DNA of 64,000 bases, taken from NCBI RefSeq assembly GCF_946902915.1, contig NZ_CAMPPY010000003.1, positions 62,001 through 126,000 of the forward strand. Reading direction: 5' to 3'. The DNA is from Streptococcus sp. Marseille-Q5986 (GTDB lineage: Bacteria; Bacillota; Bacilli; Lactobacillales; Streptococcaceae). The notes beneath the pieces are model-generated. The model saw only the letters and a program-made list of their open reading frames with translations. It had not been told where the DNA came from and ran no database searches. The position numbers and the translations under genes are program-made. Shown here one piece after another: positions 1 through 64,000 of this stretch (its first letter is position 1; every line of letters starts with the position of its first letter).

Positions 1-1
1 T

Positions 2-601
2 CACTCAACTGCCTCAACAGTTCGCCCAGCCCTACAAATCATCAAAACTCGTCCAAACGTAACGCGTACTTCAGGTGCCTTCCTCATGGTTCGTGGTACG
101 GAACGTTACCTATTTGGAGATTGTGCCATTAACATCAATCCAGATGCAGAAGCCTTGGCTGAAATTGCCATCAATTCAGCAATCACAGCTAAGATGTTTG
201 GTATTGAACCTAAAATTGCTATGCTAAGCTATTCTACTAAAGGTTCAGGATTTGGTGAAAGTGTTGATAAGGTAGTGGAAGCTACTAAAATTGCTCACGA
301 CTTGCGTCCTGACCTTGAGATTGATGGTGAGTTGCAATTTGATGCAGCCTTTGTTCCTGAAACTGCAGCTCTAAAAGCTCCAGGAAGTAATGTAGCTGGT
401 CAAGCAAATGTCTTTATCTTCCCAGGTATCGAAGCCGGAAATATCGGTTACAAGATGGCTGAGCGTCTTGGTGGTTTTGCGGCTGTAGGGCCTGTTTTGC
501 AAGGTTTGAACAAGCCAGTTAACGACCTTTCTCGTGGATGTAATGCAGATGATGTGTACAAGTTAACCCTTATCACAGCAGCTCAAGCAGTTCATCAATA
601 A
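2..601 (+). CDS. pta: Phosphate acetyltransferase, C-terminal part (start lies before the window)
   Basis: This is the last ~199 residues of Pta, which interconverts acetyl-CoA and acetyl phosphate in the cytosolic Pta-AckA pathway. The reading frame is already open at base 2, so the beginning is missing. The visible part matches the family's conserved C-terminal half: a VRPALQIIKT stretch near the window edge, the YSTKGSG segment, and the end with NVFIFPGIEAGNIGYK and LSRGCNADD. The gene ends at a TAA followed within 10 bases by a strong hairpin terminator, so it is probably transcribed alone or as the last gene of its unit. Confidence 0.93.
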   Translation, partial: HSTASTVRPALQIIKTRPNVTRTSGAFLMVRGTERYLFGDCAININPDAEALAEIAINSAITAKMFGIEPKIAMLSYSTKGSGFGESVDKVVEATKIAHDLRPDLEIDGELQFDAAFVPETAALKAPGSNVAGQANVFIFPGIEAGNIGYKMAERLGGFAAVGPVLQGLNKPVNDLSRGCNADDVYKLTLITAAQAVHQ

Positions 602-609
602 GATTTAGT

Positions 610-636
610 CCTCTTTCCCATGGGAAGAGGCTTTTT
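610..636 (+). terminator. Rho-independent terminator of pta
   Basis: A GC-rich hairpin (CCTCTT..CCCATGGG..AAGAGG) is followed by five T. It lies just after the pta stop codon. Confidence 0.85.
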
Positions 637-648
637 AGTACTGAGAAA

Positions 649-677
649 AGGACAGTTAGAAGCTTCTATGTTATACT
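649..677 (+). promoter_or_regulatory. Putative mutY promoter abutting the start codon
   Basis: TATACT at 672-677 is preceded by TGT (an extended -10). A weak -35 (AGGACA) lies 17 bp upstream. The expected transcription start is at about 684, the first ATG of mutY. Confidence 0.55.
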
Positions 678-683
678 AGATAT

Positions 684-1862
684 ATGTTAGATTTGAAAGA
701 ATACGGTATCGTCATGTGGTCGGAGGAGAAGATCATTTCTTTTCGTGAGAAACTCCTCAACTGGTATGATGAAAACAAAAGAGATTTACCTTGGCGGAGA
801 AGTAAAAATCCTTATCACATCTGGGTATCTGAAATCATGCTCCAGCAGACCAGGGTGGATACAGTTATTCCCTACTACGAACGATTCTTGGACTGGTTTC
901 CAACTGTTGAAAGTCTGGCGAATGCCCCTGAAGAGCGTCTGCTGAAGGCTTGGGAGGGATTGGGCTATTATTCTCGAGTGCGCAATATGCAGACTGCGGC
1001 TCAGCAGATTATGGCTGACTTTAGAGCTCAATTTCCAAACACCTATGAAGGCATTTCTAGTTTAAAAGGGATTGGTCCTTACACAGCAGGAGCCATTTCT
1101 AGTATTGCTTTTAACTTGCCTGAGCCAGCGGTCGATGGTAATGTCATGCGGGTTTTGGCACGCTTGTTTGAGGTTAATCATGATATCGGAGTTCCCAGCA
1201 ATCGCAAAATTTTTCAGGCGATTATGGAAATCTTGATTGACCCGAAACGACCAGGAGACTTTAACCAAGCTCTAATGGATTTGGGCTCTGACATAGAGGC
1301 GCCAGTTAATCCTAGGCCAGAAGAAAGCCCTGTTAAGGACTTTAGTGCGGCGTATCAGAATGGTACTATGGATGTATATCCGATTAAAGAACCCAAGAAA
1401 AAGCCCCTCCCAATCTATCTCAAGGCTTTAGTTGTGCGCAATGACCGAGGGCAATATTTACTAGAGAAAAATGAAAGTGAGAAACTGCTAGCCGGTTTTT
1501 GGCATTTCCCACTGATTGAAGTTGAGGATTTCTACAGCGATGATAATCAACTAGATCTCTTTTCACAAGTCAAAGAGGAAAGCAGAGCTTTTGGACCAAG
1601 TCCTCAAGAAAACTTTGAGCAGGATTATGATTTAGAAGTGAATTGGTCCCAGCAAGTATTTGACCAGGTAAAGCATGTATTTAGTCATCGGAAATGGCAT
1701 ATTCAAATCCTAGCAGGTCAAGTGACAGATTCGAAACAGTTTTCTGACAGAGAAATTCGCTGGGTTTCTCCTCAGGAGTTTTCTGATTATCCACTTGCTA
1801 AACCTCAACAAAAGATTTGGGGGGCTTATAAAACAGCTCTTGAAGATGAAGGCTTACAGTAG
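684..1862 (+). CDS. mutY: Adenine DNA glycosylase MutY lacking the 4Fe-4S cluster
   Basis: MutY removes adenine mispaired with 8-oxoguanine in base-excision repair. The N-terminal glycosylase domain has the [10 protein letters not shown] segment with catalytic Glu50, the helix-hairpin-helix [11 protein letters not shown], and catalytic Asp151 in PAVDGNV. The C-terminal third (about residues 245-390) is the MutT-like domain that reads 8-oxoG. Normal MutY has a C-X6-C-X2-C-X5-C iron-sulfur loop directly after the ALMDLG segment. Here residues 202-220 read [19 protein letters not shown] with no cysteine, and the whole 392-residue protein contains none. Clusterless MutY is known from lactic acid bacteria, so it is likely functional. 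The start is uncertain: ATG 684 sits at the predicted transcript start and lacks a ribosome site, while ATG 714 is the alternative. Confidence 0.92.
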
Positions 1863-1891
1863 CCATTTGTGCCTTCCTTGTATTTTTTTGT

Positions 1892-1897
1892 TATAAT
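1892..1897 (+). promoter_or_regulatory. vicR promoter -10 (extended TGT-TATAAT)
   Basis: A perfect TATAAT preceded by TGT lies 22 bp before the vicR start. The -35 is weak. A purine-rich stretch including AAAGGTG supplies the ribosome site. Confidence 0.65.
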
Positions 1898-1918
1898 AGA
1901 GAGAGAAAAGGTGAACAA

Positions 1919-2623
1919 ATGAAAAAAATATTAATTGTAGATGATGAGAAACCAATCTCGGATATTATTAAGTTCAATATGGCCAAGGAGGGTTATGAAG
2001 TTGTAGCAGCCTTCGATGGTCGTGAAGCAATTGAGCTATTTGAAGCAGAGCAACCAGATATTATTATTCTAGACTTGATGCTTCCGGAAATTGATGGTTT
2101 AGAAGTTGCTAAAGCTATTCGTAAGACTAGTAGTGTGCCGATTATTATGCTCTCAGCTAAGGATAGCGAGTTTGACAAGGTTATCGGTTTGGAGTTAGGT
2201 GCAGATGATTATGTAACCAAACCCTTCTCCAATCGTGAGTTGCAGGCGCGTGTTAAAGCTTTGCTGCGTCGTTCTCAACCTATGCCATTAGATGGGCAGG
2301 AAATAGATAGTAAACCTCAGCCTATCCAAATTGGGGATTTAGAAATTGTTCCAGATGCCTATGTGGCTAAAAAATACGGTGAAGAACTCGACTTAACCCA
2401 CCGCGAATTTGAACTCTTGTATCACTTGGCTTCTCATATCGGTCAAGTAATTACGCGCGAACACTTGCTTGAGACTGTTTGGGGCTATGACTATTTTGGT
2501 GATGTTCGTACGGTGGACGTGACTATCCGACGACTGCGTGAGAAGATTGAAGATACACCCAGCCGACCAGAGTATATCTTGACGCGCCGTGGTGTTGGTT
2601 ATTATATGAGAAATAATGCTTGA
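1919..2623 (+). CDS. vicR: Response regulator VicR (WalR)
   Basis: OmpR/PhoB-family response regulator of the essential WalRK (VicRK, TCS02) system, which controls peptidoglycan hydrolase and cell-surface genes in Firmicutes. The receiver domain (about residues 1-118) has the acidic pair at DDEKP, the phospho-acceptor Asp52 in [11 protein letters not shown], and the conserved Lys in YVTKPF. The winged-helix DNA-binding domain (about 140-232) includes [13 protein letters not shown] and the recognition-helix region [15 protein letters not shown]. It is first in the vicRKX operon and overlaps vicK by 8 bp, which indicates translational coupling. Confidence 0.97.
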
Positions 2624-3965
2624 TTTACTGAAACAAACGATTTTTACCAGAGATTTTATCTTTATCCTCATTTTACTTGGCTTTATTTTAGTCGTGACCT
2701 TGCTATTGCTAGAAAGTCGGCGAGATAATATCCGGTTAAAACAAATCAATCAAAAGGTAAAAGACTTGATTGCAGGGGATTATTCTCAGGTATTGGATAT
2801 GCAGGGGAGCTCTGAAATCACCAATATTACCAATAATCTCAATGATTTATCAGAAGTAATTCGTTTAACCCAAGAAAATTTGGAACAAGAGAGTAAACGA
2901 TTGCATAGTATCCTCTCATACATGACTGATGGAGTCCTTGCTACCAATCGTCGTGGTAAGATTACCATGATTAATGACATGGCTAAGAAACAGTTAGGTG
3001 TTCAGAAAAAAGATGTTATCAACAAAAGTATTCTAGAATTGCTTAAGATTGAAGATGAGTATGAACTTCGTGATTTGATCACCAAAATTCCTGAGCTCAT
3101 CATTGATTCCCAAAATGCTAATGGAGAATATCTCAGCCTTCGTGTGCATTTTGCCCTCATTCGTCGTGAGTCTGGATTCATCTCTGGTTTGGTTGCTGTT
3201 TTGCACGATACGACGGAGCAGGAGAAGGAAGAACGCGAACGGAGACTCTTTGTTTCCAACGTTAGTCATGAGTTACGGACACCCTTAACCAGTGTTAAAT
3301 CCTATCTTGAAACCTTGGATGAGGGGGCTTTGTGTGAAACTGTAGCCCCAGACTTTATCAAGGTATCGCTCGATGAAACCAACCGGATGATGCGGATGGT
3401 GACAGATCTCTTGCATCTCTCTCGTATTGACAATGCGACTAGTAAACTGGATGTGGAGTTGATTAACTTTACAGCCTTTATTACCTTTATCCTCAACCGT
3501 TTTGACAAGATGAAAGGACCGGAAAAGGAGAAAAAATATGAGTTGGTGAGAGATTATCCAATAACTTCAGTTTGGATTGAGATTGATACGGATAAGATGA
3601 CCCAGGTGATTGATAATATTCTTAACAATGCCATCAAGTATTCCCCAGATGGTGGGAAGATTACGGTCAGCATGAAAACCACGGATGACCAGATGATTTT
3701 ATCTATTTCAGACCAAGGATTGGGGATACCAAAGCAAGATTTACCACGTATCTTTGACCGTTTTTATCGTGTGGATCGTGCTAGAAGTCGGGCTCAAGGT
3801 GGAACTGGTCTGGGTCTGGCTATTGCCAAAGAAATTATCAAACAACATAAGGGCTTTATTTGGGCAAAAAGTGAATACGGTAAGGGTTCAACCTTTACCA
3901 TTGTGCTCCCTTATGATAAGGATGCAGTGAAAGAAGAAGTATGGGAGGATGAAGTAGAAGACTAG
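2616..3965 (+). CDS. vicK: Sensor histidine kinase VicK (WalK), single transmembrane segment
   Basis: Partner kinase and phosphatase of VicR. Residues about 13-33 form one hydrophobic segment with almost no extracellular loop. This is typical of streptococcal VicK and unlike Bacillus WalK, which has a large external domain. A HAMP-like helix, a PAS domain (about 95-205), a dimerisation/phosphotransfer domain with His218 in [11 protein letters not shown], and a HATPase domain follow. The HATPase shows the N-box [10 protein letters not shown] and the G-boxes DQGLGI and GGTGLGLAI. The start ATG lies inside the end of vicR, and vicX starts 1 base after the stop. Confidence 0.97.
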
Positions 3966-3966
3966 A

Positions 3967-4776
3967 ATGAGTGAAAAAGGCTTTAAATACAGTGTTTTAG
4001 CGTCAGGTTCCAGTGGAAATTCCTTTTATCTGGAAACCTCAAAAAAGAAAATCCTAGTAGATGCGGGCTTGTCTGGTAAAAAGATTACTAGCCTACTTGC
4101 TGAAATCAATCGCAAGCCAGAGGACTTGGATGCCATCTTGATTACCCATGAGCATTCAGATCATATCCATGGAGTCGGTGTATTGGCTCGCAAGTATGGT
4201 ATGGATTTGTATGCCAATGAAAAAACTTGGCAAGCTATGGAAAATAGCAAGTATCTTGGCAAGGTGGACTCTTCGCAAAAACATATCTTTGAAATGGGCA
4301 AAACCAAAACTTTTGGAGATATAGATATCGAGAGTTTTGGGGTCAGTCATGATGCAGTCGCTCCGCAGTTCTATCGTTTTATGAAGGATGATAAGAGTTT
4401 TGTCCTTTTGACTGATACAGGTTATGTTAGTGACCGTATGGCAGGTATTGTCGAAAATGCGGATGGCTATCTTATCGAGGCCAACCATGATGTAGAGATT
4501 TTGCGAGCAGGTTCTTATGCTTGGCGACTCAAACAACGTATCCTATCGGATCTCGGTCACCTTTCTAACGAGGACGGTGCTGAGGCCATGATTCGTGCAA
4601 TGGGAAATCGGACTAAGAAAATCTACCTCGGGCATTTGTCCAAAGAGAACAATATCAAGGAGCTGGCTCATATGACCATGGTCAATCAGCTAGCACAAGC
4701 TGATCTGGGAGTCGGAGTAGACTTTAAGGTTTATGATACCTCACCAGATACCGCAACACCCTTGACAGACATATAG
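3967..4776 (+). CDS. vicX: Metallo-beta-lactamase-fold protein VicX (WalJ/YycJ)
   Basis: A 269-residue MBL-fold hydrolase, third gene of the vic operon. The signature THEHSDHIHG (about residues 59-68) gives the metal-binding HxHxDH. Further ligands are expected at the aspartate of LLTDTGYVS, at EANHDVE and at the histidine of LGHLS. The Bacillus homologue YycJ/WalJ has been linked to DNA maintenance and nuclease activity, but the role in streptococci is not settled. There is no signal peptide, so it is cytosolic. A terminator follows immediately. Confidence 0.93.
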   Translation: MSEKGFKYSVLASGSSGNSFYLETSKKKILVDAGLSGKKITSLLAEINRKPEDLDAILITHEHSDHIHGVGVLARKYGMDLYANEKTWQAMENSKYLGKVDSSQKHIFEMGKTKTFGDIDIESFGVSHDAVAPQFYRFMKDDKSFVLLTDTGYVSDRMAGIVENADGYLIEANHDVEILRAGSYAWRLKQRILSDLGHLSNEDGAEAMIRAMGNRTKKIYLGHLSKENNIKELAHMTMVNQLAQADLGVGVDFKVYDTSPDTATPLTDI

Positions 4777-4805
4777 AAAGAACGCTGAGAAGGTGTTCTT
4801 TTTAT
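4777..4805 (+). terminator. Terminator of the vicRKX operon
   Basis: Hairpin AAAGAAC..GTTCTTT with a T-rich tail, starting one base after the vicX stop. Confidence 0.8.
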
Positions 4806-4806
4806 A

Positions 4807-4843
4807 TTGACTGAACATCTAAAAAGTAATACAATGGTATTAC
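4807..4843 (+). promoter_or_regulatory. relBE promoter with palindromic operator
   Basis: TTGACT (4807-4812) and TACAAT (4830-4835) are spaced 17 bp. The inverted repeat GTAATAC-N4-GTATTAC (4826-4843) covers the -10. It is the expected autoregulatory site for RelB or the RelBE complex. Confidence 0.75.
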
Positions 4844-4865
4844 CAATAATTCTAGGAGAATAAAC

Positions 4866-5108
4866 ATGCCGACTATTACATTAAAAGTTTCTGAAGCTGA
4901 TAAAACATTTATGAAAGCAATGGCTAAGTTTGAAGGAGTTTCGCTATCCGAGTTGATACGAACAAAAACTTTAGAAGCTTTAGAGGATGAATATGATGCT
5001 CGTGTGGCAGATTTAGCCTATCAAGAGTATATAGAAGACTTGGAAAAAGGACTTAAACCCATTACTTGGGAAGAAATGATGCACGATTTAGGCTTGGAGG
5101 ATGAATAA
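4866..5108 (+). CDS. relB: RelB-family antitoxin
   Basis: An 80-residue antitoxin. The N-terminal ribbon-helix-helix (TITLKVSEADKTFMKAMAKF, then SLSELIRTKTLEAL) should bind the palindrome in its own promoter. The acidic C-terminal tail should wrap and neutralise the RelE toxin. It overlaps the toxin gene by 8 bp, the usual TA arrangement. The position next to vicX matches the pneumococcal relBE2 locus. The ribosome site AGGAG is 6 bases before the ATG. Confidence 0.9.
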   Translation: MPTITLKVSEADKTFMKAMAKFEGVSLSELIRTKTLEALEDEYDARVADLAYQEYIEDLEKGLKPITWEEMMHDLGLEDE

Positions 5109-5364
5109 TTTGTATAAATTAGTTCCAACAAGACGTTTCATCAAGCAATTGAAAAAAATGGACCGTTATACGCAGAAGCTAATTACAAACTATTTACAAG
5201 CCAATGTTTTGGAAGATCCAAGACAAAACGGAAAGGCTTTGCTTGGTAATCGTGTTGGTCAATGGCGCTATAGAATTGGTAATTATCGAGTTATCGTACA
5301 AATTGTAGATGATGAATTAGTCGTTGCTACTCTAGAAGTTGGTCATCGAAGAGATATTTATTGA
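5101..5364 (+). CDS. relE: RelE-family mRNA interferase toxin
   Basis: An 87-residue toxin of the RelE/ParE superfamily; RelE members cleave mRNA in the ribosomal A site. It is rich in Lys and Arg and shows the fold's signature near the end: GQWRYRIGNYRVIVQI, then the final VGHRRDIY with its conserved Arg and Tyr. Length and motifs look intact, so the pair is probably active. Confidence 0.9.
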   Translation: MNNLYKLVPTRRFIKQLKKMDRYTQKLITNYLQANVLEDPRQNGKALLGNRVGQWRYRIGNYRVIVQIVDDELVVATLEVGHRRDIY

Positions 5365-5404
5365 ATTACTTTTTCCAAGTAAATTTTCATTCCTTAAAAT
5401 ATGA

Positions 5405-5410
5405 TATAAT
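5405..5410 (+). promoter_or_regulatory. Promoter -10 for the methylase/helicase operon
   Basis: TATAAT preceded by TGA (extended -10), about 29 bp before the methylase ATG. The two large genes probably have their own promoter and do not depend only on relBE transcription. Confidence 0.55.
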
Positions 5411-5438
5411 AAAGTTTATAGTAGGAGAAAGGTTGCTT

Positions 5439-7316
5439 ATGACAATAGATATTAGTGAAGAAAGTTTAGCTAAAGAATCGGCTGACTTATTAAAAATTCT
5501 TTTAAAAGATCGAACGACCAAGAAAAATATTGTTTGGGCTACGCATTCTTATGAATTGTTAGGAAAGGGATTTGCTCCAAGTAATCGCATCAATCCAAGT
5601 AAGGTTACTGGAAACTTTGCCAACTTGATTCAGCCCAGATCTGAAAAATCCAAATATGAACAAAAAGATCGGACAAAAATAAGGGCAGAAGTGTTTACGC
5701 CAACTTGGTTGGTTGCAAAGCAAAATGGATATGTAGAATCGGAACTAGGCTCTCTAAGTCTTGAGGAGTATGTTGACCTAAGATGGTTGGAGATAACTTG
5801 TGGTGAAGCACCTTATATGGTTACTCGCTATGATACCGTAACTGGTAAGGAAATTCCATTATCTGAGCGAGTTGGTTTTGTTGATAGAAAATTACAGCGT
5901 ATTAGTCGTGAGGTTTCAGATGAAGTCGCCTTTTATGAACTTATAAAAGAAGCTTATCGTGCTTCCTATGGTTATGAGTACCAAGGGGACTCTCTCCTCT
6001 TGGCGCGTGAAAATCTTTTAGCGACCTTTGAGGACTATTATCTAGCTAAGACTGGAAATCAACCGACATTAGAGCAAAAGAAAGAAATTGCGACTATTAT
6101 ATCCTACAATGTCTTTCAGATGGATGGATTGAAAAAAATCAGTCCTTATTCAGCTAAACAAAGGCAATCTCAACAATTGAGTTTGTTTGCGGATGAGCTA
6201 GAAGCCCAAGAAGTAGAAGAATCTAAAACCCAAATCAAAGACTGGAAAAAGAATAGAATGATAGGTTTTGAGCGCCTATCTAGCGAGGAAAGTGAAATGA
6301 AATTTGATGTTGTGATAGGAAATCCGCCGTATCAGGAGGAGGCACAGGGAACAAGTACGAAGGATATGCCTATATATCATAAATTTATTTCAGAATCATA
6401 TAAAATTTCTAAAAAAACCTCTTTAATAACCCCTGCTAGATTTTTATCAAATGCTGGAGGGACTCCAAAAAATTGGAATCAACAAATGTTGAATAATCGA
6501 CATGTAAAAGTTTCTTTTTTTGAACAAAAAAGCGGTAATGTATTTCCTGGAACTGATATTAAAGGTGGGGTAGCAGTTACTTATTATGATACTGAACAAG
6601 AATTTGAACCAATTGAAGTTTTTGTTCCCTTTATAGAAATGAATTCAATTAGAAAAAAAGTGATTAAGAAAAATTTTGAATCTATTGATAAATTTGTTAC
6701 TAATAGAGGATCATATCGCTATTCTGATTTGATTTATACAGATTTTCCTAATCTTATGAAGAGAGTTTCAGATAGGAGAGTTGCTTCTAATGCTTTTGAA
6801 AAATTGCCTGAATTATTTTTTGATGTTAAACCTGAAGATGGAAATGAGTATATTAAAATATATGGACGTTTTAATAATGAACGTGTATATAAATGGTTTA
6901 GAAAAGATTATGTAACATGTCCATCAAATTTTGAAAAGTATAAAATAATTCTTCCAAAAGCAAATGGAAGTGGGGCGATTGGCGAAGTCCTATCGACCCC
7001 CGTCATCGGGTACCCCGTCATCGGGTACACAGAAACATTTATTTCTGTTGGTGAATTTGATTCTTTAGAAGAGGCAGAGGCTTGTTTAAAATACATTAAA
7101 TCTAAGTTTTTGCGCACAATGCTTGGAGTTTTGAAAATTACTCAAGATAATACGAAAGCGGTATGGCATTATATTCCTCTCCAAGATTTTACGGTCAATT
7201 CGGACATTGATTGGACACAATCAGTGGCTGATATTGACCGCCAGCTATATAAAAAATATGACCTGTCTCCTGAAGAAATTGCCTTTATTGAGACTCATGT
7301 ACGGGAGATGGATTGA
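5439..7316 (+). CDS. Eco57I-like N6-adenine DNA methyltransferase of a restriction-modification system
   Basis: 625 residues. Methylase motifs are in gamma-class order: a motif X-like RAEVFTPTWLV (about residue 85), an atypical SAM-binding motif I (LEITCGEAPY), and the catalytic motif IV NPPY (residues 295-298) in FDVVIGNPPYQ. The C-terminal half should carry the target-recognition region. Its DNA (about 6.36-6.96 kb) is strikingly AT-rich, then jumps to GC-rich at the conserved GSGAIGEVLSTP segment. ATG 5439 was chosen because a purine-rich site AGGAGAAAGG precedes it and the upstream in-frame stretch overlaps the promoter. The stop overlaps the next gene's start (TGATG), so the two proteins are translationally coupled. 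The recognition sequence cannot be predicted. Confidence 0.85.
   Translation: MTIDISEESLAKESADLLKILLKDRTTKKNIVWATHSYELLGKGFAPSNRINPSKVTGNFANLIQPRSEKSKYEQKDRTKIRAEVFTPTWLVAKQNGYVESELGSLSLEEYVDLRWLEITCGEAPYMVTRYDTVTGKEIPLSERVGFVDRKLQRISREVSDEVAFYELIKEAYRASYGYEYQGDSLLLARENLLATFEDYYLAKTGNQPTLEQKKEIATIISYNVFQMDGLKKISPYSAKQRQSQQLSLFADELEAQEVEESKTQIKDWKKNRMIGFERLSSEESEMKFDVVIGNPPYQEEAQGTSTKDMPIYHKFISESYKISKKTSLITPARFLSNAGGTPKNWNQQMLNNRHVKVSFFEQKSGNVFPGTDIKGGVAVTYYDTEQEFEPIEVFVPFIEMNSIRKKVIKKNFESIDKFVTNRGSYRYSDLIYTDFPNLMKRVSDRRVASNAFEKLPELFFDVKPEDGNEYIKIYGRFNNERVYKWFRKDYVTCPSNFEKYKIILPKANGSGAIGEVLSTPVIGYPVIGYTETFISVGEFDSLEEAEACLKYIKSKFLRTMLGVLKITQDNTKAVWHYIPLQDFTVNSDIDWTQSVADIDRQLYKKYDLSPEEIAFIETHVREMD
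6999..7028 (+). repeat. Two exact tandem copies of a GC-rich 15-mer inside the methylase
   Basis: CCCGTCATCGGGTAC occurs twice head to tail, encoding VIGYP-VIGYT. The unit is a multiple of three, so copy-number change would keep the frame. Each unit has a CCCG/CGGG inverted repeat. Confidence 0.9.
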
Positions 7317-10300
7317 TGGTAGAAATTAAAACCTCAAAAGAGATTCATCCTAAAATCTATGCCTACACCACACCGACAGTAACTAGCAATGAGGGATGGA
7401 TTAAGATTGGTTATACAGAACGTGATGTCACGCAACGTATCAAGGAGCAAACGCATATAGCTCATATATCTACAGATGTCTTATGGACTGGAGATGCGAC
7501 CTATACAGAAGAGCCTGATAAGGGGAAAACTTTCAAGGATCATGATTTTCACCATTTCCTTTCTTTCCATGATGTAGAACGTCGTCCCAAGACGGAATGG
7601 TTTTACTTTAATGGAACTCCTGAAAAATCTAAAAATCTCTTCGATAAATTTGTTCAGCATGATTTGTCAGGTTATCAGCCTGGACAAGGACAGGACTATA
7701 CCCTGCGACAAGAGCAGGAAGAAGCAGTTGCTAAGACATTAGCTTATTTTAAAGATCATCCAGGAGGCAAGTTTCTCTGGAATGCTAAGCCGCGCTTTGG
7801 TAAGACCTTATCTACCTACGACCTAGCTCGACGGATGGAAGCTGTCAATGTCCTGATTGTCACAAACCGCCCTGCCATTGCTAATTCATGGTATGATGAT
7901 TTTGAAACATTCATAGCAGGTCAAACGACTTATAAGTTTGTTTCTGAATCAGATAGCCTTAAGAGTCGTCCAACCTTGTCACGTAAAGAATTTGTTGGTA
8001 TTTTAGATGACGATGTAAGACAACTTGCTTTTATCAGTCTCCAAGACTTGAAAGGCTCTGCTTATCTTGGTGGAGAGCACAATAAACTCAAATGGGTAAC
8101 TGACCTACATTGGGATTTATTGGTTATCGATGAAGCTCACGAAGGAGTTGATACCTTTAAGACAGACCAGGCTTTTAACAAGATTCGACGGAATTTTACC
8201 TTACACCTTTCTGGAACTCCATTTAAAGCATTGGCTAAGGGAGAGTTTGCAGAGGAGCAGATCTACAACTGGTCTTATGCGGATGAACAGTCTGCTAAAT
8301 CGACCTGGTCTCCTGAGCAAGAAGAGGAAAATCCTTATGAAAGCTTGCCTCAGTTGAATCTCTTTACCTATCAAATGTCTCAGATGATTGGCGAAAAGTT
8401 AGAAAAAGGCGCTCAGCTCGATGGTGAAAATATTGACTATGCTTTTGACTTAAGTGAATTTTTCGCTACAGATGATAAAGGGAAATTTATTCATGAGCAT
8501 GATGTCAGAAATTGGTTAGATACTCTATCAAGCAATGAAAAGTATCCATTTTCAACCAAAGAACTCCGTAATGAACTCAAACATACTTTTTGGTTGTTGG
8601 AACGTGTAGCCTCAGCTAAGGCTTTAAAAGCACTACTAGAAGAACACCCAATTTATGAAAACTATGAGATTGTTCTAGCTGCTGGTGACGGGCGTATGTC
8701 AGAGGAAGATGATAAGGTCAAACTCAAATCCTTAGACTTGGTTAGAAAAGCGATAGCAGAAAATGACAAAACCATTACCCTTTCCGTCGGTCAGTTGACG
8801 ACAGGTGTGACTATCCCTGAATGGACAGGCGTATTGATGTTGTCAAACTTGAAATCACCTGCCCTTTATATGCAAGCTGCCTTCCGTGCTCAAAATCCAT
8901 ACTCATGGAGCGATAACAAAGGAAATCACTTCCGCAAAGAAAGAGCCTATGTCTTTGACTTTGCACCAGAAAGAACCTTGATTCTCTTTGATGAGTTTGC
9001 AAATAACTTATCGCTTGCGACTGCAGGAGGCGGCGGGACTTCGACAACTCGTGAAGAAAATATTAGAGAATTATTAAACTTCTTTCCAGTTATTGCCGAA
9101 GACCGTGCTGGTAAGATGGTTGAAATTGATGCCAAGGCGGTTCTAACCATTCCCCGCCAGATAAAAGCTAGAGAAGTTCTTAAACGTGGATTTATGTCCA
9201 ATCTCTTATTTGATAATATCAGCGGTATTTTCCAAGCTAGTCAAACAGTTCTAGACATTTTAAATGAACTCCCAATTGAAAAGGAAGGGAAGGTACAAGA
9301 TAGTTCTGATTTATTAGACTTTTCAGATGTTACAGTCGATGATGAGGGAAATGCAGTAGTAGACCATGAAATCGTGGTCAATCAACAAATGCGACTTTTT
9401 GGTGAAAAAGTTTATGGGCTTGGTGAATCTGTTGCTGAGTTAGTCACAAAAGATGAGGAACGAACTCAAAAACAGCTGGTCAATGACTTGAGTAAGACCG
9501 TTTCTTCAGTGATTGTAGAGGAATTGAAAGCTGGATATGACCTGAAAAATCGGGAAACAGACCACATCAAGAAACAAATTGTAGCAACGTTTGAGAATGA
9601 AGTTCGAAAAAATGAGATAGAACGCAAAATTTCTGAAGCTCATATCAAGGAAGAGTTGAAAGAACAACTCAAGGAAGCAAATGATAAGGAGCAAAAAGAT
9701 AAGATTCAAGAAGTTCTTGAAAAACGAATAGAAGAAAATAATCTCATTCATAAAGAAAAACTAGAGCAAACACTCAAAAAAGAAGTTGAAAAAATGCCTG
9801 AGAAGTTTATCGAACAGGTTGAGATAAAACGGGTTGAACAGTTGAAACAATCAGCTCAAGATGAGATTCGTGACCATCTACGAGGGTTTGCAAGAACAAT
9901 TCCAAGTTTTATTATGGCTTACGGTGATCAAACTCTAACACTTGATAATTTTGACACTTTTGTTCCTGCCCATGTTTTTTATGAAGTAACAGGGATTACG
10001 ATTGATCAGTTTAGATATTTGCGAGATGGTGGGCAAGATTTTGCAGGGCATCTCTTTGATAAAGCAACATTTGACGAAGCTATTCAAGAATTTCTTCGCA
10101 AGAAAAAGGAGTTGGCAGATTATTTTAAAGATCAAAAAGAAGATATTTTTGACTATATTCCACCGCAGAAGACCAACCAGATTTTCACGCCTAAACGTGT
10201 GGTAAAAAGGATGGTAGATGATCTAGAAAAGGAAAATCCAGGGATTTTTGATGATCCATCTAAGACTTTTATTGATTTATACATGAAGTCAGGTCTCTAT

Positions 10301-10567
10301 ATTGCAGAACTTGTGAAGCGATTATATAATAGCGATGGCTTGAAAGAAGCCTTTCCAAATCCTGAGGAACGCTTAAAACATATTTTGGAAAAGCAAGTTT
10401 ATGGATTTGCTCCGTCTGAGATTATCTATAACATTTCTACTAATTTTATATTTGGCAATCTTTCTAAAGATATACGTAGGAAGAATTTTGTTTTAGAAGA
10501 CACTATTCCAGCAGCTAAAGATGGAAGAATTCAGGAGTTGGTTGATTCCTATTTTGAAGATAATTAA
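7316..10567 (+). CDS. GIY-YIG-like/DEAH helicase restriction protein with methylase-like C-terminus
   Basis: 1083 residues, partner of the upstream methylase. In order: an N-terminal region (about 7-105) resembling GIY-YIG/T5orf172 nucleases (KIYAYTT, then GWIKIGYTERDVTQRI); a superfamily-2 translocase with Walker A AKPRFGKT (157-164), DEAH box (272-275), motif III LSGTPF and motif VI MQAAFRAQNP (about 519-528); a long charged coiled coil (about 740-840); and a C-terminal region with methylase-like motif X QIFTPKRVV (about 955) and a motif-I-like FIDLYMKSG (about 985), but no NPPY. I infer a DNA-translocating nuclease guided by the methylase, like Type III or single-chain Type I enzymes. The nuclease assignment is tentative. 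A bidirectional terminator follows. Confidence 0.8.
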   Translation: MVEIKTSKEIHPKIYAYTTPTVTSNEGWIKIGYTERDVTQRIKEQTHIAHISTDVLWTGDATYTEEPDKGKTFKDHDFHHFLSFHDVERRPKTEWFYFNGTPEKSKNLFDKFVQHDLSGYQPGQGQDYTLRQEQEEAVAKTLAYFKDHPGGKFLWNAKPRFGKTLSTYDLARRMEAVNVLIVTNRPAIANSWYDDFETFIAGQTTYKFVSESDSLKSRPTLSRKEFVGILDDDVRQLAFISLQDLKGSAYLGGEHNKLKWVTDLHWDLLVIDEAHEGVDTFKTDQAFNKIRRNFTLHLSGTPFKALAKGEFAEEQIYNWSYADEQSAKSTWSPEQEEENPYESLPQLNLFTYQMSQMIGEKLEKGAQLDGENIDYAFDLSEFFATDDKGKFIHEHDVRNWLDTLSSNEKYPFSTKELRNELKHTFWLLERVASAKALKALLEEHPIYENYEIVLAAGDGRMSEEDDKVKLKSLDLVRKAIAENDKTITLSVGQLTTGVTIPEWTGVLMLSNLKSPALYMQAAFRAQNPYSWSDNKGNHFRKERAYVFDFAPERTLILFDEFANNLSLATAGGGGTSTTREENIRELLNFFPVIAEDRAGKMVEIDAKAVLTIPRQIKAREVLKRGFMSNLLFDNISGIFQASQTVLDILNELPIEKEGKVQDSSDLLDFSDVTVDDEGNAVVDHEIVVNQQMRLFGEKVYGLGESVAELVTKDEERTQKQLVNDLSKTVSSVIVEELKAGYDLKNRETDHIKKQIVATFENEVRKNEIERKISEAHIKEELKEQLKEANDKEQKDKIQEVLEKRIEENNLIHKEKLEQTLKKEVEKMPEKFIEQVEIKRVEQLKQSAQDEIRDHLRGFARTIPSFIMAYGDQTLTLDNFDTFVPAHVFYEVTGITIDQFRYLRDGGQDFAGHLFDKATFDEAIQEFLRKKKELADYFKDQKEDIFDYIPPQKTNQIFTPKRVVKRMVDDLEKENPGIFDDPSKTFIDLYMKSGLYIAELVKRLYNSDGLKEAFPNPEERLKHILEKQVYGFAPSEIIYNISTNFIFGNLSKDIRRKNFVLEDTIPAAKDGRIQELVDSYFEDN

Positions 10568-10593
10568 AAAAGAAGGCATTGACCTTCTTTTTT
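10566..10593. terminator. Bidirectional terminator between helicase gene and bta
   Basis: A perfect stem AAAAAAGAAGG/CCTTCTTTTTT with a 6-base loop serves both convergent genes. It overlaps the helicase stop codon. Confidence 0.88.
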
Positions 10594-10600
10594 ATATCTT

Positions 10601-10948
10601 TTACAATCTTGCAAATTCTTTGATTTCTTGTGCTGACATTGAAGAGTCGCAACGGACATTGATTTGGCCATCTGCGATATAAATAAAACCTGGTACAGTT
10701 GGGATTCCGTAGCGTGAGCGGAATGCTTGCAATTCATTAAGTTGGCTTGCTTCTTCACTATTGATGAAGTAGATGTGAGCTTTAGTTTCAGCTACGACAC
10801 CAGCCAATGTACCTGTAAATTTACGGCAGTAAGGGCAAGTTTTGCGACCGATAAAGAAGGTTGCAGTTTCTTTTTTGTCAAGAGCTTCTTGCGCACGCGC
10901 AACTGTAGTGACTTCAAGGTCTTTGATATTATCTAAAAATTGTTCCAT
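10601..10948 (-). CDS. bta: Thioredoxin-like protein (bacteriocin transport accessory protein, Bta)
   Basis: A 115-residue thioredoxin-fold protein with the redox motif CPYC (in FIGRKTCPYCRKF, about residues 38-41) and the cis-Pro region GIPTVPGF. No signal peptide is visible, so it is probably cytosolic. In pneumococcus the homologue is called bacteriocin transport accessory protein and also lies beside pgm. No bacteriocin gene is visible nearby, so the name reflects ancestry rather than demonstrated function; a general disulfide or thiol role is equally possible. Confidence 0.82.
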   Translation of the reverse strand: MEQFLDNIKDLEVTTVARAQEALDKKETATFFIGRKTCPYCRKFTGTLAGVVAETKAHIYFINSEEASQLNELQAFRSRYGIPTVPGFIYIADGQINVRCDSSMSAQEIKEFARL

Positions 10949-11020
10949 GAGATTACCTCGCTTTCATTGATATGTCTAGTATGCCATAAAGTTCCTAAAA
11001 TTGCTTAGATTTGATACAAA

Positions 11021-11053
11021 AAAAAGATGAGATTGGTTTGTCTCATCTTTTAT
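11021..11053 (-). terminator. Terminator of pgm
   Basis: Stem AAAAGATGAGA/TCTCATCTTTT with T-rich flanks on both strands, immediately after the pgm stop on the minus strand. Confidence 0.85.
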
Positions 11054-11059
11054 AGGATT

Positions 11060-12778
11060 TTATTTTACAAAAGCATTGATTTCTGCTTCGATGTTAGCAA
11101 TCTTAGCTTGTGATTCGTCGTTGGTTTCCCCTACAACTGCAATGTAGAACTTGATTTTTGGTTCGGTACCTGAAGGGCGAACGGCAATCCATGAACCGTC
11201 AGCAAGTGTATATTTCAACACATCACTTGGAGGAGTTGTCAAGTTTGTAACAGTTCCATCAGCAGCAGTAGCTGTTTGAGCTTTGAAGTCTTCTACGATA
11301 GTGATAGCTGTTGCATTCCATTCTTTTGGAGCATTGTTGCGGAATTTGGCCATAATTGCTTTGATTTGTTCAGCACCATCGACACCTGAAAGGGTAACAG
11401 AGATAGTTTTTTCTGCGTAGTAGCCGTACTCTTTGTAGATTTCTTCGATACCGTCTGCAAGTGTCAAACCACGTGAACGGTAGTAGGCAGCAAGTTCAGC
11501 AACGACAAGAACAGCTTGGATAGCGTCTTTATCACGTACGAATGGTTTAATCAAGTAACCGAAGCTTTCTTCAAATCCCATCATGTATGTGTGATTGTGT
11601 TTTTCTTCGAATTCTTGGATTTTCTCAGCGATGAATTTGAAACCAGTCAAGACGTTGAACATGGTTGCGCCGTAGCTTTCAGCAATCTTCGTTACCAAGT
11701 CAGTTGAAACGATAGATTTGCAAAGAGCTGCGTTTTCTGGAAGAGTTCCAGCGTTTTTGTGGGCTTCCAAGATGTATTTAGCCATGATAGCACCGATTTG
11801 GTTACCTGAAAGGTTGAGGTAGCTACCATCTTTTTGAAGAACTTCAACACCAACACGGTCAGCGTCTGGGTCAGTTGCGACAAGAACATCTGCACCAACT
11901 TGACGACCAAGTTCTTCAGCAAGGGCAAAGGCTGCTTGGCTTTCTGGGTTTGGAGATGTTACAGTGGAGAAGTCTGGGTCAGCAGTTGCTTGCGCTTCAA
12001 CGACTTGAACAGAGTCAAATCCTGCTTGGGCAAGAGCACGACGAGCTAACATTTCACCAGTACCATGAAGTGGTGTGTAGACAATCTTCATGTCTTTACC
12101 AAATTCTTCAATCAAGGCTGGGTTGATGTTCACATCTTTGACTTCTTTGAGGTATTCTACATCGACAGCTTCTCCGATAACTTCAATCAAGCCAGAAGCT
12201 TTTTCAGCTTCCACATCAGCAACTTCAACAGCAAATGGGTTTTCGATTGCACGGATATAAGTTGTCAAAGCGTCCGCGTCGTGTGGAGGCATTTGTCCAC
12301 CGTCTTCACCGTAAACCTTGTAACCGTTAAATGGAGCAGGGTTGTGGCTGGCTGTGACCATGATACCTGCGAAACAGTTGAGATGACGAACTGCAAATGA
12401 GAGTTCTGGAGTTGGACGAAGGCTTTCAAATACATAAGATTTGATACCATGTTTAGCAAGAACTGCTGCAGATTCAAATGCAAACTCAGGTGAGAAGTGA
12501 CGGCTATCGTAGGCAATTGCGACACCACGTTCTTTTTCATTTCCACCTTTAGATTCAATCAAACGAGCCAATCCTTCAGTAGCTTGACGAACAACGTAGA
12601 TGTTGATGCGATTTGTACCAGCACCAATCAAGCCACGCATACCTGCAGTACCAAATTCAAGATTTGTATAGAAGGCATCTTCTTTTATTTTTTCGTTCAT
12701 GTTTTCTAAATCTTGACGAAGGTAGTCAGGAAGCTCCGCAAAATCAATCCATTTCTGGTAATTTTCTTGGTAAGACAT
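11060..12778 (-). CDS. pgm: Phosphoglucomutase (alpha-phosphohexomutase family)
   Basis: 572 residues. It interconverts glucose-1-phosphate and glucose-6-phosphate, feeding UDP-glucose for capsule, glycolipid and teichoic-acid precursors. The catalytic phosphoserine loop is MVTASHNPAPFNGYK, the metal-binding loop is ATDPDADRVG, the sugar-specificity loop is GFEESFGY, and the C-terminal phosphate-binding loop is RPSGTEPKIKFY. The length is typical of the Firmicute PgcA-type enzyme. The ribosome site AAAGGAG precedes the ATG. The promoter has an extended TGC-TATAAT at 12817-12822. Confidence 0.96.
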   Translation of the reverse strand: MSYQENYQKWIDFAELPDYLRQDLENMNEKIKEDAFYTNLEFGTAGMRGLIGAGTNRINIYVVRQATEGLARLIESKGGNEKERGVAIAYDSRHFSPEFAFESAAVLAKHGIKSYVFESLRPTPELSFAVRHLNCFAGIMVTASHNPAPFNGYKVYGEDGGQMPPHDADALTTYIRAIENPFAVEVADVEAEKASGLIEVIGEAVDVEYLKEVKDVNINPALIEEFGKDMKIVYTPLHGTGEMLARRALAQAGFDSVQVVEAQATADPDFSTVTSPNPESQAAFALAEELGRQVGADVLVATDPDADRVGVEVLQKDGSYLNLSGNQIGAIMAKYILEAHKNAGTLPENAALCKSIVSTDLVTKIAESYGATMFNVLTGFKFIAEKIQEFEEKHNHTYMMGFEESFGYLIKPFVRDKDAIQAVLVVAELAAYYRSRGLTLADGIEEIYKEYGYYAEKTISVTLSGVDGAEQIKAIMAKFRNNAPKEWNATAITIVEDFKAQTATAADGTVTNLTTPPSDVLKYTLADGSWIAVRPSGTEPKIKFYIAVVGETNDESQAKIANIEAEINAFVK

Positions 12779-12816
12779 TAAAATTCTCCTTTTTGTAAAT
12801 TGTTTTAACCGTTCAC

Positions 12817-12845
12817 ATTATAGCACTTTTTAGCATTTTAGTAAA
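12817..12845 (-). promoter_or_regulatory. pgm promoter
   Basis: On the minus strand, TATAAT (12817-12822) preceded by TGC, with TTTACT as -35 at 12840-12845, 17 bp apart. Confidence 0.65.
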
Positions 12846-12894
12846 ACCTTAGCATAACTTTAAATGTAGGAAATTTACTTTTATTCAAGATCAC

Positions 12895-12921
12895 AAAATC
12901 CCCTGGCATGAGCCAGAGGAT
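12895..12921 (-). terminator. Terminator of lysS
   Basis: Minus-strand stem CCTCTGGC/GCCAGGGG with an ATTTT tail, located 7 bases past the lysS stop. Confidence 0.8.
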
Positions 12922-12927
12922 GAGAGT

Positions 12928-14427
<1,500 letters not shown>

Positions 14428-14555
14428 CTAGTTTTACTCAAAATTTGATACGATGAGTCTTTTTTGCGATACTCCCATTTTATCATAAATAGTCAAGAAA
14501 TTCACGGATATTCTTTGAAAACTAAAAAGAACTTGACCATTAAGATCGAGTTCCA

Positions 14556-15179
14556 TTATTTTCCCTGATAGGAAGTGTCATTCCAATTTTCAAGAGTGAA
14601 GGTTTCAAAATTCTCAGTTTCTAAAATTGTTAGACTAGCATTTGCTAAACCTCCATCTTTTCGAAGAAGGGGTTCTTTATAACCTAGAAGGGTACGAAGA
14701 CTAGCAGTGAGATTTGCACCATGACCAACAATTAGAACTCTCTCAGCCTGACTCCCCTTCAGAGATTTGATAAATTGAATGGTACGTTGAGTTGTACTGT
14801 AGAGGGATTCCGCTTCAAACATTCTTGTATCGAACTTAGCTAAGTTTGTACGAAAAGCTTTGATTTGTTGTGGATAAATGGCCTCTAATGTTGCAATTTT
14901 TAATCCCTCTAGTTTTCCGAGATGCCATTCACGCAGGTCAGGAATAGCCTTTAAAGGACATTGTATCTGGAGTTGACTTTGGATAATTTCAGCAGACTTA
15001 ACCGCTCTGGGTAAATCACTAGAATAAATCGTATCAAAAGGAATTTCCTTGAGATGTCGACCCAGTTGTTTTAGGATGTCAATGGACCCTGGAAGAAGAG
15101 GTGAGTCCCCTCCAGCACCTTGGAAACGTCCTTCAAGATTCCAGATAGTTCGGCCGTGACGCACAAAATAGAGTTTCAT
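14556..15179 (-). CDS. Histidine phosphatase (phosphoglycerate mutase-like) family protein
   Basis: 207 residues. The N-terminal RHG signature (LYFVRHGRTIWN, nucleophile about His8), the conserved Arg in SSDLPRAVKSAEII, a Glu in LREWHLGKLEG and the second His in ILIVGHGANL give a complete phosphatase active site. The substrate cannot be told from sequence; members range from phosphoglycerate mutases to small-metabolite phosphatases. It is the last gene of a three-gene minus-strand operon, with its ATG overlapping the stop of the upstream YbaK gene (TGATG). Confidence 0.85.
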   Translation of the reverse strand: MKLYFVRHGRTIWNLEGRFQGAGGDSPLLPGSIDILKQLGRHLKEIPFDTIYSSDLPRAVKSAEIIQSQLQIQCPLKAIPDLREWHLGKLEGLKIATLEAIYPQQIKAFRTNLAKFDTRMFEAESLYSTTQRTIQFIKSLKGSQAERVLIVGHGANLTASLRTLLGYKEPLLRKDGGLANASLTILETENFETFTLENWNDTSYQGK

Positions 15180-15661
15180 CAGTTGTTTTCCTCCAAGATA
15201 TCTGCAAAATCTGCTTTCACAAAGCTAGCTAAGTCTTGTGGAGCAATGATAATACTATGCCCGACTTCCCCAGCAGAGACGATCATCTTGTCCAAATCTA
15301 AAGCTGTTTTATCAATAAAAATAGGATAGTTGTGTTTTTGGCGAATGCCGACGGGGTTATTTGCCCCATGAATATAGCCTGTCGTTTTTTCTAGGTCTTT
15401 TTGTGGAATCATACTCACTTTTTTATTACCAGAAACCTTTGCTAATTTTTTTTCAGCGAGGTGTTCTGTTATGGGGACGATTCCGATGATTGGGCCTGTC
15501 TTGTCCCCCAGCAGAGCCAAGGTTTTAAAGATATGTGTTCGATCATATTCCGAAGGAAGTTCTCCCTCAAGCGCATTGATTTGAATCCCTGTGTGCTCAA
15601 TTCCTGCTTTGGTTAAGATTTGCTCGACAAGAGTTTTTTTAATCTTTACTTTTTTTGCCAT
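15179..15661 (-). CDS. ybaK: YbaK/EbsC-family aminoacyl-tRNA deacylase
   Basis: 160 residues. YbaK-type proteins hydrolyse Cys-tRNA(Pro), a trans-editing reaction, in the cytosol. Visible family features are KTLALLGDKTG, the segment LAEKKLAKVSGNKKVSMIP with the conserved Lys, TGYIHGANNPVGIRQK (the GxxxGxxxP-like loop) and the C-terminal SAGEVGHSIIIAPQDL. The genes on both sides overlap it by single bases, so expression is coupled to the DUF368 gene and the phosphatase. Confidence 0.85.
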   Translation of the reverse strand: MAKKVKIKKTLVEQILTKAGIEHTGIQINALEGELPSEYDRTHIFKTLALLGDKTGPIIGIVPITEHLAEKKLAKVSGNKKVSMIPQKDLEKTTGYIHGANNPVGIRQKHNYPIFIDKTALDLDKMIVSAGEVGHSIIIAPQDLASFVKADFADILEENN

Positions 15662-16503
15662 TATTTATACTTATCCTCCAATTGACTCATCCAGATACCA
15701 AGCCAAATGCCAAGTGCAAAGAAGAAGGCGATGAGAACATAGCTCACGATGGAAAGTCCAGTGTATTGGATACTTTCAGCGCTTCCAGCATTTGGAATCA
15801 AAATCAAGAGGGTGCTTGATAGCACAATCCCAATAATAAAGTGATAAACACGGGAGTGGTAGTTGTTCAAGGCATGGTCCATTAATTTTGAAAAGATAAT
15901 AAGAGTTGCTCCTGCACCAATCCCGATAGGAAGGAAGGTACTAAATAAATCAAAGGTCTTAAAGCCAGTTAGCATTGGAGCGTACAGTCCTAAAATCAAG
16001 AGTAGATTTGATGGACTTAAACCAGGCACCAAGACACCAAGAGCTAAAAGAACACCTGCCAAGATGAAACTAGAGAAACTGGCGCTGAGAGAACCAACAA
16101 CAAAGTTTAGCGCGTAGAGCCCTAGTCCTGAAAGGATAAAGGTGGTCCAGAACAAGACTAGGTCAATCTTGTCACGATTAGATTCTCGAGTAGATTCTTT
16201 AAGGAGACTAGGAACTGTACCGATGATAGCTCCCGCAAAGCTCCACAAAACATAGGCTTGGTAATTTTCTAGCAAATACTCGATTGGATAAGAAAACAAA
16301 CCAATACCTAGCAACATCCCAATAGCTACTGGGATAAAGTATAGGACACTCTCTTTAAAATCCTTAAAGGGATGAGCAAGAAAGCCAATCATTCGCTCGT
16401 AGATCCCCAAAATCGCTGCCAGAACACCACCAGAAATTCCAGGTAGGATAAAGCCTAAGGCGATGATGATTCCTTTAATAACTCTTGCAATCCATGAAAA
16501 CAT
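15661..16503 (-). CDS. DUF368 polytopic membrane protein
   Basis: About 280 residues with roughly eight hydrophobic segments. The N-terminal GIIIALGFILPGISGG and the internal VLVPGLSPSNLLLILG are the paired signature of the DUF368 family. This family has been proposed to take part in recycling undecaprenyl-phosphate across the membrane; I do not assert that for this protein. The ATG at 16503 was chosen because a strong GAGGAG lies 6 bases upstream. A longer in-frame start (16581) would cover the promoter TGT-TATAAT. First gene of the operon with ybaK and the phosphatase. Confidence 0.85.
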   Translation of the reverse strand: MFSWIARVIKGIIIALGFILPGISGGVLAAILGIYERMIGFLAHPFKDFKESVLYFIPVAIGMLLGIGLFSYPIEYLLENYQAYVLWSFAGAIIGTVPSLLKESTRESNRDKIDLVLFWTTFILSGLGLYALNFVVGSLSASFSSFILAGVLLALGVLVPGLSPSNLLLILGLYAPMLTGFKTFDLFSTFLPIGIGAGATLIIFSKLMDHALNNYHSRVYHFIIGIVLSSTLLILIPNAGSAESIQYTGLSIVSYVLIAFFFALGIWLGIWMSQLEDKYK

Positions 16504-16574
16504 ATTAGACTCCTCAATTTCATAAATTTCTTTCTCTATCTTATCAATTATAACACAGACGGCAAAAAAATGAA

Positions 16575-16610
16575 AAAGCAAGTGAAAAAGTTGCGATTTT
16601 CACTTGCTTT
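16575..16610. terminator. Terminator downstream of the GH25 gene
   Basis: A 14-bp perfect stem, AAAGCAAGTGAAAA/TTTTCACTTGCTTT. The GH25 stop codon overlaps its edge. Confidence 0.8.
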
Positions 16611-17409
16611 ATGGTCTTAAAAATAGCTTTCTGAAGGTTTCTTCTTTTTCCTTACCAGTAGAAATGAGATTGATGTCTAGGTGATGTTCAAATCCTGCAA
16701 TTTTTCCTTTGGAAGTATACTGATGAAGGTCATAGTCTAAATCAGTATTGGGTGTAGCCTCAAAGTAGCCTGAGTCTGTCCCATAAGAAGGAAGCCAAAC
16801 AGCGGAGAAATTTCCCGTATTGATGCTATGTTCTTGCATGAAATAGACACCAATGTAAATCCCGATATTTTTAGCGCCCAGTGATTCAAGTTTAGCTCGA
16901 AAAGCTTCGACTCCGTCATTCATATCTGCCATTGTTTTTTCCTCAACGTCAAGCCAGTAATAACTAGGATTATATGGAGAAGCAGAATTGTAGAAAACTT
17001 CAGCCGCTTTTTCCATTTCTTCTTTGTTCGTACCAGTTAGATAAGCATAAACGGCTACGGGGACATTGCGCTTTTGAAATTCTGAAATGTGATTTTTATA
17101 GGATTTATCGACCCCGTTGATAAAGGCTGCATCATTTGCTTCCGTGTGTTGAGCACCACTGTGTACGCGAACAATAGCTCCAGAAATATTTTGAGATAAA
17201 ATATCGTAGTTTATCTCCTCCGGTCTTTGCCAACCAGAAATGTCAATAATGGGTTTATCAAGATTATGCAAGGCTTGGTTTTCAACTTGGACAGTGTTGC
17301 TTTTTGACTTGACCGAATGGTCTTCATAAGATGGTTTATTAAAGATTAAAATAGCTATAAAAATGGTGAATAGACTAAAAATAATAGCTGGATGAATCTC
17401 TTTTCTCAT
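16609..17409 (-). CDS. Membrane-anchored GH25 family protein (lysozyme-like)
   Basis: 266 residues. An N-terminal hydrophobic segment (about 8-26, AIIFSLFTIFIAILIF) after a charged start acts as signal anchor, and the rest is predicted outside the membrane. The GH25 barrel begins at about residue 50 with IIDISGWQRPEEINYD (catalytic-type Asp), continues with AIVRVHSG and PVAVYAYLTG, and has the DxE pair in YYWLDVEEKT. Other barrel strands are NIGIYIGVYF and AVWLPSYG. GH25 enzymes cleave the MurNAc-GlcNAc bond of peptidoglycan. No cell-wall-binding repeats are present, so it probably acts near its own membrane site. Expressed alone. Confidence 0.85.
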   Translation of the reverse strand: MRKEIHPAIIFSLFTIFIAILIFNKPSYEDHSVKSKSNTVQVENQALHNLDKPIIDISGWQRPEEINYDILSQNISGAIVRVHSGAQHTEANDAAFINGVDKSYKNHISEFQKRNVPVAVYAYLTGTNKEEMEKAAEVFYNSASPYNPSYYWLDVEEKTMADMNDGVEAFRAKLESLGAKNIGIYIGVYFMQEHSINTGNFSAVWLPSYGTDSGYFEATPNTDLDYDLHQYTSKGKIAGFEHHLDINLISTGKEKEETFRKLFLRP

Positions 17410-17527
17410 ATCTAATTAGTTTAACGTAAATAGATAAAAAAATCAAAGAAAATGTTGAAAAGATGAATGAACTAGCATGTTTTCCCCTATTTCTCTGTTT
17501 GTATACTCCTAAGGAAGTAAATTATGG

Positions 17528-17533
17528 TATAAT
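17528..17533 (+). promoter_or_regulatory. glmU promoter -10
   Basis: TATAAT preceded by TGG (extended -10), 31 bp before the glmU ATG. No good -35 is seen. Confidence 0.6.
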
Positions 17534-17537
17534 ATAA

Positions 17538-18944
<1,407 letters not shown>

Positions 18945-18953
18945 GAGTCTATC

Positions 18954-19499
18954 ATGGAATTTGAAGAAAAAACGATTAGCCGGAAGGAAATCTACCAAGG
19001 TCCTATTTTTAAGCTAGTGCAAGATCAGGTGGAACTACCAGAAGGGAAGGGAACTGCCCAACGTGATCTGATTTTTCACAATGGAGGCGTATGCGTTCTA
19101 GCTGTGACAGCTGAGGATAAAATCGTCCTTGTTAAGCAATACCGAAAAGCTATTGAAGCTATCTCTTATGAAATTCCTGCTGGTAAACTGGAACTTGGTG
19201 AAAATGCAGATCCCATGTCGGCGGCCCTTCGTGAATTGGAGGAGGAGGTTGCCTATACAGGTAAGTTAGAACTCTTGTATGACTTTTACTCAGCCATTGG
19301 CTTCTGTAATGAGAAGTTAAAACTATACCTAGCCAGCGATTTGACAAAAGTGGAAAATCCGCGTCCGCAGGATGAGGATGAAACCTTAGAAGTCCTTGAA
19401 GTGAGCTTAGAAGAAGCCAAGGAATTGATCCAATCGGGTCATATCTGTGATGCCAAGACAATTATGGCTGTTCAGTATTGGGAATTGCAGAAAAGATAG
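18954..19499 (+). CDS. Nudix hydrolase, ADP-ribose pyrophosphatase-like
   Basis: 181 residues. The Nudix box lies at about 77-100 ([20 protein letters not shown], then EEEVAYTG). It has the catalytic REL..EEE core but two extra residues between the first Glu and Arg compared with the classic G-x5-E-x7-RE spacing. [19 protein letters not shown] is typical of ADP-ribose pyrophosphatases. It lies 9 bp after glmU with its own GGAG site, so it is co-transcribed. Confidence 0.85.
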
Positions 19500-19510
19500 A
19501 GGAGGTCAGT

Positions 19511-19822
19511 ATGGGTAAACCTTTATTAACGGATGAAATGATTGAAAGAGCTAATAGAGGCGAAAAAATTTCAGGTCCCCCTTTGCTAGATGATGAGGAG
19601 ACTAAGATTTTACCAACCTCTTCTGCCTGTTTTGGTTATGCCAATCCTAAGGGACATGGCTTTAGCCAAGAAACCTTGAAGATTCAGGTTGAACCGTCTA
19701 TTCATAAAAGCCGTCGCATTGAGAATACTAAGAGAAATGTTTTTAACTCGAAACTAAACAGAATCTTATTTACAGTCATCCTACTCTTGATTTTACTTGT
19801 GTTGGCGATGAAACTTTTGTAA
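19511..19822 (+). CDS. macP: MacP, activator of the cell-wall synthase PBP2a
   Basis: A 103-residue protein with a cytoplasmic N-terminal part and one C-terminal transmembrane helix (about 82-101, [19 protein letters not shown]). Position between the Nudix gene and mtnN, size and topology match pneumococcal MacP, a cofactor of the class A penicillin-binding protein PBP2a that is activated by StkP phosphorylation of a threonine near residue 32. Here Thr31 (in [10 protein letters not shown]) is the likely equivalent. The start at 19511 is fixed by a strong GGAGGT 5 bases upstream, just after the Nudix stop. Confidence 0.82.
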
Positions 19823-19838
19823 TAGAAAAGGAAATAAA

Positions 19839-20531
19839 ATGAAAATTGGAATCATTGCAGCAATGCCAGAGGAACTCCTACACTTGACTCAGAATTTAGA
19901 TAAAGCACAAGAAGTCCAAGTCCTCGGAAATACTTACTATACTGGCACTGTGGGCGAGACAGAAGTTGTTCTGGTCCAGAGTGGGATTGGGAAGGTCATG
20001 TCGGCTATGAGTGTAGCAGTTCTAGCTGACCATTTCCAAGTGAATGCCGTTATCAATACAGGATCAGCAGGTGCAGTTGCAGAAGGGATTGCCGTTGGAG
20101 ATGTAGTGATTGCGGATAAATTGGCTTACCATGATGTGGATGTAACTGCTTTTGGATATGCTTATGGTCAGATGCCCAGTCAACCTCTTTACTTTGAATC
20201 AGATCAGAAGTTTATCGCTAGGATTAAAGAAAACTTATCTCAGTTAGAACAGACCTGGCACCTAGGCTTGATTGCTACAGGGGACAGTTTTATAGCTGGT
20301 GATGATAGGATTGCTAGTATCAAATCTCACTTTCCAGATGTTTTAGCAGTTGAAATGGAAGGGGCAGCGATTGCACAGGCAGCTCAGGCTCTTGGCCTAC
20401 CTTTCTTAGTCATTCGTGCCATGAGCGACAATGCCAATTACGAAGCTTCTATCTCTTTTGATGAGTTTATCATTGAAGCTGGATGTCGTTCTGCCCAAGT
20501 TTTACTGGCCTTTTTAAAGGCTATGGATTAA
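19839..20531 (+). CDS. mtnN: 5'-methylthioadenosine/S-adenosylhomocysteine nucleosidase
   Basis: 230 residues. It cleaves adenine from MTA and SAH, detoxifying methylation by-products and supplying S-ribosylhomocysteine to LuxS. The family start MKIGIIAAMPEEL (catalytic Glu12), the central QSGIGKVMSAM and NTGSAGAV, and the substrate-binding VEMEGAAIAQ plus the catalytic Asp in RAMSDNA are all present. Sixteen bases after macP with an AAAGGA ribosome site. Also known as pfs. Confidence 0.96.
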   Translation: MKIGIIAAMPEELLHLTQNLDKAQEVQVLGNTYYTGTVGETEVVLVQSGIGKVMSAMSVAVLADHFQVNAVINTGSAGAVAEGIAVGDVVIADKLAYHDVDVTAFGYAYGQMPSQPLYFESDQKFIARIKENLSQLEQTWHLGLIATGDSFIAGDDRIASIKSHFPDVLAVEMEGAAIAQAAQALGLPFLVIRAMSDNANYEASISFDEFIIEAGCRSAQVLLAFLKAMD

Positions 20532-20539
20532 GCGGAAAT

Positions 20540-20568
20540 TTGACAGTTTATCTAGCTTATGATAAGAT
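20540..20568 (+). promoter_or_regulatory. rocS promoter
   Basis: A perfect TTGACA (20540-20545) and TAAGAT (20563-20568) are spaced 17 bp, with TGA before the -10. This gives rocS a promoter separate from the glmU-mtnN genes. Confidence 0.8.
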
Positions 20569-20607
20569 TTAAGTAAAGAAAAGCTAGAAAACGTTTCAGA
20601 GGATATT

Positions 20608-21102
20608 ATGAGTATTGAAATGACCGTCAGTGAGATTGCAGAGGTCCTAGGACTCTCTCGTCAAGCAATCAACAATCGTGTCAAAGAACTTCCAGAAGAG
20701 GACACGAAAAAAAATGACAAAGGTGTAACTGTAGTTACTCGAAGTGGCTTGATTAAGCTAGAAGAAATCTACAAAAAAACGATTTTTGAAGATGAACCAG
20801 TCAGTGATGATGTCAAACAACGTGAACTGATGGAAATCTTGGTCGACGAGAAGAATGCTGAAATTCTTCGATTGTACGAGCAACTTAAGGCTAAAGACCA
20901 GCAGTTAGCAGAAAAAGATGAACAGATGCGTGTTAAAGATCGACAGATTGCTGAAAAGGATAAACAATTGGACCAACAGCAACAATTAACTCTTCAAGCC
21001 ATGAAGGATCAAGAAAGTTTGAAACTAGAGTTGGACCAAGCAAAAGAAGAAGTTCAAGCTACCAAAAAAGGCTTTTTTGCTCGCTTATTTGGAGGAAAAT
21101 AA
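20608..21102 (+). CDS. rocS: RocS-type chromosome segregation protein (HTH, coiled coil, amphipathic tail)
   Basis: 164 residues in three visible parts. An N-terminal helix-turn-helix (TVSEIAEVLGLSRQAINNRV, about 6-25) comes first. A heptad-rich coiled coil (about 75-150) follows, with repeats such as LKAKDQQLAEKDEQ and RQIAEKDKQL. A short C-terminal amphipathic helix (KKGFFARLFGGK) suits membrane attachment. Architecture and position directly after mtnN match pneumococcal RocS, reported to link the nucleoid to the membrane and to act with ParB and CpsD in chromosome segregation. It also scores as DUF536-like. A terminator follows. Confidence 0.8.
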   Translation: MSIEMTVSEIAEVLGLSRQAINNRVKELPEEDTKKNDKGVTVVTRSGLIKLEEIYKKTIFEDEPVSDDVKQRELMEILVDEKNAEILRLYEQLKAKDQQLAEKDEQMRVKDRQIAEKDKQLDQQQQLTLQAMKDQESLKLELDQAKEEVQATKKGFFARLFGGK

Positions 21103-21146
21103 AGAAGCTGTTTGGGTTATTCACTAACCTGATAGCTTCTTTTATT
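21102..21146 (+). terminator. Terminator of rocS
   Basis: Two-part stem (AAGAAGCT/AGCTTCTT, with inner GGGTTA/TAACC), followed by TTATTATTT. Confidence 0.8.
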
Positions 21147-21183
21147 ATTTATGGTTTAAATCGAGTCGGAACTGAGGGAAAAA

Positions 21184-21774
21184 ATGGAAAAATTAAGAGA
21201 TTATATTGCCTTTGATTTGGAGTTCAATCAATACGAAGGGGTTACCCATTTAATTCAAGTATCAGCAGTTCGCTTTCAAAATGGTCAAGAAATAGGTGCC
21301 TTTGATTCTTATGTTCATACTACAGCACCTTTAAAGAGTTTTATCAATGGTTTGACTGGAATCACAGCTGAAACCTTGAAAGATGCGCCAATGGTGGAAC
21401 AAGTTTTAAGAGATTTTCAGACCTTTGCTGGTAATTTACCTATGGTTGGTTACAATGCGGCCAAGAGTGATCTGCCTATTCTCTTGGAGCACGGTATCGA
21501 TTATCGTGACCAGTATAAGGTTGATTTACATGAGGAGGCTTTTGAACGCCGTAGTTCTGACCTACACGGGATAGCTAATCTTAAATTACAAACTGTTGCA
21601 AGCTTTTTAGGCTTTCATGGGAAATCACATAATAGTTTAGAAGATGCCCGCATGACAGCGCGTGTTTACGAAGCTTTTTTGGAATCGGATGAAGGAAAGC
21701 TATTATTAGAAGAACAGAGCAAGCTTTCCATGAATCCCTTTGGTAGCTTAGACTTATCCCAATTTTTAGACTAG
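21184..21774 (+). CDS. 3'-5' exonuclease, DnaQ/epsilon-like
   Basis: 196 residues of the DEDDh exonuclease family. Exo I is YIAFDLEFNQYEG, Exo II lies in GYNAAKSDLPIL and Exo III in HNSLEDARMTARVYEAFL with its catalytic His and Asp. The INGLTGITAETL segment is typical of DnaQ-like proteins. There is no polymerase-binding tail or BRCT domain, so it is a stand-alone exonuclease, possibly for DNA repair or RNA trimming. The downstream GDPD gene follows closely (stop and start about 8 bases apart), suggesting co-transcription. Confidence 0.85.
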   Translation: MEKLRDYIAFDLEFNQYEGVTHLIQVSAVRFQNGQEIGAFDSYVHTTAPLKSFINGLTGITAETLKDAPMVEQVLRDFQTFAGNLPMVGYNAAKSDLPILLEHGIDYRDQYKVDLHEEAFERRSSDLHGIANLKLQTVASFLGFHGKSHNSLEDARMTARVYEAFLESDEGKLLLEEQSKLSMNPFGSLDLSQFLD

Positions 21775-21782
21775 GAGTGCCT

Positions 21783-23546
21783 ATGAAACCTGAAAAACCT
21801 AAAAAGCTAGGTTTTAGGAAGATTTACTATAACTTAGATAAAATACTATTTCTATTTTTCTTGATTTTCATGATGGTAGAGTTTGTTTGGCTACCATTAA
21901 ATTCATGGATTGCTGGTATCCTTTTGAGACAAACAGGTTACTTGTTTATCTCCTATAATAACTTTTGGGCGATTATACAAGGCTCGCCTTTTATCAGTTT
22001 AGCTTTTCTCGTTTTAATAGCAATCAATCTTTTAGTGGCTTATTTTCAAATCTGTCTTTTGTTCATCGGGGCGCGTCACCTTCTCTACCATGAAAAGAGA
22101 ACCCTGATTGAATATAGTCGAAAAGTCTTTCACCAGAGCTTTCTATTTGTCAAACGATTGAGCTTTTGTAAGATGGCCTTTGTCTTCTTTTATGTAGCTC
22201 TACTTTTTCCTTTTATTAGGAAAATTTTAAAAATCTACTATCTCAATAAGATTATTATCCCCGATTTTATCGTTACATACCTAGAAGATAAGAACTGGCT
22301 GGTAGGACTCTTGATCATAGCATCCGCTTGGATCTTTCTCTACATTTCTGTTCGCTTCATGTTTGCCCTTCCTAAGATTTTCTTTGAAAGAAAGACAGTA
22401 AGAGAAAGTGTGAAATATAGTCTCCAAAAGACGAAGAAAAATGTCCTTTTCTTCTCTTGGCATCTCCTACTCATTATCATTAAAACCTATCTCTTCTTTT
22501 TTGTCTTGTTAATTCCCTTGCTCTTTGCTCAGGCGGTAATGGATAATTTTACTCAAAAAGAATCCTTGATTCTTGGTGTGATTAATTTTATCTTGATTAA
22601 AAACCTCCATTACATGACTCTGACTTATTTCCTAGTGAAGTTTGTTTCCCTCCTGACAGGAGGAGAGTTGGAGATCATGCCAAGGCGAAAGAAAGACCAT
22701 TTGATGAGGTGGGGAGTCATGGGGTGTGCAAGTATCTTCTTTGCTTTAGAAGGTTACATCTATCTGGAGTCTCCGGATACCAATACACCTTTAGTGATTT
22801 CACACAGAGGAGTAAGTAACAAAAATGGTGTTCAAAATACGGTACAGTCTTTAGAAAAGACAGCCCAACTAAAACCAGACCTCATCGAGATGGATGTGCA
22901 GGAAACGAAAGACGGTCAGTTCGTGATGATGCACGACGCTAACCTCAAATCGCTAGCAAGAATTAATGCTACACCGCAAGACTTAACTCTGGATGAATTA
23001 ACCAATACAGATATTTACGAGAATGGTTATCAAACAAAGATTTCAAGTTTTGATGATTATTTAGAACGCGCAAATGCATTAAACCAAAAATTGCTGATTG
23101 AGATTAAAACCAGTAAAAAAGATAGTCTGCAAATGATGGACCGTTTCCTTGAAAAGTATGGAACGACAATCAAGAAATATGGCCACCAGATGCAGTCACT
23201 AGACTATCATGTGATTGATAAGGTCTTGGCTTATGATTCTGAAATTCCAGTGTACTTCATCCTACCATATAATAGTGTGTTTCCAAGAACCAAGGCGACT
23301 GGTTATACCATGGAATATTCAACTTTGGATGAATACTTTGTCAATAAACTTTGGACAACAGATCAGAGACTATATGTTTGGACTGTGAATAGTTCTGAGT
23401 CTTTTGATAAGGCAGTCAGACTTGGAGCAGATGGCATGATAACGGATGATCTTGAAATGGTCCAGTCACAAGTCACAATGGCTCAAGACGATCCGGAATA
23501 CACGGAATTACTCTTAAAGAAAGCAATGGAATTCTTTGATTTCTAA
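21783..23546 (+). CDS. Membrane glycerophosphodiester phosphodiesterase
   Basis: 587 residues. The N-terminal ~330 residues hold about seven or eight transmembrane segments (the GDPD membrane domain). The C-terminal ~250 residues are the GDPD barrel: VISHRGVSNKNGVQNT, DLIEMDVQETKDGQFV with the metal-binding Glu/Asp, MMHDANLKSL, and the late LLIEIKTSKK. Such proteins hydrolyse glycerophosphodiesters, possibly lipid or teichoic-acid breakdown products, at the cell surface. ATG 21783 is preferred over GTG 21777 because TAGGAG lies 5 bases before it. Confidence 0.88.
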   Translation: MKPEKPKKLGFRKIYYNLDKILFLFFLIFMMVEFVWLPLNSWIAGILLRQTGYLFISYNNFWAIIQGSPFISLAFLVLIAINLLVAYFQICLLFIGARHLLYHEKRTLIEYSRKVFHQSFLFVKRLSFCKMAFVFFYVALLFPFIRKILKIYYLNKIIIPDFIVTYLEDKNWLVGLLIIASAWIFLYISVRFMFALPKIFFERKTVRESVKYSLQKTKKNVLFFSWHLLLIIIKTYLFFFVLLIPLLFAQAVMDNFTQKESLILGVINFILIKNLHYMTLTYFLVKFVSLLTGGELEIMPRRKKDHLMRWGVMGCASIFFALEGYIYLESPDTNTPLVISHRGVSNKNGVQNTVQSLEKTAQLKPDLIEMDVQETKDGQFVMMHDANLKSLARINATPQDLTLDELTNTDIYENGYQTKISSFDDYLERANALNQKLLIEIKTSKKDSLQMMDRFLEKYGTTIKKYGHQMQSLDYHVIDKVLAYDSEIPVYFILPYNSVFPRTKATGYTMEYSTLDEYFVNKLWTTDQRLYVWTVNSSESFDKAVRLGADGMITDDLEMVQSQVTMAQDDPEYTELLLKKAMEFFDF

Positions 23547-23547
23547 G

Positions 23548-23580
23548 AAAAAAAGAGAAACAGATGTTTCTCTTTTTTTG
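23548..23580. terminator. Bidirectional terminator between the GDPD gene and ybaB
   Basis: Stem AAAAAGAGAAA/TTTCTCTTTTT serves the convergent genes on either side. Confidence 0.85.
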
Positions 23581-23584
23581 TGGA

Positions 23585-23884
23585 TTAGAAAGGCAATTTT
23601 CCTGCGAAAGCACCGAGTTTCTTCTTAGTTGTTTCGTCAATTTGTTCAAGTGCAGCGTTAACCGCTTGCACAGTCATGTCAGAAAGGGTTTCGAGATCTT
23701 CTGGATCTACAACTGCGGGGTTAAAGTCAATGCCGACCACTTTCTTATCACCAGTTAGGGTTGCTTGGACAAGGTTCTGAGCTGATTTTCCAACAAATTC
23801 CATGGCAGCGAGTTCTGCTTGGCTTTGCTCCATTTGTTTTTGAAGTTTTTGTGCTTGGCGCATCATGTTTTGCATGTTCATCAT
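23585..23884 (-). CDS. ybaB: YbaB/EbfC nucleoid-associated protein
   Basis: 99 residues, the usual size. N-terminal [20 protein letters not shown], the central [16 protein letters not shown]-like region (here [19 protein letters not shown]) and [14 protein letters not shown]-like C-terminal helices (here [13 protein letters not shown]) are family hallmarks. YbaB/EbfC dimers bind DNA and often lie near dnaX/recR; here the gene stands alone, convergent to the GDPD gene. An AAGGAAAC ribosome site precedes the ATG. Confidence 0.92.
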
Positions 23885-24046
23885 AGCGGTTTATAGTTTC
23901 CTTTTTCTATTATTTTCTTTTTATTTTACCAATTTTAGGGGCAAAAGTCTAACAATAGTTTAAAACATCGTAGAGATTGCTTTCTTAAATTTACAAAAAT
24001 GGATGCTATAATTTTCTTAGCTTTTTCTTGTATTTCTAAAAATATG

Positions 24047-24079
24047 TTTAAGTTTTCTTTAAGGGTTCTATTATATTCT
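24047..24079 (+). promoter_or_regulatory. CiaR operator and distal lic promoter
   Basis: A perfect CiaR direct repeat TTTAAG-N5-TTTAAG (24047-24063). Ten bases downstream is TATTCT (24074-24079), a plausible -10; this spacing is that of known CiaR-activated promoters. The pneumococcal lic locus is a known CiaR target. Confidence 0.85.
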
Positions 24080-24201
24080 AAAGAACTCTATATTAACCGA
24101 ACGTTGAGTGAGGGGGATAGAGAATAATCTAAATTTATTTCTTAATTTGTTATGATTTTTCAGATTTTGTTGAATATTGTTCATTTTTCATCCTAAATAA
24201 T

Positions 24202-24230
24202 GAGCCGATTCACATGGTGGCTCTTTATCT
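24202..24230 (+). terminator. Weak terminator-like hairpin in the lic leader
   Basis: GAGCC/GGCTC with a 12-base loop followed by TTTATCTTTTC. It could end a short RNA of about 145 bases started at the CiaR promoter. Confidence 0.4.
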
Positions 24231-24257
24231 TTTCTTCATGATAGGCATATATTGTGA

Positions 24258-24263
24258 TATAAT
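24258..24263 (+). promoter_or_regulatory. Proximal tarI promoter -10
   Basis: TGA-TATAAT, an extended -10 about 43 bp before the tarI ATG. The -35 (TTCATG) is poor. Confidence 0.65.
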
Positions 24264-24305
24264 AGACAGTGATGAGTTTTTTAGAATAAACAAAGGAGAA
24301 AATAT

Positions 24306-25013
24306 ATGATCTATGCAGGAATCCTAGCCGGAGGAACTGGCACACGCATGGGAATCAGTAATTTACCAAAACAATTCTTGGAGTTGGGTGATTGTCCTAT
24401 TTTGATCCACACAATCGAAAAATTTGTCTTAGAACCAAGTATTGAAAAAATTGTAGTTGGAGTTCATGGAGATTGGGCCTCTCATGCTGAGGATCTAGTT
24501 GACAAGTATCTTTCTCTCCACAAGGATCGCATCATCATTACCAAGGGTGGGGCTGATCGCAATAACAGTATTGAGAAAATTATAGAAGCCATTAATGCAT
24601 ATCGTCCAATCACTCCAGAAGATATCGTGATTACCCATGACTCTGTTCGTCCTTTTATTACACTTCGCATGATCCAGGACAATATCAAACTGGCGCAAAA
24701 TCATGATGCAGTTGATACAGTAGTAGAAGCGGTTGACACCATTGTTGAAAGCACTAATGGCCAATTTATCACGGATATTCCAAATCGTGCTCATCTTTAT
24801 CAAGGTCAAACACCTCAGACTTTCCGTTGCAAGGACTTCATGGACCTTTATGGCTCTCTTTCTGCTGAAGAGAAAGAAATCTTGACAGACGCATGTAAAA
24901 TCTTTGTGATCAAAGGAAAAGATGTGGCCCTAGCCAAAGGGGAATATTCAAACCTTAAAATCACAACTGTAACAGATTTGAAAATTGCAAAAAGCATGAT
25001 TGAGAAAGACTAA
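24306..25013 (+). CDS. tarI: Ribitol-5-phosphate cytidylyltransferase
   Basis: 235 residues, IspD/TarI family. The N-terminal nucleotide-binding AGILAGGTGTRMGISNLPKQ, the central ITHDSVRPFIT and the late QTPQTFRCKDF are conserved. Together with TarJ it produces CDP-ribitol, a building block of mitis-group teichoic acids. It heads tarI-tarJ-licA-licB-licC, all on one strand with gaps below 20 bases, behind a CiaR-type promoter and a proximal promoter. An IspD role in isoprenoid synthesis is unlikely given the neighbours. Confidence 0.93.
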   Translation: MIYAGILAGGTGTRMGISNLPKQFLELGDCPILIHTIEKFVLEPSIEKIVVGVHGDWASHAEDLVDKYLSLHKDRIIITKGGADRNNSIEKIIEAINAYRPITPEDIVITHDSVRPFITLRMIQDNIKLAQNHDAVDTVVEAVDTIVESTNGQFITDIPNRAHLYQGQTPQTFRCKDFMDLYGSLSAEEKEILTDACKIFVIKGKDVALAKGEYSNLKITTVTDLKIAKSMIEKD

Positions 25014-25017
25014 GGCT

Positions 25018-26040
25018 ATGATTAATCAAATTTATCAACTGACAAAACCAAAGTTTATCAATGTAAAATACCAAGAAGAGGACATTGATCAGGAGAATCA
25101 TATCCTTATTCGTCCGAATTATATGGCGGTTTGTCATGCGGATCAGCGTTACTATCAAGGAAAACGCGATCCAAAGATATTGGCTAAAAAGCTTCCTATG
25201 GCCATGATTCACGAGTCATGTGGAACCGTTATTTCTGACCCGACCGGAACCTACGAAGTTGGTCAAAAAGTTGTTATGATTCCAAATCAACCGCCTATGC
25301 AGAGTGATAAGGAATTCTACGAGAACTACATGACAGGGACCCATTTCTTGTCTAGTGGATTTGATGGCTTTATGAGAGAGTTTGTTTCTCTCCCTAAAGA
25401 TCGTGTGGTGGCTTATGATGCTATTGAAGATACGGTTGCAGCCATTACAGAGTTTGTCAGTGTCGGTATGCATGCCATGAATCGTCTATTGACCCTTGCT
25501 CATAGCAAGCGGGAGCGGATCGCTGTTATCGGAGATGGAAGTTTAGCATTTGTGGTTGCCAATATTATCAATTATACTTTGCCAGAAGCAGAGATTGTGG
25601 TTATTGGTCGTCATTGGGAAAAGTTGGAACTTTTCTCATTTGCCAAAGAATGCTATATTACGGATAATATTCCGGAAGATTTGACCTTTGATCATGGATT
25701 TGAGTGTTGTGGTGGTGATGGTACAGGTCCAGCTATCAATGACTTGATTCGTTATATTCGCCCACAGGGAACGATTCTCATGATGGGAGTTAGCGAGTAT
25801 AAAGTTAACATCAATACACGCGATACCTTAGAAAAAGGCTTGCTCTTGATTGGTTCCTCTCGTTCTGGTCGCATTGATTTTGAAAATGCTATCCAAATGA
25901 TGGAAGTCAAGAAATTTGCCAATCGTCTGAAGAATATCCTTTACGTTGAAGAACCAGTGAGAGAAATCAAGGACATTCACCGTGTCTTTGCTACAGACCT
26001 TAATACTGCTTTTAAAACAGTATTTAAGTGGGAAGTGTAG
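25018..26040 (+). CDS. tarJ: Ribulose-5-phosphate reductase (alcohol dehydrogenase family)
   Basis: 340 residues, a zinc-dependent medium-chain dehydrogenase that reduces ribulose-5-phosphate to ribitol-5-phosphate for TarI. Features: zinc-site region NYMAVCHADQRYY, MIHESCGTVI, and the nucleotide-binding fold IAVIGDGSLAFVVANI with FECCGGDG downstream. ATG 25018 lies 4 bases after the tarI stop; an earlier in-frame start inside tarI is less likely because AAGG lies just before 25018. Confidence 0.9.
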   Translation: MINQIYQLTKPKFINVKYQEEDIDQENHILIRPNYMAVCHADQRYYQGKRDPKILAKKLPMAMIHESCGTVISDPTGTYEVGQKVVMIPNQPPMQSDKEFYENYMTGTHFLSSGFDGFMREFVSLPKDRVVAYDAIEDTVAAITEFVSVGMHAMNRLLTLAHSKRERIAVIGDGSLAFVVANIINYTLPEAEIVVIGRHWEKLELFSFAKECYITDNIPEDLTFDHGFECCGGDGTGPAINDLIRYIRPQGTILMMGVSEYKVNINTRDTLEKGLLLIGSSRSGRIDFENAIQMMEVKKFANRLKNILYVEEPVREIKDIHRVFATDLNTAFKTVFKWEV

Positions 26041-26056
26041 AAGATGGAGGTTATTT

Positions 26057-26914
26057 GTGGAGAAACTCATCAAAGAGAAAATTTCTTCGTTGCTATCTGA
26101 TGAAGAGGAAGTCCTCAGTGTTGAACAGCTGGGAGGCATGACCAACCAAAACTATTTGGTCAAAACAACAAATAAGCAATACATTGTTAAATTTTTTGGT
26201 AAAGGGACTGAAAAACTGATCAATCGTCAAGATGAAAAGTACAATCTTGAACTACTAAAGGATTTAGGCTTAGATGTAAAAAATTATCTTTTTGATATTG
26301 ATGCTGGTATCAAAGTAAATGAGTATATCGAATCTGCGATTACACTTGATTCAACGTCAATCAAGACCAAGTTCGACAAAATTGCTCCAATATTACAAAC
26401 TATTCATACGTCTGCTAAGGAATTGAGAGGAGAGTTTGCTCCCTTTGAGGAAATCAGCAAATATGAATCCTTGATTGAAGGAGCTATTCCTTATGAAAAT
26501 TATGAAGCTGTTAGAAAAGATGTATTTTCACTCGAAAAGAGATTGGCTGATTTGGGTGTTGATAGAAAGTCCTGTCATATCGATTTGGTACCAGAAAACT
26601 TTATCGAATCACCTCAAGGACGACTTTATTTGATTGACTGGGAGTACTCTTCTATGAATGACCCGATGTGGGATTTGGCAGCTCTTTTCTTAGAATCTGA
26701 ATTTACAAAGCAAGAGGAAGATGATTTCCTTTCCTACTATGAAAGTAACAAAACGCCAGTATCACGAGAGAAGATTCGTATCTATAAAATCTTGCAAGAT
26801 ACCATTTGGAGTCTATGGACTGTCTATAAGGAAGAACAAGGTGCAGATTTTGGAGATTATGGTATCAATCGTTACCAAAGAGCTGTCGAGGGTCTGACTT
26901 ATTATGGGGGTTAG
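26057..26914 (+). CDS. licA: Choline kinase
   Basis: 285 residues. It phosphorylates choline, the first step towards phosphocholine decoration of teichoic acids. Kinase-like features: YIVKFFGKGTEKLINR, the catalytic CHIDLVPENFI (Brenner-type HxDxxxxN) and the metal-binding LIDWEYSSMNDPMWDLA. The start is GTG 26057, since a strong GGAGG lies 6 bases upstream and no ATG is suitably placed. It ends 1 base before licB begins. Confidence 0.95.
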   Translation: MEKLIKEKISSLLSDEEEVLSVEQLGGMTNQNYLVKTTNKQYIVKFFGKGTEKLINRQDEKYNLELLKDLGLDVKNYLFDIDAGIKVNEYIESAITLDSTSIKTKFDKIAPILQTIHTSAKELRGEFAPFEEISKYESLIEGAIPYENYEAVRKDVFSLEKRLADLGVDRKSCHIDLVPENFIESPQGRLYLIDWEYSSMNDPMWDLAALFLESEFTKQEEDDFLSYYESNKTPVSREKIRIYKILQDTIWSLWTVYKEEQGADFGDYGINRYQRAVEGLTYYGG

Positions 26915-26915
26915 G

Positions 26916-27794
26916 ATGAAGAATAAAAATGGTGTTTCTTTTGGTCTGCTCTCTGGTATCTTCTGGGGATTAGGTCTAACGATTAGTGCTTACATCTTTT
27001 CAATTTTTACAAATCTTTCGCCTTTTGTGGTGGCTGCCGCTCATGATTTCTTGAGTATCTTTATCTTGTTAGCTTTTCTTTTGGTAAGAGAAGGAAAAGT
27101 TCGCCTCTCGATTTTCTTAAATATTCGTAATGTCAGTGTTATCATTGGAGCCTTGCTAGCTGGTCCTATCGGAATGCAGGCCAATCTTTATGCAGTTAAG
27201 TATATTGGAAGTTCCTTAGCTTCATCTGTATCGGCTATTTACCCAGTAATTTCAGTTTTGCTCGCCTTCTTCATTTTGAAACACAAGGTTTCAAAGAATA
27301 CAGTATTTGGTGTTTTCTTGATTATTGTAGCGATCATTGCTCAAACCTACAAGGTTGAACAGGTTAATTCTTTCTATATTGGGATTCTCTGTGCTTTGAT
27401 TTGTGCTATTGCATGGGGGAGCGAAAGTGTTCTCAGCTCCTATGCTATGGAAAGTGAATTAAGTGAAATTGAAGCCTTGCTAATCCGACAAGTAACCTCA
27501 TTCTTGTCCTATCTTGTGATTGTACTCTTTTCTCACCATTCATTTGCAGAAGTGGCAGATGGGCAATTATTCGGCCTCTTGATTGTCTTTGCGGCCTTTG
27601 ATATGATTTCCTACTTAGCTTATTATATCGCTATTAATCGTTTGCAACCTGCGAAAGCAACAGGTTTGAATGTGAGCTATGTAGTTTGGACTGTCCTATT
27701 TGCAGCTGTTTTCTTAGGTGCACCGCTAGATATGCTGACAATTATCACTTCACTTATTGTTATGGCTGGTGTTTATATTATTATTAAAGAATAA
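26916..27794 (+). CDS. licB: Choline permease, DMT/EamA family
   Basis: About 292 residues with ten hydrophobic segments in two EamA-type repeats. It is the choline importer of the lic pathway in mitis-group streptococci, which depend on or strongly use exogenous choline. Conserved elements are GIFWGLGLTISAYIF at the start and CAIAWGSESVLSSYAM in the second half. The ATG is 1 base after the licA stop, with a G-rich stretch as ribosome site. Confidence 0.92.
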   Translation: MKNKNGVSFGLLSGIFWGLGLTISAYIFSIFTNLSPFVVAAAHDFLSIFILLAFLLVREGKVRLSIFLNIRNVSVIIGALLAGPIGMQANLYAVKYIGSSLASSVSAIYPVISVLLAFFILKHKVSKNTVFGVFLIIVAIIAQTYKVEQVNSFYIGILCALICAIAWGSESVLSSYAMESELSEIEALLIRQVTSFLSYLVIVLFSHHSFAEVADGQLFGLLIVFAAFDMISYLAYYIAINRLQPAKATGLNVSYVVWTVLFAAVFLGAPLDMLTIITSLIVMAGVYIIIKE

Positions 27795-27805
27795 AGGAGA
27801 TTCAT

Positions 27806-28495
27806 GTGAAAGCGATTATTTTGGCAGCGGGATTAGGAACTCGTCTGCGCCCTATGACTGAAAATACCCCTAAAGCCTTGGTGCAGGTTAATCAAAAACC
27901 CTTGATTGAATACCAAATTGAGTTTCTCAAAGAAAAAGGAATCCATGATATCATCATCATTGTTGGTTATCTTAAAGAACAATTCGATTATTTAAAAGAG
28001 AAATACGGAGTTCGACTCGTTTTCAATGATAAATATGCTGATTACAATAACTTTTACTCACTTTATCTAGTAAAAGAAGAATTGGCCAACAGCTATGTTA
28101 TTGATGCCGATAACTATCTCTTTAAAAATATGTTCCGTAATGATTTGACACGTTCGACTTATTTTAGTGTTTATCGTGAAGATTGTACTAATGAATGGTT
28201 CTTGGTTTATGGAGATGACTACAAGGTTCAAGACATTATTGTTGATAGCAAGGCAGGTCGCATCCTTAGTGGTGTATCCTTCTGGGATGCTCCAACAGCA
28301 GAAAAAATTGTCAGCTTTATCGACAAGACCTATGCAAGTGGTAAATTTGTAGATCTCTACTGGGACAATATGGTTAAGGACAATATCAAAGAGTTAGATG
28401 TCTATGTTGAAGAATTAGAAGGCAATAGCATCTATGAGATTGATAGTGTCCAAGATTATCATAAATTAGAAGAAATTCTTAAAAACGAAAATTAA
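27806..28495 (+). CDS. licC: CTP:phosphocholine cytidylyltransferase
   Basis: 229 residues, a sugar-nucleotidyltransferase fold. It makes CDP-choline from phosphocholine. N-terminal IILAAGLGTRLRPMTENTPK (nucleotide binding), NFYSLYLVKEEL and the metal-binding DADNYLF are as in the solved pneumococcal LicC. The start is GTG 27806: the nearby ATG (27804) runs directly into TGA. AAAGGAG precedes it. Last gene of the operon. Confidence 0.93.
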   Translation: MKAIILAAGLGTRLRPMTENTPKALVQVNQKPLIEYQIEFLKEKGIHDIIIIVGYLKEQFDYLKEKYGVRLVFNDKYADYNNFYSLYLVKEELANSYVIDADNYLFKNMFRNDLTRSTYFSVYREDCTNEWFLVYGDDYKVQDIIVDSKAGRILSGVSFWDAPTAEKIVSFIDKTYASGKFVDLYWDNMVKDNIKELDVYVEELEGNSIYEIDSVQDYHKLEEILKNEN

Positions 28496-28501
28496 AGATT
28501 C

Positions 28502-28531
28502 CAACATCTGGCTAAAATAGTCGGATGTTTT
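28502..28531 (+). terminator. Terminator of the tar-lic operon
   Basis: AACATC/GATGTT stem with a T-run, shortly after the licC stop. Confidence 0.75.
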
Positions 28532-28628
28532 TTACTTCACTTTAGTTTGATATTTTCAACAATTGTTTGAAATTCGGTTGTTAGATACAAAAAAGAAAAA
28601 AAATGAACAAAAAAATAACAGAAAACTA

Positions 28629-28657
28629 TTGACAACGATTTCATATAGTGTTATACT
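28629..28657 (+). promoter_or_regulatory. gat promoter with overlapping cre site
   Basis: TTGACA (28629-28634) and TATACT (28652-28657), spaced 17 bp. TGACAACGATTTCA (28630-28643) matches the CcpA cre consensus TGWNANCGNTNWCA at every position and overlaps the -35, so glucose repression is predicted. Confidence 0.88.
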
Positions 28658-28693
28658 TATGGCATAAAGTTAATGGAAAGAAGGGAAAACCTT

Positions 28694-29170
28694 ATGGGAT
28701 TAGATCATTTCTTTGACAAAAACCTGGTGTTTTGCTTAGAAGCGGATAATCAAGAACATCTCTTTGATCAGGTTGCAACTTTATTGGAGGAACGGGAAAT
28801 CGTCACTCCAACTTATCGTGAAGCCTTGATCACGCGTGAAAAGTTATTTCCAACTGGCTTAGATATGGAATTTTTAGGTAAGGATTTGCCGAATGTAGCG
28901 ATTCCTCATACAGATATTGTTCATAATCTAGCTGAGAAAGTAGTGGTTGTTCGATTAGAAAAACCAGTAACTTTTCACAATATGATAGCTCCTGATAAGG
29001 AAGTAGAAGTATCCCTACTCTTCTTTATCATTAATAACTCAAGTTCAAGTCAAACCAATATTCTTGCTCAGTTGATGGACTTCTTTACTGGAAATGGTCA
29101 TCTTGAAGACCTATCAAAGATTTCTGAACCAGAAGCCCTCTATGCTTATATCGCTGAAGCAATCGCTTAA
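28694..29170 (+). CDS. gatA: PTS galactitol/galactose-family IIA component
   Basis: 158 residues of the fructose-mannitol-type IIA fold, with phospho-acceptor His in PNVAIPHTDIVH (about residue 75). First gene of a three-gene IIA-IIB-IIC set beside the tagatose pathway. In oral streptococci a similarly placed EII is reported to import galactose as galactose-6-phosphate; I infer galactose rather than galactitol. ATG 28694 is chosen because an AAGGG site lies 8 bases upstream; the upstream ATG has none. Confidence 0.85.
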   Translation: MGLDHFFDKNLVFCLEADNQEHLFDQVATLLEEREIVTPTYREALITREKLFPTGLDMEFLGKDLPNVAIPHTDIVHNLAEKVVVVRLEKPVTFHNMIAPDKEVEVSLLFFIINNSSSSQTNILAQLMDFFTGNGHLEDLSKISEPEALYAYIAEAIA

Positions 29171-29208
29171 TCTTGTCTATTAAAAATATTAAATCGGAGG
29201 AAATCCAT

Positions 29209-29514
29209 ATGATTAAAATTCTTGCTGCCTGCGGTGCAGGTGTTAACTCAAGCCACCAAATTAAAAGTGCTCTTGAAGAAGAACTTTCAAACCGTGGTTA
29301 CGATGTTCACTGTGATGCAGTTATGGTTAAGGACGTCAACGAAGACCTTATCAAGGGTTATGACATCTTTACACCAATTGCTGCGACAGACCTTGGTTTT
29401 GACCCAGGTATTCCAGTTATCGAAGCTGGATCAATCTTATTCCGTATCCCAGCTATGAGTGCTCCAGTATTTGACAATATTGAAGCAGCTATCAAAGAAC
29501 ACGGATTAAGCTAA
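29209..29514 (+). CDS. gatB: PTS galactitol/galactose-family IIB component
   Basis: 101 residues. The phosphocysteine loop is at the start: IKILAACGAGVNSSHQI (Cys near residue 8), typical of the GatB/lactose-like IIB fold. A GGAGGAAATCCAT ribosome site fixes ATG 29209. It receives phosphate from the IIA protein encoded just upstream and passes it to the sugar bound by the IIC protein. Confidence 0.88.
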   Translation: MIKILAACGAGVNSSHQIKSALEEELSNRGYDVHCDAVMVKDVNEDLIKGYDIFTPIAATDLGFDPGIPVIEAGSILFRIPAMSAPVFDNIEAAIKEHGLS

Positions 29515-29561
29515 TTTTAATTTGTTAACATTCATATAACATAAAAAAGGGAGGAACTGTT

Positions 29562-31037
29562 ATGGATGCAATCTTTGACCTAATCAAAAAGGTCTTTACA
29601 CCCATCTTAGATATGGGTGGTCCTGTCATCATGCTGATTATTTTGACAGTATTGGCACTACTTTTTGGAGTGAAATTCTCCAAAGCCCTTGAAGGTGGTA
29701 TCAAACTTGCCATCGCTCTTACAGGTATCGGTGCTATCATCGGTATGTTAAATGGTGCTTTCTCAGCATCACTTGCAAAATTTGTTGAAAATACTGGTAT
29801 TCAATTGAGTATTACCGACGTTGGTTGGGCACCACTTGCTACCATCACTTGGGGTTCTGCCTGGACACTTTACTTCTTGCTTGTGATGTTGATTGTCAAC
29901 GTTGTGATGCTTGCAATGAAGAAAACAGATACACTTGACGTTGATATCTTCGATATCTGGCACTTGTCAATCACTGGTCTTTTGATCAAATGGTACGCAG
30001 ACAACAATGGAGTTAGCCAAGGGGTTTCACTATTGATTGCTACAGCAGCTATTGTACTTGTTGGGGTTCTTAAAATCATCAACTCTGACTTGATGAAACC
30101 AACATTTGATGACCTGCTTAACGCTCCAAGTTCATCTCCAATGACTTCAACTCACATGAACTACATGATGAACCCAGTTATCATGGTTTTGGATAAGATT
30201 TTTGAAAAATTCTTCCCAGGTCTTGATAAATATGACTTTGATGCTGCTAAATTGAACAAAAAAATCGGTTTCTGGGGATCTAAATTCTTCATCGGTTTCA
30301 TCCTTGGTATCGTTATCGGTATTATGGGAACTCCACATCCAATTGAAGGGGTTGCCGATGCAGATAAATGGCGTCTCGTTATCAAAGGATGGTTGTCTCT
30401 TGGTTTGACTGCCGGTGTCTGCTTGGAACTCTTCTCACTTATTGGTTCATGGTTCATCGCCGCTGTAGAACCTCTTTCACAAGGTATTACAAACGTTGCT
30501 ACTAAACGTCTTCAAGGACGTAAATTCAATATCGGTCTTGACTGGCCTTTCATCGCTGGTCGTGCTGAAATCTGGGCTTGTGCCAACGTACTTGCACCAA
30601 TCATGTTGATTGAAGCAGTACTTCTTTCAAAAGTCGGAAATGGTATCTTGCCACTTGCAGGTATCATCGCTATGGGTGTGACTCCAGCTCTCTTGGTTGT
30701 AACACGTGGTAAATTGCTCCGTATGATTATCTTCGGAACACTCTTGTTGCCACTCTTCCTTCTTTCAGGTACACTTATCGCACCATTCGCAACTGAGCTT
30801 GCTAAAGGTGTAGGTGCCTTCCCAGCAGGTGTGAGCCAAACTCAATTGATTACTCACTCAACTCTTGAAGGACCAATCGAAAAACTTCTTGGTTGGACAA
30901 TTGGTAACACTACAACAGGTGATATCAAAGCAATTCTTGGTGCTGTAGTCTTCCTTGTATTCTATATCGGTATCTTTGCTTGGTACAGAAAACAAATGAT
31001 CAAACGTAACGAAGAGTACGCAGCAAAAGCAAAATAA
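29562..31037 (+). CDS. gatC: PTS galactitol/galactose-family IIC permease
   Basis: 491 residues with about ten to twelve hydrophobic stretches. GatC-family features include MGGPVIMLIILTVLALLFG near the start, a substrate-site region around HMNYMMNPVIMVLDKIFEKF, and GIMGTPHPIEGVADADKW. It forms the membrane channel of the galactose/galactitol PTS. GGGAGG precedes the ATG. A BOX repeat and a terminator follow. Confidence 0.9.
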   Translation: MDAIFDLIKKVFTPILDMGGPVIMLIILTVLALLFGVKFSKALEGGIKLAIALTGIGAIIGMLNGAFSASLAKFVENTGIQLSITDVGWAPLATITWGSAWTLYFLLVMLIVNVVMLAMKKTDTLDVDIFDIWHLSITGLLIKWYADNNGVSQGVSLLIATAAIVLVGVLKIINSDLMKPTFDDLLNAPSSSPMTSTHMNYMMNPVIMVLDKIFEKFFPGLDKYDFDAAKLNKKIGFWGSKFFIGFILGIVIGIMGTPHPIEGVADADKWRLVIKGWLSLGLTAGVCLELFSLIGSWFIAAVEPLSQGITNVATKRLQGRKFNIGLDWPFIAGRAEIWACANVLAPIMLIEAVLLSKVGNGILPLAGIIAMGVTPALLVVTRGKLLRMIIFGTLLLPLFLLSGTLIAPFATELAKGVGAFPAGVSQTQLITHSTLEGPIEKLLGWTIGNTTTGDIKAILGAVVFLVFYIGIFAWYRKQMIKRNEEYAAKAK

Positions 31038-31058
31038 TGCGCTCCTATAAAATGTAAG

Positions 31059-31209
31059 CTCAATGAAAATCAAAAAGCAAACTAGGAAGCTAGCCGTAGG
31101 TTGCTCAAAACACAGTTTTGAGGTTGTAGATAAGACTGACGAAGTCAGTGACCATATCTACGGCAAGGCGACGCTGACGAAGTTTGAATTGGATTTTCGC
31201 AGAGTGTAA
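31059..31209 (-). repeat. BOX element (boxC-boxB-boxA, minus orientation)
   Basis: The right end contains the boxA core CTACGGCAAGGCGACGCTGACG. The left end is a boxC-like CTCAATGAAAATCAAAAAGC with GCAAACTAGGAAGCTAGCCG, and the middle is a boxB-like GTTTTGAGGTTGTAGATAAG segment. It is an intact three-part BOX between gatC and galM. Confidence 0.9.
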
Positions 31210-31216
31210 ATTGTTG

Positions 31217-31259
31217 AAACTAGGTTGTCATACCATTAGGAGTGACAGCCTAGTTTTTT
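31217..31259 (+). terminator. Terminator after gatC/BOX
   Basis: AAACTAGG..TGTCA/TGACA..CCTAGTTT stem with TTTTT at its end. Confidence 0.8.
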
Positions 31260-31287
31260 ATAAACTATTAAGAAATCGGAGAAAATA

Positions 31288-32184
31288 ATGGTAATTGAAT
31301 TAAAATCAGAACAATTAAGAGTTCAATTTAACAGTTTTGGTGGGGCTCTTTCTTCTATAAAAGATGCTGAGGGAGTTGAGTATTTGTGGCAAGGGGATCC
31401 TACTTATTGGAGTGGACAAGCTCCTGTTCTCTTCCCCATCTGTGGTTCATTGAGAGAGGATACAGCACTCTATATAGATGAGAAGAGACAAGAAAGCCAA
31501 GGAAAGATTCCTCGTCATGGTCTGGTTCGTAAGAAAGAATTTGAATTAGTTGAACAGACAGACAAGAGTGTAACTTTTGCAATTGAAGACGATGAGAATA
31601 GCTATCAAAACTATCCTTATCATTTCCGCCTAGAAATCACTTATATCCTTACTGGAAAGACAGTAAGAACTCAATACAAGATTTTCAATAAAGAAACTAG
31701 TAAGGTCATGCCTTACTTTATTGGTGGACATCCAGGATTTTATTGTCCTCTACTGGATGATGAGGTCTATGAAGATTACTATTTAGAGTTTGATAAAGAA
31801 GAGACTTGCTCTGTTCCACGTCCTTTCCCAGAAACGGGTATGCTGGATTTTCAAGATAGAAGCCCATGGCTAGAGGGGCAAAAAGAAATCGATCTTAGTT
31901 ATGATCTTTTCAGCACAGATGCGGTTACCTTAGATGAATTGCAATCTAGAACAATTGCGCTTCGTTCTCGTAAACATGATAAGGGATTGAAAGTGCACTT
32001 TGCAGAGTTTCCAAACCTCATCATCTGGTCAACTTTGAATAAAGGACCGTTCATTGCCTTTGAACCATGGTCTGGCTTGTCAACATCCCTTGAAGAAGGA
32101 GATCATTTAGAAGATAAGAAGAATGTTCGTCTCTTGGAACCCGGTCAAGTGGATCAAATTGCTTTTGACATTGAAATTTTTTAG
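31288..32184 (+). CDS. Aldose 1-epimerase family protein (LacX/GalM-like)
   Basis: 298 residues. Epimerase-fold features include an early YLWQGDPTYWSGQAPVLFP, RHGLVRKKEFE with catalytic-type His and Arg, and GGHPGFYCPL. Proteins of this LacX-like subfamily sit beside lac or gat genes and probably interconvert anomers of galactose or galactose-6-phosphate. The proposed partner is the PTS encoded upstream and LacAB downstream. CGGAG gives the ribosome site. Confidence 0.85.
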   Translation: MVIELKSEQLRVQFNSFGGALSSIKDAEGVEYLWQGDPTYWSGQAPVLFPICGSLREDTALYIDEKRQESQGKIPRHGLVRKKEFELVEQTDKSVTFAIEDDENSYQNYPYHFRLEITYILTGKTVRTQYKIFNKETSKVMPYFIGGHPGFYCPLLDDEVYEDYYLEFDKEETCSVPRPFPETGMLDFQDRSPWLEGQKEIDLSYDLFSTDAVTLDELQSRTIALRSRKHDKGLKVHFAEFPNLIIWSTLNKGPFIAFEPWSGLSTSLEEGDHLEDKKNVRLLEPGQVDQIAFDIEIF

Positions 32185-32212
32185 TTAAAAACACAAAAAC
32201 AAACATTAACTG

Positions 32213-32261
32213 TTGACTTTTTCAGTAAATAGGAGTATATTATGTTTGTAAGGAACAAACG
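32213..32261 (+). promoter_or_regulatory. lacA promoter and probable LacR operator
   Basis: TTGACT (32213-32218) and TATATT (32236-32241) spaced 17 bp. GTTTGT-N5-ACAAAC (32244-32260) covers the expected transcription start. A DeoR-type LacR encoded at 40.8 kb is the likely ligand. More ACAAACAAA sequence follows. The remaining ~200 bases of leader before lacA show no gene. Confidence 0.75.
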
Positions 32262-32467
32262 ATGTTCGCAACAAACAAATAGTCGCTTGTTATGTTTTCT
32301 TTCATGGAGAAGGATTATTTCTAGGAAACTGCTTTCCTAAATTTGAATAAGGTGTCATTCATCTCATTCAATCCAATTTGTCAATAAACTGCTAGAAAGC
32401 TTTTGTAGGTAAACTGCTAACCATAAAAGTCTTTACTAGCCTAGAAAAATAAAAAGGAGTAAACAAT

Positions 32468-32893
32468 ATGTCTATTGTTATTGGTGCAGATGCTGCAGGT
32501 TTGAGATTGAAAGAAGTTGTGAAAGACTTCTTAGAAAAAGAAAACTTCCACGTTGTGGATGTTACGGCTGAAGGTCAAGACTTTGTTGATGTAACTCTTG
32601 CTGTTGCTGCAGAAGTAAACAAAGAAGAACAAAACCTTGGTATCGTGATTGATGCTTATGGAGCTGGTCCATTTATGGTTGCAACTAAGATCAAAGGAAT
32701 GGTTGCTGCAGAAGTATCTGACGAACGTTCAGCTTATATGACTCGTGGTCACAACAACTCACGTATGATCACTATGGGTGCGCAACTTGTTGGTGATGAA
32801 TTGGCTAAAAACATCGCTAAAGGATTTGTTAACGGTAAATACGATGGTGGACGTCACCAGATTCGTGTTGATATGTTGAACAAAATGTGCTAA
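32468..32893 (+). CDS. lacA: Galactose-6-phosphate isomerase subunit LacA
   Basis: 141 residues of the RpiB/LacAB fold. LacA with LacB converts galactose-6-phosphate to tagatose-6-phosphate. Visible elements: [40 protein letters not shown] and [20 protein letters not shown]. It lacks the catalytic Cys of RpiB-type CGTGVG loops, as expected for LacA, which works only with LacB. AAGGAG site before the ATG. Confidence 0.96.
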
Positions 32894-32923
32894 TTAGATT
32901 ACAGTAAGAAAGGTAAGTTAAAA

Positions 32924-33439
32924 ATGAGAATTGCAATTGGATGTGACCACATCGTAACAGATGAAAAAATGGCGGTTTCAGAATTTTTGAAATCAAAAGG
33001 ATATGAAGTCATTGACTTTGGTACTTACGACCATACACGTACTCACTACCCAATCTTTGGTAAAAAAGTAGGGGAAGCTGTAACTAGCGGTCAAGCTGAT
33101 CTTGGGGTATGTATCTGTGGTACTGGTGTTGGTATCAACAACGCTGTAAATAAAGTTCCTGGTGTCCGTTCTGCCTTGGTTCGTGATATGACAACAGCCC
33201 TTTATGCTAAAGAACAATTGAATGCCAACGTTATCGGTTTTGGTGGTAAGATTACTGGTGAATTGCTCATGTGTGACATCATCGAAGCTTTCATCCATGC
33301 TGAATACAAACCATCTGAAGAAAACAAAAAATTGATTGCGAAAATTGAACATGTTGAAACACACAATGCTCATCAAGCAGATTCAAACTTCTTTACAGAA
33401 TTCCTTGAAAAATGGGATCGCGGAGAATACCACGATTAA
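32924..33439 (+). CDS. lacB: Galactose-6-phosphate isomerase subunit LacB
   Basis: 171 residues, partner of LacA. It carries the catalytic loop [20 protein letters not shown] and the phosphate-binding N-terminus [15 protein letters not shown]. It lies 30 bp after lacA and 10 bp before lacC within one operon. Confidence 0.97.
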
Positions 33440-33449
33440 GAGGTGACCT

Positions 33450-34379
33450 ATGATTTTAACAGTCACAATGAACCCATCCATTGATATTTCCTATCCCTTG
33501 GATGAGTTGAAGATTGATACTGTCAATCGTGTGGTGGATGTAACCAAAACGGCTGGTGGTAAGGGACTCAATGTTACCCGAGTACTTTCAGAATTTGGGG
33601 ATTCTGTTCTTGCTACTGGTTTAGTGGGTGGCAAACTTGGTGAGTTTTTGGTTGAACATATCGATGATCAAGTAAAGAAAGATTTCTTCTCAATTCAGGG
33701 AGAAACTCGGAACTGTATCGCTATTCTCCACGGAGATAACCAAACAGAAGTTCTTGAAAAAGGTCCTGAAGTATTGGAACAGGAAGGTCAAGACTTTTTG
33801 GAACATTTCAAAAAACTCTTGGAGTCAGTTGAAGTAGTAGCTATCTCAGGTAGTCTGCCAGCTGGTCTTCCAGTTGATTACTATGCGAGCTTGGTAGAAC
33901 TTGCTAATCAAGCTGGCAAGTCTGTAGTCTTGGACTGCTCTGGTGCGGCTCTTCAGGCGGTTCTTGAATCACCACATAAACCAACAGTCATCAAACCAAA
34001 TAATGAGGAATTGTCTCAGCTTCTAGGAAGAGAAGTTTCTGAGAATTTGGATGAATTAAAAGAAGTTCTTCAAGAACCTTTGTTTGCAGGGATTGAATGG
34101 ATTATCGTTTCGCTTGGTGCTAATGGTGCTTTTGCCAAACATGGTGACACTTTCTACAAGGTAGATATTCCTAGAATTCAGGTAGTCAACCCTGTTGGCT
34201 CTGGAGATTCTACTGTAGCTGGGATTTCTTCAGGGCTACTTCATAAAGAATCGGATTCAGAATTACTCATCAAGGCAAATGTCCTTGGTATGCTCAATGC
34301 TCAAGAAAAAATGACTGGTCATGTCAACATGGCCAACTATCAAGCTCTATATGATCAATTAATAGTAAAAGAGGTATAA
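33450..34379 (+). CDS. lacC: Tagatose-6-phosphate kinase
   Basis: 309 residues, PfkB family. It phosphorylates tagatose-6-phosphate to the 1,6-bisphosphate. [16 protein letters not shown]-like start (here [15 protein letters not shown]), [26 protein letters not shown] and the catalytic anion hole [13 protein letters not shown] (catalytic Asp) are all present. One base separates it from lacD. Confidence 0.97.
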
Positions 34380-34380
34380 A

Positions 34381-35361
34381 ATGGCTTTAACAGAACAAAA
34401 ACGTGCACGCTTAGAAAAACTCTCTGACGAGAATGGTATCATCTCAGCTCTTGCCTTTGACCAACGTGGCGCTTTGAAACGCCTCATGGCTCAACACCAA
34501 ACAGAAGAGCCAACAGTAGCTCAAATGGAAGAACTGAAAGTTTTGGTAGCAGATGAATTGACTAAATACGCTTCATCAATGCTTCTTGACCCTGAGTATG
34601 GACTTCCAGCAACTAAAGCTCTTGATGAAAAAGCAGGTCTTCTCCTTGCTTATGAAAAAACAGGTTACGACACAACAAGCACAAAACGCTTGCCAGACTG
34701 CTTGGATGTTTGGTCTGCCAAACGTATCAAAGAAGAAGGTGCAGATGCTGTTAAGTTCTTGCTTTACTATGACGTAGATAGCTCTGACGAACTTAACCAA
34801 CAAAAACAAGCCTACATTGAACGTATTGGTTCTGAGTGTGTGGCTGAAGATATCCCATTCTTCCTTGAAATCTTGGCTTACGATGAAAAAATTACTGACG
34901 CTGGTTCTGTAGAATACGCTAAAGTAAAACCACACAAGGTTATCGGTGCTATGAAAGTCTTCTCAGACCCACGCTTTAACATTGATGTCTTGAAAGTAGA
35001 AGTTCCTGTAAACATTAAATATGTTGAAGGCTTTGGCAATGGTGAAATCGTGCATACACGCGAAGAAGCAGCAGCCTTCTTCAAAGCGCAAGATGAAGCA
35101 ACTAACTTGCCATACATCTATTTGAGTGCGGGAGTTTCAGCTAAACTCTTCCAAGATACTCTTGTATTTGCCCATGAATCAGGTGCAAACTTCAATGGAG
35201 TTCTTTGTGGCCGTGCTACATGGGCTGGATCAGTTGAAGCATACATCAAAGATGGTGAAGCAGCAGCTCGCGAATGGCTTCGTACAACTGGATTTGAAAA
35301 CATTGATGAACTCAATAAAGTTCTTCAAACAACAGCGACTTCATGGAAAGAACGCGTGTAA
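34381..35361 (+). CDS. lacD: Tagatose-1,6-bisphosphate aldolase
   Basis: 326 residues, class I aldolase. It cleaves tagatose-1,6-bisphosphate into dihydroxyacetone phosphate and glyceraldehyde-3-phosphate. Landmarks: [15 protein letters not shown] at the start, [21 protein letters not shown] and the region [16 protein letters not shown] with the Schiff-base lysine. It completes the tagatose-6-phosphate pathway, whose products enter glycolysis. Confidence 0.97.
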
Positions 35362-35415
35362 GAAGCTCCTCCTAGTTTAGGAACATGAATCTAAAAAAAT
35401 TTTAAAAAAGTTGCA

Positions 35416-35452
35416 TGTAAAGGTTTACAAAACAACCGACTTGTGCTATACT
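35416..35452 (+). promoter_or_regulatory. lacT promoter with cre-like palindrome
   Basis: TTTACA (35424-35429) and TGC-TATACT (35447-35452), spaced 17 bp. TGTAAAGGTTTACA (35416-35429) is a perfect palindrome except for its GG centre and fits the cre consensus at 13 of 14 positions, overlapping the -35. It makes lacTFEG a separately started unit. Confidence 0.8.
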
Positions 35453-35473
35453 TAAATCACAAGTTAATACAAG

Positions 35474-35557
35474 GTGAGTGTTACTAAGTAATATTAGGCA
35501 TGATCACAGGTGAATTAGAAATCAGCTGATTTTCTAGTTCATTTGTGGTCATTTTTT
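35474..35557 (+). promoter_or_regulatory. Ribonucleic antiterminator (RAT) overlapping a terminator
   Basis: 35474-35505 (GTGAGTGTTACT ... TTAGGCATGATC) resembles the LacT/BglG RAT. It overlaps the 5' arm of a long terminator: TGATCACAGGTGAA (35501-35514) pairs with TTCATTTGTGGTCA (35538-35551) with G-U pairs, an inner stem continues it, and TTTTTT follows. Binding of LacT to RAT would block the terminator and allow lacTFEG transcription. Confidence 0.85.
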
Positions 35558-35594
35558 GTACTAATATACCTTTAAGATATAAAAGGAGGTTGCC

Positions 35595-36431
35595 ATGTAT
35601 CGAATTCTAAATCCAATGAATCACAATGTCTCGCTTGTCAGAAATGATAAAGGAGAAGAAGTGATTGTGATTGGTAAGGGGATTACATTTGGAAAGAAGA
35701 AAGGGGATTTGATTGCTGAAAATCAGGTTGAGAAAATCTTTCGGATGAAGACCGAAGAGTCCAGAGAAAACTTTATGGCTCTTCTCAAAGATGTTCCGCT
35801 TGATTTTATCACAGTGACCTACGAGATCATTGATAATCTTTCTAAGAAATATCACTATCCGATTCAAGAATATCTCTATGTGACCTTGACAGATCATATT
35901 TACTGTTCCTATCAAGCTCTAACACAAGGAAGGTACAAGGATAGCAATCTACCAGATATTTCTACTAAGTATCCTGTTGCTTTTCAAATCGCAAACGAAG
36001 CTTTTAAAATCTATCGTCAGAAGTTGACAGATCATTTCCCTGAGGATGAAATTATTCGGATTGCTTATCATTTCATCAATGCCGAAGGTGAGAATGAAGT
36101 GGAAGTTGTTGAGTCGATTGATAAGAGAAAGGAAATTTTAAAGAGAGTTGAAAGCGTTTTGAAGAGTTATAAAATCCAGCGAACACCTGAAAATAATAAT
36201 TTCTACGACCGCTTTATGATTCATCTAAATTATTTCTTGGATTATCTGGATCGTAGTCGCGATGATAATCAATCCTTGCTCGATATGGAAGAGCATATAA
36301 AGAATACCTATCCAAAAGCATTCGAGATTGGTAGCAAAATTTATGAAGTCATTGCTCAGGAAACTGGTCTTGACCTTTACAAGAGTGAACGAGTTTATCT
36401 TGTTCTACACATTCAACGTTTATTGTCATAA
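35595..36431 (+). CDS. lacT: BglG/LicT-family transcription antiterminator, LacT
   Basis: 278 residues. The N-terminal RNA-binding CAT domain (about 1-55: MYRILNPMNHNVSLV, IVIGKGITFGKKKGDLI) is followed by two PTS regulation domains with conserved histidines, e.g. YVTLTDHIYCSY and HLNYFLDYL. PTS phosphorylation of the PRDs should tie its activity to lactose/galactose uptake. It sits directly downstream of its RAT/terminator and before lacF-lacE-lacG, so it likely autoregulates. AAAGGAGGT ribosome site. Confidence 0.93.
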   Translation: MYRILNPMNHNVSLVRNDKGEEVIVIGKGITFGKKKGDLIAENQVEKIFRMKTEESRENFMALLKDVPLDFITVTYEIIDNLSKKYHYPIQEYLYVTLTDHIYCSYQALTQGRYKDSNLPDISTKYPVAFQIANEAFKIYRQKLTDHFPEDEIIRIAYHFINAEGENEVEVVESIDKRKEILKRVESVLKSYKIQRTPENNNFYDRFMIHLNYFLDYLDRSRDDNQSLLDMEEHIKNTYPKAFEIGSKIYEVIAQETGLDLYKSERVYLVLHIQRLLS

Positions 36432-36465
36432 CATCTACTAAAAAATATATAAGGAGAATTCTATC

Positions 36466-36783
36466 ATGAATAGAGAAGAAGTAACATTGTTAGGTTTTGA
36501 AATCGTAGCCTATGCTGGCGATGCTCGTTCAAAACTATTGGAAGCTTTAAAGGCTGCTGAAACTGGTGATTTTGAAAAAGCGGACGCTCTGGTAGAGGAA
36601 GCTGGTAGCTGTATCGCCGAGGCTCATCACGCGCAAACAAGTCTATTAACTAAGGAAGCTTCAGGTGAGGACTTAGCTTATAGTGTAACCATGATGCATG
36701 GCCAAGACCACTTGATGACAACCATCTTGTTAAAAGATTTGATGCACCACTTAATCGAACTCTACAAGAGAGGAGTTAAATAA
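36466..36783 (+). CDS. lacF: PTS lactose-specific IIA component
   Basis: 105 residues, an all-helical trimeric IIA of the lactose/cellobiose family. The phospho-acceptor His lies in [37 protein letters not shown] is the typical start. Its stop overlaps the lacE start by 1 base (TAATG). Confidence 0.95.
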
Positions 36784-38474
36784 TGAATAGACTAATTGCA
36801 TTTATTGAGAAAGGAAAACCTTTCTTTGAGAAATTATCTCGTAATATCTATCTTCGTGCTATTCGTGATGGTTTCATTGCAGGTATGCCTGTTATTCTCT
36901 TCTCAAGTATCTTTATCTTGATTGCTTTTGTACCAAACTCATGGGGCTTTAAATGGTCTGATGATGTTGTTAATCTCCTCATGAAACCTTATAGCTATTC
37001 TATGGGTATTCTAGCTCTCTTGGTAGCTGGTACAACAGCTAAGTCATTGACCGACTCAGTAAACCGTAGCATGGAGAAAACCAATCAAATCAACTATATG
37101 TCAACATTGTTGGCAGCAATTGTTGGTTTGTTGATGTTGGCAGCTGATCCTATCGAAAATGGCCTAGCTACTGGATTCTTGGGGACAAAAGGTTTGCTTT
37201 CAGCCTTCCTTGCTGCCTTTGTTACCGTAGCCATCTATAAGGTTTGTGTTAAGAACAACGCCACTATTCGTATGCCTGACGAAGTTCCACCAAATATCTC
37301 ACAAGTCTTTAAAGATGTGATTCCATTCACTCTATCAGTGGTTTCTCTTTATGCTCTTGATTTGCTAGTTCGTCATTTTGTTGGAGCCAGCGTTGCAGAA
37401 TCAATCGGTAAATTCTTTGCTCCACTCTTCTCTGCTGCTGATGGCTATCTAGGTATTACCATTATCTTTGGTGCCTTTGCCTTCTTCTGGTTTGTTGGTA
37501 TTCATGGTCCATCTATCGTTGAACCTGCTATCGCAGCTATTACCTATGCCAATGCCGAAGTCAACTTGAATCTTCTTCAACAAGGGATGCACGCTGACAA
37601 GATTCTTACTTCTGGTACACAAATGTTTATCGTTACCATGGGTGGTACTGGTGCGACACTGGTTGTTCCATTCATGTTCATGTGGTTAACAAAATCGAAA
37701 CGTAACCGTGCAATCGGACGTGCTTCAGTAGTTCCAACTTTCTTCGGTGTAAATGAACCAATCTTGTTTGGTGCACCACTTGTATTGAACCCAATCTTCT
37801 TCATTCCATTTATCTTTGCTCCAATTGCAAACGTATGGATCTTTAAATTCTTTATTGAAACTCTTGGAATGAACTCATTTACTGCTAACCTACCATGGAC
37901 AACACCAGGTCCACTAGGTCTAGTTCTTGGAACTAACTTCCAAGTTCTATCATTCATTCTTGCTACCCTTCTTATCGTGGTTGACGTAGTCATTTACTAT
38001 CCATTCCTTAAAGTCTATGATGAACAAATTCTTGAAGAAGAACGTTCAGGTAAGTCTAATGATGAATTGAAGGAAAAAGTTGCTGCAAACTTCAACACTG
38101 CAAAAGCAGATACTATTCTTGAAAAAGCTGGTGTAGAAGCAGCACAAAATACAATCACTGAAGAAACAAATGTCCTCGTTCTCTGTGCTGGTGGAGGGAC
38201 AAGTGGTCTCCTTGCAAATGCTTTGAACAAGGCAGCTGCAGAATATAATGTTCCTGTGAAAGCAGCAGCAGGTGGCTATGGTGCTCACCGTGAAATGTTG
38301 CCAGAGTTTGATTTGGTTATCCTTGCTCCTCAAGTTGCTTCAAACTTTGAAGATATGAAAGCAGAAACAGATAAACTTGGTATTAAACTTGCCAAGACAG
38401 AAGGCGCTCAATACATCAAATTAACCCGTGATGGAAAAGGTGCTCTAGCATTTGTACAAGCTCAATTCGATTAA
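36783..38474 (+). CDS. lacE: PTS lactose-specific IICB component
   Basis: 563 residues. The IIC domain (about 1-410) has roughly ten membrane helices and the conserved substrate-site region [21 protein letters not shown] linker (about 415-460) leads to a IIB domain with the phosphocysteine in [18 protein letters not shown]. It imports lactose as lactose-6-phosphate for LacG. The final codons are included in the 124-bp tandem repeat that follows. Confidence 0.96.
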
Positions 38475-38710
38475 CGATAGGGACTGTGAAACAGTCTCCT
38501 CTCGTTACGGAAATCGCTATGGCGAATTTCCTAATCGCCTTGTTAATTCGTCGGTAAAAAGATATCGTTTTTACCTCCTCATGTCACAATTCGATTAATA
38601 ATAGGGACTATGAAATAGTTTCCTCTCGTTACGGAAATCGCTATGGCGAATTTCCTAATCGCCTTGTTAATTCGTCGGTAAAAAGACATCGTTTTTACCT
38701 CCTCATGTCA
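38463..38710 (+). repeat. Two tandem copies of a 124-bp structured repeat
   Basis: Copy 1 is 38463-38586 and copy 2 is 38587-38710, about 95% identical (6 differences). Each has three hairpins: GACTGT-GAA-ACAGTC, GGAAATCGC/GCGAATTTCC and GGTAAAAA/TTTTTACC. Copy 2 changes the first stem to GACTAT/ATAGTT, which keeps pairing. The unit begins in the last codons of lacE, so copy 2 carries a duplicate of that tail. It may belong to a mitis-group intergenic repeat family such as SPRITE; I cannot confirm this. Confidence 0.85.
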
Positions 38711-38729
38711 CAATTCTGTGACTTGGTAC

Positions 38730-38781
38730 AAAAAGTGAGATGGAGAAGGATGCCTCACTGACTCCTCTCCTCTCACTTTTA
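38730..38781 (+). terminator. Long terminator-like hairpin between lacE and lacG
   Basis: AAAAGTGAGA/TCTCACTTTT (10 bp) enclosing GGAGAAGGA/TCCTCTCC, followed by a T-rich ACTTTATTTA. It would reduce read-through into lacG unless relieved. Confidence 0.7.
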
Positions 38782-38803
38782 CTTTATTTAAAACAAGAAA
38801 TAG

Positions 38804-40219
<1,416 letters not shown>

Positions 40220-40260
40220 TAGAATGGTCATTAGATATAGAATTCTAGTGAGGCAAAAAG

Positions 40261-40518
40261 ATGTTCAAAAATTTTATCCAATCTATTTATGAAAAAGTTT
40301 ATATTATCAATTTTGATAAATGTTCTCAAATACCTTGTTTGACGAATGAAGAACTGAAAAGCCTTGGGAAATGGTATGTCTCGACCGGTAAAGAATGGAT
40401 TTGTCATTTAGATTATGAGCTGGAAGAATTTAAAAATCTATTTTTAAATTTTATCAATCCTGAAGAATGGGATACTATCTCCTTTGATTCAGATTTTATG
40501 CTGTTTCAACAATCGTAA
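40261..40518 (+). CDS. Small hypothetical protein, 85 residues
   Basis: I do not recognise a family. Sequence MFKNFIQSIYEKVYIINFDK... is acidic towards the end (EEFKNLFLNFINPEEWDTI), with two cysteines early, no membrane segment and no signal peptide. A plausible ribosome site (GTGAGG, 7 bases before the ATG) and lac-operon orientation support translation. It lies 41 bp after lacG and may be co-transcribed. It could also be an accidental frame. Confidence 0.5.
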   Translation: MFKNFIQSIYEKVYIINFDKCSQIPCLTNEELKSLGKWYVSTGKEWICHLDYELEEFKNLFLNFINPEEWDTISFDSDFMLFQQS

Positions 40519-40584
40519 CCAATTTCCCAAAAAGTTAAATCTTATATCTAGTACTCTGCAAAATTCTTATCTAATCACGTTTCT

Positions 40585-40670
40585 TATACTCAATGAAAAT
40601 CAAAGAGTAACTTTAAACTAGAAAGCGAGTCGCAGGTTTCTCAATGCATAGCTTTGAGGTTGCAGATAAA
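40585..40670. repeat. Degraded partial BOX element
   Basis: ATACTCAATGAAAATCAAAG, then TTTGAGGTTGCAGATAAAGC, resemble boxC and boxB. The expected boxA end is absent. The 291-bp gap around it (40519-40809) has no other gene. Confidence 0.65.
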
Positions 40671-40708
40671 GCAATTGGGCAAAAAGTCTTTGATACAGAA
40701 AAACGCAT

Positions 40709-40755
40709 AATATCAGGTGTTGAAAAACCTTGATACTATGCATTTTATTGCGGGA
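40709..40755. terminator. Hairpin between the lac operon end and lacR
   Basis: GCATAATATCAGG pairs with CCTTGATACTATGC across a short A-rich loop, with T-rich flanks on both strands. Likely a shared terminator. Confidence 0.6.
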
Positions 40756-40809
40756 AGATTTACTTTTTTTCTTCTGAAATTGAGTTGTTACCCAGAATCT
40801 TTCAGTTTA

Positions 40810-41571
40810 TTAAGGCTTGATGACTTTAGTAAGTTTAGATAGCTCAAGAAGGATTGAATCACTTAGTTTAGAATCTGAAACAATAGTATCAAGATTTGCT
40901 ACATTATAAAAAGTATAAAAATCAAACTTATTGAACTTACTATGATCTGCGAGTAAATATTTTTTATTAGAATTATTTAAAGCGATGCATTGAGCCTCTC
41001 CCTCTTCCTCGCTAAAAGTAGCTAGAGCTCCGTTTTGAATACCATTACAGCTAACGAAAGCTTTAGAAAATTGGAGATTAGAGAGATTTTGTAGGGTCAA
41101 TGTGCCAACAAAAGCACCTGTAATATCGCGATAATTTCCACCTATCAAAATCAAATCTGTTAATTTTCGTTCGCTTAAAATCAGAAAAACAGGTAGACTG
41201 TTGGTCACGACGCGGATATTGTCAATAGGCAACTCACGCGCAAAAAATTCTAATGTTGTTCCTGGTCCAATGAAAATAGTTTCTCTTTCTTCTACTAGAC
41301 TGCCTGCAAAACGGGCTATCTCTTGTTTTTCTGCCGTTTGGAGAGCTTGTTTTTCAATATTTGATCGCTCATTAGTCAAAAGGGAGTTGGTTCGAAGTTT
41401 TTCAGCTCCACCATGCACACGAATCAGCAAATCTTTATTAGCTAATTCCTGTAAATAGCGCCTTGCAGTCATATCTGAAACGGCTATTTCGTCCATAATC
41501 TGTTTAACCGTTATGGTTCCTTTACTATTTACTGTCTCTAAAATTTTGGTTAATTTTTCTTGTTTGAGCAT
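40810..41571 (-). CDS. lacR: DeoR-family repressor of the lactose/galactose genes, LacR
   Basis: 253 residues. An N-terminal winged helix (about 1-57: TVKQIMDEIAVSDMTARRYL, RVHGGAEKL) and a sugar-phosphate-binding domain with IFIGPGTTLEFFARELP and VGTLTLQNLSNL. The inducer in LacR proteins is tagatose-6-phosphate. It is divergent in function from the operon (opposite strand, after its end) and transcribed from its own promoter. A probable operator lies upstream of lacA. Confidence 0.9.
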   Translation of the reverse strand: MLKQEKLTKILETVNSKGTITVKQIMDEIAVSDMTARRYLQELANKDLLIRVHGGAEKLRTNSLLTNERSNIEKQALQTAEKQEIARFAGSLVEERETIFIGPGTTLEFFARELPIDNIRVVTNSLPVFLILSERKLTDLILIGGNYRDITGAFVGTLTLQNLSNLQFSKAFVSCNGIQNGALATFSEEEGEAQCIALNNSNKKYLLADHSKFNKFDFYTFYNVANLDTIVSDSKLSDSILLELSKLTKVIKP

Positions 41572-41594
41572 ATTATCACCTCGTTTCCTACTAC

Positions 41595-41623
41595 TATCTT
41601 ACCATAAACTAGCTCATCATTCA
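41595..41623 (-). promoter_or_regulatory. lacR promoter
   Basis: Minus strand: TTGAAT (41618-41623) and TGG-TAAGAT (41595-41600), spaced 17 bp. A/C-rich repeats (AAAACAACAAAATAAAAC) just upstream may be LacR contacts. Confidence 0.65.
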
Positions 41624-41653
41624 AATACAAAAACAACAAAATAAAACAAAAAC

Positions 41654-41693
41654 AAAAATATCGAGGTTTGTTTTCAAAACTTTCGATATTTTT
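41654..41693 (-). terminator. Terminator downstream of nrdF
   Basis: AAAAATATCGA/TCGATATTTTT stem. It is the first stem-T-run met by transcripts leaving nrdF on the minus strand. Confidence 0.7.
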
Positions 41694-41755
41694 ATTAAGT
41701 TATTATTTTGTTGTTTCAAGTTTACTTTTTGATGGTTAAGAGTGGTGGAGAATTA

Positions 41756-41858
41756 TACTCAATAAAAATCAAAGAGCAAACTAGGAAGCTAGCCGCAGGC
41801 TGTACTTGAGTACGGCAAGGCGAAGCTGACGTGGTTTGAATTTGATTTTCGAAGAGTA
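41756..41858 (-). repeat. BOX element without boxB, abutting the nrdF stop codon
   Basis: boxC-like TATACTCAATAAAAATCAAA with GAAGCTAGCCGCAGG is joined directly to boxA-like GAGTACGGCAAGGCGAAGC and TTTGATTTTCGAAGAGTATT. The terminal bases meet the TAA of nrdF (41859-41861). Confidence 0.88.
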
Positions 41859-42821
41859 TTAGTCCAAACCGTAGTTGTAGTCATCATCTTGCATGGCTTC
41901 AACTTCACCAAGGAGGTAACCATTTCCGACTTGAGAGAAGAAGTCGTGGTTAGAAGTTCCTGTTGAAATTCCGTTCATAACGATAGGATTGACATCATCA
42001 GCTGAATCTGGGAAGAGTGGATCTTGTCCTAGATTCATAAGGGCCTTATTGGCATTGTAGCGAAGGAAGGTTTTAACTTCCTCAGTCCAGCCAACACCGT
42101 CATAGAGACTTTCTGTATAACCTTCTTCGTTCTCGTAGAGAGTATAGAGCAGGTCGTACATCCATTCTTTAAGTTTTTCTTGCTCTTCTTCAGGTAATTC
42201 ATTGAAACCAAGTTGGAATTTGTAACCAATGTAGGTTCCGTGAACAGATTCGTCACGAATAATCAGTTTGATGATTTCCGCAACGTTGGCCAACTTGTTA
42301 TTTCCTAGATAGTAGAGGGGAGTGAAGAAACCTGAGTAGAAGAGGAAGGTTTCAAGGAAGACGCTAGCCACTTTCTTTTCAAGTGGGCTACCGTTTAGGT
42401 AAATTTCGTTGACAATCTCAGCCTTCTTTTGTAGGTAGGGATTAGTGTTGGTCCATTCAAAGATTTCTTCAATTTCAGCCTTGGTATTCAACGTCGAAAA
42501 GATAGAAGAGTAAGATTTAGCGTGGACAGATTCCATAAATTGGATGTTATTGAAAACAGCTTCCTCATGTGGTGTACGGATGTCTGCGCGAAGGGCTTGA
42601 ACCCCAGTTTCAGATTGCATAGTGTCGAGAAGGGTTAAACCACCAAAGACTTTTCCAACCAAGTCTTTCTCTTTGTTAGATAGCTTTCTCCAGTCATCCA
42701 AGTCATTTGACAAGGGAATACGTGTATCAAGCCAGAATTGCTCCGTCAGTTTTTCCCAAGTTGATTTGTCGATGACATCTTCGATGGCATTCCAGTTAAT
42801 GGCTTTGTAGTAAGTTTCCAT
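41859..42821 (-). CDS. nrdF: Class Ib ribonucleotide reductase small subunit NrdF
   Basis: 320 residues. It holds the dimetal-tyrosyl radical needed by NrdE to make deoxynucleotides. Metal-ligand segments: DTMQSETGVQALRADIRTPHEEAVFN, QFMESVHAKSYSSIF, and LIIRDESVHGTYIGYKFQL. The C-terminal tail DDDYNYGLD is the NrdE-docking peptide. Its stop codon lies at the border of a BOX element. A terminator-like hairpin separates it from nrdE. Confidence 0.96.
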   Translation of the reverse strand: METYYKAINWNAIEDVIDKSTWEKLTEQFWLDTRIPLSNDLDDWRKLSNKEKDLVGKVFGGLTLLDTMQSETGVQALRADIRTPHEEAVFNNIQFMESVHAKSYSSIFSTLNTKAEIEEIFEWTNTNPYLQKKAEIVNEIYLNGSPLEKKVASVFLETFLFYSGFFTPLYYLGNNKLANVAEIIKLIIRDESVHGTYIGYKFQLGFNELPEEEQEKLKEWMYDLLYTLYENEEGYTESLYDGVGWTEEVKTFLRYNANKALMNLGQDPLFPDSADDVNPIVMNGISTGTSNHDFFSQVGNGYLLGEVEAMQDDDYNYGLD

Positions 42822-42899
42822 TTGAAATCTCTTTCTGTGTTTAGTATTGCGAACTCACAATCATCTCTATTTTATCATAGTCTGAGAAGAGTATCGCAC

Positions 42900-42926
42900 A
42901 AAAAGTCGGAAGACCGACTTTTTGGT
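42900..42926 (-). terminator. Terminator-like hairpin between nrdE and nrdF
   Basis: AAAAAGTCGG/CCGACTTTTT with a short loop, in the 150-bp gap. It may lower nrdF expression or end the nrdHE transcript; TGA-TAAAAT on the minus strand just after could start nrdF separately. Confidence 0.65.
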
Positions 42927-42971
42927 TTTTCATAGTATTTAAGATACTTGTCCAAATTTAGTTTGGTGTGA

Positions 42972-45131
42972 TTAAATCACACAGCTTTCACATTGGTTAG
43001 CACCAACTTCTCCACCGTCGTCTGTAAAGGTACGGACGTAGTAGATAGACTTGATACCTTTGTTAAAGGCATAGTTACGAAGGATAGACAAGTCACGTGT
43101 CGTTTGCTTATTTTCCTTCTTCCATTCGTAAAGACCTTTTGGAATGTCACTACGCATGAAGAGTGTGAGTGAAAGTCCTTGGTCCACGTGCTCAGTCGCA
43201 GCAGCGTAAACATCAATCACTTTACGCATATCCATGTCGTAAGCAGAAGTGTAGTAAGGAATGGTTTCTGTTGACAATCCAGCAGCAGGGTAGTAGATTT
43301 TCCCGATTTTCTTTTCTTGACGTTCTTCGATACGTTGCGTAATCGGGTGGATAGAAGCAGAAACGTCATTGATGTAACTGATCGAACCATTTGGAGCAAC
43401 AGCTAGACGGTTTTGGTGGTAAAGACCATCTGCTTGAACCTTGTCGCGAAGTTCAGCCCAGTCAGCAGCACTAGGGATAAAGACATCTTTGAAGAGTTCT
43501 TTAACACGGTCTGATTTTGGAACAAACTCGCCAGTTATATACTTATCAAAGTAGCTTCCCTTAGCATAGTCTGATTTTTCAAAGTTATGGAAGGTAATAC
43601 CACGTTCACGCGCGATATTGTTTGACTCAACCAAGGTCCAGTAGTTCATAAGCATAAAGTAGATACTTGTAAACTCAATAGACTCAGGCGATCCATATTC
43701 AATCAATTGTTGGGCAAGGTAGCTGTGAAGTCCCATAGCACCAAGACCAAAAGTATGAGCTTGGCTATTTCCATAGTCAATCGTAGGTACAGCCACGATG
43801 TGTGAACTATCTGTAACGAAAGTAAGGGCACGAACCATAGCACGGATAGAACGACCAAAGTCAGGTGAGGTCATCATGTTGACCACGTTGGTTGAACCAA
43901 GGTTACATGAAACATCTGTTCCCATTTGAAGGAATTCTTGAGCATCGTTGATCAAGCTTGGTTCTTGGACTTGAAGAATCTCAGAACACAAGTTACTCAT
44001 GATAATCTTTCCATCAACAGGATTTGCACGGTTAGCCGTATCAATGTTGACGACATAAGGATAGCCAGACTCTTGTTGCAATTTGGAGATTTCAGTTTCC
44101 AAATCACGCGCCTTGATTTTTGTCTTGCGAATATTTGGATTTGCAACTAGTTCATCGTATTTTTCAGTAATATCGATGTAGTTGAATGGCACACCGTATT
44201 CTTTTTCTACAGAGTAAGGGCTGAAGAGGTACATTTCTTCATTTTTACGAGCCAATTCGTAGAATTTATCTGGTACAACGACACCAAGTGAAAGGGTCTT
44301 GACACGAACTTTTTCATCGGCGTTTTCTTTCTTAGTTGAAAGGAAGGCGATGATGTCTGGGTGAAAGACATTGAGGTAAACCACCCCAGCACCTTGACGT
44401 TGACCCAATTGGTTGGAGTAAGAGAAGCTGTCTTCGAAGAGTTTCATAACTGGAACGACTCCAGAAGCTGCTCCTTCATAGCCTTTGATAGGTGCACCAG
44501 CTTCACGAAGGTTGCTGAGGGTAATTCCCACACCACCACCGATACGTGAAAGTTGAAGGGCAGAGTTGATTGAACGTCCGATAGAGTTCATATCATCAGT
44601 GACTTGGATCAAGAAACAAGATACCAACTCTCCACGACGAGCACGTCCAGCATTTAAGAAGGAAGGAGTAGCAGGTTGGTAGCGTTGGTGGATGATTTCA
44701 TTGGCAATATCGATGGCAATAGCTTCATTCCCATCAGCAAAATAAAGAGCGTTAAAGAAGACACGGTCTTCCATACTTTCAAGATAGTATTCACCGTCAT
44801 TAGTCTTCAAGGCATATTGATTGTAAAATTTATAAGCAGCCATGAAAGACTTGAATTGGAAGTTTTGATCTTTGATAAATTGTGACAATTCTTCCAAAAA
44901 TTCTGGACGGTATTTCTTGAGAAAGGCTGTTTCGATGTAGTTGTGTTCAATGAGGTAGTTGATTTTATCTTTAATTGAATCAAAAACCATAGTGTTTGGA
45001 ACCACATTTTCTTTAAAGAAGGCATCCAAGGCTTCCTTATCTTTATGAAGCATGATTTGTCCATTAACAGGACGGTTGATTTCGTTATTAAGACGGAAGT
45101 AAGTCACGTCTTCAAGATGTTTTAATCCCAT
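42972..45131 (-). CDS. nrdE: Class Ib ribonucleotide reductase large subunit NrdE
   Basis: 719 residues, the catalytic subunit. It lacks an ATP-cone regulatory domain, as typical of class Ib. Active-site elements: first redox cysteine in GELVSCFLIQ, radical-transfer region NLCSEILQVQEP with the catalytic Cys, DVSCNLGSTNVVNM, and the C-terminal redox pair CESC in QCESCVI. It is reduced by the NrdH encoded just upstream. Confidence 0.97.
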   Translation of the reverse strand: MGLKHLEDVTYFRLNNEINRPVNGQIMLHKDKEALDAFFKENVVPNTMVFDSIKDKINYLIEHNYIETAFLKKYRPEFLEELSQFIKDQNFQFKSFMAAYKFYNQYALKTNDGEYYLESMEDRVFFNALYFADGNEAIAIDIANEIIHQRYQPATPSFLNAGRARRGELVSCFLIQVTDDMNSIGRSINSALQLSRIGGGVGITLSNLREAGAPIKGYEGAASGVVPVMKLFEDSFSYSNQLGQRQGAGVVYLNVFHPDIIAFLSTKKENADEKVRVKTLSLGVVVPDKFYELARKNEEMYLFSPYSVEKEYGVPFNYIDITEKYDELVANPNIRKTKIKARDLETEISKLQQESGYPYVVNIDTANRANPVDGKIIMSNLCSEILQVQEPSLINDAQEFLQMGTDVSCNLGSTNVVNMMTSPDFGRSIRAMVRALTFVTDSSHIVAVPTIDYGNSQAHTFGLGAMGLHSYLAQQLIEYGSPESIEFTSIYFMLMNYWTLVESNNIARERGITFHNFEKSDYAKGSYFDKYITGEFVPKSDRVKELFKDVFIPSAADWAELRDKVQADGLYHQNRLAVAPNGSISYINDVSASIHPITQRIEERQEKKIGKIYYPAAGLSTETIPYYTSAYDMDMRKVIDVYAAATEHVDQGLSLTLFMRSDIPKGLYEWKKENKQTTRDLSILRNYAFNKGIKSIYYVRTFTDDGGEVGANQCESCVI

Positions 45132-45211
45132 AAAATTTCCCTTATCTAATTACAAAAGAAAGGCTTCTAAGTTAGCCCTAGAAGCAGTTTCTTCTGGATG
45201 ATGTACTAAGC

Positions 45212-45430
45212 TTATGCTAATTGTTTCAATTTTCCTGGTTGGAAACCTGAAAAGACTTCAGTTGGTGTTTGGATAACAGGAGCTGCGCTGAAACCAAGCT
45301 CTTTAACTTGATCGATGTACTCAGGTTGCTCATCAAGATTGATTTCACGATAAGAGACATTATTACTGTCCAAGAAACGCTTGGTCATTTTACATTGGAC
45401 ACAGTTGTTTTTAGAATAAACGGTTACCAT
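45212..45430 (-). CDS. nrdH: Glutaredoxin-like NrdH
   Basis: 72 residues, glutaredoxin fold with thioredoxin-like activity; it reduces NrdE. The redox motif is CVQC in YSKNNCVQCKMTKRFLD. The conserved AAPVI and GFQPGKL are also present. ATG 45430 is chosen because GAGGAG lies 7 bases upstream; an upstream in-frame ATG has no site. Confidence 0.95.
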   Translation of the reverse strand: MVTVYSKNNCVQCKMTKRFLDSNNVSYREINLDEQPEYIDQVKELGFSAAPVIQTPTEVFSGFQPGKLKQLA

Positions 45431-45464
45431 TGTGTAACTCCTCTTCAAAATTTAATACTATCTT

Positions 45465-45556
45465 AGTATATCAGAAAATAAATTTTTGTCAACGATTTGA
45501 ACTAAATATAGTGGTGTTCTTTTGTTGTTTTTATATACAAACACAATATATAGTGT
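45465..45556 (-). promoter_or_regulatory. nrdHEF promoter with two NrdR boxes
   Basis: Minus strand TTGACA (45487-45492) and TGA-TATACT (45465-45470), spaced 16. A perfect NrdR box ACACAATATATAGTGT is at 45541-45556. A second, weaker box (12 of 16) is at 45499-45514, starting exactly 42 bp away (about four helical turns). NrdR repression is predicted. Confidence 0.88.
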
Positions 45557-45687
45557 TTGTTTTATAAAACAGCAATGATTATCCTATAAATCGTTTTTAA
45601 AGAAACTATATCCTGTGTTTTGTTATCTAGGATAGAAGATTTTCAGCAAGTTATCAGAAAGGAAAACGAAGAAAATCCATAAAATAC

Positions 45688-45716
45688 TTGAAAAATTATC
45701 TAGAAGGTGATATAAT
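45688..45716 (+). promoter_or_regulatory. ptsH promoter
   Basis: TTGAAA (45688-45693) and TGA-TATAAT (45711-45716), spaced 17 bp. The 348-bp nrdH-ptsH gap holds this and the NrdR boxes; nothing else was seen. Confidence 0.85.
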
Positions 45717-45778
45717 ACAGTCTTGTAAGGGTTATCACATATAATCCAAATAAGAAACAATTAAAGGAGAGTCAAACT

Positions 45779-46042
45779 ATGGCTTCTAAAGATTTCCACG
45801 TAGTGGCAGAAACAGGTATCCACGCACGTCCAGCAACATTGTTGGTTCAAACTGCTAGCAAATTTGCTTCAGATATCACTCTTGAGTACAAAGGTAAATC
45901 AGTTAACCTTAAATCAATCATGGGTGTTATGAGTCTTGGTGTTGGCCAAGGTGCTGACGTAACTATCTCAGCTGAAGGTGCAGATGCAGATGACGCTATC
46001 GTTGCAATCTCAGAAACAATGGAAAAAGAAGGATTGGCATAA
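45779..46042 (+). CDS. ptsH: Phosphocarrier protein HPr
   Basis: 87 residues. HPr carries phosphate from enzyme I to sugar-specific IIA proteins. His15 is in [13 protein letters not shown]. The regulatory Ser46 is in [15 protein letters not shown]; Ser-phosphorylated HPr is the CcpA cofactor that would act at the cre sites of this window's gat and lac promoters. AAAGGAGAG ribosome site. Confidence 0.98.
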
Positions 46043-46047
46043 GGAAA

Positions 46048-47781
46048 ATGACAGAAATGCTTAAAGGAATCGCAGCATCAGACGGTGTTGCAGTTGCAAA
46101 AGCATATCTACTCGTTCAACCGGATTTGTCATTTGAGACTATTACAGTCGAAGATACAAACGCAGAAGAAGCTCGCCTTGATGCCGCTCTAAAAGCATCA
46201 CAAGACGAGCTTTCTGTTATTCGTGAGAAAGCAGTAGGTACGCTCGGTGAAGAAGCTGCTCAAGTTTTTGACGCTCACTTAATGGTTCTTGCTGACCCAG
46301 AAATGATCAGCCAAATCAAGGAGACAATCCGTGCGAAGAAAGTGAATGCAGAAGCAGGTCTGAAAGAAGTGACAGACATGTTTATCACTATCTTTGAAGG
46401 CATGGAAGACAACCCATACATGCAAGAACGTGCAGCGGATATCCGCGACGTGACAAAACGTGTATTGGCAAATCTCCTTGGTAAAAAATTGCCAAACCCA
46501 GCTTCTATCAATGAAGAAGTGATCGTGATTGCGCATGACTTGACTCCTTCAGATACAGCTCAATTGGACAAAAACTTTGTAAAAGCTTTTGTAACCAACA
46601 TTGGTGGACGTACAAGCCACTCAGCTATCATGGCGCGTACACTTGAAATCGCGGCAGTATTGGGTACAAACAACATCACTGAAATTGTTAAAGATGGTGA
46701 TATCCTTGCTGTTAACGGTATCACTGGTGAAGTGATTATTAACCCAACTGATGAGCAAGCGGCAGAATTCAAGGTTGCTGGTGAAGCTTATGCGAAGCAA
46801 AAAGCTGAATGGGCACTTTTGAAAGATGCTCAAACAGTGACTGCTGATGGTAAACACTTTGAATTGGCTGCTAATATCGGTACTCCAAAAGACGTTGAAG
46901 GTGTCAATGCCAACGGTGCCGAAGCTGTTGGTCTTTACCGTACAGAGTTCTTGTACATGGATTCTCAAGACTTCCCAACAGAAGACGAGCAGTATGAAGC
47001 TTACAAGGCTGTACTTGAAGGAATGAACGGTAAACCTGTTGTCGTTCGTACAATGGATATCGGTGGAGATAAGGAACTTCCTTACTTCGATATGCCTCAT
47101 GAAATGAACCCATTCCTTGGATTCCGTGCCCTTCGTATCTCTATTTCTGAAACTGGAGATGCAATGTTCCGTACACAAATCCGTGCCCTTCTTCGTGCTT
47201 CTGTTCATGGTCAATTGCGTATCATGTTCCCAATGGTTGCACTTTTGAAAGAATTCCGTGCAGCTAAAGCAGTCTTTGATGAAGAAAAAGCAAACCTTCT
47301 TGCTGAAGGAGTTGCAGTTGCGGATGATATCCAAGTTGGTATCATGATTGAAATCCCTGCAGCAGCCATGCTTGCAGACCAATTTGCTAAAGAAGTTGAC
47401 TTCTTCTCAATTGGTACAAACGACTTGATCCAATACACAATGGCGGCAGACCGTATGAACGAGCAAGTTTCATACCTTTACCAACCATATAACCCATCAA
47501 TCCTTCGCTTGATCAACAACGTTATCAAGGCAGCTCACGCTGAAGGTAAATGGGCTGGTATGTGTGGTGAGATGGCTGGTGACCAACAAGCTGTTCCACT
47601 TCTTGTTGGAATGGGCTTGGATGAATTCTCTATGTCAGCAACATCTGTCCTTCGTACACGTAGCTTGATGAAGAAACTAGACACAGCTAAGATGGAAGAG
47701 TACGCAAACCGTGCCCTTACAGAATGCTCAACAATGGAAGAAGTTCTTGAACTTCAAAAAGAATACGTTGACTTTGATTAA
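46048..47781 (+). CDS. ptsI: Phosphoenolpyruvate-protein phosphotransferase (enzyme I)
   Basis: 577 residues. It transfers phosphate from PEP to HPr. Active-site His in [15 protein letters not shown]. The C-terminal PEP-binding barrel is marked by [14 protein letters not shown] and by [18 protein letters not shown], and [13 protein letters not shown] has the catalytic Cys. It lies 5 bp after ptsH in one operon ending at a strong terminator. Confidence 0.98.
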
Positions 47782-47784
47782 TGG

Positions 47785-47818
47785 AAAAATCCCTGCAACT
47801 AGGTTGCAGGGATTTTTT
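47785..47818 (+). terminator. Terminator of ptsHI
   Basis: AAAATCCCTGCAAC/GTTGCAGGGATTTTTT stem, a few bases after the ptsI stop. Confidence 0.92.
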
Positions 47819-47900
47819 GATATTTTAAAAAGAATTTTCAAGAAAATCTTTCTTATAGAGAGTCCAACCTTGAAAAAGTAGTGGTCAGAACAAAAAATAC

Positions 47901-47962
47901 TTAACTGGTTCATAAAATTCTTGACAAGTTGAAGATTTAGGAGTAAACTATTAACCAGTTAA
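47901..47962 (+). promoter_or_regulatory. Promoter of the first pht gene with AdcR operators
   Basis: TTGACA (47921-47926) and TAAACT (47944-47949), spaced 17. TTAACCAGTTAA (47951-47962) is a perfect AdcR site just after the -10, and TTAACTGGTTCA (47901-47912, 11 of 12) lies upstream. Zinc-loaded AdcR would repress. Confidence 0.9.
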
Positions 47963-48033
47963 GTAATAGAGAGGAGTTTCTGCGATTTAGAAATGAATTG
48001 CAACTAGAAATATCAAATAGAAAGAGAGTTTCG

Positions 48034-50577
48034 ATGAAAATTAATAAAAAATACCTAGCAGGTTCTGCGGCAGCCTTGATTTTAAGTGTTTGTTCTTATG
48101 AGTTGGGACTGTATCAAGCCAGAACGGTCAAAGAAAATAACCGTGTGTCTTACGTTGATGGAAAACAAGCAGCGCAAAAAACGGAGGATCTCACTCCTGA
48201 TGAGGTTAGCAAGCATGAAGGCATCAATGCCGAACAAATCGTCATCAAGATCACGGATCAAGGTTATGTGACTTCTCATGGGGATCATTATCATTACTAT
48301 AATGGCAAGGTTCCTTATGACGCTATCATCAGTGAAGAGTTGCTGATGAAGGATCCAAACTATACACTAAAAGACGAAGATATTGTCAGTGAAATCAAGG
48401 GTGGTTATGTCATCAAGGTGGACGGAAAATACTATGTCTACCTTAAGGATGCAGCCCACGCAGATAATGTCCGTACGAAAGAAGAAATTAATCGACAAAA
48501 ACAAGAGCATAGTCAGCATCGTGAAGGAGGAACTTCAGCAAACGATGGTGCGGTAGCTTTGGCACGTTCACAAGGACGCTACACCACAGATGATGGCTAC
48601 ATCTTTAATGCTTCTGATATCATTGAAGATACTGGTGATGCTTATATCGTTCCTCACGGCGACCATTACCATTATATTCCTAAGAGCGAGTTATCAGCCA
48701 GCGAGTTAGCTGCCGCAGAAGCCTTCCTATCTGGTAGAAGTGGTCAATCAAATACGCCTACTTATCGCCGTACCAATAGCAACAGTGCTAGCAGCGTTGT
48801 AGATAGATGGACCCCATCCTATCATAATCAAGGCAGTGGCTATACGAACACAAACACAGCTAACAACAGTAGCGACGATAGCCAAGCAAGTCAAAGCGAT
48901 GAGGATATTGATAGCCTTCTGAAACAACTTTACGCCTTGCCACACAGTCAACGACACGTGGAATCTGATGGCCTTGTCTTTGATCCAGCACAAATTACAA
49001 GTCGAACAGCTAGAGGTGTTGCAGTGCCACATGGCGACCATTACCACTTCATCCCTTACTCTCAAATGTCTGAATTGGAAGAACGAATCGCTCGCATCAT
49101 CCCACTTCGCTATCGTTCAAACCATTGGGTGCCGGATTCAAGACCAGAACAACCAAGTCCACAACCAACTCCGGAACCTAGTCCAAGCCCGCAACCTGCA
49201 CCAAATCCTCAGCCAGCTCCAAGTAATCCAATTGACGAAAAATTGGTTAAACAGGCGATTCGAAAAGTAGTTGATGGCTATGTATTTGAGGAGAATGGAA
49301 CCTCACGTTATATTCCTGCTAAGGAACTTTCAGCTGAAACAGCAGCAGCCATTGATAGTAAACTAGCCAAGCAAGAAAGTTTAACTCATAAGCTTGGATC
49401 TAAGAAAACCAACCTCCCATCTAGTGATCGAGAATTTTACAATAAGGCTTATGATTTACTAGTAAGAGTTCATCAAGATTTACTTGATAATAAAGGGCGC
49501 CAAGCTGATTTTGACGCTTTGGATAAACTGTTGGAACGTCTCAATGATGCCTCAAGTGATAAAATCAAGTTGGTGGATGATATCCTGGCCTTCCTAGCAC
49601 CGATTCGTCATCCAGAACGTTTAGGAAAACCAAATGCGCAAATTGCCTATACTGATGATGAGATACAAATAGCCAAACTGGCAGGCAAGTATACAACAGA
49701 AGACGGTTACATCTTTGATTCTCGTGATATCACCAGTGATGAGGGGGATGCCTATGTAACTCCACATATGACCCATAGTCATTGGATTAAGAAAGATAGT
49801 TTGTCTGAAGCCGAAAGAGCGGCAGCCCAGGCTTATGCTAAAGAGAAAGGTTTGACCCCTCCTTCGACAGACCATCAGGATTCAGGAAATACTGAGGCAA
49901 AAGGAGCAGAAGCAATCTACAATCGAGTGAAAGCAGCTAAGAAGGTTCCACTTGATCGTATGCCTTACAATCTCCAACATACTGTGGAAGTTAAAAACGG
50001 AAGTTTGATTATTCCTCATTATAACCATTACCATAATATCAAATTTGAGTGGTTTGACGAAGGAATTTATGAGGCACCTAAGGGGTATAGTCTTGAGGAT
50101 CTCTTTGCGACTGTCAAGTACTATGTCGAACATCCAAATGAACGTCCGCATTCAGATAGTGGTTGGGGAAATGCAAGTGACCATGTTCAAAGAAACCAAA
50201 ATGGTCAAGCTGATACCAACCAAATGGAAAAACCAAACGAGGAGAAACCTCAGACAGAAAAAACTGAAGAAGAAAAGCCACGCGAAGAGAAACTGCAAAG
50301 CGAGAAACCAGAATCTCCAAAACTAACAGAGGAACCGGAAGAAGAATCACCAGAGGATCCAGAAGAACCTCAGGTTGAGACTGAAAAGGAAAAGGTTGAA
50401 GTGAAGTTAAGAGAGGCTGAAGAGCTACTTGCAAAAATCCAAGACCCCATTATTAAGTCCAATGCTACCGAAACTCTTACTGGATTAAAGAATAATCTGT
50501 TATTTGGTGCCCAGGACAACAATACCATTATGGCAGAAGCTGAAAAGTTGTTGGCTTTATTAAAGGGGAGTAAGTAA
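48034..50577 (+). CDS. Pneumococcal-type histidine triad protein, PhtD-like
   Basis: 847 residues, a surface protein that binds zinc and helps deliver it to AdcAII; Pht proteins also bind complement factors in pneumococcus. A signal sequence (about 1-20, AGSAAALILSVCS) may be a variant lipobox. Five HxxHxH triads: HGDHYH at 82, two further HGDHYH, then HMTHSH and HYNHYH. A Pro-rich segment follows the third triad; a Glu/Lys/Pro-rich tail precedes the final NATETLTGL...EAEKLLALLKG helix, which resembles PhtD. ATG 48034 lacks a strong ribosome site but begins the shared signal sequence. About 0.73 kb of this gene appears identical to the second pht. Confidence 0.9.
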   Translation: MKINKKYLAGSAAALILSVCSYELGLYQARTVKENNRVSYVDGKQAAQKTEDLTPDEVSKHEGINAEQIVIKITDQGYVTSHGDHYHYYNGKVPYDAIISEELLMKDPNYTLKDEDIVSEIKGGYVIKVDGKYYVYLKDAAHADNVRTKEEINRQKQEHSQHREGGTSANDGAVALARSQGRYTTDDGYIFNASDIIEDTGDAYIVPHGDHYHYIPKSELSASELAAAEAFLSGRSGQSNTPTYRRTNSNSASSVVDRWTPSYHNQGSGYTNTNTANNSSDDSQASQSDEDIDSLLKQLYALPHSQRHVESDGLVFDPAQITSRTARGVAVPHGDHYHFIPYSQMSELEERIARIIPLRYRSNHWVPDSRPEQPSPQPTPEPSPSPQPAPNPQPAPSNPIDEKLVKQAIRKVVDGYVFEENGTSRYIPAKELSAETAAAIDSKLAKQESLTHKLGSKKTNLPSSDREFYNKAYDLLVRVHQDLLDNKGRQADFDALDKLLERLNDASSDKIKLVDDILAFLAPIRHPERLGKPNAQIAYTDDEIQIAKLAGKYTTEDGYIFDSRDITSDEGDAYVTPHMTHSHWIKKDSLSEAERAAAQAYAKEKGLTPPSTDHQDSGNTEAKGAEAIYNRVKAAKKVPLDRMPYNLQHTVEVKNGSLIIPHYNHYHNIKFEWFDEGIYEAPKGYSLEDLFATVKYYVEHPNERPHSDSGWGNASDHVQRNQNGQADTNQMEKPNEEKPQTEKTEEEKPREEKLQSEKPESPKLTEEPEEESPEDPEEPQVETEKEKVEVKLREAEELLAKIQDPIIKSNATETLTGLKNNLLFGAQDNNTIMAEAEKLLALLKGSK

Positions 50578-50629
50578 AGGTAGCAGTATTTTCTAACTCC
50601 CAAAAACAGGATAGGAGAACGGGAAAACA

Positions 50630-50671
50630 AAAAATGAGAGCAGAATGTGAGTTTTAGTTCTCATTTTTTTC
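50630..50671 (+). terminator. Terminator of the first pht gene
   Basis: AAAAATGAGA/TCTCATTTTT stem with a T-run. Confidence 0.75.
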
Positions 50672-50691
50672 ATGAAAATGTACAAAATATC

Positions 50692-50756
50692 TTGACAGAT
50701 AGTGTAAATAAAGGTAAACTATTTACTGGTTAATTAATCAGTTAAACACTAGTTAA
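50692..50756 (+). promoter_or_regulatory. adcAII promoter with an AdcR operator cluster
   Basis: TTGACA (50692-50697) and TAAACT (50715-50720), spaced 17. TTTACTGGTTAA (50722-50733) and TTAATCAGTTAA (50734-50745) each match the AdcR site at 11 of 12 bases and are directly adjacent; a third partial site ends at 50756. Confidence 0.88.
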
Positions 50757-50765
50757 GGAGTAATG

Positions 50766-51683
50766 ATGAAAAAAAGAACAATACTATTATTGATGGCCAG
50801 TGTGTTGGCTCTTGTCTTAGGAGCATGTAATCAAAAAGAAAAACAAGAAGCAAAAGGGCTCAAGATTGTAACAAGTTTTTACCCGATCTATGCCATGGTC
50901 AAAGAGGTATCGGGTGACTTGAATGATGTTCGGATGATTCAGTCAAGTAACGGGATTCACTCCTTTGAACCGTCAGCAAATGACATTGCTGCTATCTATG
51001 ATGCGGATGTCTTTGTCTACCATTCTCATACACTCGAATCTTGGGCGGGAAGTCTAGATCCTAACTTGAAAAAATCTAAAGTTAAGGTTCTTGAAGCTTC
51101 TGAAGGGATGACTTTGGACCGCGTCCCAGGGCTAGAAGATGTAGAAGCTGGTGACGGTATTGATGAAAAAACACTTTACGATCCGCACACTTGGTTAGAT
51201 CCTGAAAAAGCAGGCGAAGAGGCCCAGATTATCGCTGACAAACTTTCAGAGGTTGATAGTGAGCACAAAGAAACTTACCAGAAAAATGCTCAAGCCTTTA
51301 TCAAAAAAGCTCAGGAATTGACTAAGAAATTCCAGCCTATTTTTGAAAAAGCGAGTCAAAAGACCTTTGTTACCCAACACACAGCCTTTTCTTACCTCGC
51401 TAAACGTTTTGATTTGAAACAACTTGGTATTGCAGGGATTTCCCCTGAACAAGAGCCAAGTCCGAGACAGTTGACCGAAATCCAAGAATTTGTCAAAACA
51501 TATAATGTCAAAACGATCTTTACTGAGAGCAATGCTTCCTCTAAAGTTGCTGAAACCTTAGTCAAATCAACAGGAGTTAGTCTGAAAACTCTTAATCCTT
51601 TGGAAGCAGACCCCGAAAACGACAAAACGTACTTAGAAAATCTAGAAGAAAATATGAATGTTCTTGCAGAAGAATTAAAATGA
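50766..51683 (+). CDS. adcAII: Zinc-binding lipoprotein AdcAII (Lmb-like)
   Basis: 305 residues, cluster A-I substrate-binding lipoprotein for the Adc zinc ABC transporter. The lipobox VLGAC gives Cys about 20. Zinc ligands are expected at His in GIHSFEPS, at YHSHTLESW, at FVTQHTAFSYLA and at the late Glu/Asp in TIFTESNASS. It lacks the long His-rich loop and the C-terminal ZinT domain of AdcA, as AdcAII does. ATG 50766 has better spacing to AAGGAG than the ATG 3 bases earlier. The second pht gene follows 7 bp later in the same transcript. Confidence 0.95.
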   Translation: MKKRTILLLMASVLALVLGACNQKEKQEAKGLKIVTSFYPIYAMVKEVSGDLNDVRMIQSSNGIHSFEPSANDIAAIYDADVFVYHSHTLESWAGSLDPNLKKSKVKVLEASEGMTLDRVPGLEDVEAGDGIDEKTLYDPHTWLDPEKAGEEAQIIADKLSEVDSEHKETYQKNAQAFIKKAQELTKKFQPIFEKASQKTFVTQHTAFSYLAKRFDLKQLGIAGISPEQEPSPRQLTEIQEFVKTYNVKTIFTESNASSKVAETLVKSTGVSLKTLNPLEADPENDKTYLENLEENMNVLAEELK

Positions 51684-51690
51684 GGAGATT

Positions 51691-54192
51691 ATGAAAATTA
51701 ATAAAAAATACCTAGCAGGTTCTGCGGCAGCCTTGATTTTAAGTGTTTGTTCTTATGAGTTGGGACTGTATCAAGCTAGAACAGTCAAGGAAAATAATCG
51801 TGTTTCCTATATAGATGGAAAACAAGCGACGCAAAAAACGGAGAATTTGACTCCTGATGAGGTTAGCAAGCGTGAAGGAATCAATGCTGAGCAAATCGTC
51901 ATCAAGATAACAGACCAAGGCTATGTCACTTCACATGGCGACCACTATCATTATTACAATGGCAAGGTTCCTTATGACGCTATCATCAGTGAAGAGTTGC
52001 TGATGAAGGATCCAAACTATACACTAAAAGACGAAGATATTGTCAGTGAAATCAAGGGTGGTTATGTCATCAAGGTGGACGGAAAATACTATGTCTACCT
52101 TAAGGATGCAGCCCACGCAGATAATGTCCGTACGAAAGAAGAAATTAATCGACAAAAACAAGAGCATAGTCAGCATCGTGAAGGAGGAACTTCAGCAAAC
52201 GATGGTGCGGTAGCTTTGGCACGTTCACAAGGACGCTACACCACAGATGATGGCTACATCTTTAATGCTTCTGATATCATTGAAGATACTGGTGATGCTT
52301 ATATCGTTCCTCACGGCGACCATTACCATTATATTCCTAAGAGCGAGTTATCAGCCAGCGAGTTAGCTGCCGCAGAAGCCTTCCTATCTGGTAGAAGTGG
52401 TCAATCAAATACGCCTACTTATCGCCGTACCAATAGCAACAGTGCTAGCAGCGTTGTAGATAGATGGACCCCATCCTATCATAATCAAGGCAGTGGCTAT
52501 ACGAACACAAACACAGCTAACAACAGTAGCGACGATAGCCAAGCAAGTCAAAGCGATGAGGATATTGATAGCCTTCTGAAACAACTTTACGCCTTGCCAC
52601 ACAGTCAACGACACGTGGAATCTGATGGCCTTGTCTTTGATCCAGCACAAATTACAAGTCGAACAGCTAGAGGTGTTGCAGTGCCACATGGAGATCATTA
52701 CCACTTCATCCCTTACTCTCAAATGTCTGATTTAGAGCAGAAGATTGCGAGAATGATTTCTGTAAAAGGACAAAATAACGGAAACAACAGGCCAGTAAAT
52801 ACTCAAAAGCCAGCAAACAGTACAGTTGAGCATACATTTTTAGGAAATTCAATTAAGGCTTATGGTAAAGGTCTGGATGGCAAACCATACGATACTAGTG
52901 ATGGATATGTATTCAGTAAAGATTCTATCTATTCAGTTGATAAATCAGGCATTATAGCGAGACATGGAAATCATTTCCATTATGTGGGATTTGGAGAGTT
53001 AGAACAGTTCGAATTAGATGAAGTTAGCAAGTGGATGAAGGAAAAAGGCCAACCTAATGAGAGTGTTATTCCTTCAGAGAGTATGGATAACAAAGAAAAA
53101 CCAAAATTTGATTCAAAAAAAGTGACTGGTAAAGTGACTAAAGATGGTAAAGTTGGTTATGTTCTTAAAGAAGACGGAAAGGAATATTTCTATTCTCGAG
53201 ATGAACTTGATCTTACTCAAATTGCTTTTTCTGAACAAGAACTCATGCTTAAGGATCGAGATCATTATCGCTATGATATTGTGGATACAGGGATCAAACC
53301 ACGATTGGCTGTAGATGTCTCAAGTTTGCCGATGCATGCGGCGAATACTACCTATGATACTGGCACTTCATTCATTATCCCACACATTGATCATATTCAT
53401 GTTGTGCCTTACTCATGGTTAGAGCCTGATCAAATTGCGACTATTAAATATGTCATGCAACACCCTGAGGTTCGTCCCGAAGTTTGGTCTAAGCCAGGTC
53501 ACGAGGACTCTGGATCAGTTATTGCTAATGTAACTCCTCTTGAAAAACGCGCTGGAATGCAGAATTGGCAAATTATCCATTCTGCTGAAGAAGTTCAGAA
53601 AGCTCTTGCGGAAGGTCGATTTGCAACTCCAGATGGTTATATTTTTGATCCGAAAGATGTATTGGCAAAAGAAACTTTTGTATGGGGAGACAAATCATTT
53701 AGTATTCCAAGAGCTGGTGGAGGTTCATTGAGAAGTATCACTCAATCCCACTTGTCAGAAGTAGAATGGAAACAAGCGCAGGACTTAATAGCCAAAAGGA
53801 TGAAAGAAAAAGAATCCAAAACTGAAACGTCTACGCATCATAATGAAGAATTAAAACCTGATTCAAACAATACTGAAAATAGTGATAAAAATAAGACTAC
53901 TGTAGATAAAACTGAGGAGCAACCAAAGAAAAATATAAGGGAAAATGAGACTGGTGCAACCAACGAAATTCCTTCAGAAAATAAAGAAAACTCCAAAGAA
54001 GAAAGTGATGATGATTTACCAAACTATGGATTAGATAAAGTAACTTTAAATGAACATATAGAAAAGTTAGCAAAAATTGCACAAATCGATCCTAAGTTTC
54101 TAATCTTTCAGCCAGAAGGGGTTCAGTTTTACAATAAAAATGGAGAATTAGTGATGTATGACATTAAGACTCTTAAACAAATAAAACCATAG
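51691..54192 (+). CDS. Histidine triad surface protein, second copy (PhtE-related)
   Basis: 833 residues. The signal region and the first ~350 residues nearly copy the upstream pht gene, then the proteins diverge. Triads: three HGDHYH, then HGNHFH (in ARHGNHFHYVGF) and HIDHIH (in IIPHIDHIHVVPY). A later repeat, YIFDPKDVLAKETFVWGDKS, has kept the scaffold but lost its histidines. The Asn/Lys/Glu-rich tail ends in a short folded-looking domain (NYGLDKVTLNEHIEKL...). Co-transcribed with adcAII (GGAG site, 7-bp gap), as phtD is with adcAII in pneumococcus; the C-terminus fits none of the standard Pht types exactly. Confidence 0.88.
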   Translation: MKINKKYLAGSAAALILSVCSYELGLYQARTVKENNRVSYIDGKQATQKTENLTPDEVSKREGINAEQIVIKITDQGYVTSHGDHYHYYNGKVPYDAIISEELLMKDPNYTLKDEDIVSEIKGGYVIKVDGKYYVYLKDAAHADNVRTKEEINRQKQEHSQHREGGTSANDGAVALARSQGRYTTDDGYIFNASDIIEDTGDAYIVPHGDHYHYIPKSELSASELAAAEAFLSGRSGQSNTPTYRRTNSNSASSVVDRWTPSYHNQGSGYTNTNTANNSSDDSQASQSDEDIDSLLKQLYALPHSQRHVESDGLVFDPAQITSRTARGVAVPHGDHYHFIPYSQMSDLEQKIARMISVKGQNNGNNRPVNTQKPANSTVEHTFLGNSIKAYGKGLDGKPYDTSDGYVFSKDSIYSVDKSGIIARHGNHFHYVGFGELEQFELDEVSKWMKEKGQPNESVIPSESMDNKEKPKFDSKKVTGKVTKDGKVGYVLKEDGKEYFYSRDELDLTQIAFSEQELMLKDRDHYRYDIVDTGIKPRLAVDVSSLPMHAANTTYDTGTSFIIPHIDHIHVVPYSWLEPDQIATIKYVMQHPEVRPEVWSKPGHEDSGSVIANVTPLEKRAGMQNWQIIHSAEEVQKALAEGRFATPDGYIFDPKDVLAKETFVWGDKSFSIPRAGGGSLRSITQSHLSEVEWKQAQDLIAKRMKEKESKTETSTHHNEELKPDSNNTENSDKNKTTVDKTEEQPKKNIRENETGATNEIPSENKENSKEESDDDLPNYGLDKVTLNEHIEKLAKIAQIDPKFLIFQPEGVQFYNKNGELVMYDIKTLKQIKP
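51958..52691 (+). repeat. Block identical to 48301-49034 in the other pht gene
   Basis: Reading both copies side by side I see no difference over about 0.73 kb, including silent positions, while sequence just before (51776-51957) and just after differs at many sites. This is a gene-conversion tract, offset 3657 bp. Confidence 0.88.
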
Positions 54193-54222
54193 TAAGATTC
54201 TTGGTGATTGTAATACATTTGA

Positions 54223-54262
54223 GAGGATATTGTTCTGCTTTGAAAGAATGATATCCTTTTTA
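54223..54262 (+). terminator. Terminator of adcAII-pht
   Basis: AGGATAT/ATATCCT stem with TTTT tail. Confidence 0.75.
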
Positions 54263-54345
54263 TTACAGTTTCAAAACAAAAATGTACTGTATATGGCTGA
54301 TAGCAAGCATAAAGCAAAACCGAGACAAGTACTCAACCAAAGGAA

Positions 54346-54383
54346 TAAAAAAAGGCGAAGTAGCCGAGCTACCTCGTCTTTTT
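54346..54383 (-). terminator. Terminator of the pepT pseudogene
   Basis: GGCGAAGTAGC/GCTACCTCGTC stem flanked by A/T runs, next to the pepT end on the minus strand. Confidence 0.75.
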
Positions 54384-55606
54384 TAGTCTTTATAAGATAC
54401 AATGCCAATGATGGTATCCACCGCACGCTCCATGGTCTGAAGACTAACGTATTCAAAACGTCCATGCATGTTTTCCCCACCCGCAAAGATATTTGGAGTT
54501 GGGATTCCCATAAAGGAAATCTTAGAACCATCTGTTCCACCACGAATTGGTTCGATAATAGGTGTGATACCTAAATCTTCCATAACAGCTTTAGCAATGG
54601 TAACGGGCGTCATATCTTTCTCGATGACTTCTTTCATATTGTAGTACTGGTCAGTGAGAGTGAGTGTCACGCGGTCATTCCCAAGTTCTTGATTCATCTT
54701 GTCAGCGATAGACTGCATAGCTGCTTTACGCGCTTCAAATGCATCTTTTTCAAAGTCACGGATGATGTAGCTTGCACGCGCCTCCTCGACACTACCTGTC
54801 ACATCCATAAGATGATAGAAACCTTGGTAACCTTCTGTCAGTTCAGGACGATCATTCTCAGGAAGTTGATTATGAAAATCAATTGCTAACTGAAGGGCAT
54901 TGACCATCTGTCCTTTAGCAGTACCGGGATGAACATTGCGTCCTTGGAAATGGAGTTCAGCAGCTACTGCTGAGAAAGTCTCGTACTGAAGTTCACCTAG
55001 TGGACCACCATCAACAGTGTAGGCAAAATCCACATCAAAATCTTCTGCATCAAATTTATTGGCACCAACACCGATTTCTTCATCTGGTCCAAAACCGACA
55101 CGGATTTCACAGTGTTTGATTTCAGGATGAGCAGTCAGGTATTCGATAGCAGTCATAATCTCAGCAATTCCTGACTTGTCATCAGCCCCCAGCAAAGTCG
55201 TGCCATTGGTTGTGATGAGGGTTTAACCTGGATATTTTTCAAGACTCTTGAAATCAGCAGGATCCAGTTTAAAGCCTGAATCACCTAGGTTGATAATCCC
55301 ACCGTCATAGTTTTCGATGACTTGCGGATTAACACCCTCGGCATTAAAGTCAGCTGTATCCATGTGGGAGATAAATCCAATCTTACGTGTCAAGCTCAGA
55401 TCATTAGCTGGCAAGGTCCCAATGGCAAAACCATTTGGGAGGTAGTAAATATTTTGCAGGCCGACACGTTTCATTTCAGGAATAAGAACATTGGTCGCAA
55501 AATTTACCTGGCTCTGGGTACTTGGAGTAGTAGTAGAGTGTTCATCAGAACGCGTGTTGACCTTAACGTAGGTTAAAAAACGTTCCAAAAGGTTCGGATA
55601 AGACAT
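54383..55606 (-). pseudogene. pepT: Peptidase T (tripeptidase) interrupted by one in-frame stop
   Basis: The frame is open for 408 codons except codon 128, TAA at 55225-55223. Upstream ([20 protein letters not shown], with the zinc-site FISHMDTAD) and downstream parts ([37 protein letters not shown]) are in the same frame and together match the full M20 zinc aminotripeptidase, which trims tripeptides in the cytosol. Family sequence has Gln (CAA) at this place ([13 protein letters not shown]-like), so a single C-to-T change explains it. All other catalytic residues look intact, so the loss is recent, or a sequencing error, or read through. Confidence 0.9.
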
Positions 55607-55751
55607 AAAAACTCCTTTAATATCATTTTTTTCATTGTATCATAGAATGGAGAGAAAAACAAAGAGGAGTAAATAAAATGAATGGAAGCGTTCACTTAAT
55701 ATATATTTCATGGTACAATGGTAATTGAAAAAATATCACAAGAACATATCA

Positions 55752-56661
55752 ATGAAAAAAGCAATTTTAATGATGATATTCGGCTCGCCAGAAGAGATTA
55801 CCTTTTTTTCTCGCCCCTTTATCCCTGATGTGATCAAGCAGATGGAGGTTGATGGCGTTGAAGAGTGTATTTGTTTGATTTTAGAACCACATTATTCCTT
55901 CTACCCGGTTATAGGGTGTGAGAAGTTTCTGGAGAGCTAGCAAATACAATTTTTAGTCATTAAGGATTGGTATTAGCAACAATCTTTGCTGGACTTTTGG
56001 ACAGATGAGATTAGCAAAATTTTACGAAACCATGTGAGAGAAGATTCTTTTAAGGTGATTTTTTCAGCCCACAGTGTTCCAATTTTTGCCTTGGACTTTG
56101 GAGCTCCTTATATTGATCAGATTTTTGATAATAGCAAGTTGAGAGCAGAGCAACTCAGTCTAACAGCAGATCAGTATACCAATACTTGGCAGAGCGAAAG
56201 TGATATAGGAATTCCTTGGATTAAGTCAGATGTACTCGAGTATTTGAGAGAACAGAAACAACAGCCAAAGCATTATAATCTTTGTCCCAATCAGTTTTAT
56301 CAGTGAGCATATTGAGGTTCTTTTTGATAACGATGTAGAATGTTATGAATTATGTCAAGAATTAGGTGTAACCTACCATCGACCACCTATGCCAAACACA
56401 GATTCCCGTTTAATTGATGCTTTAGTCAATACAGTTGGAGTCAATGAAAATCAAGAGTTTAAGGAATTTCTCCCAGAAGAAGAGACCTTTGATGAGTTAG
56501 TTCCTTCAGACGAGACGAAAAACATTTTGGCTGAATCTGAAGATTTACAAATGCCAGAATTTGTGAAAAAACTGATTGAGAAAAAAGGGCGGGAGAATGT
56601 TAAGATGCCTTATTTTATCAAAAAAATGCTTGAAAAAGCAGGCAAGTTACCCAAAGAGTAA
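55752..56661 (+). pseudogene. hemH: Ferrochelatase remnant with deletion, two stops and a frameshift
   Basis: Ferrochelatase/coproporphyrin ferrochelatase inserts iron into porphyrin. Recognisable parts: [16 protein letters not shown] at the start, [30 protein letters not shown] with the metal-chelatase His, [26 protein letters not shown] and [18 protein letters not shown]. Lesions: about 60 codons are missing in frame between EEIT and SRPF, where family members have a conserved region; TAG at 55938 and at 55974 (codons 63 and 75); and one extra A in the run near 56274-56279, shifting the last third by +1. A functional protein is very unlikely. Confidence 0.92.
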
Positions 56662-56665
56662 AGAA

Positions 56666-56699
56666 AAAAGGATTTAGCTTTGCGCTAGATCCTTTTAAT
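56666..56699. terminator. Terminator between hemH remnant and mscL
   Basis: AAAAGGAT..AGC/GCT..ATCCTTTT stem, usable by both convergent genes. Confidence 0.75.
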
Positions 56700-56702
56700 C
56701 GA

Positions 56703-57080
56703 TTATTTTTTCTCAAGGAGAGCTTTTATTTCTTGAAGGACTTCCAATTCGGTTGGTTTTTTTTCGGCAGTTTTTTCTTCCTTTATGCCAGTCAGTTTCT
56801 GTGCTTTTTCAATGCCCTTGATAATAAAGAAGAGGGCGGTACCCACAAAGATAAAATTGATAATAGCACTTAAGAAGTTACCATAGCCGACTCCATGCCA
56901 AGAAAGTTGAGCGATACGTTCAACTTTAGCAGCTTTCAAAGCGGGATTTAAAATAAGAGGAGTGATAATGTCGTTTACAAGTGAAGTAACGATAGCACCA
57001 AAAGCAGAGGCAATTACAACACCGACAGCAAGGTCAATAACATTTCCTCGAAGCAAGAACGATTTTAGATTTTTTAACAT
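56703..57080 (-). CDS. mscL: Large-conductance mechanosensitive channel MscL
   Basis: 125 residues. MLKNLKSFLLRGNVIDLAVG (N-terminal helix and start of TM1, with the conserved RGNVIDLAVGVVIA), the periplasmic loop, TM2 (FLSAIINFIFVGTALFFII) and the cytoplasmic C-terminal helix (LEVLQEIKALLEKK) are complete. It forms a pentameric pore that opens on hypo-osmotic shock. Confidence 0.96.
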   Translation of the reverse strand: MLKNLKSFLLRGNVIDLAVGVVIASAFGAIVTSLVNDIITPLILNPALKAAKVERIAQLSWHGVGYGNFLSAIINFIFVGTALFFIIKGIEKAQKLTGIKEEKTAEKKPTELEVLQEIKALLEKK

Positions 57081-57161
57081 ACTGTTTTCCTTTCAATGTT
57101 TCGTGTTTCATTGTATCCTAAATCATTATAGAAGGCAATTAAAAGGCTCATAAATGGAGCA

Positions 57162-57593
57162 TTATTTTCTAAAAATATAGACCTTGCTCAAGATATAATT
57201 GATGATAATAATGAATATTTGTGCAATTATTGTTTCAATAGCATTTATCTTATCAATGTTTTCAGTTACGAATTGCCCTATGATGTGAGGAAATTGGGTT
57301 ACAAAGAGAAAAGTTAAAAACAAGTCTAACAGAAAAGTAGAAAGGCGAGCAAGAGAAAATTTCACTAAACGGATAAGTCTATTTTTCTTTTTTTGCTTAA
57401 ATACAATCGTATCATTTGTGATAAAGGCAAATAAGATACCGATAATATTTGCCAAGGCCGTAGCAAGGAGTTCCTGATGACTTAGTTGATAAATGACTAG
57501 TCGTGAGAGAATCGAAACTAGAGTTGTTGCAAGGCCAAAAAAGAGATAGGCTAAGATTTCATTGTTAAAAAATTTTTGAATAGGTTTTTTCAT
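57162..57593 (-). CDS. GtrA-family membrane protein
   Basis: 143 residues with four predicted transmembrane helices, the GtrA/DPMS layout: FLFFGLATTLVSILSRLVIY-like first helix (here LAYLFFGLATTLVSILSRLV), ANIIGILFAFITNDTIVF, and a C-terminal INYILSKVYIFRK. GtrA-like proteins take part in moving lipid-linked sugars across the membrane for glycan decoration. The partner glycosyltransferase is not nearby, so the substrate is unknown. Confidence 0.85.
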   Translation of the reverse strand: MKKPIQKFFNNEILAYLFFGLATTLVSILSRLVIYQLSHQELLATALANIIGILFAFITNDTIVFKQKKKNRLIRLVKFSLARLSTFLLDLFLTFLFVTQFPHIIGQFVTENIDKINAIETIIAQIFIIIINYILSKVYIFRK

Positions 57594-57626
57594 GCTTTAA
57601 GTATAGCATAAAGCAGGCTATTGTGC

Positions 57627-57632
57627 TATACT
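57627..57632 (+). promoter_or_regulatory. queT promoter -10
   Basis: TGC-TATACT about 23 bp before the riboswitch. The -35 is unclear. Confidence 0.6.
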
Positions 57633-57652
57633 AGTAAGGTTGAATAAAGCAA

Positions 57653-57711
57653 CCCTTGGTGCTTAGCTTCTTTCACCAAGCATATTACACGCGGATAACC
57701 GCCAAAGGAGA
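57653..57711 (+). promoter_or_regulatory. preQ1-II riboswitch
   Basis: CTTGGTGCTTAGCTTCTTTC ACCAAGC, then ATATTACACGCGG..CCGCC..AAAGGAG matches the class II preQ1 riboswitch (COG4708 RNA) of streptococci. The terminal AAAGGAG is the queT ribosome site, so bound preQ1 would hide it and lower translation. Confidence 0.95.
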
Positions 57712-57715
57712 AAAG

Positions 57716-58225
57716 ATGAAAAAATTAACTATTCGTGATGTTGCAGACATTGCAATTGTTGCTGCTATTTATGTCGTTTTGACTGTCACACCGCCCCTAA
57801 ATGCCATTAGCTATGGTGCTTATCAGTTTCGTATTTCAGAAATGATGAACTTTATGGCTTTTTACAATCCTAAGTACATCATCGGAGTTACCATCGGTTG
57901 TATGATTGCTAATTTCTTTAGCTTCGGACTGCTAGATGTCTTTGTTGGTGGTGGATCAACCCTAGTATTCCTTAGTTTAGGTGTTTGGCTTTTTGCAAAA
58001 TATAGTAAGGATTACCTCTTTAACGGATTGATTCGAAAAGATCATTTCTTCTTTTCAATCCTCTTTTCAATTTCTATGTTTACTATCGCTGCAGAGTTAA
58101 ATATTGTAGCAGAATTACCATTCTTCCTTACTTGGTTCACAACAGGGATCGGTGAATTTGCCTCATTGATTATTGGAGCGATTATCATTGGTAAAATTGG
58201 TCGTCGAATCGATTTAAGCAAATAG
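57716..58225 (+). CDS. queT: Queuosine-precursor transporter QueT
   Basis: About 169 residues, COG4708/QueT S-component of an ECF-type vitamin transporter, importing queuosine precursors such as preQ1. Five to six hydrophobic segments include IAIVAAIYVVLTVTPPLN and the GGGSTLVFLSLGVWLF helix. The preQ1-II riboswitch directly upstream supports the substrate. ATG 57716 is fixed by AAAGGAG at the end of that riboswitch; an upstream in-frame ATG lies inside the riboswitch. Confidence 0.95.
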   Translation: MKKLTIRDVADIAIVAAIYVVLTVTPPLNAISYGAYQFRISEMMNFMAFYNPKYIIGVTIGCMIANFFSFGLLDVFVGGGSTLVFLSLGVWLFAKYSKDYLFNGLIRKDHFFFSILFSISMFTIAAELNIVAELPFFLTWFTTGIGEFASLIIGAIIIGKIGRRIDLSK

Positions 58226-58228
58226 AAC

Positions 58229-58264
58229 AGGACAAGCTAGGTAGCCTTTACCTGGCTTTTTCTT
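58229..58264 (+). terminator. Terminator of queT
   Basis: AGC-AGGTA/TACCT-GGCTTTTT hairpin after the queT stop. Confidence 0.8.
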
Positions 58265-58324
58265 ATAGAAAATTTCTAAGGAAACTTGACAAGCTTTTCT
58301 GATTATAGTATACTTTTCAAGTAA

Positions 58325-58397
58325 GCTGATTTAGCTCAGTTGGCAGAGCGCATCCATGGTAAGGATGAGGTCGCCGGTTCAATCCCGGCAATTAGCA
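58325..58397 (+). tRNA. tRNA-Thr (anticodon GGT)
   Basis: Acceptor GCTGATT pairs with AATTAGC; D-loop AGCTCAGTTGGCAGAGC; anticodon stem CATCC/GGATG with loop ATGGTAA; T-arm GCCGGTTCAATCCCGGC. The anticodon is GGT, reading ACC/ACU. Confidence 0.96.
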
Positions 58398-58413
58398 TGA
58401 TAGAGACGAAATG

Positions 58414-58436
58414 ACCTTGGGAGACCAAGGTTTTTC
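58414..58436 (+). terminator. Terminator of the tRNA-Thr transcript
   Basis: ACCTTGG/CCAAGGT stem with TTTTT. Confidence 0.9.
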
Positions 58437-58476
58437 TTATCTACCTGTATAAATGAAGTCAAAAGCGTTTTGCCTG

Positions 58477-58505
58477 TTGACAAAAGTGACTCTATCTAGT
58501 AGAAT
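58477..58505 (+). promoter_or_regulatory. Strong promoter of the asd-motif RNA
   Basis: TTGACA (58477-58482) and TAGAAT (58500-58505), spaced 17 bp, starting a transcript at about 58512. Confidence 0.85.
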
Positions 58506-58511
58506 AGTAGT

Positions 58512-58652
58512 TGCGATGAGTCGATAGGTAATCTTCGGATTACTATTGAGCATAAGGAGGCCATAACGCAGGAGCGGACCTTGATGAGTTGTGTGAACCT
58601 GCTCATCACATGAAGATGCCTCTTAGTCCCTGGTCAATGACTAGGGATTTTT
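58512..58652 (+). ncRNA. asd RNA motif (structured small RNA)
   Basis: A 140-base structured RNA between a strong promoter and an intrinsic terminator (TCCCTGGTC/GACTAGGGA, TTTTT at 58627-58652). It contains GGTAATC-TTCG-GATTACT and a large second domain (AGGAGGCCATAACGCAGGAG ... CCTGCTCATCACATGAAGAT GCCTCTT). Position upstream of asd in a streptococcus matches the described asd RNA motif of lactic acid bacteria, whose function is unknown. The terminator means asd itself probably starts from its own TATAAT (58705). Confidence 0.8.
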
Positions 58653-58755
58653 AATTTTCAGAAAATATAACCCCAAAATGCTTTTCAATTTCTGGAAAAA
58701 GTAGTATAATACATATATTATAGAAATTTTTAGAAAATTCCGAAAGAGGTTGCTT

Positions 58756-59832
58756 ATGGGATATACAGTTGCTGTAGTCGGCGCGACAGGTGCTGTCGGT
58801 GCTCAGATGATAAAAATGTTGGAAGAATCAACACTTCCAATCGATAAAATTCGTTTACTTGCTTCTGCACGTTCAGCGGGCAAGACTTTGAAATTTAAAG
58901 ATCAAGATACTACAATTGAAGAAACGACTGAAACAGCTTTTGAAGGAGTTGACATTGCTCTCTTTTCAGCAGGTGGTTCGACATCAGCTAAGTATGCACC
59001 ATACGCAGTTCAAGCTGGAGCGGTAGTAGTGGATAACACATCTTATTTCCGTCAAAATCCTGATGTACCATTGGTTGTTCCAGAGGTCAATGCTCACGCA
59101 CTTGATGCCCACAACGGTATTATTGCCTGCCCTAACTGTTCAACAATCCAAATGATGGTGGCTCTTGAGCCGGTCCGCCAAAAATGGGGCTTGGACCGTA
59201 TCATCGTTTCAACTTACCAAGCCGTTTCAGGTGCTGGTATGGGTGCGATTCTTGAGACACAATGTGAACTTCGTGAAGTATTGAATGATGGAGTGAAACC
59301 ACGTGATTTGCATGCGGAAATCTTACCTTCAGGCGGTGACAAGAAACATTATCCTATCGCTTTTAACGCTCTTCCACAAATCGATGTCTTCACTGACAAT
59401 GATTACACTTACGAAGAGATGAAGATGACTAAGGAAACTAAGAAAATCATGGGAGATGATAGCATTGCAGTTTCAGCAACATGTGTGCGCATTCCAGTCT
59501 TGTCAGCTCACTCTGAGTCTGTTTACATCGAAACAAAAGAAGTGGCTCCAATAGAAGAAGTCAAAGCAGCTATCGCAGCCTTCCCAGGTGCTGTCCTTGA
59601 AGATGATGTCGCTCATCAAATTTATCCTCAAGCCATCAATGCAGTGGGTTCGCGTGATACCTTTGTTGGTCGTATCCGTAAAGACTTGGATGCTGAAAAA
59701 GGAATTCACATGTGGGTTGTTTCAGACAACCTGCTCAAAGGTGCTGCTTGGAACTCAGTTCAGATTGCAGAAACTTTGCACGAACGTGGCTTGGTTCGTC
59801 CAACTGCCGAATTGAAATTTGAATTAAAATAG
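58756..59832 (+). CDS. asd: Aspartate-semialdehyde dehydrogenase
   Basis: 358 residues. It makes aspartate semialdehyde for lysine/diaminopimelate, threonine and methionine. N-terminal [14 protein letters not shown] (NADP binding), catalytic Cys in [11 protein letters not shown], the conserved [10 protein letters not shown] and the His in [18 protein letters not shown] region are present. ATG 58756 has AGAGG 6 bases upstream and is preferred over a TTG two codons earlier. It precedes dapA by 55 bp with a small hairpin (59845-59862) between them. Confidence 0.96.
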
Positions 59833-59844
59833 TCATATTGTTTA

Positions 59845-59868
59845 GGAGTTCAGATGAACTCCTTCTTT
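59845..59868 (+). terminator. Hairpin between asd and dapA
   Basis: GGAGTTC/GAACTCC with a T/C-rich tail; a weak terminator or attenuator. Confidence 0.5.
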
Positions 59869-59887
59869 GAAATAGAGAGGTGTTTTC

Positions 59888-60823
59888 ATGTCTTATCAAG
59901 ATTTAAAAGAGTGTAAAATCATCACGGCCTTCATTACCCCCTTCCATGAGGATGGTTCCATTAACTTTGATGCCATTCCAGCCTTGATTGAGCATTTATT
60001 GGTCCATCATACAGACGGCATTCTTCTAGCTGGAACGACTGCTGAGAGTCCAACTTTAACCCACGATGAGGAGTTGGAACTCTTTGCGGCTGTACAAAAG
60101 ATTGTCAATGGACGCGTTCCTTTGATTGCGGGTGTAGGTACTAATGATACGCGTGACTCTATCGAGTTTGTCAAAGAAGTCGCAGAATTTGGCGGTTTTG
60201 CTGCTGGTCTTGCTATTGTACCTTACTACAACAAACCTTCTCAAGAAGGAATGTATCAGCATTTTAAAGCCATTGCAGATGCTTCTGATTTACCAATTAT
60301 TATCTATAATATTCCAGGTCGTGTGGTTGTTGAATTGACTCCAGAAACTATGCTTCGTTTGGCTGACCATCCAAATATTATTGGTATCAAAGAATGTACT
60401 AGCTTGGCTAATATGGCATACTTGATTGAGCACAAGCCAGAGGAGTTCTTGATTTATACTGGTGAGGATGGAGATGCTTTCCATGCTATGAATCTTGGTT
60501 CGGATGGGGTTATTTCTGTTGCCTCCCATATAAATGGGGATGAGATGCATGAAATGTTCACTGCCATTGCAGAAAGTGATATGAAGAAAGCTGCAGCTAT
60601 TCAGCGCAAGTTCATTCCTAAGGTTAATGCCCTCTTCTCTTATCCAAGTCCTGCTCCAGTTAAGGCCGTTCTTAACTATATGGGATTTGAAGCTGGACCC
60701 ACTCGTCTACCTCTTGTTCCAGCACCAGAAGAAGATGCCAAACGCATTATCAAGGTTGTTGTAGATGGTGACTATGAAGCGACTAAGGCAACTGTAACAG
60801 GGGTTTTAAGACCAGATTACTAA
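59888..60823 (+). CDS. dapA: 4-hydroxy-tetrahydrodipicolinate synthase
   Basis: 311 residues, TIM-barrel aldolase condensing pyruvate with aspartate semialdehyde, the first committed step to diaminopimelate and lysine. [15 protein letters not shown] (conserved Thr pair), [14 protein letters not shown] (catalytic Tyr), [16 protein letters not shown], and the Schiff-base Lys in IIGIKECTS are present. It acts on the product of the adjacent asd gene. Confidence 0.96.
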
Positions 60824-60832
60824 TAAGACAAT

Positions 60833-60868
60833 AAAATCCATGACCGCAAGAACGATCATGGATTTTTC
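60833..60868. terminator. Bidirectional terminator between dapA and mnmE
   Basis: AAAATCCATGA/TCATGGATTTTT stem. Confidence 0.9.
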
Positions 60869-62242
60869 TTATTTTCCTAAACAGAATTGGCTAAAGAGTT
60901 GTGTAATGAGTTCATCAGGAGCAGCATCCCCGGTGATTTCTCCGAGGATTTCCCAAGTACGAGTCAAGTCAACTTGAAGTAAATCAACTGGCATCCCCAG
61001 TTCAAGACCTTGATTAACGGCTTGTAGGCTTTCAACTGCTTTTTCAATCAGAGAAATGTGACGGGCGTTAGACAAGTAAGTTGCGTCTTGCTCAACCAAA
61101 CCAGTATTTTCAAAGAAGAGGTTGTTGATTCTCTCCTCTATCTTATTGATATTTTGGTTTTTAAGGACTGAAATGCGGATGACATCTTCAGGTAGTTCCG
61201 AAGTTTCAATCGCTTTAGGCAGGTCGGTTTTATTAAGAAGAATAATACGGTTTGTATCTTGGCTAATCTCAAGAAGTTGTCGGTCTTGGGCAGTTAAGGG
61301 CTCGCTAGCGTTTAGTACTAGCAGAACCAAGTCAGCTTCCTTAAGAGCTTTTTTCGAACGCTCAACACCGATTTGTTCAACGATGTCATCCGTTTCACGG
61401 ATACCAGCTGTATCAATCAATTTGAGAGGAACACCATTGATGTTGACGTATTCTTCAATGACATCTCGAGTAGTACCAGCAATATCTGTAACGATAGCCT
61501 TGTCCTCACGCAAGAGGTTGTTGAGAAGGCTTGATTTCCCAACGTTTGGGCGTCCGATGATAGCAGTGGAAATTCCTTCACGGAGGATTTTGCCGCGACG
61601 GGCTGTTCGAAGCAGATTGGTTAACAATTGCTCAAACTCCTTAGTCTTCTCACGAACAACAGCAGTAGTAGCTTCTTCAACATCATCATACTCAGGATAG
61701 TCGATATTGACCTCTACTTGGGCAAGCGTATTGAGGATTTCTTGGCGAGTATTATTGATAAGATCAGAAAGGGAACCGTCTAATTGCTTAACAGCAATGT
61801 TCATGGCCTTATCTGTCTTGGCACGGATGATGTCCATCACCGCCTCAGCCTGTGTCAAGTCCACACGACCGTTTAGAAAGGCACGCTTGGTAAATTCACC
61901 AGGTTCTGCCAACCGAGCTCCTTCACGGATAGCTAGCTGGAGAATCTCATTGGTCACCGCAATCCCACCGTGGGTGTTGATCTCGATAATATCCTCACGA
62001 GTGAAGGTCTTTGGAGACTTCATAGCCCCAACCATAACCTCGTCCATAACCTTACCAGTTTGAGGGTCAACAATGTGACCGTAGTTAAGAGTGTGGCTAG
62101 CAACCTTGCTTAAGTCTTTTCCTTTGAAAATCTTTTGCGCAATGGCAAAACTGTCAGTTCCGCTCAAACGGACAATACCAATAGCCCCTTCACCTAGCGG
62201 AGTAGAGATAGCAGCGATGGTATCAAATTCACGTGTAATCAT
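60869..62242 (-). CDS. mnmE: tRNA modification GTPase MnmE (TrmE)
   Basis: 457 residues. With MnmG it modifies wobble uridine 34 of certain tRNAs. An N-terminal folate-binding domain ([20 protein letters not shown]), a helical domain, and an inserted G domain ([40 protein letters not shown]) are followed by the C-terminal CLGK motif with the catalytic Cys. ATG 62242 is chosen because AAGGAA precedes it and [11 protein letters not shown] is the family's usual start; an upstream in-frame ATG adds an unlikely basic tail. Confidence 0.97.
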
Positions 62243-62345
62243 ACTAATTCCTTTTGTAATTCTTTTCTTAGGATATGTATCCAAGTATCTCTTCAAATTG
62301 TAACAAAATTAGACTATTTCTTCAATGGATGCTACTTGGAGATTG

Positions 62346-62380
62346 AAAAAGCCTAAGCAATTCTGCTTAAGCTAGCTTAT
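62346..62380 (-). terminator. Terminator of the small tautomerase gene
   Basis: Minus strand GCTTAAGCA/TGCTTAGGC with TTTTT. Confidence 0.7.
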
Positions 62381-62559
62381 TTGGTGCGCATTTCCCCTTG
62401 TGGGAAGTAAGTTCCTTCTGGCATGTCGTTGATGATGACATGAACGGCTGATTGAGGGGCTCCAGTATTACGAACAACGGCTTCCGTTACTTCCTTAGCA
62501 AGAGCTTTCTTTTGCTCGAGCGTGCGTCCTTCAAATAAATCGATGCGTACAAATGGCAT
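62377..62559 (-). CDS. 4-oxalocrotonate tautomerase-family protein
   Basis: 60 residues, the usual size. After Met removal the N-terminal proline of PFVRIDLFEG is the catalytic base. LEQKKALAKEVTEAVVRNTG and VHVIINDMPEG are characteristic. The physiological substrate of these small tautomerases in streptococci is unknown. ATG 62559 is chosen because Pro must follow it directly. Confidence 0.93.
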   Translation of the reverse strand: MPFVRIDLFEGRTLEQKKALAKEVTEAVVRNTGAPQSAVHVIINDMPEGTYFPQGEMRTK

Positions 62560-62682
62560 AATAGCTTCCTCCACTAGTTTTGTATTTCTTCTATTTTACC
62601 ACATTTTGCCGTTTAAAGCTTCAGAAAATTATGATATACTAGAATGTAGCAAAAATTTAGAAATGGACGTGAAGCAAGAAAC

Positions 62683-63273
62683 ATGGCACAGTTGTATTAT
62701 CGTTATGGGACCATGAACTCTGGTAAGACGATTGAGATTCTCAAGGTGGCCTATAACTATGAGGAGCAAGGAAAAGGTGTTGTGATTATGACCTCGGCTC
62801 TGGATACGCGTGACGGTGTTGGCTATGTGTCGAGTCGAATCGGTATGAAACGCCCTGCCCTTGCGATTGAGGAGTCGACGGATATCTTTGGCTATATCCG
62901 AGACCTACCAGAAAAGCCTTACTGTGTTTTGGTCGATGAAGCCCAGTTTCTCAAGCGTCACCATGTTTACGACCTGGCTCGTGTTGTTGACGAGTTAGAC
63001 ATACCTGTCATGGCTTTTGGCTTGAAAAATGACTTTCGTAATGAATTGTTCGAAGGTTCAAAATACCTCTTGCTCTTAGCAGACAAGATTGAAGAAATCA
63101 AGACCATCTGTCAGTACTGTAAGAAAAAGGCGACCATGGTATTGCGTACTCAGGATGGATTGCCCGTTTACGATGGAGAACAGATCCAGATTGGTGGCAA
63201 TGAAACCTATATCTCGGTTTGCCGTAAACATTATTTTGCCCCTGAAATCAATAAGGAGAATGAAGAAAAATGA
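62683..63273 (+). CDS. tdk: Thymidine kinase
   Basis: 196 residues, type II thymidine kinase of the salvage pathway. P-loop GTMNSGKT (about 9-16), DEAQF with the catalytic Glu, and a zinc ribbon with CQYCKKKA and a later CRKH. The stop codon overlaps the prfA start (ATGA), so the two are co-transcribed. Confidence 0.97.
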
Positions 63274-64000
63274 ACATCTATGATCAACTACAAGCTGTAG
63301 AAGACCGTTATGAAGAATTAGGAGAATTGCTGAGTGACCCAGATGTCGTTTCAGACACCAAGCGTTTCATGGAGCTTTCAAAAGAAGAAGCTTCAACTCG
63401 TGACACAGTAACAGCCTACCGTGAGTATAAACAAGTCCTTCAAAATATCGTCGATGCCGAAGAGATGATTAAGGAATCAGGCGGAGATGCGGACTTGGAA
63501 GAAATGGCCAAGCAAGAACTCAAAGATGCCAAGGCTGAAAAAGAAGAATACGAAGAAAAACTGAAAATCTTGCTGCTTCCAAAGGATCCAAATGATGACA
63601 AGAATATCATCCTTGAAATCCGTGGCGCTGCTGGTGGAGACGAAGCAGCACTTTTTGCTGGAGACCTTCTAACTATGTATCAAAAGTATGCGGAAGCCCA
63701 AGGCTGGCGCTTTGAAGTCATGGAGGCTTCTATGAATGGTGTCGGTGGTTTCAAAGAAGTGGTTGCCATGGTTTCGGGTCAATCTGTATACTCTAAACTT
63801 AAGTATGAGTCTGGAGCCCATCGTGTGCAACGTGTCCCTGTGACAGAAAGTCAAGGCCGTGTTCACACCTCGACTGCGACTGTCCTTGTTATGCCTGAAG
63901 TTGAAGAGGTTGAATACGACATTGATCCAAAAGACCTTCGTGTCGACATCTATCACGCCTCTGGTGCTGGTGGACAGAACGTCAATAAGGTTGCGACTGC
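63270..64000 (+). CDS. prfA: Peptide chain release factor 1, N-terminal part (runs off the window)
   Basis: The first ~243 residues of RF1, which recognises UAA/UAG stop codons. The domain 1 coiled region ([20 protein letters not shown]), the domain 2/3 core ([18 protein letters not shown]) and, in the last residues of the window, the catalytic GGQ in [11 protein letters not shown] are visible. AAGGAG lies 11 bases before the ATG, itself overlapping the tdk stop. Confidence 0.96.

Follow-up and report, generated by a model that had tools for sequence, protein, structure and literature searches.

Streptococci of the mitis group carry the small intergenic repeats BOX, RUP and SPRITE, which fold when transcribed. 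They number 125, 110 and 30 in one genome, and hardly any occur outside S. pneumoniae and S. mitis (PMC3049150). SPRITE consists of one 18-bp hairpin with a U tract, 28% GC and AAAA/TTTT ends (PMC3049150). The REP and BIME elements of enterobacteria are short interspersed palindromes that lie mostly downstream of genes, occur in dimers and groups, and vary widely in number between species (PMC3733652). REPs of the GTAG and CGTC kinds are single palindromes of 20-40 bp with the tag unpaired at one end, the CGTC type also lacking a dedicated RAYT, and the part of PMC3733652 used here names no Firmicutes among the REP superfamilies. The L17 downstream element (RF01708) is a structured, potential 3' UTR element of Lactobacillales, and ScRE and sanguinis-hairpin are Streptococcus candidate motifs of doubtful RNA status, listed without an Rfam number in Table 1 of PMC2864571.

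The window, a 64,000-nt stretch of Streptococcus sp. Marseille-Q5986, contains two units of a palindromic repeat family of about 105-125 nt per unit, which is old and interspersed in Streptococcaceae genomes. The preliminary description had suggested a SPRITE-like family, a suggestion that does not hold: the unit has three hairpins and a closing helix, no T tract after hairpin 3, 40% GC and CAATTC..CAATTC ends. BOX, RUP and SPRITE have nearly a two-species range, whereas the present family is genus-wide. BOX and RUP are rejected on this range (254 of 284 Streptococcus genomes) together with nine matches among at most 16 candidates scored in a genome taken as S. pneumoniae (G160), the sets being told apart by description. 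The family behaves like REPs in lying downstream of genes, mostly in the transcribed orientation, and in forming arrays. It falls outside the REP superfamily definition of tagged single hairpins of 20-40 bp, since the unit spans 105-125 nt with several helices, although GTCG follows hairpin 3 in many copies. No RAYT is linked to it, and its anchoring lies within a few nucleotides of the stop codon. RF01708 differs in having one host gene, and no scanned locus matches it in the Rfam scans.

Architecture of the lac units

Two 124-nt direct repeats of 95% identity stand head-to-tail at 38463-38586 and 38587-38710, between lacE and lacG. The repeat search agrees with the preliminary description, which had given two copies of about 95% identity with six differences. 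The features of the region are as follows.

36783-38474, + strand: lacE, lactose PTS EIICB, the upstream host gene (NCBIfam TIGR00394 and TIGR00853)
38463-38586, + strand: unit 1, a 124-nt folding unit beginning within the last lacE codons (repeat search, MFE fold, covariance model match 38507-38589, 106.3 bits)
38463-38473, + strand: 5' arm of helix P0, CAA..CGATTA, formed by the last lacE codons and the first two bases of the stop TAA at 38472-38474 (MFE fold, P0 complementarity across the family)
38474-38505, + strand: hairpin 1, variable, with five of the six copy differences (copy comparison, MFE fold)
38507-38531, + strand: ACGG and hairpin 2 (alignments A1 and A2, model R1)
38532-38552, + strand: conserved linker with the P0 3' arm (TAATCG..TTG), overlapped by the P4 5' arm (TTGT, 38540-38543) (core alignment, P0 test, model R1, MFE fold)
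38553-38575, + strand: hairpin 3, with ATATCG in the loop (alignment covariation, model R1)
38576-38589, + strand: conserved tail TCCTCATGTCACAA with the P4 3' arm (ACAA), overlapping the start of unit 2 (alignment A2, model R1)
38587-38710, + strand: unit 2, tandem copy, 95% identical, with a weaker fold (repeat search, model match 38631-38713, 105.1 bits, z -1.36)
38731-38780, + strand: separate long hairpin shortly 5' of lacG (fold z -3.1)
38813-40219, + strand: lacG, 6-phospho-beta-galactosidase, the downstream gene (NCBIfam TIGR01233)

In each unit, helix P0 closes hairpins 1 and 2, and a conserved linker, hairpin 3 and the conserved tail complete the structure. P0, which was absent from the earlier list of hairpins, pairs the 5' end (CAA..CGATTA) with TAATCG..TTG behind hairpin 2 in the MFE fold of copy 1, and encloses hairpins 1 and 2. 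The linker TTG is common to P0 and P4. The duplication takes in the lacE tail, as had been noted, because CAATTCGATTAA holds the 5' arm of P0, so that the repeat is one folding unit. CAATTC repeats lie on both sides of the lac unit, and the core GC is 0.40 and 0.41 in the two copies.

The copies differ at 38475, 38476, 38486, 38492, 38496 and 38563 (copy 1 numbering). In hairpin 1, 38486 (G to A) stands opposite 38492 (C to T) and 38496 (C to T) yields a G-U pair; 38563 lies within the hairpin 3 loop. These four were correctly described before, while 38475 and 38476, whose change from CG to TA makes the base of hairpin 1 less stable in copy 2, had been left undescribed. Copy 1 folds better than its shuffles (z -4.0, 1 of 200 equally good), copy 2 hardly so (z -1.4, 22 of 200). 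Folded together, the two reach z -6.2 for the + strand and z -8.0 for the - strand, which indicates structure beyond chance with an energy that is not specific to the transcribed strand. A terminator function of hairpin 3 is rejected, since the terminator scan called none there; no terminator-like T tract follows it.

By eye, the minus strand of copy 2 shows a frame some 36 codons long that has a Shine-Dalgarno-like start; its ATG is ATA in copy 1. The hairpin at 38731-38780, in which the scan likewise called no terminator, could be an attenuator upstream of lacG; similar sequence is also present in genomes without a unit in the lacE-lacG gap.

Distribution of the family

A covariance model (R1, 83-nt core) was built from the aligned cores of 13 units at lac, grpE and dnaK, in which 95.4% of cells are paired, against 81.5% in shuffles and 29-54% when slid. 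With at most 16 candidates scored per genome, R1 matches occur in 254 of 284 Streptococcus genomes (E 0.01) and, at E 0.001, in 265 of 335 Streptococcaceae genomes from 3 of 10 genera. The preliminary description had considered a mobile element family and proposed a genome search for the unit; these matches, and relatives after grpE and dnaK, place the unit in an interspersed family. Match numbers reach 95 in G035 and 101 in G200 (E 0.05). At four loci of G035 (L095, L101, L106 and L113), the unit lies within a longer repeat, which runs on into GTGCGGACG.AAGC beyond a GTCGTTAA-like tail.

The window's own genome has eight matches at E 0.05 and nine at E 1. By gene names read from translations, two units follow lacE, one follows dnaK, a tandem pair follows prfC, one follows argS and one lies between carA and carB; opposite to the genes, one lies upstream of pnp and one between two pyruvate dehydrogenase genes. 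A weak core-model match in the window, at 23540-23618 on the - strand (17.3 bits, E 0.029), is possibly a relic.

In a DNA search, 103 of 284 Streptococcus genomes have units of the lac type or diverged relatives of them. Among 46 fetched lac-type loci, some from the same genome, lacE and lacG flank the unit in 44; the other two lie at contig ends in a single genome, with one gene each in view. The remaining six fetched loci are diverged relatives behind grpE or dnaK, assigned by gene calls for L002, L033, L034 and L044 and by the same flanking letters for L038 and L045. By short motif patterns, lacE-lacG loci have no unit in 17 cases, one in 12, two in 18 and three in 11 (58 loci, three genomes counted twice). 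Both genes are in view in 17 of 19 fetched lacE-lacG loci of other genomes, and all 17 lack a unit. Their gaps are short (101-108 nt, measured from the last four codons of lacE to the start codon of lacG), and LacE, read from DNA, ends in FEE, FEK or FEQ, not FD. The flanks of these 17 loci have diverged too far for a target duplication to be proved.

The pair 38486-38492, taken in the preliminary description as compensatory, does face across hairpin 1. In 75 distinct lac-type units, collected by the same kind of motif patterns, it is G-C in 28, A-T in 8, G-T in 4 and non-standard in 35. Taken alone, this pair does not establish selection on structure; as evidence it is weak, because it is unpaired in 35 of the 75. 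Hairpin 1 of L042 (unit 2090-2213) is the exact reverse complement of that of L028 (unit 1501-1624), GATAGGAGACTGTTTTACAGTCCCTATC against GATAGGGACTGTAAAACAGTCTCCTATC, perhaps through an arm inversion by template switching.

Position relative to stop codons and host genes

In 20 further genomes, 147 R1 matches fall into 101 sites, of which the first 80 in sorted order were read and the other 21 left out. Gene context was taken from a simple longest-ORF caller, and host genes were grouped by C-terminal similarity. Units are in sense between codirectional genes at 51 of the 80 sites, antisense at 9, between convergent genes at 11, between divergent genes at 6 and inside a called ORF at 3. At 65 sites the unit is preceded by a gene in its own direction. 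The core begins 31-42 nt past the stop codon of that gene at 36 of them, with 20 cases at precisely 40 nt and 9 at 41 nt. These anchored sites comprise 29 of the sense class and 7 of the convergent class, span 15 host genes, and follow TAA (32 of 36) or TGA (4 of 36).

P0 begins about 0-3 nt after the stop codon at anchored sites. In a shorter class, pyrF, infB and lacE, it extends into the stop codon (for infB, pairing by eye). At pyrF the coding and linker arms of P0 differ together, being AACTCGT/ACGAGTT in one genome and AATGCGT/ACGCATT in another. Counting only the first site of each host gene, 12 of 30 are anchored. The expected share is 8.3% when every TAA, TGA and TAG of the same gap counts as a possible anchor (P = 2e-6) and 14.4% when TAA alone does (P = 5e-4). 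In this sample, 15 of the 30 host genes have no anchored copy.

The 80 sites show no comparably sharp peak of distance to start codons or to opposite-strand genes, 4 of 20 of the latter ending 8-18 nt from the right edge of the core. The left edge is AAC in 15 of 44 non-anchored sites, and many copies have GTCGTAA or a similar right edge. Host genes named by NCBIfam are nrdE, prfC, obgE, argS, dnaK, pheS, corA, pyrF, groEL, polC, infB and parE, together with two ABC transporter genes and one mannose-type PTS gene; the names come from one representative each, scanned over its last 229-250 residues, and several fall below the curated cut-off.

The ratio of sense to antisense units is 51:9 in the 20 genomes and 15:12 in G035 (Fisher p 0.006), where 28 loci from the best-scoring matches were sampled and the 15 and 12 counted by hand. 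The sense bias is thus probably not a fixed property of insertion. The 5' parts of units at the same host gene in different genomes have a likeness of 0.615, against 0.420 between different genes and 0.463 for another gene of the same genome, and none of 2000 permutations gives so high an excess. Many positions are therefore probably inherited.

Turnover is visible in the arrays, which differ between related genomes. At argS, 18 of 20 fetched loci are readable, and in all 18 a unit, whole or partial, immediately follows the stop codon, so that no empty site occurs among them. The argS arrays vary in size between a single truncated unit and several units; judged by eye, their hairpin modules look recombined at conserved joints. 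A Y1 transposase (Y1_Tnp, PF01797) is present in 7 of 12 genomes, is absent from three with 13-15 matches and has six copies in one without a match. It is rejected as the mover, having no relation to copy number in the 12 genomes.

Covariation of the paired regions

An alignment of 131 matches from 71 loci (A3, 124 distinct rows) was fitted to the model and is hence biased towards it. In A3, each of the 20 modelled pairs shows at least one two-sided change. Of its 2416 cells, 91.5% are paired, while shuffles reach 62.6%. The covariation that the preliminary description had asked for is present in these further sequences: the paired columns covary family-wide in this model-fitted alignment, with a score of 0.708, compared with 0.170 in shuffles and 0.015-0.153 when slid. 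The helix kept least often is P4, with 73.7% of cells paired. The stems are rewritten, and by eye the single-stranded motifs ACG, CTA, TTACTAA-TC and GTCGTAA tend to persist. A strong P0 helix (score at least 6) forms in 74 of 167 units, compared with 17.6 when the 5' ends are re-paired among units.

If selection acts on RNA, G-U should be more readily tolerated than A-C on the transcribed strand. Hairpins 2 and 3 of A3 jointly hold 28 G-U and 31 A-C cells, and P4 holds 21 and 63 (shuffled expectation 32 and 71). With arms defined by Watson-Crick pairs only, the counts of G-U and A-C are 12 and 16 in hairpin 3, 0 and 22 in hairpin 2, and 63 and 28 in hairpin 1, the last uncorrected for relatedness. 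For the asd RNA of this genus the counts are 20 and 5; its structure was predicted with a program favouring G-U. In hairpins 2 and 3 and in P4, G-U is no commoner than A-C, so that mobility at the DNA level is a live rival. The missing excess and the inverted hairpin 1 of L042 suggest that part of the covariation may reflect template switching or DNA-level constraint. Of the selection on RNA structure suggested in the preliminary description, the structured, covarying repeat stands, and the step to RNA is uncertain.

Comparison with known RNA families

In the window, no Rfam family covers the units at gathering scores, and no fitting family is found in L001, L002, L033 and L034 (up to E 5) or in 19 further loci (up to E 0.5). 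The sole Rfam match over a unit is an M-box in L034, at 19.2 bits against a cut-off of 44. The family was not found described in the literature searched, where the part of PMC4448216 used here contains nothing relevant to it. An overlap with ScRE and sanguinis-hairpin of PMC2864571 is possible; they could be partial sightings of this family.

Below-threshold matches to the Streptococcus sRNA SSRC8_2 (Streptococcus sRNA 8) occur near grpE-dnaK, dnaK-dnaJ and nrdE (L033:1762-1852, L034:3449-3552 and 1057-1149, L382:1992-2087), and may represent a second interspersed family near the units. Elsewhere in the window, a preQ1-II riboswitch (57622-57718), a tRNA (58325-58397) and an asd (MarS) RNA (58511-58653) reach their gathering scores.

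Discussion

The reading tentatively favoured here, nearly an even call, is that of a REP-like palindromic family whose units are kept in sense as 3'-end elements that shield the upstream frame from exonucleases. The family would have originated as non-autonomous palindromic mobile DNA, as would the REP elements of E. coli, on which work concerning stop codons is reportedly due to Liang and Deutscher. It would have spread as mobile DNA in some lineages and elsewhere persisted mainly in sense at gene ends, copies landing directly behind a reading frame being retained. The fold would form behind the terminating ribosome and block the 3'-to-5' exonucleases PNPase and RNase R, so that the upstream frame outlives the downstream one. 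Behaviour of the REP kind includes stabilising upstream mRNA or halting ribosomes close to the stop codon. By analogy with REPs, the units probably protect the upstream frame; in the lac operon, lacE and the genes preceding it would be favoured over lacG, with tandem units as added redundancy. The wide range of the family, the covariation, the P0 excess, the anchoring, the sense bias, the likeness of units at the same gene, the two-arm change at pyrF and the 18 of 18 occupied argS loci argue for this reading. Against it stand the lack of a G-U excess in hairpins 2, 3 and P4, the 15 of 30 hosts without anchoring, the units that are antisense or between divergent genes, and the failure to find a mover. 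The preponderance of TAA (32 of 36 anchored stops) also counts against it and would likewise follow from insertion targeted to TAA.

That last point leads to an account in which the units are palindromic DNA with purely selfish behaviour, unlikely on balance but substantial. A non-autonomous element would be moved as folded single-stranded DNA and inserted beside TAA; stop codons would be tolerated TAA sites, and two-arm changes would arise by template switching on the hairpin instead of RNA selection. The account is made possible by the missing G-U excess in near-pure Watson-Crick stems, the preference for TAA, and the TAA-like edges, with AAC on the left of 15 of 44 non-anchored sites and GTCGTAA-like sequence on the right. 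The reverse-complemented hairpin 1 of L042, the roughly 100 matches in G035 and G200, the G035 sample without clear orientation bias, and the 17 loci of other genomes with no unit in the lacE-lacG gap point the same way. It has to contend with an anchoring that exceeds the all-TAA expectation, though less strongly than that from all stop triplets, with the sense bias in 20 genomes and with recurrence at the same genes. The lack of a sharp peak at start codons and opposite-strand genes also speaks against it, although 4 of 20 such genes end close to the right edge. That the repeat is just a recent tandem duplication local to the lac operon, with no broader significance, is scarcely credible: the flanking CAATTC repeats could seed slippage and loci vary from one to three copies, yet relatives occur at many other genes, and matches in 254 of 284 genomes rule it out.

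Two readings assign the units a part in sensing translation, and both are improbable. The units may be a new class of stop-codon-anchored 3'-UTR RNA, modelled as a three-way junction whose closing helix abuts or enters the stop codon. It would fold only without a terminating ribosome, so that decay or downstream expression tracks termination traffic, with P0/P4 exchange as the switch. Rated lower still is a regulatory RNA that reads termination through competition of P0 and the stop codon with the ribosome, its linker pairing either with its own 5' end (P0) or with the 3' end (P4) and so switching downstream translation or decay. The latter is consistent with the start of P0 at, or its entry into, the stop codon, with the TTG that both P0 and P4 of the lac unit use, with hosts such as prfC, infB, obgE, argS, pheS, dnaK and groEL, and with the G-U excess in hairpin 1. 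It is opposed by hosts that lack a common pathway, by 7 of 36 anchored units that face a convergent gene and thus have nothing downstream to regulate, and by P4, the least kept helix, where A-C exceeds G-U.

In conclusion, a family present in 254 of the 284 genomes searched was found neither by Rfam scans of 23 loci and the window nor in the literature searched. It also carries a caution: one two-sided change in a hairpin does not amount to RNA selection, as stems may be rewritten at the DNA level. If the units do form a new class of stop-codon-anchored RNA, the genes responding to termination traffic would include prfC, infB, obgE, argS, pheS, dnaK, groEL, nrdE and lacE. The point at which the units start with respect to stop codons brings a long-standing question within reach of a test: whether palindromic repeats lie immediately downstream of genes through insertion preference or through selection on mRNA 3' ends.
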